Assembly (NCBI GenBank): GCA_945834475.1
Contig: CAMAHK010000013.1
Span: forward strand, 1 to 34,019
Length of the DNA: 34,019 nucleotides
Direction: 5' to 3'
Origin: an uncultured Verrucomicrobiota bacterium
GTDB lineage: Bacteria; Verrucomicrobiota; Kiritimatiellia; RFP12; UBA1067
The notes beneath the pieces are model-generated. The model saw nothing but the letters and a program-made list of their open reading frames with translations, was not told the DNA's origin and made no database searches. The position numbers were made by a program, and so were the translations under genes. The stretch's first letter is position 1. Every line of letters begins with the position of its first letter. Below, in pieces: positions 1 through 34,019 of this stretch.

Positions 1-54
1 CGGATTAGTCAGCATAAAAGCAAGGCGCACCGACTACTCAACTGGCAAACTCGG

Positions 55-63
55 GTTATACCA
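55..63 (-). promoter_or_regulatory. Extended -10 promoter element (TGG TATAAC)
   Basis: On the minus strand the sequence reads TATGGTATAAC, close to the TGGTATAAT element found at five other places here. It begins just after the xerC stop codon, so it would drive a gene lying to the left, outside the window. No -35 box is clear. Confidence 0.4.
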
Positions 64-67
64 TAAG

Positions 68-1018
68 TTAGGCCCGGGGATGCGCATTGGCGTAGGTGTC
101 CTTCAGCCGCTCGACTGAGACATGGGTGTAGATCTGGGTCGTCGAGAGCGACGCATGGCCAAGCATTTCCTGCACACTCCTGAGATCGGCGCCGGCATCC
201 AGGAGATGGGTCGCGAACGAGTGCCGCAACTTATGCGGCGAAAGGTCGGTCGGGAGCCCCGCCTCGGCGAGATAGCGCTTCATCCGCCGCTCGACGAAAC
301 GCCGTGAGAGCGGGTTGTACCGGTCGGAGAGGAAGACAAGGCGGTCGGCCTTGAGGTCGCCGGGACGCTCCACCGCGAGGAACTCGCGCAGATTGTTGAG
401 CGCCGCGACGGCCCGTGTGCCGAGGATGACGAGGCGGTCCTTCGACCCCTTGCCCGTCACGATCAGAGAGCCCCGCGCCAGATCGAGGTCTTCCCACTTG
501 ACCGCGATCATCTCGCTCACACGGCACCCCGTCGAATAAAGCGCCTCGAAGATCGCCGTATCGCGCACGGCCGCGTAGGCGCCAAGATTCCCCTCGGCGA
601 AGTCCTGCTGCGGCAACGCGAGGAAGCGGTCGATGTCGCTCGCCGAAATCGTCTTCGGGAGCCGCTTCGCCTTCCGCGGACCGTGCAGCATCGCGAACGG
701 ATTGTCCGTGACGATTGCCGCGCGCTGAAGCGTCCGGAAGAACGTACGCGCCGCCGCGATCTTCCGCCGGACGGTCGTCGCCGCCGCGCCTTCGGCCGTG
801 AAGGCTGTCACGAAACGACGCGCGTCCATTTCGCCATACGTCGTCCAGACGTACGGCGGTTCGGCCGATTCACCCCACTTCGCCGTCACCAATTGCGCAA
901 GATCGATCGCGTAGCTTTCGGACGTGTTGACGGAAGCATTGCGCTCCGCGGCGAGGTACGCCGCAAAGCGCTTCAGCTGCGGATCCTCCGCGGCGAACTT
1001 ATTCGGCCGAAGCGTCAT
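68..1018 (-). CDS. xerC: Tyrosine recombinase XerC
   Basis: Site-specific tyrosine recombinase of 316 aa that resolves chromosome dimers at dif with its XerD partner. The N-terminal SAM-like core-binding domain covers about residues 10-100 and the catalytic domain 120-310. All catalytic residues are visible: R166 in TGCRVSE, K190 in the GKGSKDR hairpin, H262 and R265 in HKLRHSFATHLL, H288 in LGHASLSTTQ, and nucleophile Y297 in QIYTH. The C-terminal ending NAHPRA and the HKLRHSFATHLL box favour XerC over XerD. The ATG lies 20 nt inside the topA 3' end in another frame, so it is probably translated from the same mRNA as topA. The length is normal. No second Xer gene is in the window, so the XerC label rests on motif style. 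Confidence 0.9.
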   Translation of the reverse strand: MTLRPNKFAAEDPQLKRFAAYLAAERNASVNTSESYAIDLAQLVTAKWGESAEPPYVWTTYGEMDARRFVTAFTAEGAAATTVRRKIAAARTFFRTLQRAAIVTDNPFAMLHGPRKAKRLPKTISASDIDRFLALPQQDFAEGNLGAYAAVRDTAIFEALYSTGCRVSEMIAVKWEDLDLARGSLIVTGKGSKDRLVILGTRAVAALNNLREFLAVERPGDLKADRLVFLSDRYNPLSRRFVERRMKRYLAEAGLPTDLSPHKLRHSFATHLLDAGADLRSVQEMLGHASLSTTQIYTHVSVERLKDTYANAHPRA

Positions 1019-3545
1019 CGCCGCCGCGCGTCTTGAGCCCGAGTGCCTCGGCCTGCGCCTCGTAGTTCGGAATCTGCGCCTTGTAGACGTTCACGACGCG
1101 CTTGAGCGCCGCGAGCTGACGCGGCGAAAGCGAGTGGCGGCGCTCGTACTGTTCCGCGAGGGACTTCACGAACGATGCGTCGTCGTAGACGCGCTTGCCC
1201 TTCTTCGCGATGGGACGCCAGGTCGTGACGGAATCCAGAAGCTTCAGGATCGCCGGCACCGTCGGATCGTCCTTCGGCGTCTCGAACCCGCCTTCGACAA
1301 ACGGCGCGAGCTTCTCGCGGATCTCCGCCGCGTCGGGAAGCCCGCCCGCATTCTCGCCGGCCGAACGCGCCAGGATGCCAAACTGCTTCATCGAAAGCCC
1401 CTTGCCGCGATCGTACTGCTCGCGCAACGATTTGAGGAACGGATTCTGATCCATCCCACCGATGCGGTCCAGCACCTCGAAGCAATAGGCGCAAAGCTGC
1501 GGATCGGCACGCTCGACGGCCGTCTTCGAGACACCAAGTCCCGCCGCCGCGAGACGTTCCTCGCAGTCCGGGATCTGCGCGGCATAACTCATCGCCATGC
1601 GGACGAGGAACTGGAGCTGACGCGCGGAAAGCGGCTTTTTCTCGTCGCGCTGCTTCTTCACGCTCTCCACGAAGGCTTTGTCGTCATAGACGCGCTTCTC
1701 GATCTTTTTCGGCGGCGTCCATTCCTTCACCTCGTCCAGGAGCGCGAAGACGGCCTCGAACTTTTCGGGCGCGGGACGGTCCTCCTCGACGATCGTGCCG
1801 ATGTCCTTGAGGAACTTCGCGTAGAACTGCGAGAGCATCGCGTTCATCGGCAGTCCCTCTTCCTCGACCTTGTCGAGTTCGGCCTCCATCTGGGCCGTAT
1901 ACCCGACGGAAAAGAGCGCGTCCATCTTCTTCACGAGCCAGTCGCAGACGAGAATGCCGCGTTCCATCGGCACGAGCTTCTTCTTCTCGGTCTTCGCGTA
2001 TTCGCGCGCCTTCAACGTCTCGATCGTCTGCGCGTAGGTCGACGGACGCCCCACGCCGTTCTCTTCGAGCGCCTTGATGAGCGACGCCTCGGAATAATGC
2101 GAGGGCCCCTTCGTCTGCTTCTCGTCGGCGATCCAGCGGACGGCCTCCAGGTCGTCGCCCTTCGAGACAGCCGGCAGGTACGCGACCTCGTCGGTGTCCT
2201 CGTCGTCCTCGCCGTCCTTCGTCTTCTTCTTGAGCGACAGCTTCATGATCTTCAGGAAGCCCTCGAAGTCGACGCGCGTCGCGGACGCCGTGAAAAGATA
2301 GTTGTGAGCGATCGCCGGCTTGCGCGCCGCGATCGACAGCGTCGTCACCGTCGTCTTCGCATCCGCCATCTGGCTCGCGACGAACCGCCGCCAGATGAGG
2401 TCGTAGAGCTTGAGCTCCTGCGTGTCCATCTTCGCCGCCTCGGCCCGCTTCGGCGAGAGCTCGACATCGGTCGGACGGATCGCCTCGTGTGCCTCCTGCG
2501 CCGCGACGCCGGCCTTCGCCTTCGCGGCGAAGAAGTTCGGCTTCTCGGGATAGTACTCGGCACCGCAGTACTTGACGATGAAGTCCTTCGCCATCGCCCG
2601 CGCCTGCTCCGAGACGTTCACCGAGTCAGATCGCATGTAGGTGATACGGCCGGCTTCGTACAGGGACTGCGCGAGCTTCATCGTCTTCCCGGGCGAGAAC
2701 CCGAGTACGCTCGACGCGGCCTGCTGCAACGTCGACGTCGTGAACGGAGGCAACGCGTGACGCGTCTTCGGCTGGTCCTTGACGTCCGTCACCTCCAGGG
2801 CCGCGCCCGCGAGGTCCAAGAGAATCGCATTACCCGTCTCCTTCGAGCGGATGTCGGGCTTCTCGCCGTCGAAGCGCGAGAGCTTCGCGACGAACGTCTC
2901 CTTGTCGCCGGGCTTCTTCGCCTCGACGCCCATCAGGTAGTACGTCTCGGGCGTGAACGCGTCGATCTCCTTCTGGCGCTCGACGAGGAGACGGAGCGCG
3001 ACGGACTGGACGCGCCCCGCGCTGAGCGTGCGGTTGTTCGCGCAGTTGATGTTCTTCCAGAGAAGCGGCGAAACCTTGTAGCCAACGAGACGGTCGAGGA
3101 TGCGACGCGCCTGCTGGGCGTCGACGAGCGGCATGTCGATCTCGCGCGGCGCGGCGACGGCCTTCAGGACGGCCGACTTCGTGATTTCGTTGTACGTGAC
3201 GCGGTGGAACGGCTTCGCGCCCGCAACAGGGGTCAGCACTTCCTTCAAGTGCCACGCGATCGCCTCTCCCTCGCGGTCAGGATCGCTTGCGAGATAGATT
3301 TCGTCCGAGGCCTTCGTCGCCGCCTTCAGCTCGGCGACGACCTTCTCCTTGCCCTCGGAAACGACGTATGTCGGCGCGAACGACCAGGCGTCAGGCCCCG
3401 TCTCCGCCACGCGGATCGCGCCATTTTCCTTCGGAAGATCGCGAATGTGCCCGACCGAACTCTTGACCGTGAACTCGCTGCCCAGATACTTGCCAATCGT
3501 CTTCGCTTTCGCGGGAGACTCGACGATAAGAAGCTTCTTTGCCAT
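999..3545 (-). CDS. topA: DNA topoisomerase I (type IA)
   Basis: Relaxes negative supercoils through a 5'-phosphotyrosine intermediate. The TOPRIM domain starts at LLIVESPAKAKTIGKYLG with E9, and the acidic triad is D88, D90 and E92 in SDPDREGEAIAWHL. The catalytic tyrosine is Y303 in GRITYMRSDSVN. LSAGRVQSVALRLL (174-187) and HEAIRPTD are family hallmarks. The ATG follows an AAGGTG ribosome-binding site. The protein has 848 aa. The C-terminus has no CxxC zinc ribbons; it carries three related helical repeats of about 80-90 residues starting near 597, 685 and 765, each with a YDD/DQN-xxFhxSh motif followed by LSxRQL or a variant. The gene is 17 nt downstream of pssA and overlaps xerC. Confidence 0.96.
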   Translation of the reverse strand: MAKKLLIVESPAKAKTIGKYLGSEFTVKSSVGHIRDLPKENGAIRVAETGPDAWSFAPTYVVSEGKEKVVAELKAATKASDEIYLASDPDREGEAIAWHLKEVLTPVAGAKPFHRVTYNEITKSAVLKAVAAPREIDMPLVDAQQARRILDRLVGYKVSPLLWKNINCANNRTLSAGRVQSVALRLLVERQKEIDAFTPETYYLMGVEAKKPGDKETFVAKLSRFDGEKPDIRSKETGNAILLDLAGAALEVTDVKDQPKTRHALPPFTTSTLQQAASSVLGFSPGKTMKLAQSLYEAGRITYMRSDSVNVSEQARAMAKDFIVKYCGAEYYPEKPNFFAAKAKAGVAAQEAHEAIRPTDVELSPKRAEAAKMDTQELKLYDLIWRRFVASQMADAKTTVTTLSIAARKPAIAHNYLFTASATRVDFEGFLKIMKLSLKKKTKDGEDDEDTDEVAYLPAVSKGDDLEAVRWIADEKQTKGPSHYSEASLIKALEENGVGRPSTYAQTIETLKAREYAKTEKKKLVPMERGILVCDWLVKKMDALFSVGYTAQMEAELDKVEEEGLPMNAMLSQFYAKFLKDIGTIVEEDRPAPEKFEAVFALLDEVKEWTPPKKIEKRVYDDKAFVESVKKQRDEKKPLSARQLQFLVRMAMSYAAQIPDCEERLAAAGLGVSKTAVERADPQLCAYCFEVLDRIGGMDQNPFLKSLREQYDRGKGLSMKQFGILARSAGENAGGLPDAAEIREKLAPFVEGGFETPKDDPTVPAILKLLDSVTTWRPIAKKGKRVYDDASFVKSLAEQYERRHSLSPRQLAALKRVVNVYKAQIPNYEAQAEALGLKTRGGDDASAE

Positions 3546-3562
3546 TACACCTTAAAAGTCAA

Positions 3563-4423
3563 TTAGGATGCGTGCGCCTGCTCGTAGCGTGCACGCGTCC
3601 GAAGGAACAGAAGGCCGGAAACCGGCACCGTAAAGATGTACCCGACGCCGACGACGCCAAGCGTCAACCAAAAGTGCGACACGAGGAACGCAATCAGCAG
3701 GAGGAGCCCCGCTAGCACGAACGGCATCGCCTTGCGCGAAATGCGCAGGTGTTTGAGCGAGATCGTCGGCAGACGGCTCGCCATCAGCGTACCCACGAAA
3801 AGGAGCATGAAGATGCCGAGGTAGGGACTCTGCAAGACCTGCGCAACCGCCGGCGCGGAGCCCTTCGCGTCCAGCGCGAGCGAGAGGATCGCCGGCGTCA
3901 GCACCATCCAGCAACCGCCCGGGGCTGGTACGCCCGTGAAGTAGTTCGTCCAGTACGGTGCCGTTTCTTGCTCGAGCATCGTGTTGAACCGCGCGAGACG
4001 GAAGCAGTCGCACATCGCGTAGAAGAGCGAGCAGCCGAGAACGGTACGGATGAGCGGCGTCGCCACGGCCGAACCGTCCAGATACTGGTGCGCAGGACCG
4101 CCCGTCATCCAGAAGTACATGAACATCGCCGGCGCCACGCCAAAGTTGACGAAGTCGGCGAGCGAGTCCAGCTCGGCACCGAGCTTGGAACTCGCCTTCA
4201 GGAGTCGCGCAATGCGCCCGTCGAGCCCGTCGCAGATGCAGGCGACAAGAAGCGCCGTGAGTGCTTCGAGGAAACGCCCTTCCGACGACAGTGAGATGGA
4301 GGTGATGCCCGCGCACGCGGCGAGGGACGTCACCAAGTTCGGAATCATCGCCCGAAGCGGAATGCGATCAGGACGCGGCTCATGCGTTTTCCGGCGCCGG
4401 CCTCTCAAGCGAAACTTACCCAT
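3563..4423 (-). CDS. pssA: CDP-diacylglycerol--serine O-phosphatidyltransferase
   Basis: Makes phosphatidylserine from CDP-diacylglycerol and serine in the membrane, the step before phosphatidylethanolamine. The CDP-alcohol phosphotransferase signature is complete: D65, D68, G69, A72, R73, G82, D86 and D90. Several hydrophobic segments follow, including residues 55-64, about 205-225 and about 232-262. The length (286 aa) suits the bacterial membrane-type (PssA type II) enzyme. The basic, Arg-rich first 25 residues are ahead of the first membrane helix, and M26 is an alternative start. The 39-nt gap from infC holds three GGTGTAG repeats, and topA follows 17 nt downstream. Other CDP-alcohol transferases such as PgsA remain possible, but the length and helix pattern favour PssA. 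Confidence 0.85.
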   Translation of the reverse strand: MGKFRLRGRRRKTHEPRPDRIPLRAMIPNLVTSLAACAGITSISLSSEGRFLEALTALLVACICDGLDGRIARLLKASSKLGAELDSLADFVNFGVAPAMFMYFWMTGGPAHQYLDGSAVATPLIRTVLGCSLFYAMCDCFRLARFNTMLEQETAPYWTNYFTGVPAPGGCWMVLTPAILSLALDAKGSAPAVAQVLQSPYLGIFMLLFVGTLMASRLPTISLKHLRISRKAMPFVLAGLLLLIAFLVSHFWLTLGVVGVGYIFTVPVSGLLFLRTRARYEQAHAS

Positions 4424-4459
4424 TTCTACACCTTGACCCTACACCTTATCTCTACACCT
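4424..4459 (-). repeat. Three short GGTGTAG direct repeats in the pssA ribosome-binding region
   Basis: Between the infC stop and the pssA ATG, the minus strand holds GGTGTAGAG, AAGGTGTAGGG and AAGGTGTAGAA in a row. Each AAGGTG could pair with 16S rRNA, and topA downstream uses the same AAGGTGTA context. The copy nearest the ATG is the likely functional ribosome-binding site. Confidence 0.6.
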
Positions 4460-4462
4460 ACC

Positions 4463-5035
<573 letters not shown>

Positions 5036-5070
5036 AACCCACCTCTGTTTTTTTAGTTAATGATGTCCAT

Positions 5071-5079
5071 ATTCTATCA
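5071..5079 (-). promoter_or_regulatory. Probable infC operon promoter (extended -10 TGA TAGAAT)
   Basis: The minus strand reads TGATAGAAT, an extended -10. It would start transcription near 5064 and leave a leader of about 29 nt before the proposed infC ATC start. No convincing -35 box is seen. It sits between infC and the IS relic. Confidence 0.45.
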
Positions 5080-5222
5080 CATCGGCAGAACTAACGCAAG
5101 GGAAGCGGCAGGCGTGGCTCATTTAAAAACCGCCGCACGGTAGCCCATGCCGCGAGCTGTTCAAGCCGCAGCTGGGGTCGCCCGCCGTTGGTCAGCCATT
5201 GGCCTCATGGTTGACTGTAATT

Positions 5223-5332
5223 GCGGGCGATATCCCCCGAGCGTCAGCGAGCTTGCGAAGCAAGTGGCTACAGGGGTGCGAATTGTTCAGCATCGTCCGC
5301 CGGTGTCCATCATTGTCCAGCATCGTCCGTTG
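5223..5332 (+). repeat. Left 110-bp inverted-repeat arm
   Basis: Nearly identical to the reverse complement of 5833-5942, with about four mismatches, all in the inner third. It contains the small hairpin CTTGC-GAA-GCAAG and two copies of CAGCATCGTCCG. Just outside it (about 5190-5216) is a stem GTCAGCC/GGTTGAC with loop ATTGGCCTCAT. Confidence 0.85.
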
Positions 5333-5336
5333 CTGA

Positions 5337-5825
5337 CGCATCCTCCTCGACAATTCCTTTGCGCGTCGTCGACACGCCTTTCCCCAGAATACGGCGGTTC
5401 CCGAGCTTTTGACCCTGATAGCCAACGACAGCGGCGGATGCGTCATCACGACCGATGCCGCAGGATGTCAGAAGCTGAACGCGAGAAAAGTCGTCGACTG
5501 CAAGGCGGACTATGTCTTCGGACTGAAAGGCAATCAGAAGAACATGCACGACGAATTCCTTGAACTGTTCGACAAATGCCAGCGGCAGCATCCGAATCGT
5601 TTCGCCACGTTCGGAACCGTCGAGAAGAACGGCGGACGCTACGAAAGGCGAAAGTGCATTCAGACGGACTATGTCGAATGGTTCCCCGAGATCGACGAGT
5701 GGAAGGGTCTGCGCAGCGTCATCATGGTCGGGAAGGAGTTGGATCTGAGTGTAGGCGACGTCGTCTTCAAGGGGATATGCTCACGAGAGTTCCTGTTTTC
5801 ATTGGCATTCGGGAAGGCGGCATGA
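5337..5825 (+). pseudogene. ISAs1-family transposase, internal fragment
   Basis: The open frame runs from a TGA at 5334 to a TGA at 5823. The homologous part starts at about VPELLTLIANDSGGCVITTD and continues AAGCQKLNARKVVDCKADYV and FGLKGNQKNMHDE, which is the classic central block of ISAs1 (H-repeat) DDE transposases. WKGLRSVIMVGKE near the end matches the region just before the last catalytic part. The N-terminal domain and the C-terminal third are missing, so it cannot be active. No start codon or ribosome-binding site fits. The family call rests on motif recognition. Confidence 0.8.
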
Positions 5826-5832
5826 CGAGCAT

Positions 5833-5942
5833 CAACGGACGATGTTGGACAATGATGAACAACGGCGGACGATGCTGAACAATTCGCACCCCTGTAGCCA
5901 CTTGCTTCGCAAGCTCGCTGACGCTCGGGGGATATCGCCCGC
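5833..5942 (-). repeat. Right 110-bp inverted-repeat arm
   Basis: Mirror copy of 5223-5332. Its inner end holds two imperfect tandem units built on CGGACGATGYTG(R)ACAA. Just outside (about 5946-5980) is a perfect 10-bp stem GGTAGGCCTC/GAGGCCTACC, with loop sequence related to that of the left arm but with different stem bases. Confidence 0.85.
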
Positions 5943-6076
5943 ACAGGTAGGCCTCTGTAAGGCCAATGGAGGCCTACCGGCGGGCGACCCCAGCTTGAGC
6001 TACAAACCGCTCACGCTTCGGGATGTTGCGCCTCGGCATTTAAATGAGCCACTCCTGGCTTCGCGGACACCTTGTC

Positions 6077-6106
6077 TTGACCCGGCCTTGGCCGTTGTGC
6101 TACACT
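6077..6106 (+). promoter_or_regulatory. Promoter TTGACC-18-TACACT
   Basis: TTGACC at 6077-6082 and TACACT at 6101-6106, with 18-bp spacing, form a good sigma-70-type promoter on the plus strand. Transcription would begin near 6113, directly at an ATG (6114), and meet the hairpin at 6156-6181. It therefore makes a leaderless short mRNA or a small RNA. Confidence 0.5.
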
Positions 6107-6113
6107 ATCGTCC

Positions 6114-6215
6114 ATGTCCCACCGCCCGCCCCGCATCCTCTATACCATAGCGAAAGAGGGACCGCCCTTCGGCGGTCCCTCCTCTTTCACCCTTCTGTCT
6201 TCGGGCGGCAGATGA
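6114..6215 (+). pseudogene. Short 33-aa ORF after a promoter, possible gene remnant or small RNA
   Basis: The ATG lies 7 nt past the TACACT box. The peptide starts MSHRPPRILYTIA, which resembles the first strand of GT-B glycosyltransferases (RILYTI). It then runs through the terminator hairpin and ends at a TGA, antisense to the end of the 51-aa gene. It is more likely the 5' stub of a lost gene, or an untranslated small RNA of about 70-80 nt, than a real protein. Confidence 0.25.
6156..6181. terminator. Strong hairpin terminator, possibly bidirectional
   Basis: Perfect 11-bp stem GAGGGACCGCC/GGCGGTCCCTC with tetraloop CTTC, flanked by CTCTTTC on the plus side and CTTTCG on the minus side. 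It sits five bases past the stop of the 51-aa minus-strand gene and ends the transcript from the promoter at 6077. The U-tracts are short, so efficiency is uncertain. Confidence 0.75.
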
Positions 6216-6342
6216 CGATCGTGTTGCCGTCGCCCAGCCTCACTTCGGCATCATGCCAATGTCCCTGATGGGACGCGTGTAGTATGGCCCTCTCCAGCGC
6301 AGCCACGCTGCAAGGGAGAGGGATCGTGGCCATTTCAGTCAT
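6187..6342 (-). CDS. 51-aa small protein, unknown function
   Basis: The ORF starts ATG ACT GAA ATG and ends just before the hairpin at 6156-6181. An AGGAG ribosome-binding site lies 7 nt before the ATG, and a TATGGTATAAT promoter about 29 nt upstream of the start gives a complete monocistronic unit. The peptide begins MTEMATIPLPCSVAALERAI, has GHWHDAEVRLGDGNTIVICR, and ends in PKTEG. It has no signal peptide or membrane segment. I do not recognise the family. The final 19 nt of the VICRPK region recur at 8456-8474 in another gene's frame. Promoter, ribosome-binding site and terminator together support it as a real gene despite its size. Confidence 0.65.
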   Translation of the reverse strand: MTEMATIPLPCSVAALERAILHASHQGHWHDAEVRLGDGNTIVICRPKTEG

Positions 6343-6377
6343 GGTCGGTCTCCTTTGTAGTGTTTGTTTGAGCAGTC

Positions 6378-6386
6378 ATTATACCA
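6378..6386 (-). promoter_or_regulatory. Extended -10 TGGTATAAT for the 51-aa gene
   Basis: The minus strand reads TATGGTATAATG. Transcription would start near 6371, leaving a 29-nt leader with a good AGGAG site before the ATG at 6342. No -35 box with normal spacing is visible. Confidence 0.65.
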
Positions 6387-6407
6387 TAGCCGTCAATATG
6401 CACATTC

Positions 6408-7589
6408 TCAGGATCGAGCGAAACGGACGGCGGCAATGAGCGAAACGACTGCGAGGACGAGATATAGGACAAAGACAAACGGATAACCAGTCTCCCCCAA
6501 CGCCATCAAAGCCCCGCTCACCTGATTGCCGCCTATCTGAACGACATTTGCAAAGAGATTCGTGAAGCCGATTGCGCTCGCCATGTAGACGGTCGGAACG
6601 CACTCCTTCGTACCGGTCAGGAGAACGCTCGTTACGCCATATCCCGCACCCAGCAGAAGATAAGCCGTGCGATAGGGCGCGATGCCTTTCGCCCCGAACA
6701 TCGACGCGCACAGAAGCATCGTAAACGCCGCCACGATCGCCCCCGCGCCCCACAGGAAGAACGGGCGCCGCGCATTCTTCAAGAGGAGGGAGACACTGCC
6801 CATGAAGACCATGCCGAACATGACGACCCAATTCATCTCGGAGACGAGCGCGGGCATCCCGTGAAGCCGAGCGAAAGGTGCCGCGCTGACACAAAGGAAG
6901 CTCCAATAGACGGCGATGTTGAGTCCCGCGACGATCATCGCGAGTCGTGCCTTCCGCACCCGGAAACTGGCAAGCATATCCCTCCAGGGGAAAACCGAGC
7001 GCACCGGAGAAGCAACAAGGCGTACCGTGTCCCCGCGCATCGTCACCGCCAAAATCGCAAGTGCCGCCGCGCAGGCAAGTGTTCCGAAGTTGACGACCCG
7101 TGCTGCGAGCTGCCAAGTACCACAGGCCTCGACCAACCACGGAAAGACCGCACTCGCCCCCAGCGTTCCGCCATAACTGAACACATAGAAAACACCGATC
7201 ATCGCGGCGAAGTAGCGGCGGTCGAACGAGACGTCGAAAAGCTTCAGGATCGCCAGATAGACGATTGTGCGCCCGCCCCCGTTGAAAAATTCGCCAATCA
7301 ACATGAGGAGGAGATTCGACGACTCGTGAACCGGGACATACGCGAGCGCTTGCAGAACGGATCCGACAAGCAACATGCGTCCCCAACCGAACCGATCAAC
7401 AAAGACGCCACTTAATCCGATGAACAGCATGCAACCGAAGACACCGGCACTCGGCAGCAGCGCGACTTGAGCGCTCGTGAGGCCGTAGTCCTCGACAATC
7501 CGCTCGAACACCATCCCCGGGACAGCCACGCGGCTCATAGCCCCGAGCATGTAGACGAGACAACCGAATATGAGACGGGCAATACGCAT
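6408..7589 (-). CDS. MFS transporter
   Basis: Major facilitator superfamily-type inner-membrane transporter of 393 aa with about 12 predicted hydrophobic helices. The loop between helices 2 and 3, GVFVDRFGWGRMLLVGS, is the MFS signature region (GxxxDRxGxRR-like). ALMALGETGYPFVFVLYLVL near the C-terminus also fits. The first half contains EFFNGGGRTIVYLAILKLFD, and the centre VAGLNIAVYWSFLCVSAAPF. The substrate cannot be read from sequence. A 5'-truncated paralogue lies at 11100-12075 on the same strand with the same central segments. The ATG at 7589 has no strong ribosome-binding site. A 31-aa ORF precedes it. Confidence 0.82.
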   Translation of the reverse strand: MRIARLIFGCLVYMLGAMSRVAVPGMVFERIVEDYGLTSAQVALLPSAGVFGCMLFIGLSGVFVDRFGWGRMLLVGSVLQALAYVPVHESSNLLLMLIGEFFNGGGRTIVYLAILKLFDVSFDRRYFAAMIGVFYVFSYGGTLGASAVFPWLVEACGTWQLAARVVNFGTLACAAALAILAVTMRGDTVRLVASPVRSVFPWRDMLASFRVRKARLAMIVAGLNIAVYWSFLCVSAAPFARLHGMPALVSEMNWVVMFGMVFMGSVSLLLKNARRPFFLWGAGAIVAAFTMLLCASMFGAKGIAPYRTAYLLLGAGYGVTSVLLTGTKECVPTVYMASAIGFTNLFANVVQIGGNQVSGALMALGETGYPFVFVLYLVLAVVSLIAAVRFARS

Positions 7590-7611
7590 CAGCTTTGGTC
7601 ACTTAACGCCT

Positions 7612-7707
7612 TCAACGGCAAAACGGACGGCCTTCGCAAAAGCTGTCGGGCGGGCGGGATCGACGCAAGGAAGCCGCACGGTTGCGTTCGATCAGGGTCT
7701 CGTTCAT
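7612..7707 (-). pseudogene. 31-aa ORF upstream of MFS gene, possibly frameshifted
   Basis: Begins MNETLIERNRAASLRRSRPP and stops at a TGA. In the next frame the last part reads AFAKAVRFAVEGVK before a TGA, which looks more protein-like, so a frameshift may have broken a slightly longer small gene. A GAG-rich stretch precedes the ATG. I do not recognise it. Confidence 0.25.
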
Positions 7708-7737
7708 GGCTCTCACTTCTCATCGACTAGACACACA

Positions 7738-8136
7738 TCACATCACGACTTCCGTATCCGGCAAGCGGCGAAATGATTTCTCGCACGAAACCGTGATTTG
7801 TCCGCGCCCACGATAATCAGCCACGAGAACACGATCCATGAATCCCGGATTCGCCTTTGCCAGATCGGGCAAGGCCAGAGCAGATTCCACGCCTTCGCTA
7901 AAGGCAATCGCATCGTCATCCGACAGACGTAGCAAGGCTCCTATCGCCTCGTCCTTCGTCTTGCCGTAGTGATGTTGAAGCGCATAATAAGTCTCGGACA
8001 CAACGAGGTCACCGACAAAGAACGTGTCACCCTGATCGATTGCCTCCTGATACCGCATCAACGCCTTCTCCGCCAACTCTCGCGGCTGTCCGGTCAGCAA
8101 GCGGAGCAGATACGACGTATCCATCCCTAGCGTCAT
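7738..8136 (-). CDS. vapC: VapC-type PIN-domain toxin
   Basis: PIN-domain ribonuclease toxin of 132 aa; VapC toxins typically cut initiator tRNA or rRNA when released from antitoxin. The acidic active-site residues are D6 in GMDTSYLLRLL, E48 in VVSETYYAL and D101 in FMDRVLVADY. The C-terminal QITVSCEKSFRRLPD matches the usual PIN ending (D/E-K-x-F). The start ATG is three nt after the antitoxin stop, so translation is probably coupled. M5 is an alternative start. Length is normal. The family is clear; the RNA target is unknown. Confidence 0.88.
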   Translation of the reverse strand: MTLGMDTSYLLRLLTGQPRELAEKALMRYQEAIDQGDTFFVGDLVVSETYYALQHHYGKTKDEAIGALLRLSDDDAIAFSEGVESALALPDLAKANPGFMDRVLVADYRGRGQITVSCEKSFRRLPDTEVVM

Positions 8137-8139
8137 GGC

Positions 8140-8397
8140 TTACTCCCCGTAATGCGCCGCAATGCTCTTGCGGACCGACGCCATGTCATGAGGCAGATCG
8201 GCATCGACCTTGACGCTGCCAAACCACGCCGGAAGTTTCCGCTTGGTCTTGCGCACCGGAGGCGGTGCAGGCGTGTCCCCGTTGAGCCATTGCGTATACA
8301 GTAATAGCGTGACGCTTCGTACCGTCGCGCCCTCCTGAGCCGTACGTGTCTTGATTTTACGATACAGAGCATCCGGTATGTCCAATGTCGTTCTCAT
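8140..8397 (-). CDS. vapB: VapB-type ribbon-helix-helix antitoxin
   Basis: The 85-aa protein begins MRTTLDIPDALYRKIKTRT, the common N-terminus of ribbon-helix-helix VapB antitoxins: a beta-strand that binds DNA, then the first helix. The C-terminal half (KLPAWFGSVKVDADLPHDMA) would wrap the toxin; the ASVRKSIAAHYGE tail is typical. It should bind VapC and repress its own promoter. The ATG lies only 7 nt after a TATAAT box, so the mRNA is predicted to be leaderless. The partner vapC follows three nt after the stop. Confidence 0.85.
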   Translation of the reverse strand: MRTTLDIPDALYRKIKTRTAQEGATVRSVTLLLYTQWLNGDTPAPPPVRKTKRKLPAWFGSVKVDADLPHDMASVRKSIAAHYGE

Positions 8398-8404
8398 GAC
8401 GAAT

Positions 8405-8434
8405 ATTATACACTTCCCCAGAACCCAAGTGCAA
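8405..8434 (-). promoter_or_regulatory. vapBC promoter (TTGCAC-18-TATAAT), leaderless
   Basis: The minus strand has TTGCAC at 8434-8429 and TATAAT at 8410-8405 with an 18-bp spacer. The predicted start site (about 8398) falls next to the vapB ATG at 8397. It overlaps the 3' end of the DUF4186-like ORF. Confidence 0.6.
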
Positions 8435-8588
8435 TATGGAAATATGCATTTATTGCTTCGGGCGGCAGATGACGGCGGACCGTCTCCAAGCCGACACTCT
8501 CGATGTAGGCGAGATCATCCCCCGCCAGTTTGAAGCGGCTGCGGAACTTGCTCCTGGCAAGACGTGCGAAGGCCTCGTTCTTGGTCAT
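8406..8588 (-). pseudogene. DUF4186-like protein, C-terminally truncated
   Basis: The first half, FARLARSKFRSRFKLAGDDL then AYIESVGLETVRRH, matches the N-terminus of DUF4186 proteins. These normally continue for about 70 more residues with a HATATCCRGCLEKWH-type cysteine motif. Here homology stops at VRRH and is followed by an unrelated tail ending ALGFWGSV. At the break the DNA carries the 19-nt CTTCGGGCGGCAGATGACG also found at 6199-6217. The ATG is 16 nt after the DUF2492-like stop and has no clear ribosome-binding site. Probably a broken gene at the end of the small-gene train. Confidence 0.6.
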
Positions 8589-8604
8589 TGTTCACAAAGA
8601 CAAA

Positions 8605-8838
8605 TCAATAGTCCTTGCAGACCTTGCCGCGATCCATCGTGAAGCCACCCTCTGCCGGCTTGAACTTGCCCTTCGACTCCAAGAAGGCGACGAGCGCCGC
8701 CGCGTCCATGTCCGAAGCCGCGCAAGTATGAAACCGCGCATCCGCGCCAAACTTCGCGTCGATGGCCGAGATCAGCTCCGCTGCTGTGGCGTAGCTGTTT
8801 CCTTCCATCATCCTTAAGACTTCATGTCCCTGTATCAT
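8605..8838 (-). CDS. YecH/DUF2492-type small putative metal-binding protein
   Basis: From M at 8838 the protein reads MIQGHEVLRMMEGNSYATAA, then FGADARFHTCAASDMDAAAL, FLESKGKFKPAEGGF and a C-terminal CKDY. This is the pattern of a small conserved family (YecH-like, DUF2492) with conserved His and Cys residues suggested to bind metal. An upstream in-frame ATG gives nine extra residues, but GGGGGA sits at a good distance before the codon at 8838, and family members begin there. It has 77 aa, lies 17 nt after the DUF493-like gene and 16 nt before the DUF4186-like ORF. No function is established for the family. Confidence 0.8.
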   Translation of the reverse strand: MIQGHEVLRMMEGNSYATAAELISAIDAKFGADARFHTCAASDMDAAALVAFLESKGKFKPAEGGFTMDRGKVCKDY

Positions 8839-8855
8839 ATCATTTCCCCCACTCA

Positions 8856-9110
8856 TCAAAGACACATCTTAAGGCCGGGCACGGCGGCAATCGCCTTGTC
8901 GAGACGTTCCATCGTCGCCCGGTCGGGAAGCCGGACGGACACGCCGTAGGAAATGTATTTACCCCCCGCCGATGCCCGCTGCTCGGCAACGGGTTCGACC
9001 AGGTCAAAGCCCTCAAAGCAGGCCTTGATCGCCGCATCGTCCCGCTCCGCCGCGACGATGATCAGACGATGGTGTGCCACAACCGGAAACTTCAACTCGA
9101 CAGAGTCCAT
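8856..9110 (-). CDS. DUF493/YbeD-like protein
   Basis: 84 aa from an ATG that shares one base with the previous stop (TGATG), so translation is coupled. LKFPVVAHHRLIIVAAE at the start and GGKYISYGVSVRLPDRATME followed by LDKAIAAVPGLKMCL at the end follow the DUF493 (YbeD) pattern, a small ACT-like ferredoxin fold (FP..., K/G-x-Y-x-S-x-x-V, and a closing VxMVL-like strand). A GTG one codon upstream is possible. YbeD sits with lipoate genes in E. coli, but nothing here suggests that. The role is unknown. Confidence 0.68.
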   Translation of the reverse strand: MDSVELKFPVVAHHRLIIVAAERDDAAIKACFEGFDLVEPVAEQRASAGGKYISYGVSVRLPDRATMERLDKAIAAVPGLKMCL

Positions 9111-9190
9111 CACTTTCCCTTCTTCATCGCCCGGCGTTCGCGACTCAACGCCCGCACGTGCTGCAGGACTTGTTCGTCAAAGTTATTCAT
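9110..9190 (-). CDS. 26-aa basic small ORF coupled to both neighbours
   Basis: The ATG overlaps the DUF1653 stop (ATGAATAA) and the TGA overlaps the DUF493-like ATG (TGATG). A GGAGGAG ribosome-binding site lies just before the start. The peptide is MNNFDEQVLQHVRALSRERR followed by AMKKGK, basic and probably helical. It may be a real microprotein or a translational relay. Support comes only from the double overlap and the strong ribosome-binding site. Confidence 0.45.
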   Translation of the reverse strand: MNNFDEQVLQHVRALSRERRAMKKGK

Positions 9191-9446
9191 GGGACTCCTC
9201 CACCAGTTTAAATCTCGGCCCAACATAGCCGTCGCGTTCGATCGTCTCAAAGAACATCTTTGCCGGGCGCACCCAATGCTCCATCGCGCCGTAGAGAGTG
9301 CGGTACACGACCATCAGTTCCTCCGTCTCACTGTTCTTCGCGAAATCGAGCAACTGATAGCGTTTGCCCTTGAAGTGGACGAACTCGCGCCCGATCAGCA
9401 CATCGCGATCGCGCGGGCTACCATTCTCGTCGAGTTCGACATTCAT
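9183..9446 (-). CDS. DUF1653 family protein
   Basis: Contains GREFVHFKGKRYQLLDFAKN, then SETEELMVVYRTLYG and HWVRPAKMFFETI. This is the DUF1653 pattern (HxKGxxYxVL...A.HSET.E.hVVY..LYG...hWVRP..MFxE), a short beta-rich domain of unknown function. The ATG at 9446 overlaps the preceding RapZ-like stop (ATGA) and has GGGAG 11 nt upstream; a TTG three codons upstream is possible. 87 aa. A DYVGPRF-like tail (DGYVGPRFKLVEE) follows the domain. Downstream is the 26-aa ORF. Confidence 0.8.
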   Translation of the reverse strand: MNVELDENGSPRDRDVLIGREFVHFKGKRYQLLDFAKNSETEELMVVYRTLYGAMEHWVRPAKMFFETIERDGYVGPRFKLVEESHE

Positions 9447-9541
9447 GTCTTCCAATTCTCCCTTGCCGTACCACCGCCGTCCTCGCCGAGATCCTTCGGG
9501 AGGCCGCGCTTGTACGAGAAGCTGATGATCGTCACTTTCAC
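9443..9541 (-). pseudogene. RapZ C-terminal-domain protein, N-terminal stub
   Basis: Reading from a GTG, VKVTIISFSYKRGLPKDL and GEDGGG match the opening strand and P-loop-like turn of stand-alone RapZ C-terminal-domain proteins (SFsYKxGhPxD..GxGGG). These normally continue with VFDxRxLxNP for about another 80 residues. Here eight unrelated codons (TARENWKT) lead to a stop overlapping the DUF1653 ATG. It is first in the train behind a TGGTATAAT promoter, so it may now act as a short leader peptide. Confidence 0.6.
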
Positions 9542-9578
9542 TCTATCAACGGATCTTGCCGCAGAAACAACAAGTTGA

Positions 9579-9587
9579 ATTATACCA
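9579..9587 (-). promoter_or_regulatory. Extended -10 TGGTATAAT for the small-gene train
   Basis: The minus strand reads TTTTGGTATAATTC. The start site would be near 9572, about 30 nt before the RapZ-like GTG. It is the only promoter I see for the five following genes, and it diverges from the promoter at 9647. Confidence 0.65.
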
Positions 9588-9646
9588 AAATCCACTGTCA
9601 CCAACCTAATTGTCTGACGGCCGCAAACCATCACCCATTCGCTAGG

Positions 9647-9655
9647 TGGTATAAT
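9647..9655 (+). promoter_or_regulatory. Extended -10 TGGTATAAT for the histidine phosphatase, leaderless
   Basis: GGTGGTATAATATG ends 8 nt before the ATG at 9664, so transcription should begin at or within two bases of the start codon. There is no ribosome-binding site. Confidence 0.7.
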
Positions 9656-9663
9656 ATGCGCCC

Positions 9664-10293
9664 ATGGACATTCTCTTCATCAGGCACGGCGAGACGGACT
9701 GGAACCGCGTAATGCGCATCCAAGGCGGCATCGTCGAGATCGACATCAACGCGCGTGGCATCCGCCAGGCCGAGCTGACGCGAGACGGGCTCGTCGCCGC
9801 CGGACTCAGGTTCGACCGCGCGTTCGTGAGCCCCTATCGCCGTGCCCGCCATACCGCCGCGATTCTCGCCGCGCCGCATAGTGTCGAGCCCGTCGTCGAC
9901 GACCGATTGCACGAGATCAACTTCGGGCCTTACGAAGGGACATCCATCCGCGCGTTCGCCGACGACAACATCCGTGCGGCGTTCAAGGATCCGCCGAGCT
10001 ACGCGCCCCGCAAAGGCGGCGAGTCGTTCGCGGAGGTCGAAGCCCGGCTCCGCAGCTTTCTCAAGGAGGTCATCATCCCGCTCGAGGGCGAGGCCGAGAC
10101 GGTCCTCGTCGTCGCGCACGGCGGGATTCTCCGGACGCTCACGCGCATCTTCGACCGCCGACCCCTCTCCGCGTTCTGGACGGCAGACCACCAGCCGAAC
10201 TGCTGCGCCCATCACATCAGATGTACAAACGGACAACTCTCGCTCGTAGACCGCAGCCTCATCTTCTACGACGAGGACGAATTCAGAGCTTGA
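9664..10293 (+). CDS. Histidine phosphatase / phosphoglycerate-mutase-like protein
   Basis: 209-aa member of the branch-1 histidine phosphatase superfamily (CobC, GpmB and PhoE types). Catalytic H8 lies in FIRHGETDWN, the phosphate-pocket arginines in SPYRRARHTA (59-60), the acid E84 in RLHEINFGPYEG, and the second histidine H152 in VVAHGGILRTL. GESFAEVEARLRSFL is the usual late-helix motif. The substrate may be a sugar phosphate, alpha-ribazole phosphate or phosphoprotein; no neighbour tells which. The mRNA is predicted leaderless. The gene is alone on its strand. Confidence 0.88.
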   Translation: MDILFIRHGETDWNRVMRIQGGIVEIDINARGIRQAELTRDGLVAAGLRFDRAFVSPYRRARHTAAILAAPHSVEPVVDDRLHEINFGPYEGTSIRAFADDNIRAAFKDPPSYAPRKGGESFAEVEARLRSFLKEVIIPLEGEAETVLVVAHGGILRTLTRIFDRRPLSAFWTADHQPNCCAHHIRCTNGQLSLVDRSLIFYDEDEFRA

Positions 10294-10371
10294 CCATCCT
10301 CACCCGAAGAAACGGTCGCGGTGCGCATTGATCTTCTCGAACACCTACAGGAATTTTCTCATTCGGCCTCT

Positions 10372-10464
10372 TCACCCCTGCAGCTTTTCGGCGAGTTTTG
10401 TATGTCCGAATTGGCGAAGCGCGAGGATGAACACGTCTTGTCCGGTGAGGCAGGTATCCGTCAA
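10372..10464 (-). pseudogene. Possible 30-aa small ORF or frameshifted tail after the HTH gene
   Basis: A TTG overlaps the HTH stop codon (TTGA) and has GGAAA upstream. The peptide contains TGQDVFILALRQFGHTKLAEK before a TGA, a helical, protein-like stretch. It could be a coupled microprotein, or the original continuation of the HTH gene after a one-base frameshift. Not recognised. Confidence 0.25.
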
Positions 10465-10676
10465 TCGCGCTTTTCCGCCTTAAGAATCGCGAGAACATTT
10501 GAAGGAAGCTGCTTTTGCCGCGGCTGGCGTTTCGGCTTCACGGCTTCTGCTGGAATTTGCCAGGCCTTTCCCAGAAGATTGACGCCGGGAATATGACCCT
10601 TCTCGCAGTGTATTTGCACACTCCGAGCGCTCAACCCCCATTTTTCGGCAGCCTCTTTAACCGAGATGTAGGCCAA
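10461..10676 (-). CDS. Small helix-turn-helix (excisionase/MerR-like) DNA-binding protein
   Basis: 71 aa. AYISVKEAAEKWGLSARSVQ then IHCEKGHIPGVNLLGKAWQI and PAEAVKP follow the winged-helix pattern of excisionase-type HTH domains (hxxhEhAxxhGhsxRxVQ...hxGxIPGxhxxGxxWxIP). The tail is basic (KPKRQPRQKQ). The start is a TTG with AAGGAG six nt upstream; no ATG fits. A long leader with nested inverted repeats precedes it, possibly its own operator. Such proteins often regulate adjacent mobile or toxin genes; here the adjacent regions are remnants, so the target is unclear. Confidence 0.72.
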   Translation of the reverse strand: MAYISVKEAAEKWGLSARSVQIHCEKGHIPGVNLLGKAWQIPAEAVKPKRQPRQKQLPSNVLAILKAEKRD

Positions 10677-10697
10677 TTAGAACTCCTTACCTCTCAA

Positions 10698-10763
10698 CGA
10701 AACGAAACTTATCGCCCAAAAACTCGCACGAGTTTCTCTTGTTATCTTTCGTTTCGTATTGTA
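10698..10763 (-). promoter_or_regulatory. HTH gene promoter and nested inverted-repeat leader
   Basis: TGATACAAT (hexamer 10763-10758 on the minus strand) is the likely -10. The leader then has an outer perfect 10-bp repeat CGAAACGAAA/TTTCGTTTCG (10698-10707 with 10747-10756) and an inner perfect 7-bp hairpin AAACTCG/CGAGTTT (10720-10735). They could be operator sites for the HTH protein or an RNA structure controlling its TTG start. Confidence 0.5.
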
Positions 10764-11099
10764 TCATATCTCAACTCCTCCGCGCAAACTCAACGAGTAC
10801 TCGGTCAGTCAACACCGCTGCGCGGTTTTGACCGACCTCGGCATCTGAGCATCTGAGCAAAGGTGCATCTGAGCTTTTCGAGTCGACGAGTCCGAAGCCG
10901 CAGTCGGCTTTCAGGATCTTTCCATTGACCGAAAGGAATTTCCGGGATGATAGCAACAACATTCTTCTGCGCCTCGATCGATACACTTCTCACTTTCTGG
11001 CACTGCCTGTTGAACAGGATCGAACAAACAACCTGTTCCTGCAAACGGATCATAAGCCTTTTTGCACTTAGTCTCACGGGGGACAGTCCCCGGCAGGAT
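10764..11099. other. Gene-poor stretch with hairpin and short repeats
   Basis: No supported gene. It holds a two-level hairpin at 10803-10838 (GGTCAGTCAA with TTGACCGACC, inner ACCGC/GCGGT), three copies of CATCTGAGC at 10842-10875, and a palindrome GGGGAC-A-GTCCCC at 11079-11091 next to the end of the MFS remnant. One minus-strand frame reads NGKILKADCGFGLVDSK, which may be a decayed coding fragment I cannot place. Confidence 0.5.
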
Positions 11100-12075
11100 C
11101 TAATGAACACGCGCGCCCCCAAAACAACGCTTTTTTACCTTTAGTGCCAAGACGAATGATATGAGCGCGAGGATGAAATACATCGTGAAGATCCAAGGAT
11201 ATCCTTCGGGACCGTCCACCATCAATCGTCCGCTCAGCTGATTGCCGCCGATTTGGACGATATTCGCGAAAAAATTCGTGAATCCGATCGCACTCGCCAT
11301 GTAGACCGGCGCGACGCACTCCTTCGTGCCGGCGAGAAGGACGCTCGTTACTCCATATCCCGCGCCGATGAGGAGATACGCCGCATGCGAAACGCCGAAT
11401 CCGGACGGCGCGAACGCGAGAAGCGCGAAACCGAGCGCCAAGGCGAATGCGCCCCAAATAAAGAACGGACGACGTCTGTTGCCGAGCCAATAGCTGACGC
11501 TCCCCATAAAGACCATGCCGAACATGACGACCCAATTCATTTCGGAAACGAGCGAAACCGAGCCGACCGAACGTGCATACGGCGCGGCGCTCACGCAAAG
11601 AAAACTCCAATAAACGGCGATATTGAGTCCGGTCACGAGAATCGCACGACGCGCCATCGGCTCGGCGAAGCTCTTCGCCATGCCGCGCCAAGGAAACGCC
11701 TCGCGGATCGTCGAGCTCGTTTCCTCACGCTTCCCGAAGCAAACGACGAGCGCGATCAGCGCGGCAAGAGTGAGTGTCCCGACATTGATCGCACGTGCCG
11801 CGAGCTGCCAGGAGCCGCAGAGCGTCTCGAGGGACGGAAACACGGCGCTCGCACTTAGCGTTCCGCCGTAGCTGAAGAGATAGAATATGCCGATCAGCGC
11901 GGCGAAATAGCGCCGCTCAAAGGAAACGTCAAAGAGTTTCAGAATCGAAAGGTAGACGATCGTCCTGCCGCCTCCATTGAGAAACTCGCCCGCGAGCATC
12001 AATAAGAGGGACGACGACTCGTGGACGGGGATATAGCCGAAGGCCTGTAAGAGCGAGCCGAAAAGAAGCATCTTC
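11100..12075 (-). pseudogene. MFS transporter, 5'-truncated paralogue
   Basis: From MLLFGSLLQAFGYIPVHESS to the TAG stop this is clearly homologous to the MFS protein at 6408-7589: shared blocks include GGGRTIVYL, ILKLFDVSF, GLNIAVYWSFLCVSAAPY, SEMNWVVMFGMVFMGSVS and YMASAIGFTN. The first two transmembrane helices (about 75 residues) are missing. The frame runs on upstream to 12158, but that part is antisense to the relB remnant and not MFS-like. No promoter or ribosome-binding site remains. It is probably inactive. Confidence 0.8.
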
Positions 12076-12357
12076 ATCCAGCTTGAGCCGAATTTGAAAA
12101 CCGAGGCCGAAGGCATCCTTGGCAATCTCGGCATTCCCGTTTCCAATGCCATCAACATCTTCTATCGGCAGATCGTCATTCATCGCGGTCTGCCGTTCGA
12201 GGTGAAGCTCGCCCCTTCTCCATTGATTAATTGCGCGGCATTGACGGATGCGGAATTGGATGCCGAAATCCAACGCGGACTGGATGATGTCACAGCCGGT
12301 CGGACACGTCCCTTTCATGACGTTGCCGATGAACTTAAGGCGGAGTTCGGACTGTGA
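12076..12357 (+). pseudogene. RelB/DinJ-family antitoxin, 5'-truncated
   Basis: Translation in frame gives IQLEPNLKTEAEGILGNLGI, then PVSNAINIFYRQIVIHRGLP and FEVKL, the RelB/DinJ core. The C-terminal toxin-binding half, with LTDAELDAEIQRGLDDVTAG, is intact. The usual first 8-10 residues (M..T...R) are gone, replaced by sequence antisense to the MFS remnant. No ATG is in frame upstream; a TTG at 12094 could start an 87-aa form. The stop overlaps the relE GTG (GTGA). The dimerisation and DNA-binding strand is therefore damaged. Confidence 0.75.
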
Positions 12358-12671
12358 TCTGGGATATCGACATCACCGAGGCCGCGCGAGATGATCTCCG
12401 CGACATCCTCGCCTACATCGCGGGCGAATTACGCGCACCAGACGATGCGCGGCGAATCGTGCGAAACATCCTCGCGGGAATCCAGACGCTTGACGAAATG
12501 CCAGAGCGGTTTCGTCCCTATCCACGCGAACCCATCGCTTCTCGCGGCGTTCGGGTGATGAATGTCGGCAACTTCTGCGTCTATTACCTGCCCAAGGACG
12601 GCATGGTCTCAATAGTCCGCATTCTCTACTGCCGCCGCGATGCGGATGCAATATTGAACAATCAGCCCTGA
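12354..12671 (+). CDS. RelE/ParE-family toxin
   Basis: 105-aa toxin of the RelE/ParE superfamily. WDIDITEAARDDLRDILAYI is the standard first strand and helices, MPERFRPYPREP the central segment, and GVRVMNVGNFCVYYLPKDGM with IVRILYCRRDADAIL the beta-sheet and last strand with a conserved arginine region. It starts at GTG overlapping the antitoxin stop by four nt. It could be an mRNA interferase (RelE) or a gyrase poison (ParE); the RILYCRRD ending is common to both. It appears full length although its antitoxin is not. Confidence 0.82.
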   Translation: MIWDIDITEAARDDLRDILAYIAGELRAPDDARRIVRNILAGIQTLDEMPERFRPYPREPIASRGVRVMNVGNFCVYYLPKDGMVSIVRILYCRRDADAILNNQP

Positions 12672-12928
12672 GTCAACCGCCAGCTAACCGCTGACACGGG
12701 CGATTGGAATAACAGCTGTAATTGTGGTGGTAGTTGAAGGATTCAGACTCCCGTCTCACTCAAGACAAGCGGAGATGCCGATCCCTCAAAAACCCTTGTA
12801 TTATAGCATGTTTTGAGTGTGACGGGGCGTTGGTTTCGCGCAGACCGCTGAACCATGTCATTTTCTCCCCGAAAAAGTATGCAAAGGCGAGTTGGTTTTA
12901 AGCGTTCATGATTCATAGCGACTTCTCC
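12672..12928. other. Intergenic region with decayed sequence
   Basis: No convincing gene. A minus-strand TATAAT (12805-12800) sits inside a 59-codon frame (12737-12916) that starts MNHERLKPTRLC after GGAGAAG but looks non-coding. GAGTGTGACGGGG at 12815-12827 recurs at 28102-28114 inside the nested-repeat element near the island edge. Confidence 0.4.
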
Positions 12929-13027
12929 TCAACCCCCGACCGCCTCTGCCGCCTTGCGATACTCCTCGGCCATCCATGCCGTGTTTCCGTTCGCACGAGG
13001 CGAGCCCTGTAGAATCAGAATGTTCAT
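12929..13027 (-). pseudogene. Flavodoxin/NADPH-dependent FMN reductase N-terminal fragment
   Basis: ATG with AAAGGA upstream, then MNILILQGSPRANGNTAWMA and EEYRKAAEAVGG before a TGA. The GSPRxNGNT loop is the FMN phosphate-binding motif at the start of this flavodoxin-fold family, whose members have about 180 residues. Only 32 codons remain, so this is the 5' stub of a deleted gene at the left edge of the island. Confidence 0.7.
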
Positions 13028-13048
13028 CGGTCTTGTCCTTTCATTATG

Positions 13049-13390
13049 TTAGTGCCAACTTGCCATAAGTCGACTCATTATCACAAGCAAGGCTAAAGGT
13101 ATTGTAGCCAATCCACAAAGAAGGATCGCTATACACGCCTTCAGCCAGCGCTTATTGTACAAGTTTATAATTACGGATAGCGGCATTATTAACCATGACA
13201 CAACGATCCAAGGAATCAGCACTCTAGCTATCGACCACAATATTTCTCCCGATATGCCCTTGCATGTCTTGTACAAATAGATAACAGCAAGGTAGCCCCC
13301 AATGAATGACACGGCATGCACCACGGCTGGAATCCAGCAGCTGGTGCAATATGTTGTCACAACGCGGCTCATGTACGGCGTACTGGTCAT
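13049..13390 (-). CDS. Small membrane protein, unknown
   Basis: 113 aa with about three hydrophobic helices: near residues 20-40 (AVVHAVSFIGGYLAVIYLY), 50-75 (SIARVLIPWIVVSWLIMPLS) and 85-108 (CIAILLCGLATIPLALLVIM). Three cysteines lie in the first half. The start ATG overlaps the previous stop by four nt (ATGA), so it is the last gene of the long train. It and the next gene are AT-richer than the core genes, which suggests transfer. No family recognised. Confidence 0.55.
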   Translation of the reverse strand: MTSTPYMSRVVTTYCTSCWIPAVVHAVSFIGGYLAVIYLYKTCKGISGEILWSIARVLIPWIVVSWLIMPLSVIINLYNKRWLKACIAILLCGLATIPLALLVIMSRLMASWH

Positions 13391-14340
13391 TTTGCCTCAA
13401 GGTTGGTATCGTTAGGGGTAGGATTAAAAATGCAGGCAAGCTGCATTGTTGGTTTTCCATCCCATCCCGCATCTACACTTAGAAATCTTATGAAACCATA
13501 ATTTGCAGATTTTAAACTTCCATTTTCGTCAAGAACACAACGAGTTCGTGTGACAAGTATAGCGTCCTTTCCAAAGGGAACCTGCTTGTCCTGCCGAATC
13601 ATGTCTCTTCCGACAACCTTGAATTCACGAGTATTATAAGCATTGCCGTTGTCAGCTTGATAAACATACGGATATTCGCTTTCTATAACCTTAGTGGCAT
13701 AGTATCCACCCGACAATTGACCCATAAAGCGAATGTTTGCTGCGCAATAGTTGCTATCAGCTGGAGGTCGGCCGTCCCATTCCACCATGACCTCAAAGTC
13801 TGACACATCTCCCTTCCCATAGGGTTTTACGAAATCTCCTAAGGCCATGTCAACACCAACCCACTTGTTGGTACCTGGGACATCCTTCCCCATGCCGAAT
13901 CCGAGCTTTTGCAATGGGACAGGCTTCTGGATTGACCGCAAACGAATCACCTCCGCAGCGCCATAAGGAAGCCACTTTCCATCTTTCACTTCATGCTCCG
14001 CCCCCATCTCTGCAAAGCAAATTTTCCGCCTTGAATTGTAGAAGCCTTCCCTCGACGCATGGATTTCTATCTCGTCGCCGCATGTTTTGCCATGCAGGAA
14101 GAAAGCTCCATTCTCATCGGTAACACCCTTGATCCAATATCCTTTCGGGCGAAAGTTCATGCCCATAAAAGCACGAATGCTGGCATTTGATACCACCCCA
14201 CCTTCATCATCAACAACGCATATCTTAATTTGCGCCTCAGCGCCGTTCCGACGCGCATCCAGATAACCTGGGGCTTTCTTACGCGCCATTGCCAGCATGG
14301 ACGCTGTTGCCACCGCAAGGCAAATTACGAGTTTGTTCAT
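13387..14340 (-). CDS. Exported protein with a carboxypeptidase-regulatory-like domain
   Basis: 317 aa. The N-terminus MNKLVICLAVATASMLAMA is a signal peptide. Residues about 35-105 (AQIKICVVDDEGGVVSNASI ... GVTDENGAFFLHGKTCGDEI ... REGFYN) look like a CarboxypepD_reg/CNA-B-like beta-sandwich: a V-D-x-x-G-x-x-V...A strand followed by T-D-x-x-G-x-F. The remainder (FGMGKDVPGTNKWVGVDMAL, SDFEVMVEWDGRP, TRTRCVLDENGS) is not recognised. The ATG overlaps the giant gene's stop (ATGA), so the two are probably translated together. It may be an envelope partner of the large hydrolase. Confidence 0.65.
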   Translation of the reverse strand: MNKLVICLAVATASMLAMARKKAPGYLDARRNGAEAQIKICVVDDEGGVVSNASIRAFMGMNFRPKGYWIKGVTDENGAFFLHGKTCGDEIEIHASREGFYNSRRKICFAEMGAEHEVKDGKWLPYGAAEVIRLRSIQKPVPLQKLGFGMGKDVPGTNKWVGVDMALGDFVKPYGKGDVSDFEVMVEWDGRPPADSNYCAANIRFMGQLSGGYYATKVIESEYPYVYQADNGNAYNTREFKVVGRDMIRQDKQVPFGKDAILVTRTRCVLDENGSLKSANYGFIRFLSVDAGWDGKPTMQLACIFNPTPNDTNLEAK

Positions 14341-17300
14341 TGCAGACCACCTTTCGTGATAATTGCTTGATAGAGCCTGAAGTTGTAGTAATACGAGACG
14401 TCCTTCATGTCAGAATGCAGCCATCGATTGGGATAACTGGATTTCGAGGGCCACCCATTAGGTCGAGAAAGTCCGCCGCTGTCTTCATCGGCATTATCAA
14501 GGTTGCAATTTCGAGACGCGCCAAGAGCCATCGTCATTCCAGAGGCTCCAGCAGCCGGCGTCAACGCCGGAATGCCAAGCGCAAGATGCGCACCTCTGAC
14601 AAGGAGAGTAATGTTTGTGGAATTCATGCTTGACGGATAGCAGTAAAAAACGGTATTCGTCTTGAAGTCTTCTGGCTGCATCTGCTGAGCCTCCGACACG
14701 GATATCTTGTTGACACCAAGCCAGTTTTCCTCTATGTTCCAGCCAGACCAATCTGTCGCACCCGCGCCTACACCAAGCCCCCGCCCCTTGAACAATTCTT
14801 GCTTATGCCAGCTATGATGAGCCAACGAGCTCATTACCCCGGTAAGGATTCCAACATCATTATCTATAGCGAGTTCAAGAACCTCGTCGCCACCTTGATC
14901 GCTTGTTGAATAGAAATTGACTGCCTTGTTCAGGACATTGGTAAATCGTCCCGGCCACCCGAGATATTTCCGGTCGTCGTTCAGATCGTCCTTGAACAGC
15001 GTATGCCAACTCGCCGTCCACGAATTCGTCGGATACTCTTCCCAATCTGGGTGAACGAGCTTTGACGTACGAAGACTCATACTCCGGTCATACGCCTCTG
15101 CTGGCACCGCCGAATTGCACATGAGATACTTAGACACTTGTAATCCATAGTCGTGAATCATGGACGAGACCACCATGTTACCCAGGGAGTGCGCCATAAC
15201 GACCTTCTCGCCAGGGATGCCGTTCGTTATTGTTGAGACTATCTGACTTGCCACCACAAAGGCATTCGACGCATTCTGGTGGTAATTGGCGTCGCTGCCA
15301 ATATCGCTGCGCCAATCGACATTGTAGAATCTTGCCCGCGAGCCAGAAACCCAGAGTCTCTTGAACAGGATGTCGCCCCATTCTTCAGCCGCACCAGACG
15401 AGACATTTGCCCCATGCAGAAATATCAGAGACTTGGTATACGCCTCCGGGTGGGAGCGGAGGGTGGTCTCTCGACCAGCTGTATCTCCTGAAAGGCTGCG
15501 GAAATTATACCAAGAATACATTTCCTTAACAGGGAGAATTGTCATCGGGACGGAGTAGGAATAGAGCAGCGTGTCGCCGACCGTGATGTCAATGCGCAAC
15601 GCGGCGTAGCGGGATTTCGCCTCGCATATAAACAATCCTGAGTTCTCGGAGAACTGTGTCAACGTGTCATAATAGTGGAGTTGGTAGCCAGTCTTGGGCA
15701 GACTAGTCAAAGAAGCAGAAGAAAGCGGCTGCCCGGCAAGCGTTGTGACATTTGTCGTCTGTATAGAACCTGCCAGATTCCACGGAACATCTGCAAAGCA
15801 GAAGTTGAAGGAGTTTGTGTTGCCCCACTCGGGGTACAGGGTATATGTGACGCGGTTCTGCCATGCATCAGTGAACTTCGACAAGTCCAGCGCAACAGGG
15901 AAGAAATTCACGAGGTCAAATGTCCCGTTAACGAGCAAGTCACCGGAATTGGCAACGGAATTGTTTATATGTCCTATTCTGTCGCCCCGAATTGTGTCCT
16001 GGTTTATCCAGTAGTAGAATTTCTGGTTGTCGAACCAGGCGGCGGAGTCGCCGTCATCGATTGCTCCGTCACGGCTGATGTCAAGGCGCATCGGCGGGCG
16101 CAGGGACGTGATGCGTTGGACGGTCTGATCCTGCACGAACTTTCCTTCAATCACGTTCCAGTAGCGGAATACGAGGCTGACGTGTCCTGGCGTTGAAGAC
16201 GTGACGAGTAGCGGCAACTCGGACGAGTCTCCGTATGTAGCACGCCGCATCAATGCTTTCCAATAAGACATCGGAAGGTCTTTGACGGTCGCCGTATCCG
16301 TATCGAGAAGCTTGCGGTATTCCCAAGTCCTGTTGTCGTAGTACCAGAACGTGAATTGCCCGGTCGCATTGGCAAGCTCAAGATGGACCTTGCCATCCGG
16401 GAGCTTTACATTGGTGACAAGCCGCATCAACGGGGCATCCCACAGATTCGTGCAGACGGTTATGGGATAGCCGAAGGTGCTGTTGAGGGCATTGTAGGCG
16501 GCGAGATTGACTCCGTTGTCGCCCTTGATGGCTACGCCGAGGACGGTCTTGTTGTACTGCTGGTAGATTTCACCGTTGCGGGAGAAAGCAAGCGTCGCGT
16601 CGCCGACGGCGGAACTCGGATAGACGCCCGCGAGGTTAACGTCGCACGACGTCTCCGTCTTGCTGAAGTTCATGCCATTGGAGTCGATCAGCCGCAGCCG
16701 GTAGGACTTGTACGCCACGCCTACGTAGTTCGTCCAGTGGTCGGGGCACGGGCAGCAGTTCCGATGCTCCGTCGGCACGTCGAGGTGTATCTGCTCGTAG
16801 AACGGCGGCTCGCGGATGTAAAGCACGCCGCCAAGATGCTGGACGTTCTGCACGGCGTTCGTGTAGTCGTCGTCATGGAGGTATGCGCAATCCTCGTAGG
16901 GCATTGAATGAGTGGGGCATTCGTCGTCCAAATCCTCCTCGCCCGGTAGAGGTTCGCCGGTATTGTTGCCACAATCACAACCGCAACCACACCATCCGTC
17001 GCACACACCCCAATAGCAGCACCAATGTTCGTCATGGTCGTCGTCGTTGTCGTCGGAGTCGTCTCCATCGCCGTTGGAATACCACGGCGGGTCGGGGTCT
17101 TCTGGGTCAGGTTCGGGCGGTTGCGGACAGAAGCGGACTGTCTGGTCGTATGACGTCTGCCCGAAAAGGTACTGCGGATGCGAGAGCGAGTAGGTGATTC
17201 CGCTGGTGCTTCTCGCCGAGAAGTTCCCCGTAATCGTCGCTGATCTCGGCGGATTGTTCTCAACCTGAACATTACTGTTGCCCTGCCATGTGCAGGTCAG

Positions 17301-19019
17301 AAGGTTCGCATCGCGGCTCATCGGCAGATAGACGCCTTTGCGCCGGGCATTGAAGTCGTGGATGCAGGGCGTCGTTGCCACCGTGTTAGGGAAGTTGATG
17401 TGGCCGAACGTGTTATGTGTCGGCAAGACGCCAAAGGCGAAGTCCGCAGAGTATAGCGAGACTTCCAGCAGTTCGTCGCCTCGGAAGTAGATGGGATATG
17501 TCTCTCCCCTCACAAGCTGGACGAGAAGCGGCGGCATGGGGTTGGGCGGTGCTGACCGGAGCTGGGGCGGCGCAACAAGCGGCACCACTTGATTGCCTAC
17601 GATGAGGTCTCCAGTCCCAGAGCCGGAAACTGACACCTGGAGAACGGCCATGCTTTCAGATGACTGCGGATAGGCGAACACGCCGTTCGTCGTGCCAGTG
17701 TAAAAAATGTGTTCAAGGACGGTGTTTGTCGAACCTTCCGGGAAGGAGAACGGATTAAGATCGCCAATCCTAATGGCAAATCCGTCGCTGTAATCCGCGC
17801 CGGTTGAGTAAGGGTCACACGGGTCGGTGTTGTATACGAACAGCTCCTCTCCGTCGTTCAGGCCGTCATAGTCGGTGTCCGCGTTGTGCGGGTCGGTGTT
17901 GTAGAAGAAAAGCTCGTCGATGGTGAGCAGCCCGTCGTTGTCGGGGTCCTGGTCGTATGCGTCTGCTTCCGTGAGCGGATAGAACGCCATTGAGGTGACG
18001 TTCGTCGGCAGGGAGTTGGTCGCCCATATGTTCCCAGCGAAGGACGCACCGGCGAGAATGTTGGAGATGGAGTCAACATCGAGCCGCGAAAGGTCGTAGC
18101 GGTAGATGAACTGTCCGTCGGTCTTGAACTCTATCTGGAACGAGATCGGCTTGCCGGTGTCGCGGTCGAGGAGCGCGTTCTGCCATGTGATGAGCAAGGA
18201 GCCTTCCGGCGTTATCACATACCACACCTGGCTCGGCCTGTCGGACTCGTCGAGAAGGTTCCAGTTCGCCTGCGGGACGATGCCGAGCGAGGCGATGAAA
18301 GGAGCGAACCAGTTGTTCGTGGCGATAGCCCCGTTTACCTCACGAATCATCGGCTCAATCTTGCCAAAGGAGTAGATGCGCAGACGCGAGACATCGTTCG
18401 TGGCAACCTTGAACGTCCAGTTCGTGAATGCGGCGTAAATCCAGTCGGTTGCAGCTCCGAACGCCCTCCAGTCGTTGACGATGGTCGCGTTGGGCGGCGG
18501 CGTGAAGTCGAACTCCTCGTCCGTTCCGATGCGGGTCATCACGAATCCGCGCTCGAAGTCCGCCGCCTCAATGGTATGAGTCGTGTTCGTCGAGGTTATT
18601 GGCTCGAAGCCGGTGAGGTTGAGAGTCGCCCCGCCACCCAGGGACTGGTTGGCAGGATGCAGGTCGGGGTTGAATTGCGCCTGTCCCTGCAAGCCCTGTG
18701 TTTTACCGCCGGACAAGTTCATCGGCTGGAGGTTGCCGACTCCCAGCCCCGGCACCATCTGTGGCACGTTGTTCGTGCCTCCGTCGCCTCCTCCGCCACC
18801 ATTGCCACCGCCGTCGCCAGGCTTGATACTCGCGTAAGCCCACATGGTGCAGACGAAAACGAGCACCGCCAGCTGCTTGCCGAGCGGCAAGCGCCTGAAC
18901 CTCGCCAAGCAGTCCCTCAGCGGATGAAAGTTCTTCTCATTCGCAACGGCAACTACCAGCGCGACCAGCGAAGCGGCGAGAAGAACCAACCAAAAGCCTG
19001 TCCAAATCTTAGTCAGCAT
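14337..19019 (-). CDS. 1560-aa membrane-anchored/exported protein with calcium repeats and an alpha/beta-hydrolase domain
   Basis: Two N-terminal hydrophobic segments (6-26 and 47-63) are followed by a glycine-rich linker (68-81). Residues 357-402 hold thrombospondin-3/EF-hand-like calcium repeats (DQDPDNDGLLTIDELFFYNT and ADTDYDGLNDGEELFVYNT). Residues 632-715 are Pro/Asp-rich, then strikingly Cys-rich (HWCCYWGVCDGWCGCGCDCG). A long beta-rich middle has no family I recognise. Near the C-terminus LIFLHGANVSSG and VVMAHSLGNMVVSSM give an oxyanion-type HG and a GxSxG-like nucleophile, with S about 1278; an Asp in STSDQGGDEVLE and a His in RWLHSDMKDVSYYY could complete the triad. AGGTGA precedes the ATG. 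Probably a large surface lipase, esterase or peptidase. Confidence 0.7.
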   Translation of the reverse strand: MLTKIWTGFWLVLLAASLVALVVAVANEKNFHPLRDCLARFRRLPLGKQLAVLVFVCTMWAYASIKPGDGGGNGGGGGDGGTNNVPQMVPGLGVGNLQPMNLSGGKTQGLQGQAQFNPDLHPANQSLGGGATLNLTGFEPITSTNTTHTIEAADFERGFVMTRIGTDEEFDFTPPPNATIVNDWRAFGAATDWIYAAFTNWTFKVATNDVSRLRIYSFGKIEPMIREVNGAIATNNWFAPFIASLGIVPQANWNLLDESDRPSQVWYVITPEGSLLITWQNALLDRDTGKPISFQIEFKTDGQFIYRYDLSRLDVDSISNILAGASFAGNIWATNSLPTNVTSMAFYPLTEADAYDQDPDNDGLLTIDELFFYNTDPHNADTDYDGLNDGEELFVYNTDPCDPYSTGADYSDGFAIRIGDLNPFSFPEGSTNTVLEHIFYTGTTNGVFAYPQSSESMAVLQVSVSGSGTGDLIVGNQVVPLVAPPQLRSAPPNPMPPLLVQLVRGETYPIYFRGDELLEVSLYSADFAFGVLPTHNTFGHINFPNTVATTPCIHDFNARRKGVYLPMSRDANLLTCTWQGNSNVQVENNPPRSATITGNFSARSTSGITYSLSHPQYLFGQTSYDQTVRFCPQPPEPDPEDPDPPWYSNGDGDDSDDNDDDHDEHWCCYWGVCDGWCGCGCDCGNNTGEPLPGEEDLDDECPTHSMPYEDCAYLHDDDYTNAVQNVQHLGGVLYIREPPFYEQIHLDVPTEHRNCCPCPDHWTNYVGVAYKSYRLRLIDSNGMNFSKTETSCDVNLAGVYPSSAVGDATLAFSRNGEIYQQYNKTVLGVAIKGDNGVNLAAYNALNSTFGYPITVCTNLWDAPLMRLVTNVKLPDGKVHLELANATGQFTFWYYDNRTWEYRKLLDTDTATVKDLPMSYWKALMRRATYGDSSELPLLVTSSTPGHVSLVFRYWNVIEGKFVQDQTVQRITSLRPPMRLDISRDGAIDDGDSAAWFDNQKFYYWINQDTIRGDRIGHINNSVANSGDLLVNGTFDLVNFFPVALDLSKFTDAWQNRVTYTLYPEWGNTNSFNFCFADVPWNLAGSIQTTNVTTLAGQPLSSASLTSLPKTGYQLHYYDTLTQFSENSGLFICEAKSRYAALRIDITVGDTLLYSYSVPMTILPVKEMYSWYNFRSLSGDTAGRETTLRSHPEAYTKSLIFLHGANVSSGAAEEWGDILFKRLWVSGSRARFYNVDWRSDIGSDANYHQNASNAFVVASQIVSTITNGIPGEKVVMAHSLGNMVVSSMIHDYGLQVSKYLMCNSAVPAEAYDRSMSLRTSKLVHPDWEEYPTNSWTASWHTLFKDDLNDDRKYLGWPGRFTNVLNKAVNFYSTSDQGGDEVLELAIDNDVGILTGVMSSLAHHSWHKQELFKGRGLGVGAGATDWSGWNIEENWLGVNKISVSEAQQMQPEDFKTNTVFYCYPSSMNSTNITLLVRGAHLALGIPALTPAAGASGMTMALGASRNCNLDNADEDSGGLSRPNGWPSKSSYPNRWLHSDMKDVSYYYNFRLYQAIITKGGLQ

Positions 19020-19023
19020 GGCG

Positions 19024-19626
19024 TCACCTCAACCTTATGGCAAATCCGCGATGCGATGCACTGTACTCAATCCAATCCGACGGAGGCTCCATGCCACGGC
19101 GGGTTGCCCGCATCAGATTCCACTCCCGACGCCACACCCACGCCGGCGGGACGTTCGAGACAAGTGCGCCAAAGTCCGCCGCATTCACACCTGACACATT
19201 CATCCTGCGCACCTGCTGGGAATTGTACCTTACCTCGAAGTGAATTTCGACAGAGAGACTCTGGGACGAGCCTACGGTCTCTCCGTCGAACCGCTCCCAC
19301 GTCCTGACATTCTCCATGAAGTACCTTCCGCCGCGCCAGCCGAATCTGGATTCCACTTCCTCAGCCTCAAGGACGCCATTCGTGTTCACGTCGGTTCCGA
19401 AAGCCAGCTCAAGATCGTTTGTCGGCGTCCCGGCAAAGCAGAACTTCAAGTCTGCATAGCTGATGTCCGCCCTGTTGATGGGCACGTTCGTCGAGACCTC
19501 GGTGTCGGCGAATGGCGACACGGGCATCTCCTGCACAAGAACCGTCCAGGCGGACACCTGCATTCCCGCCACCGCGACGAGAATCGTCAACAAGGTTTTC
19601 ATTCCTCTTAGATTTTGGAGTGTCAT
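19024..19626 (-). CDS. Exported protein, unknown
   Basis: 200 aa from an ATG that shares one base with the previous stop (TGATG). MTLQNLRGMKTLLTILVAVA followed by GMQVSAWTVLV is a signal peptide; M9 is an alternative start. The mature part has VPINRADISYADLKFCF, AFGTDVNTNGVLEAEEVESR (one EF-hand-like D-x-N-x-N-G-x-L-x-x-E-E loop) and GWRGGRYFMENVRTWERFDG. It ends just before the giant gene. The shared calcium-loop theme suggests the two act together outside the cytoplasm, but no function can be assigned. Confidence 0.6.
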   Translation of the reverse strand: MTLQNLRGMKTLLTILVAVAGMQVSAWTVLVQEMPVSPFADTEVSTNVPINRADISYADLKFCFAGTPTNDLELAFGTDVNTNGVLEAEEVESRFGWRGGRYFMENVRTWERFDGETVGSSQSLSVEIHFEVRYNSQQVRRMNVSGVNAADFGALVSNVPPAWVWRREWNLMRATRRGMEPPSDWIEYSASHRGFAIRLR

Positions 19627-20462
19627 CAGAAGCACCTGTTTGCTATGTCCGTTGCCGTGTTCTGTGCGCCACGGCGGTCGGACGGGGTTTTCGAGATCGG
19701 GATGCGAACGTTGGCGTAGTTGAGCTTCCAATGCTTGTTGCCCGAGACGCACTTGAAACCCAACTTCTCCAGCGCGGCGATTGTGCGGGCGTCGACGAAC
19801 GAGCCTGTGTCCTTGATTATCTGCTTCAGCTCCCTGCGGCGGCGTTCGAGTTCGGAACCCGGCTTGTTCGCCGAAAGCACATCTTCCAGCACTACCGCCC
19901 GCCGCTCCCGCTCTGAACTCTGCGCCGCCTCCAGTCCCTCAGTCAGCACGGCAAGTATGTGTTCCCGCACCTCGCCGGGGAACACCTCCGCCGTCGCCGG
20001 GGGCTTCAACAAGCCAGCAACCTGAGTCTCGCGGACAGGCTCGGATACGACAGGCTGCGTACCCGGCGCAGTCAGCGCCTCCTCCAGCTCGTTCTTAAGC
20101 CGCAGAACCTCGCCGCGCAGCCGGTCACGCTCTGTCTCCGCCGAAGCCCGCATCTGCCGCTCTGCGGCCAACTGCTGCTCAAGATCGGCAGATTTGCGCT
20201 CCGCTTGCGCTTTTGCCGCGCCCAAAGCCGCAGATTCGGCGCGTAAAGCCGCCACGTTCGCTTCGAGCGACTGGATGCGCCCATTGTCAACCCCGACGCT
20301 CGGAGCGCACGCAGGGGCTTCTGGCACGTTCAGTCCGAAATAGGCAAGAGCATCGTCCCCCGCCGCCTTCTTTGGCGGCAGCGGCTTAACCTCCACCACG
20401 GGGTCGCTCTTCCTGAACATCCCCTTGGTCAGCTGCGAAAAATCAGTGTACGTCCTGCCCAT
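19626..20462 (-). CDS. Coiled-coil protein with a conserved C-terminal domain, unknown
   Basis: 278 aa, soluble. Residues about 60-130 form a heptad-rich coiled coil (IQSLEANVAALRAESAALGA, RKSADLEQQLAAERQMRASA, EVLRLKNELEEAL). The C-terminus from about 225 (VDARTIAALEKLGFKCVSGN, KHWKLNYANVRIPISKTPSD, RRGAQNTATDIANRCF) looks like a compact nucleic-acid- or partner-binding domain of the HicA-like GFxxxxGxxHxxx type, but I cannot name it. It lies 13 nt after the 111-aa gene and overlaps the next stop/start, linking the RM genes to the exported genes. Confidence 0.55.
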   Translation of the reverse strand: MGRTYTDFSQLTKGMFRKSDPVVEVKPLPPKKAAGDDALAYFGLNVPEAPACAPSVGVDNGRIQSLEANVAALRAESAALGAAKAQAERKSADLEQQLAAERQMRASAETERDRLRGEVLRLKNELEEALTAPGTQPVVSEPVRETQVAGLLKPPATAEVFPGEVREHILAVLTEGLEAAQSSERERRAVVLEDVLSANKPGSELERRRRELKQIIKDTGSFVDARTIAALEKLGFKCVSGNKHWKLNYANVRIPISKTPSDRRGAQNTATDIANRCF

Positions 20463-20475
20463 TTCATATCTGGCT

Positions 20476-20811
20476 TTATGCCGCCAGCTCCGCTACGCGC
20501 TTCGAGGCGTCGACCTTGACGAGGAACGTCACATGGTATGGTGCGCGGGTGTTGGGTATCTTCTCGTCGAACCGCTCGACCGACGCCGAGGTTCCGAACT
20601 CCGTCTTGGCGAAGGCGACCGCGCTATCGAGCGCCGCCTGTGCGTCCTCGCCTGCGACAGGCTCCTCGCCGAACTTCTCGATGTGCAGCGTCGTCCTCTC
20701 CGGAGGCATCATCGCCACAGCCACATACCACCCGTTCTTCTCACAGGCGGTTTCCATCCGCTTCTCTATCTCGCGTTCAATCCGCGCCATGTTGTCAAAA
20801 TCCTCGTTCAT
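20476..20811 (-). CDS. 111-aa soluble protein, unknown
   Basis: MNEDFDNMARIEREIEKRME then TACEKNGWYVAVAMMPPERT and TLHIEKFGEEPVAG: an alpha/beta small protein with VSE-type alternating strands (APYHVTFLVKVDASKRVAEL at the end). It has no membrane segment or cysteine motif. AAAGGA lies upstream. It follows res by 30 nt and precedes the coiled-coil gene by 13 nt, so it belongs to the same transcription unit. Not recognised; an accessory RM or immunity-type protein is conceivable. Confidence 0.5.
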   Translation of the reverse strand: MNEDFDNMARIEREIEKRMETACEKNGWYVAVAMMPPERTTLHIEKFGEEPVAGEDAQAALDSAVAFAKTEFGTSASVERFDEKIPNTRAPYHVTFLVKVDASKRVAELAA

Positions 20812-20841
20812 GCCTTTTTATCCTTTCCCTCTTTTACTCCG

Positions 20842-23511
20842 TCACTTTAGGAATATTTTGTCCAGCTGGCCTTTAACATCCAGCCCACCGTCGCTCTTGA
20901 ACACGGTTGCGTAGAGGCACTTACCGCTGGACTTCGCCGCCCAGAGGCGACCGATGGCGTCCTTCTCCAGCGTGTCCTTCGCGTTCCGCAGATGCTCGCC
21001 CTTGTACTCGACGGCGAACAGCCGCCCGTCGGTCAGTTCGCCGACGAAATCGGGATAGAAGCTGTCGTGCGAGAGCGGCAGGGAGAACGACCGATGGTGC
21101 TTGGCAAGGTTGCGGAGCCAGAACCGAACCGCCGGATGCGCGTCAATCTGGACCGCGCAGTCGAACTCCTCGCCCTCGCCGTCCTTCTTCTCGCCATCGA
21201 ACGCGGGCACGCAGTTCGGTCCGAGATAGTGCTTTGCGAACCTCGTCCCGCCGCGATAGACCTTCATCAGCGGCGCATCGGCGTACATCGCCTCGTCGAA
21301 CGCAAAGCCCCCGTCGAGATCGAGTTGCAGGGGATATGTTTCCTGTCCGAAGGCGAACACCGTCTGATACGCCTTTTCGCGTATTCGATCCGCCGCCTCG
21401 GAAAGAAGCCCCTCAAGCCGGGTCTTGAGCTTGTACCGGTAGCAGTAGAGCTGGACTGGCTTTATCCCCTTGACGGCTACGAGGTCATTGACGATTCCTG
21501 TTATCCACCCGAACTTCGCCCTTGGCGAAATGCCGTGATAGACCACAAGCGCGTTCAGCTCGTTCACCACGTCCCCGGCGGAGTAGTCTGTCTTGAGGTC
21601 ACGCAAAAAGCCCTCCATCTCCGTCTGCACGAACTGCTGCTTGATCTTGTTGCCGTCCAGCATCAGCTCGAACGAGTCGCCTCCCTCGGCAAGCGCAACC
21701 GCACCGTCCGGCAGCTTCGGCGGCAGCTCAGTCTCCACGCCAAGCCCGACAAGCTCCGTGGCGTCCGCTGCGTTGAGGCACAGCTCCCCCTGTACTTCCG
21801 CGCAGAGGCGCGGGAACACCATCCTGTGGCTCTTCGCCGGAATTTCCACCGCCGCCTCGCGCCGCTTCCGCTCAACCTTGCGGATGAACTTCGCCGCCTC
21901 CGTCGAGTACCCCCTGCTTTCGAGGGCGGACACGACGCGCTTCATGGCATCGTCGGAAATCTCCGCCGTCACCTCGATGGTGCCAGATCCGTCCGCGTTC
22001 GCCGCAACCTTCACCTCGTCTGGCAGCTCGGACGCCACAGCCTCGTATGTCTCGCTGTCGAGGACGAGCGTTCCTGGCTGGTTGAAGAGGCCATCCTCAT
22101 CGTCCTCGTCCTTCAGCCCCAAGTCCGGCTGCATGACAATCGCCGCAGCCGCCTCGGTCTCGTCAAAGCCTTTCTTCCGCAGACCCTCCGCAAGTTCGCT
22201 TGCGGCCTGCCCGAACGTCCTGCTCATCACGAACGCATACGCCCGATTGAGCTGCGGCGTCTTGCGCCGCCTGGCCTCCGGCTGCCGCATCACGCGCCCC
22301 AGGAGCTGTATCGTGTCCGTCCCGCTCGCAATGTTGGCGACGGAACAGAGGATGTACGCCGAGGGACAGTCCCATCCCTCCTTAAGCGCCTGAACCGTGA
22401 TGATGTACTTGATTAGCGACTTGGGGTCTGTGACGTCGATTCCGTCCAGCTCCTTCTGCTCGCCAGTGACCACGGCGATCTCGCTTGCGGGCAGCTTCGC
22501 CGTGTCCGTCAGAAAAGCCTTCAGCACATCGACCGGAACCTCCGCCGTCTTCGTGTTCGCCTGCGCCTGGAAGAGAACAAGCGGCCTCAGATACCCACCG
22601 CTCCCGTCGGCGAACTCCCTGTCCGCGAGGCGTTCCAGTTCCTGCCGCTTCTCTATCGCCGCGAACACGGCCTGACGCCAATCCTCGCGGAACTCGGTAA
22701 GCTCGACCGGGAGCTTTATCATCTCCTCGTCGAAGAGATCCTTCGCTGGGACGCTGTAGAGCGTGTTGTTGCCTTTCTCGGGCGTCGCCGTAAGACCCAG
22801 CACCGCGCTGGGCGCAAGCCGCGTCAGCGTCTCCTTCGAGAGCTCGCTCACCATCTTGTGCGCCTCATCTACGATGACTATCGGGCGGCGGCTGTGGACG
22901 AGGTTTACGAACGAGAACTTCGGCTGGCTCGGATTGTCCTCCTGCGCGTCCATCCCCTCGGCAAGCCGGATGGCGGCGAAGTGCGGCTCGTAGCTCTCGT
23001 TGTGTTTATAGACGTTGTACTTCTCCTTATCCTTCTTGACGAACGCCTGTTCCGTCGCCACCACGATGCAGGCGTTGCGCTCGATGTCCGACGGCGTTAT
23101 CATGAACACCTCGTCGAGGTCGAACACCTGCACGTTCCCCTTGAACGCCTCGTTCAGCGCCTGCCGGTACGGATGCCGCGCCTTCTTGAGCGCGTCGGCG
23201 GTCTGCCGCCGGATCGTCTCGGACGGCGCGAACCAGACGATGAACGGGCACTCCCTGCCCTGGCATTCGGCCATCACCTTGACGGCATGCGCGGCGATGA
23301 TCGTCTTGCCGCCGCCCGTCGGCACCTTGATCGCCACGGTCGGCGTGTCGTTCGCCGCCGCCTCGTACTTGCGGAGGTTCCCCAGCCGCGCAATCATGTC
23401 CACCGACGATGTGACGGACTCGTAGGCCTCCGTGGGCGACTTCGTGTCGAGGGCGTCGAAGAATTCCTTGATGATGGTGAGGGTTTCGTTCTGGTACTTC
23501 TTGAGCTGCAT
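20842..23511 (-). CDS. Type III restriction enzyme, Res subunit
   Basis: 889-aa ATP-dependent restriction subunit that acts with Mod on two unmethylated head-to-head sites. The SF2 helicase motifs are clear: Walker A PTGGGKT (64-70), DEAH (215-218), TAT (241-243), and IQLLGRVMRQPEARR as motif VI. ALKEGWDCPSAYILCSVAN is the typical Res segment. The PD-(D/E)xK nuclease at the C-terminus is intact: D821 in FYPDFVG, then E835 and K837 in AVEYKG. It begins five nt after the mod stop; the last mod codons AGGAGGTAA form its ribosome-binding site. Length is typical to slightly short. It appears functional. Confidence 0.93.
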   Translation of the reverse strand: MQLKKYQNETLTIIKEFFDALDTKSPTEAYESVTSSVDMIARLGNLRKYEAAANDTPTVAIKVPTGGGKTIIAAHAVKVMAECQGRECPFIVWFAPSETIRRQTADALKKARHPYRQALNEAFKGNVQVFDLDEVFMITPSDIERNACIVVATEQAFVKKDKEKYNVYKHNESYEPHFAAIRLAEGMDAQEDNPSQPKFSFVNLVHSRRPIVIVDEAHKMVSELSKETLTRLAPSAVLGLTATPEKGNNTLYSVPAKDLFDEEMIKLPVELTEFREDWRQAVFAAIEKRQELERLADREFADGSGGYLRPLVLFQAQANTKTAEVPVDVLKAFLTDTAKLPASEIAVVTGEQKELDGIDVTDPKSLIKYIITVQALKEGWDCPSAYILCSVANIASGTDTIQLLGRVMRQPEARRRKTPQLNRAYAFVMSRTFGQAASELAEGLRKKGFDETEAAAAIVMQPDLGLKDEDDEDGLFNQPGTLVLDSETYEAVASELPDEVKVAANADGSGTIEVTAEISDDAMKRVVSALESRGYSTEAAKFIRKVERKRREAAVEIPAKSHRMVFPRLCAEVQGELCLNAADATELVGLGVETELPPKLPDGAVALAEGGDSFELMLDGNKIKQQFVQTEMEGFLRDLKTDYSAGDVVNELNALVVYHGISPRAKFGWITGIVNDLVAVKGIKPVQLYCYRYKLKTRLEGLLSEAADRIREKAYQTVFAFGQETYPLQLDLDGGFAFDEAMYADAPLMKVYRGGTRFAKHYLGPNCVPAFDGEKKDGEGEEFDCAVQIDAHPAVRFWLRNLAKHHRSFSLPLSHDSFYPDFVGELTDGRLFAVEYKGEHLRNAKDTLEKDAIGRLWAAKSSGKCLYATVFKSDGGLDVKGQLDKIFLK

Positions 23512-23515
23512 CTGA

Positions 23516-25072
23516 TTACCTCCTCGTCACCACGTCGTAGGGCGTCTGCCGGAACTCGATCTTCTCGTCCTTGAGCCGCTCCTCGCCAAGCTTGTTCCAT
23601 TCCCCGTACACGACGAGCTTGCGGTACTCAGCCTGCCCGAGGTCTTCCTTGATGACGCCAAGCGTCTGGCGCGTCAGCACATTCCCGCCGTTCACGCTTC
23701 TGTCGTGCAGGATGCCGTTGTACAAAAGCGCATACGCGACGCCGTCGTGGATGCCGAGGACGGTTCCTTTCGCTCCCTTGCTCGCCCCCCACGCCGTGCC
23801 GGTGTCCTGCCACCAGACATGCGCCGCCAGGACTTCGTAGGGGATCGACTCCGCAATCTGCCCGCGCTCGTCCAAGAGCGGCTCGCCAAGCTCGTAGAAG
23901 CGGAAACCGCCGCCGCCGCTCCATTTCACCGCCTTGGAGATTCCGCCCTGCTCGCCGTCGACGACCTTCTTCATCCGCACCGCGCAGTGCGTCTTCGCGT
24001 GATCGCCCATCTCGATGCCGATCCAGCGACGCCCCATCTTGTGCGCAACCGCCGCCGTCGTGCCGCTGCCGAGAAACGAATCCATCACCAAGTCGCCCTC
24101 GTCTGTCGCAATCTCAAGAATGCGCTGTACAAGTCGTTCCGGCTTCGGCGTCGTAAAGGCATCCTCCGTACCGAACAATGCGGCTTGTTCCGATTTGGAG
24201 TTGCGGTTGCTCCCAGCGAAAGAAAAAGACCATAACGTTTCGGGCGGACGAGTCGCATTCGCATCTGCATAGATCTTGTAGTATGGGGACCAACCCTTGC
24301 GACCTTTCACCCATTCAATGTAAGTGGGATTATTCGTTACCTTTTCTTTTGACCATCGCCAGTTTCCATCAGAACCGTCAGCACGGATCGGATAGATCTC
24401 CGTTCCATCGGGGGCAATCATCGCATAGTACAAATTAGGCCGATCCTCGCGCCCATCGTTTTGTCCCATTGCGCGAAGTGGTTTTAGATAATATCTTCGC
24501 CCGTCCTTATCCACCTTGTCATAATGCTCTGGTATCTCATCGACCTTGACTTTGTTGATTTTCAAAGCCGTTATATTCTTGGCGTACACAAGTGTATGAT
24601 CGTACCGAGTAGAAAACAACTTTGCGTCCATGCGCGGGCTGTCCGATTTCTCCCATGCCACATCCGCAATGAAATTACGCCGTCCGAGGATTTCATCACA
24701 TAGAACCTTGCAGTAATGTGCCTCACCATCATCCAGACTAATCCAGATGCTGCCGTCCTCACGCAAGAACTCGCGAAGGAGCTTGAGGCGAGGGTACATC
24801 ATATTGAGCCAAGTGGAGTGTTCGAGGTTGTCGTCGTAATGCTCGAACGCGGAGCCGGTGTTGTACGGCGGATCGATGTAGATGCATTTCACCTCTCCGG
24901 CGTAGAACGGCAGCAACGCCTTCAGCGCCTCCAAGTTGTCGCCGTGGACGAGGATGTTGTCCTTGGTCGCTTCTCCATAGCCAAGCGACTTCTCATCGCG
25001 GAGAATCTTCATTACGACGTCCTTCGTCGCCTTGGCCGCTTTCTCGCGCCCCATCCAGTTCAGCATCGGCAT
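23516..25072 (-). CDS. Type III DNA methyltransferase, Mod subunit
   Basis: Methylates adenine (N6) in one strand of an asymmetric site and supplies specificity to Res. Beta-class order: the catalytic DPPY motif (YIDPPYNTGS) precedes the AdoMet motif (DSFLGSGTTAAVAHKMGRRW). The middle part, from WEKSDSPRMDAKLFSTRYDH on, is the target-recognition region. I choose M at 25072 (MPMLNWMGREKAAKATKDVV), which has GGAGGG about 8 nt upstream; 518 aa. A longer frame from 25138 adds MKPHMLFAALIAGALFAEGG, which looks like a signal peptide and would not suit a cytosolic enzyme. XRE lies upstream and res follows. The sequence recognised is unknown. Confidence 0.92.
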   Translation of the reverse strand: MPMLNWMGREKAAKATKDVVMKILRDEKSLGYGEATKDNILVHGDNLEALKALLPFYAGEVKCIYIDPPYNTGSAFEHYDDNLEHSTWLNMMYPRLKLLREFLREDGSIWISLDDGEAHYCKVLCDEILGRRNFIADVAWEKSDSPRMDAKLFSTRYDHTLVYAKNITALKINKVKVDEIPEHYDKVDKDGRRYYLKPLRAMGQNDGREDRPNLYYAMIAPDGTEIYPIRADGSDGNWRWSKEKVTNNPTYIEWVKGRKGWSPYYKIYADANATRPPETLWSFSFAGSNRNSKSEQAALFGTEDAFTTPKPERLVQRILEIATDEGDLVMDSFLGSGTTAAVAHKMGRRWIGIEMGDHAKTHCAVRMKKVVDGEQGGISKAVKWSGGGGFRFYELGEPLLDERGQIAESIPYEVLAAHVWWQDTGTAWGASKGAKGTVLGIHDGVAYALLYNGILHDRSVNGGNVLTRQTLGVIKEDLGQAEYRKLVVYGEWNKLGEERLKDEKIEFRQTPYDVVTRR

Positions 25073-25146
25073 GTCAGAGCCTCCCTCCGCAAACAACGCC
25101 CCCGCAATCAGGGCGGCAAACAGCATGTGTGGTTTCATGTTCCATT

Positions 25147-25371
25147 TTACGCTTTCCGTTTCGGTTGCACAGACGGAGAATATTCCACGATATCGTCAAG
25201 GTCGCAGCCGAATGTGTCACAGATTCGCTTGAGGATCGTTGTCGTGACATCCTCGCCCTTGGAGAGCTTTGCGAGTGTGCAAGTGGACAGACCGACGGCA
25301 CGACGCATCTCCGTTCGCGTCATGCCTCGGTCAATCAGCAGCTTCCAGAGCTTATTGTAACAAAACGCCAT
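25147..25371 (-). CDS. XRE/Cro-type HTH regulator, possible RM control protein
   Basis: 74 aa. LWKLLIDRGMTRTEMRRAVG, then LSTCTLAKLSKGEDVTTTIL and KRICDTFGCDLDDIVEY is a complete five-helix Cro/C1 HTH domain, the type found as stand-alone regulators (HTH_26-like). AAGGAG and an extended -10 TGGTATAAT precede the ATG. It is 74 nt upstream of the chosen mod start. A control (C) protein role that delays or limits RM expression is a reasonable inference from position, but no operator repeats are clear. Confidence 0.82.
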   Translation of the reverse strand: MAFCYNKLWKLLIDRGMTRTEMRRAVGLSTCTLAKLSKGEDVTTTILKRICDTFGCDLDDIVEYSPSVQPKRKA

Positions 25372-25403
25372 ACAAACTCCTTTTCACAGGATCGATGGCT
25401 AAT

Positions 25404-25412
25404 ATTATACCA
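25404..25412 (-). promoter_or_regulatory. Extended -10 TGGTATAAT for the XRE-RM gene train
   Basis: The minus strand reads TTATGGTATAATATTAG. Start site about 25397, leader about 26 nt with AAGGAG before the XRE ATG. It is the only clear promoter seen before the 12-kb run of genes to 13049. Confidence 0.65.
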
Positions 25413-25481
25413 TAATTCTGTCCGAATCCTCAAACCAAAGATTTGTATTATCAGAACATCGCACCGGGTTCAAACGCTCTT

Positions 25482-26405
25482 TTATGGGTTCTGGTTATGG
25501 CTGTTAATCCACTCCGACTTGAAGTCCGCGCCCTTGGCGAGCGCATCGCGGATGTCAGCAACGGCCTTGATGCGGTCAAGGTCAAGCGACGGGACGGTAA
25601 TCCGACGCTTACAATCGTCGCAGCACGGCAGACGAAACGTTGCCGAACCGCGCAGAGGCATATCGTCGAACAGCTTGATGTTGCCCATTTCGACAGGGAA
25701 TACGTCCTCTTCCGTCACGACCTTGTCGCAGAAGGAGCAATGGATGCCGTCGAGGGCGCGAAAGTTCCCAAGAACCACACTGGCAATCTGCATCTCGCCC
25801 TGCGAAATCTTCACATCGACCTTCTCGCCAGGTTTGGGCGGACGCGTCTCGTGGACAGTCAACTTGCCTCCCTCGACCCTCGTTTCCGTCACATACGCCG
25901 GGAACACATATTCGACCATCCAACTCTCGTTTCCCCGCCTGATGCAGAGGATGAAGACACGGCACATTACGCCCTTGCGCAAGATCGTCCCCACATACGT
26001 CGCCATATCGTCAGCACTGTGCTTTTTCATGAACACCGAGCTGATGGCCGGAACCAGACCGAACTTCACGACTTCAAAATCGGCGTTGTCCCTGTCTGAC
26101 TTGCAATGAAGAAGCGGCTTGCCGAGAAATGCCATGCCAATGCCCACCCACGACTCAATGTCGTCATTGACATGATCCGGGGCAAGCACCATGTGTTCCA
26201 CATAGACCCACTCGGCGTCGGACTTGCCTTCAAACCTGAATCCGGCATTCCATTGCGAACGGCGTTCGACTACAGCCTCCTTCGCAAACCCAGGCATCAG
26301 CTTCAGGCAGAAGTTGCCCTCCGCAACCTCCCTCGTCTCCAGATGGTTCCCATACGCCCCAAGGTAAGTCAGCAGCGTGTCGGCAAAGCCTTTCTTATGT
26401 TTCAT
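25482..26405 (-). CDS. Unknown soluble protein with a four-cysteine zinc-finger-like module
   Basis: From M at 26405 (GGGAGG five nt upstream) the protein has 307 aa. It starts MKHKKGFADTLLTYLGAYGN. Residues about 225-270 carry CSFCDKVV ... LPCCDDCKRRI, a CxxC...CxxC arrangement suited to zinc. The N-terminal 200 residues have alternating hydrophobic strands (WVYVEHMVLAPDHVNDDIES, EVVKFGLVPAISSVFMKKHS) without a recognised family. It lies 17 nt after the 304-aa gene and upstream of the XRE promoter on the same strand. I see no nuclease or helicase motif. Confidence 0.55.
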   Translation of the reverse strand: MKHKKGFADTLLTYLGAYGNHLETREVAEGNFCLKLMPGFAKEAVVERRSQWNAGFRFEGKSDAEWVYVEHMVLAPDHVNDDIESWVGIGMAFLGKPLLHCKSDRDNADFEVVKFGLVPAISSVFMKKHSADDMATYVGTILRKGVMCRVFILCIRRGNESWMVEYVFPAYVTETRVEGGKLTVHETRPPKPGEKVDVKISQGEMQIASVVLGNFRALDGIHCSFCDKVVTEEDVFPVEMGNIKLFDDMPLRGSATFRLPCCDDCKRRITVPSLDLDRIKAVADIRDALAKGADFKSEWINSHNQNP

Positions 26406-26422
26406 TGATGCCTCCCGGCTCA

Positions 26423-27337
26423 TCATTCCTCGGTTACAATCACGACTATTCCGGCCGCACACAGCGCCTTTACGTTCTCCTGCGCGGTTTTATCACCTAG
26501 AAACGCCCCAGTAATGGAATCGGACATCGCCTGAGTTGGCGCAAAATCCAAAAGTGCGCAAGCTCCAGCAGGCGCACCGCCCATCGCGTGACGGATCATG
26601 AACAAATAGGTGATGCTGTCTTCATTATCCTTCTTGAGGCCCGAGCCATATCCGAACATGAAGTCGTCGTTCAATATCCATACAGTTCCTGGTTCGTTTG
26701 CGGTTTCCCTGCCGTTCATCAGCCCCTTGACTATCTCGACCTGGGCCTCGCGCATCTTCATGGTCGTGTCCGCCAACGACAGTCCGTTCGTGCCGTCCAC
26801 CGTCCATCTGATCTCTCCATCCGGGAACTGAGCCAGCTTGACGCTCGCCGCCAACTCGAAACGCTCCGCAAAGTCCAATTTAAGCCCCGTCGCATTCTTG
26901 ACCGGTTTAAGCTGCGGAAAGCTTTTGTCCTTTGCTTTAGGGAACCCGATCTTTGAATCGTAGTATGCCTTTGTTGCATTCTCGTACCGAAACGCAAGCG
27001 GCTCGTCGGCTTTCGGCAACGGGATGCCGCCAGTAGCCGTATCATTTGCAATCTTCTCGAGAAGCGCAATCCCCTCGTCCAACGGTATCGACACGGTATT
27101 TCCGTCGTCGGAAAATGTTTTCTTGCCATCGCCATCCGTCTGTGTCTTCTTGGCCGCGAGCTCCGAGAACTTTCCCGAATTCTTTGCAAGCCCAGACAGC
27201 GCCATCGTCTTTATGAACGCCTGATAGCGATTCGCCGCGCTCGCGTCCTCAACGCTGCGCAACACCGCCGCTGGAAGAGAATAGCTGCACCATAGCTTCC
27301 CGTTGTCGAAGTCAACGAAAAAGAGCGCGTACTTCAA
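26423..27337 (-). CDS. Unknown 304-aa protein, start uncertain
   Basis: The listed start is TTG at 27337 with no ribosome-binding site; the frame remains open 60 nt further to a TAG without ATG or GTG, so the 5' end may be truncated. The protein includes YALFFVDFDNGKLWCSYSLP, a low-complexity stretch AAKKTQTDGDGKKTFSDDGN, and a C-terminal part GAPAGACALLDFAPTQAMSD plus LCAAGIVVIVTEE. It is not recognised. Its 5' end abuts a plus-strand recombinase fragment, so both genes may have been cut by the same event. The 307-aa gene follows 17 nt downstream. Confidence 0.5.
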   Translation of the reverse strand: MKYALFFVDFDNGKLWCSYSLPAAVLRSVEDASAANRYQAFIKTMALSGLAKNSGKFSELAAKKTQTDGDGKKTFSDDGNTVSIPLDEGIALLEKIANDTATGGIPLPKADEPLAFRYENATKAYYDSKIGFPKAKDKSFPQLKPVKNATGLKLDFAERFELAASVKLAQFPDGEIRWTVDGTNGLSLADTTMKMREAQVEIVKGLMNGRETANEPGTVWILNDDFMFGYGSGLKKDNEDSITYLFMIRHAMGGAPAGACALLDFAPTQAMSDSITGAFLGDKTAQENVKALCAAGIVVIVTEE

Positions 27338-27385
27338 CGACTCGCAGTAACCGCGAAGCCGACGCAGCGTGAGCTGGACGACGCG

Positions 27386-27670
27386 TTGGCGCAGGGAACC
27401 GTGCTAAAGTCCTTCGCCAAGGCTCTTGCATGGATGAAGCTAATCGACGAGGGGAAGGCCGCATCAGTCAGCCAGCTGGCGGAACTCGTAGGAACGGACC
27501 GCCGCTACGTGCTCTACACGATACGGCTGGCGACGCTGTCGCCGAGAATTATCCGCGCCGCGATGAAAGGAGAACTGCCGGACGGATTCTCGCTTCAGAA
27601 GGTACGCAAGATCGAAACCGACGACTGGGAAGAACAGGAACGGCTCCTGGGATTCCCCGCAATCCAATGA
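27386..27670 (+). pseudogene. Serine-recombinase C-terminal fragment
   Basis: TVLKSFAKALAWMKLIDEGK, then AASVSQLAELVGTDRRYVLY and TIRLATLSPRIIRAAMKGEL follow the C-terminal HTH region of large serine recombinases (hxKALAxAxxWxxLLExG...hxxhAxxxxhxxxYVxRhLRLAxLAPxIhxAI). The resolvase catalytic domain is absent; the frame upstream opens only from a TAG near 27293 and has no catalytic residues. It could also be a small stand-alone HTH protein started at TTG 27386. The stop overlaps an ATG of the following ORF. Confidence 0.55.
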
Positions 27671-27681
27671 AAGGAAAGAAG

Positions 27682-27996
27682 ATGAAGATACAGCGAAACC
27701 CCGAATGCATGATCGTGAACTGTGCGCCGCCAATTGAACTGGTGGCCAAGGTGCGCACGGCGATTGCCGGACGGACCGTCCCGTGGTGGACGCGGGCCGG
27801 GCACAAGCCCAGCAAGCGACAAAGGCAGATGGGCGTTTCGACGTTCTTCATCGAAGCCGTCGCAAAGGCCGTCGAGGGCGTCGTCCCGTCGCCGGAGAAC
27901 CTCGCGTGGGCGGAGGAGATGCGGGCGAAGGGACGAGAAAACCACGCCATCGCCACGCGGGAGCGCTGGGAGAAACGCCGCGCCAAGCGGAAATAG
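27682..27996 (+). CDS. Basic 104-aa protein, unknown
   Basis: ATG preceded by AAGGA at six nt. An in-frame ATG at 27667 overlaps the previous stop and would add MKGKK. The protein contains APPIELVAKVRTAIAGRTVP, WWTRAGHKPSKRQRQMGVST and a very basic C-terminus (TRERWEKRRAKRK), with little hydrophobic content. It may bind nucleic acid. A good terminator follows 24 nt later. It sits at the tRNA-proximal island edge. No family recognised. Confidence 0.5.
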   Translation: MKIQRNPECMIVNCAPPIELVAKVRTAIAGRTVPWWTRAGHKPSKRQRQMGVSTFFIEAVAKAVEGVVPSPENLAWAEEMRAKGRENHAIATRERWEKRRAKRK

Positions 27997-28020
27997 ACCA
28001 ATCCAGATCAAGCCCACATT

Positions 28021-28055
28021 GGCCGAGTGTGTTACTTGCACACTCGGCCATTTTT
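28021..28055 (+). terminator. Rho-independent terminator
   Basis: Perfect 11-bp stem GGCCGAGTGTG/CACACTCGGCC with a 7-nt loop, followed by ATTTTTG. It ends the plus-strand unit with the recombinase fragment and the 104-aa gene. Confidence 0.85.
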
Positions 28056-28059
28056 GCGT

Positions 28060-28169
28060 CATAAAAACTTCTCCCTTGCAAGGCGCAAGGGAGAAAATCG
28101 GGAGTGTGACGGGGGGTATGACCTCGTCACACCCCCTCTACCTCGTCACACTCTGGAGAAGTTTTTATG
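28060..28169. repeat. 110-bp nested inverted-repeat element
   Basis: The outer ends are a perfect 15-bp inverted repeat, CATAAAAACTTCTCC and its complement (28060-28074, 28155-28169). Inside are a perfect hairpin TCCCTTGC/GCAAGGGA (about 28072-28092) and two CGTCACAC-type repeats facing AGTGTGACG. It resembles a non-coding miniature mobile element. It lies between the terminator and tRNA-Val. Confidence 0.65.
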
Positions 28170-28238
28170 AAAGGCCGGATTGCGGAAACCCTTTATATAT
28201 TGGGGATTTTTCGGGAGTCGCAGGATGATAAAACAAAG

Positions 28239-28258
28239 GGGAGAAGCCAACTTCTCCC
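28239..28258 (-). terminator. Terminator of the gyrB-tRNA-Val unit
   Basis: Perfect 8-bp stem GGGAGAAG/CTTCTCCC with a TTGG loop on the minus strand, followed by CTTTGTTTTATC. It is 16 nt past the tRNA 3' end. Confidence 0.75.
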
Positions 28259-28274
28259 TTTCGGTATCGTGGAT

Positions 28275-28351
28275 TGGTGGACGATGAGGGACTCGAACCC
28301 CCGACCTTGACCGTGTAAAGGTCCTGCTCTAACCAACTGAGCTAATCGTCC
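28275..28351 (-). tRNA. tRNA-Val (anticodon UAC)
   Basis: 77-nt cloverleaf with acceptor stem GGACGAT/ATCGTCC, D-loop region AGCTCAGTTGGTTAGAGC, anticodon loop TTTACAC (anticodon TAC), T-arm GGGGGTTCGAGTCCC, discriminator A and an encoded CCA. It reads GUA valine codons. It lies five nt after the gyrB stop, probably on the same transcript. Confidence 0.95.
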
Positions 28352-28356
28352 TAAAA

Positions 28357-30638
<2,282 letters not shown>

Positions 30639-30642
30639 AAAA

Positions 30643-31593
30643 TCAGAGCGTTTTCGTAGTCCAGGCGAGATAGCCGCGGGACTTCATCTCCGCAGCGATT
30701 CGCACGGCCTCTGACTCGTCCGCTGCCCAGCCAAAGACGGTCGCGCCCGAACCCGTCATCTGAACTTCCCGCGCACCGGCCGCACGCAACGCGGCAAGTG
30801 CTTCGCCGATCTCGGGATAAAGCGCGACCGCCGGGGACTCGAGGTCGTTCTTCGGCGACGGATAGGTCGAGCGCACGAACGCCTTGAAGACCGCAGGTGT
30901 CGAGGAATGGACGCCGGGGTTGGCGAGGATGAGGAATCGTGAGGTTGAGGTTGGAGGTTGAGGTTGACGAAGGAGGGAGACTCTTTCGCCGCGGCCCTCC
31001 ATCAGAACAGGGGCGCGGTAGTGCTGGGCGAGGACGAGCGCGGGCACGTCGCTGCCGACTTGTGCGCCGAGGTCGGAGAGAGCTTCGGGCGTGTAACCGA
31101 GTTGCCAGAGGGCGTTGAGCGCGAGGAGAATCGCCGCGGCGTCGGCGCTACCGCCACCAAGACCGCCGCCCGCCGGGATGCGCTTGGTGACATGGATGCG
31201 GAGGCCTTTTTTATTGCGACGCGACAAGAGTGTCGCGTCCCCGTTGAGGTGGATGTCTTCGGCACTACGCGACAAGAGTGTCGCGTCCCCGTTGAGGTGG
31301 ATGTCTTCGGCACTACGCGACAAGAGTGTCGCGTCCCCGTTGAGCTGCGCGTCTTGATATCGGGGGCGAGGCACTCCTGCCTCGCCGCAAAGAACCTTTA
31401 CCGCCTTAACGATCAGGTCTCCTTCGCCGTAACCCGTATCCGTCGCGATGACGCCATCGTCCGTCTCCTCGATCTCAAGCGTATCGGCGAGGGCGATGGG
31501 CTGTACAATGGAACGAAGCGCGTGGTATCCATCCGCGCGCTTCCCCAGAACCTCTAGCGTGAGGTTGATCTTGGCGTAGGCCTCAATCTTCAT
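30643..31593 (-). CDS. ispE: 4-diphosphocytidyl-2-C-methyl-D-erythritol kinase with in-frame palindromic inserts
   Basis: GHMP kinase of the MEP isoprenoid pathway: phosphorylates CDP-ME at the 2-hydroxyl. MKIEAYAKINLTLEVLGKRA DGYH at the start carries the substrate lysine and ADGYH motifs. PAGGGLGGGSADAAAILLAL is the GHMP ATP loop, and MTGSGATVFGW the third motif. I start at M 31593, overlapping the acidic ORF's stop region; a longer frame begins with Thr/Arg-rich, unlikely sequence. The 316-aa length exceeds the usual about 285. The excess is mainly CGEAGVPRPRYQDA and repeated LNGDATLLSRSAEDIH units between the N-domain and the ATP loop, plus QPQPPTSTS later. Confidence 0.92.
   Translation of the reverse strand: MKIEAYAKINLTLEVLGKRADGYHALRSIVQPIALADTLEIEETDDGVIATDTGYGEGDLIVKAVKVLCGEAGVPRPRYQDAQLNGDATLLSRSAEDIHLNGDATLLSRSAEDIHLNGDATLLSRRNKKGLRIHVTKRIPAGGGLGGGSADAAAILLALNALWQLGYTPEALSDLGAQVGSDVPALVLAQHYRAPVLMEGRGERVSLLRQPQPPTSTSRFLILANPGVHSSTPAVFKAFVRSTYPSPKNDLESPAVALYPEIGEALAALRAAGAREVQMTGSGATVFGWAADESEAVRIAAEMKSRGYLAWTTKTL
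30941..30967 (-). repeat. GAGGTT/AACCTC microrepeat inside ispE
   Basis: Plus strand GAGGTTGAGGTT-GGAGGTTGAGGTTGA, about four and a half hexamers, coding in frame for QPQPPTSTS. It lies in a loop region of IspE after the ATP motif. Confidence 0.7.
31221..31344 (-). repeat. 48-bp tandem palindromic unit, 2.6 copies, in frame within ispE
   Basis: Copies begin at 31221, 31269 and 31317 (last one 28 bp). Each starts with the hairpin GCGACA-AGAG-TGTCGC followed by GTCCCCGTTGAG. The period of 16 codons keeps the ispE frame, giving LNGDATLLSRSAEDIH repeated. The two full copies are identical. Confidence 0.95.
31365..31386 (-). repeat. Second palindrome within ispE
   Basis: Perfect 9-bp stem GGCGAGGCA/TGCCTCGCC with loop CTCC, coding for GEAGVPR in ispE. 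It shares the GCGA...TCGC outer bases and 4-nt loop style with the 48-bp unit, 20 nt away. Confidence 0.8.
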
Positions 31594-31696
31594 CGTTCGA
31601 CTTCTCGTCGTCATCCTCGTCGTCATCGTCATCCGAATCGGGCTCCCCCTTCATCATCGAGGCCATTGCGTAAGCCATCACACTCGACGAAGCCAT
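31583..31696 (-). CDS. Small acidic ORF (37 aa) before ispE
   Basis: MASSSVMAYAMASMMKGEPD followed by an almost pure Asp/Glu run and KSNDED. Its TGA overlaps the ispE start region by 11 nt, suggesting coupling. The frame is open further upstream (SYEFVSRISADEIRSFG) back to the aminotransferase stop codon, in the aminotransferase frame, so a longer product with a non-ATG start or stop readthrough is possible. No ribosome-binding site is seen for the ATG. Not recognised. Confidence 0.4.
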   Translation of the reverse strand: MASSSVMAYAMASMMKGEPDSDDDDDEDDDEKSNDED

Positions 31697-31756
31697 GCCG
31701 AACGAGCGAATCTCATCCGCCGAAATGCGCGAGACAAACTCGTAGGAGGAGCTTCT

Positions 31757-33031
31757 TCAATTCTGGAGTTCCTTGATGGCGTTGTGGACGTTCGCGAAAA
31801 GCTTGTCGAGCTTTGCGAGCGGAATCGTCGAGAACGCGAGGCGGATGAGACCCGAGAGGACGATCGTCCCGGTCGAGTACTTCGCGATCAGGAGCTTGCG
31901 CACCTCTTCGGCGTCAACACCAAGCGGCTTCACGCACATGAAGTAGCCCGAATTGAACGGCATCGGCTCGAAGCTCTTCGCGTACTCGGGATGCTTCTTG
32001 AGGATCTTGCGGATCTCCATGTAGCGCTTCTTGAGGACGGCGTACTTCTCCTTCTTCTGCTTCGCGTAGTCGGGATCGGCATACGCGGCGATCGCGAGAT
32101 GCTGGCCGATCGACGTCACGTTCGAGAGAGCCGAACGCACGTTGCCCGCAGCCTTCGCCTCGAGTGCCTTGAGCTGCACCTCGGTCGCGCCCTTGAACGC
32201 GAACGAGATGAAGCCGACGCGGAGCCCCCAGACGTAGTCTTCCTTCGTCGTGCCGTCGAGCTTGACCGCGAGGACGTTCTCGTCGAGGTCGGAGAACTCC
32301 GCGAAGAGCGACTCGCCGTGAATGCCCTTCTCGTAGACGAGCCCGAAGTACGCGTCGTCGAGAACGACGACGATCTTCTTGCCCGCCTTCGCGACGGCCT
32401 TCACCGCCGCCACGATCTTCTTCGCATCCTCGACCGTGGCCGTGTAGCCGGTCGGGTTGTTCGGGAAGTTGAGAATAAGGATCTTCTTCGCGCCCGGCGC
32501 GAGAAGCGCCTCCTTCATAGCCGCCGCGTCAAAGCCGCCCTTCGCAAAGGTGTTGAACTTGCGGACCTTGCAGCCGACCGCCTCCTTGAAGATGAGCTCG
32601 TAGTTGTCCCAGAAGAAATCGGGGATGACAAGCTCGTCCTTCGCGTCGGCGAAGAGCTCGGCCGCGATCCGGAGGCCGTGCGTGAGCGCGTTCGTGACGA
32701 CGGGATTCGAAAAGAGCTTACCCTTGAGCGAGGGATTCTTCTTCACCTCGAGCTTCTTCCACTGCTCGCGGAGCGCCGGGAGACCGAAGCTACCCGCGTA
32801 GAGGAACGCCTTCTTGCCGAGCGGCACGTTCTTGGCGAATGCGTTGATCACGAGCGGGGAGCAGTCCTCCTCGAACGCCATCCCGATCGTCGCGTTGATG
32901 TCGCAACCCTTCGCCTCGCCTCCCTGACCGAGAATGCCGCCATAGGGGAAATAGAGACGCTTGCCTTCAGATGAAAGGAAACCCGCGGCTTCGCCGAGGG
33001 TTTTGTTAAGCTGTGTAGCCAGTGCGTTCAT
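31757..33031 (-). CDS. PLP-dependent aminotransferase, class I/II
   Basis: 424-aa fold-type I aminotransferase. LNFPNNPTGY has N192 (cofactor ring contact) and P193; D225 and Y228 in VVVLDDAYFGLVY contact the PLP pyridine; K263 in DGTTKEDYVWGLRVG is the likely Schiff-base lysine, and R271 (GLRVGF) the phosphate contact. The opening region RLYFPYGGILGQGGEAKGCD and ATIGMAFEE is a distinctive subgroup feature; substrate unknown. The ATG lies 11 nt after a TATAAT box, so the leader is only about 5 nt. It is followed by the acidic ORF and ispE on the same strand. Confidence 0.87.
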   Translation of the reverse strand: MNALATQLNKTLGEAAGFLSSEGKRLYFPYGGILGQGGEAKGCDINATIGMAFEEDCSPLVINAFAKNVPLGKKAFLYAGSFGLPALREQWKKLEVKKNPSLKGKLFSNPVVTNALTHGLRIAAELFADAKDELVIPDFFWDNYELIFKEAVGCKVRKFNTFAKGGFDAAAMKEALLAPGAKKILILNFPNNPTGYTATVEDAKKIVAAVKAVAKAGKKIVVVLDDAYFGLVYEKGIHGESLFAEFSDLDENVLAVKLDGTTKEDYVWGLRVGFISFAFKGATEVQLKALEAKAAGNVRSALSNVTSIGQHLAIAAYADPDYAKQKKEKYAVLKKRYMEIRKILKKHPEYAKSFEPMPFNSGYFMCVKPLGVDAEEVRKLLIAKYSTGTIVLSGLIRLAFSTIPLAKLDKLFANVHNAIKELQN

Positions 33032-33042
33032 AATTGCGTTGT

Positions 33043-33051
33043 ATTATATCA
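33043..33051 (-). promoter_or_regulatory. Extended -10 TGATATAAT for the aminotransferase, near-leaderless
   Basis: The hexamer TATAAT (33048-33043) is preceded by TGA, which is also the stop codon of the upstream methyltransferase. The predicted start (about 33036) is five nt before the ATG. Confidence 0.6.
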
Positions 33052-34019
33052 TTTTTTCACGGCCGAAACGAGCCAGTGCGGCATCGGGGGCGGGGCGACT
33101 TGGGTTTCGCCCGGTTCAAAGCCCGCCTCACGCATCCAGTCCTTGAGTTCCGCGTCGGAAAAAACCCAGCCGTTCGTCGTCGTCAGCGCCATGTTGAGCG
33201 CGAAAAGCGCCGAGAACTTCGGGGCCGTATGCGTCTCGTCCGTCATCATGTCGAGGACGATCACGCGTCCACCCGGCTTGAGCGCCCGGTGTGCCCGCTT
33301 GAGGATGTCGACGATCTGCTCGGACGATTCCTGATGGAGCGCCCCAAAGATCGTGACGACATCGTACGCCTCCGACTCGTATTCGTCGGTATGGTAGTCG
33401 CCCGCCCGGCAGGCGATGCGGCCCGTAAGACCGAATTGCGCGACATAGTTCGCGGCCTCGGCCGAGATCGCCGGCAGGTCGACGGTCGTCACCACGAGCG
33501 ACGGATTCGCCTGGCACAGCAAAATCGCATACGCGGCCGGTCCGCCGGCGAGGTCAAGGAGCTTCGTACCGCGGTGCGTCTCGCCCGCGGCGGGTAAAAG
33601 CCCTTTGCCGTCCAACGCCGCGGGCGAGACGCACCGCGGTACGGGGGAGAGATCCAGCATCGGAACGATCGACTTGCCGATGCCCATCGCACGTCCGAAC
33701 ATCGACGCGGCGAAGGCCTTCGTGCGCGCGGCGTCCTCGCCGAGATGGATCTCGGGCTTCTCAACCGGCTTCCCAGTCTGCGCGAACTCCGCGAGCTTGC
33801 CCCACGCCGGATACACGTCACGGTTGTAGCGAATCGCCTTCGTGAGATCGGCCGGACCGCCCGGAATCAGCGCAAGCCGCGACGCGGGCGTGTTCGCGTA
33901 TACGCCGTCAGGGGACTTGGTGAGCAGTCCTTCGGCAACGCAGGCGTCGAGGAGAAGGCGGAGTCCGCGGGGCACCGTACCGCGGTGCGTCTCGCCCGCG
34001 GCGGGTAAAAGCCCTTTGC
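33049..34019 (-). CDS. SAM-dependent O-methyltransferase, partial, with two in-frame palindromes
   Basis: Plant-type/hydroxyneurosporene-like O-methyltransferase. The winged-helix dimerisation part (GLRLLLDACVAEGLLTKSPD) precedes the Rossmann domain: SAM motif LLDLAGGPAAYAILL, acidic loop TTVDLPA, GDYHTDEYESEAYDVVTIFG, LKPGGRVIVLDMM, and the final WLVSAVKK. The substrate is unknown. The frame is open to the window end, and the 5' part is missing; a GTG at 33975 is only an internal candidate. The peptide GLLPAAGETHRGT occurs twice, at the window edge and just before the SAM motif, because two copies of a palindromic element lie in the gene. Confidence 0.82.
   Translation of the reverse strand, partial: KGLLPAAGETHRGTVPRGLRLLLDACVAEGLLTKSPDGVYANTPASRLALIPGGPADLTKAIRYNRDVYPAWGKLAEFAQTGKPVEKPEIHLGEDAARTKAFAASMFGRAMGIGKSIVPMLDLSPVPRCVSPAALDGKGLLPAAGETHRGTKLLDLAGGPAAYAILLCQANPSLVVTTVDLPAISAEAANYVAQFGLTGRIACRAGDYHTDEYESEAYDVVTIFGALHQESSEQIVDILKRAHRALKPGGRVIVLDMMTDETHTAPKFSALFALNMALTTTNGWVFSDAELKDWMREAGFEPGETQVAPPPMPHWLVSAVKK
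33566..33642. repeat. 77-bp perfect palindromic element inside the methyltransferase
   Basis: 27-bp arms (33566-33592 and 33616-33642), beginning GTACCGCGGTGCGTCTCGCC, are exact reverse complements around a 23-nt loop. In the gene's frame it codes for PRCVSPAALDGKGLLPAAGE then THRGT. Confidence 0.95.
33977..34019. repeat. Second copy of the 77-bp palindrome, cut by the window end
   Basis: 43 nt identical to 33566-33608 and in the same orientation, also in the methyltransferase frame (GLLPAAGETHRGT). The other arm would lie beyond the window. Confidence 0.9.

Follow-up and report, generated by a model that had tools for sequence, protein, structure and literature searches.

The window, i.e., the whole stretch of 34,019 nucleotides that we analysed, comes from the genome of an uncultured gut bacterium of the Verrucomicrobiota (2.57 Mb in 134 contigs, 85.5% complete). 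One of its ORFs is ispE, identified by a profile search with a score exceeding the cut-off of the model (TIGR00154, E=8.7e-54). This gene carries a tandem array, the top-scoring of the four arrays found by TRF in the window, and four hairpins (Table 1). A first-pass annotation made from the sequence had described 2.6 identical 48-bp units, each with a GCGACA-AGAG-TGTCGC hairpin, and both the repeat and three such hairpins were recovered. It had also described a second hairpin at 20 nt. This is hairpin 4, which starts 20 nt beyond the end of the array and 30 nt beyond the third stem. That hairpin was listed as a separate item, but it belongs to the family of the array: its stem differs from that of the other three (type A), and the core CA-RGAG-TG is identical on the opposite strand. 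As had been claimed, the reading frame is kept. The insert codes for residues 83-139 of IspE, with hairpins 1 to 4 encoding residues 132-139, 116-122, 100-106 and 83-90, respectively, all upstream of the GGGLGGGS segment at residue 155.

Table 1. Positions in the window of ispE, its repeat elements and the copies of a second palindrome family.
Feature	Position	Strand	Source
ispE, 329 aa, carries the insert at residues 83-139	30643..31632	-	ORF list and profile matches
Outer flank GCGGAGGCCTTTTTTATTGC, G-rich then T-rich, similar to the family's loose flank motif	31198..31217	+	
REP hairpin 1, type A, 9-bp stem GACGCGACA-AGAG-TGTCGCGTC	31218..31239	+	hairpin catalogue
Tandem array, 48-bp unit x 2.6, 100% identical	31219..31344	.	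TRF
REP hairpin 2, type A, 8-bp stem	31267..31286	+	hairpin catalogue
REP hairpin 3, type A, 8-bp stem	31315..31334	+	hairpin catalogue
REP hairpin 4, GGCGAGGCACTCCTGCCTCGCC, type B, GGCGAGGCA-GGAG-TGCCTCGCC, faces the A hairpins as pair partner	31365..31386	-	
Opposite outer flank, of the same kind, GGCGGTAAAGGTTCTTTGC (minus strand)	31387..31405	-	
Second-family inverted pair, in frame in a methyltransferase-like ORF, peptide PVPRCVSPAALDGKGLLPAAGETHRGT	33564..33644	.	
Second-family copy at the window edge	33975..34003	.	

The insert is missing from all 34 relatives whose IspE could be aligned, which rules it out as a conserved part of the protein; such conservation is what the first-pass annotation had named as speaking against its reading. 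The alignment included 29 members of the genus (those of the 36 matching relatives for which the locus was returned) and five named MAGs (from six further loci, Kiritimatiellae or Verrucomicrobia by title; the Bacillota locus L100 was excluded). In two cases, L069/L095 and L083/L097, a pair seems to represent a single strain, leaving about 32 independent relatives. In the genus search, 37 of the 39 genomes, our own included, had an ispE match. Except for one weak match (G028:C81, 120-164), the segments of the relatives reached no further than query residue 89 or started no earlier than residue 136. By our reading of the alignment, the loop is around 45-58 residues longer than in relatives, in which loop length itself varies; this natural variation is bounded by KA-KVL on one side and by the strand preceding KRIP on the other. 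An AlphaFold model of IspE, built with six sequences, had a mean pLDDT of 63 and a pTM of 0.61. Its best match in the PDB was the E. coli IspE (1oj4), and residues 83-140 had pLDDT values below 50. We found no second ispE in the genome (85.5% complete), and the four other matches to the query were short and only hit the insert peptide. The enlarged IspE therefore appears to be the sole copy.

Known RNAs do not account for the element: between 30500 and 34019 Rfam returned five matches, all to miRNA or C/D-box snoRNA models and below the gathering score, none of them on the ispE array and three on the second-family pair (33564-33643). An origin in plasmids or viruses found no support: 31100-31500 had no plasmid match, and a 24-mer had no exact match in viral contigs. 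Elsewhere in ispE, at 30940-30976, there is a run of recurrent TGAGGT/AGGTTG hexamers; such runs are also present at C2:10705, C6:18273, C45:2696 and other sites, several of them with a 13-bp period (GAGGTTGAGGTTG).

Within the window, GCGACANNNNTGTCGC had three sites when up to one mismatch was allowed, all of them exact (31221, 31269 and 31317), and three matches were also reached by 2 of 100 shuffles of the window at this setting. A chance repeat is excluded at the scale of the genome, where the palindrome GCGACANGARTGTCGC has 114 exact sites, GCGACANNNNTGTCGC has 115, and the reversed controls have none. The genome search proposed by the first-pass annotation thus gave more than 100 dispersed copies, and with them facing pairs resembling REPINs, a RAYT-like gene flanked by the family, and frequent placement inside genes. 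Among 57 related genomes, four had one match each and the rest had none. The identical units in ispE and this species-restricted distribution are compatible with the recent or ongoing expansion that had been suggested. Among open-access papers, we found none on this palindrome family in Kiritimatiellae.

We catalogued the hairpins in 306,469 bases around the listed sites and the Y1 transposase genes, plus the window. The catalogue has 147 hairpins sharing the core CA-RGAR-TG (by stem, 104 are GCGACA, 40 GAGGCA and 3 GAGACA), and is incomplete, with 104 type-A hairpins of about 114. The three outermost base pairs, which the search did not require, were all paired in 126 of the 147 hairpins (mean 67 and maximum 85 in 2000 shuffles). 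A typical copy consists of a G-rich/T-rich flank, GAC-GCGACARGAGTGTCGC-GTC and CCCGTTG, the stem ends being GACG...CGTC by symmetry. The GTAG tag was found within 12 nt of one hairpin in 147, on either side; the conserved flank is instead CCCG / CCCCGTTG, with the CCCG tail in 112 of the 147. The hairpins form 96 clusters, i.e., 53 singles, 30 facing pairs (+-), 8 back-to-back pairs (-+) and 5 longer groups, which correspond to 95 places because the assembly contains one locus two times, as C73:78 and as C109:5388. Facing pairs of the 22-bp hairpin unit span 53-99 bp. Their spacers are mostly unique, unlike those of a unit copied whole, and far less conserved than the hairpins. Several back-to-back pairs (C2:83571, C64:14952, C67:4163/4480/5017 and C29:15313) have in common an imperfect palindromic linker, GGAATAAGGA..TTTCGTCCTTATTCC.

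To place the clusters relative to genes we made coding calls with a home-made 3-periodic Markov model trained on stretches of the same genome, scoring each flank independently. Judged by spanning open frames, 53 of the 96 clusters are intragenic and in frame; 18 more are close to a gene end or have weak calls, and 25 are in non-coding DNA. Random sites in the same stretches fall inside genes at the same frequency (325/600, 54%; p=0.91). Hence, the family does not avoid genes. The intragenic clusters include 24 of the 30 facing pairs, 3 of the 8 back-to-back pairs and 24 of the 53 singles, and occur in both orientations and several reading frames. Both flanks were coding on one strand in 44 clusters. 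In 42 of these the two flanks were in the same frame (p=4e-18 against one third; the exceptions are C15:19104 and C31:11710), and 40 were in phase and open throughout (p=2e-15), the two others having a stop in the element (C53:10013 and C80:10237). A constant insert length is not supported as the reason, since the lengths of the intragenic facing pairs fall in all classes modulo 3 (12/8/4), so that some compensation outside the pairs must bring the net insert to whole codons. If insertion were random and frameshifts were then lost, we estimate from the random-site control that 28% of clusters would remain inside genes (53% with gene ends), to be compared with the 55% and 74% that we saw. This excess would need insertion biased towards multiples of three, repair of the frame, or faster loss of intergenic copies.

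The interrupted genes encode recognisable proteins. We scanned 39 of the 47 interrupted ORFs, besides ispE, and 38 had a Pfam family. They include GatB, alanine racemase, MutS, PriA, methionyl-tRNA synthetase, the large subunit of carbamoyl-phosphate synthase and ClpX, as well as the KsgA family, exonuclease VII, an Mfd-like protein, RecD2, RNase HII and RibD (names follow our reading of the Pfam domains; GatB and alanine racemase also match NCBIfam). The predicted peptides of the inserts include NGDATLLSR and SAEDIHLNGDATLLSR. As in IspE, relatives do not have the inserts. None of the 17 usable GatB relatives, 71-94% identical segment by segment, has the insert, which is a net gain of 26 codons; an 18th, L189, was unalignable in this part. 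Since the flanking bases differ between species, no target duplication is readable. The insert in ClpX, also absent from 17 aligned relatives, sits in a linker that varies among them, so that its exact borders are unreadable. That in CarB is absent from the nearest relative (G003, the one aligned), and the match to a second CarB-like gene of the same genome, on C100, skips the insert stretch. In our genome a loose motif, ggnGGanGnTTCTTnTTGC, often precedes the hairpin copies. The G-rich part of this motif exists in the gatB of relatives without the insert, which suggests a target preference.

Tandem growth is not specific to ispE. All 12 arrays of the family found by TRF have a period divisible by three (48, 51, 42, 51, 33, 18 in five arrays, 42 and 30), the array at the end of C25 and that at the start of C35, probably a single one, both being counted. 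The period is divisible by three in 40 of the 79 other arrays with a period of at least 12. The motif flagged 15 arrays, of which three were dropped by eye as non-REP (C3, 12 bp; C8, 16 bp; C13:31604, 12 bp); had they been kept, 14 of 15 would be divisible by three, with C8 as the sole exception. Several arrays have thus grown under a frame constraint, that of ispE among them.

Repeats in metagenomes can be misplaced or collapsed, and this genome is fragmented. At the junction of contigs C25 and C35 there is an 18-bp array, so array lengths in the assembly need caution, and the copy number of the ispE array could have been misjudged. The same 1.77 kb is found on two contigs (C73:1-1770 and the end of C109), each breaking near a REP tandem array. 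Yet, dozens of in-frame insertions in recognisable genes, 42 of 44 clusters with coding flanks true to the frame, and array periods in multiples of three are unlike random misjoining, and we see a very slim chance that the elements are artefacts of the assembly. The same regularities bear on bypass elements, hairpins that are cut out of the mRNA or passed over by ribosomes, so that the frame would be irrelevant. Compact hairpins scattered in coding sequences, two of the 44 with a stop inside, are what such elements would look like. Skipping would require neither that 40 of 44 clusters be in phase and open nor that arrays grow by whole codons, and we find this explanation scarcely credible.

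Selection might have favoured the inserts, either as mRNA hairpins that tune translation or decay, or as linkers that improve the protein. In line with this, the RNA of the ispE insert is predicted to fold into a structure more stable than those of all 200 shuffles (z=-3.6), stem pairing is kept while the sequence changes, and the hairpins are conserved well above the spacers. Recognition of the hairpin by a transposase would, however, account for stem pairing just as well. The hosts are unrelated enzymes, interrupted in both orientations and in several frames, the aligned relatives do without the inserts, and placement matches that of random sites. We therefore regard a role of the inserts as functional modules under positive selection as improbable.

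The genome has ten matches to PF01797 (Y1_Tnp), seven of them above the cut-off. One, a transposase gene on C17 (E=4.6e-8), is flanked on both sides by A and B hairpins of the family. The protein matches the NCBIfam model REP_Tyr_transpos (NF047646) with E=2.3e-16 and 60 bits, below the cut-off of 80. On both sides of this gene, tandem arrays of 15 bp (GGGAGCGTCAGCAAC-like) lie between the A and B hairpins (locus L102, C17:31390-31531 and 32375-32426); the upstream one is open in the frame of the transposase. The transposase has a match in 12 of the 39 genomes of the genus, our own included. We compared it with its closest homologues, from G008 (45% identity) and G061 (46%), and with a second gene of the same genome, on C1 (31%). 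The MPNHxH segment and the Tyr and Asn of the YIRxN segment are invariant in the four proteins. The RAYT of G008 has a different palindrome on both sides, and that of G061 has yet another one, repeated six times at steps of 64-80 bp on one side only. The former palindrome occurs 21 times in G008, once in G060 and in no other genome searched; the latter occurs 85 times in G061, twice in G009 and nowhere else. This distribution of palindromes beside related RAYTs is the pattern of cognate RAYT-REP pairs. On this sequence evidence, the family of the ispE insert is most likely mobilised by the RAYT-like HUH/tyrosine transposase of C17.

The genome contains a second palindrome, CCGTACCGCGGTGCGTC(C)TCGCCCGCGGCG. 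This family (CCGTACCGCGGTGCGTCTCGCCCGCGGCG) has 59 hairpins in stretches that were not selected for it, and is densest near the RAYT-like gene on C1 (14140-14748), whose PF01797 score is just below the cut-off. In the window, one of its pairs lies in frame in an ORF on the minus strand (33049-33975) that is methyltransferase-like by our reading. Of 49 clusters, 24 are inside genes (one of them counted twice because of the C73/C109 doubling), 7 near gene ends, 4 at edges and 14 in non-coding DNA, half of the latter at the C1 locus. The share inside genes does not differ from that of random sites (p=0.55).

The palindromes of the two relatives behave differently. Inside genes we found 2 of the 18 clusters of G008 and 1 of the 9 of G061, compared with 162/400 and 117/400 random sites in the same loci, this control being run per species since the coding model was trained on our own genome. 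The palindromes of the relatives avoid genes (p=0.012), and their 3/27 differ from the 53 of 96 clusters of our genome (p=5e-5). For G008 we counted by hand, treating L247/L248 and L251/L252 as one locus each and excluding that of G060. For G061, which has 85 palindromes, 13 loci were returned; they gave the nine clusters, eight of them independent given the overlap of L258 and L260. Using 3/26 leaves the contrast unchanged. Because two families of different sequence behave alike, the intragenic habit may be a property of the host.

Our explanation of the insert, which we hold to be very probable as a whole, is the following. Facing palindromes of types A and B, a REP/REPIN-type pair, would have entered IspE at the loop of variable length that precedes the strand G-L-R-I-H-V, and the type-A half would later have been duplicated in tandem in steps of 48 bp. 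The family would move as single-stranded hairpins through the C17 transposase; insertions that break the frame would be lost through selection, and those of whole codons in tolerant loops would persist. The repeats would then grow or shrink in multiples of three by slippage or recombination. Our data show the family and its distribution, the in-frame placement in many genes, the linkage to a RAYT, the absence from relatives and the array periods in multiples of three. We infer three elements of this scheme: the movement driven by the RAYT, the neutrality of the encoded peptides, and the slippage behind tandem growth. The sub-threshold NF047646 score, the lack of a GTAG tag, the unique spacers, the facing-pair lengths spread over all classes modulo 3, the two clusters with flanks in different frames, the two with a stop and the one-sided palindromes of the G061 RAYT count against it, as do the home-made coding model and the fragmented assembly.

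The closest known systems are the REPs and REPINs with their RAYTs. In the REPtrons of Pseudomonas fluorescens SBW25, with GTAG repeats, short dispersed palindromes likewise form inverted doublets and tandem arrays flanking a HUH/tyrosine transposase (as described in the parts of PMC3116915 and PMC3733652 used here). TnpA-REP recognises single-stranded hairpins, with GTAG having a role in the choice of the cleavage site, according to the consulted portions of PMC8266576. Our family differs in lacking the GTAG tag, in its variable pair spacers and in its many intragenic clusters; in SBW25, only 14 of the 16-mers (1,067 occurrences) are given as overlapping genes (PMC3116915, relevant section). 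The parts of PMC3733652 on REP location describe most REPs as intergenic, those inside genes being most numerous in Opitutus terrae (GTAG repeats) and Rickettsia conorii (CGTC repeats). O. terrae, also from the Verrucomicrobia, is the closest published precedent, with single, paired and grouped REPs in named genes that include DNA repair functions (same sections). In our genome, in addition, neither of two families shows any avoidance of genes, and arrays lengthen by multiples of three; we also used a random-placement control, of which there is none in sections 15 and 16 of PMC3733652. Intragenic REPs as such are already published, and Rickettsia palindromic elements (RPEs) are the classical in-frame case (PMC10969869, PMC2229807).

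The first-pass annotation had likened the insert to RPEs with tandem growth. The habit of inserting in frame in conserved protein genes, as reported for RPEs in the passages used of PMC10969869 and PMC2229807, is indeed common to both, and so the family might consist of true RPEs or close kin acquired horizontally. However, it is made of 22-bp hairpins in pairs and tandems, and RPEs are described as units of 105-146 bp with a long stem-loop, in another phylum and with no linked transposase reported in those passages. The CGTC-tagged repeats matching RPE-4 and RPE-6 have a CGTC end tag, a CCA tail and no transposase (PMC3733652, section on these repeats), whereas our family has the CCCG tail and RAYT linkage and falls outside that class. 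Species-restricted palindromes beside related RAYTs of the genus also suggest local evolution, and we consider kinship with RPEs highly unlikely. The family is better placed among the REPs and REPINs. PARCEL repeats are likewise palindromic, coding, in tandem and variable in number, but are described in the available part of PMC2996958 as amphipathic domains of 25 residues in ORFs without assigned function, and not as small inserts in housekeeping enzymes. On sequence grounds, we read the family as a RAYT-associated REP/REPIN with an RPE-like habit and without the GTAG tag.

A broader proposal is that the coding genome is here the normal habitat of RAYT-driven REPINs. Two families would enter genes at the background rate and those of the relatives would stay mostly outside, which would make the habit a property of the host or of codon-neutral insertion and not of one element, with in-frame linkers that keep expanding by multiples of three nucleotides. 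We put this forward tentatively, as somewhat doubtful. REPs were named for being extragenic, and here there are dozens of in-frame insertions in housekeeping genes together with a probable transposase. The entry of selfish palindromes into proteins thus becomes testable in a possibly active system, for which the two relatives with mostly extragenic palindromes are a natural comparison. For annotation, the warning is that marker genes of this group, such as gatB, the methionyl-tRNA synthetase gene, clpX and ispE, can hold mobile inserts.
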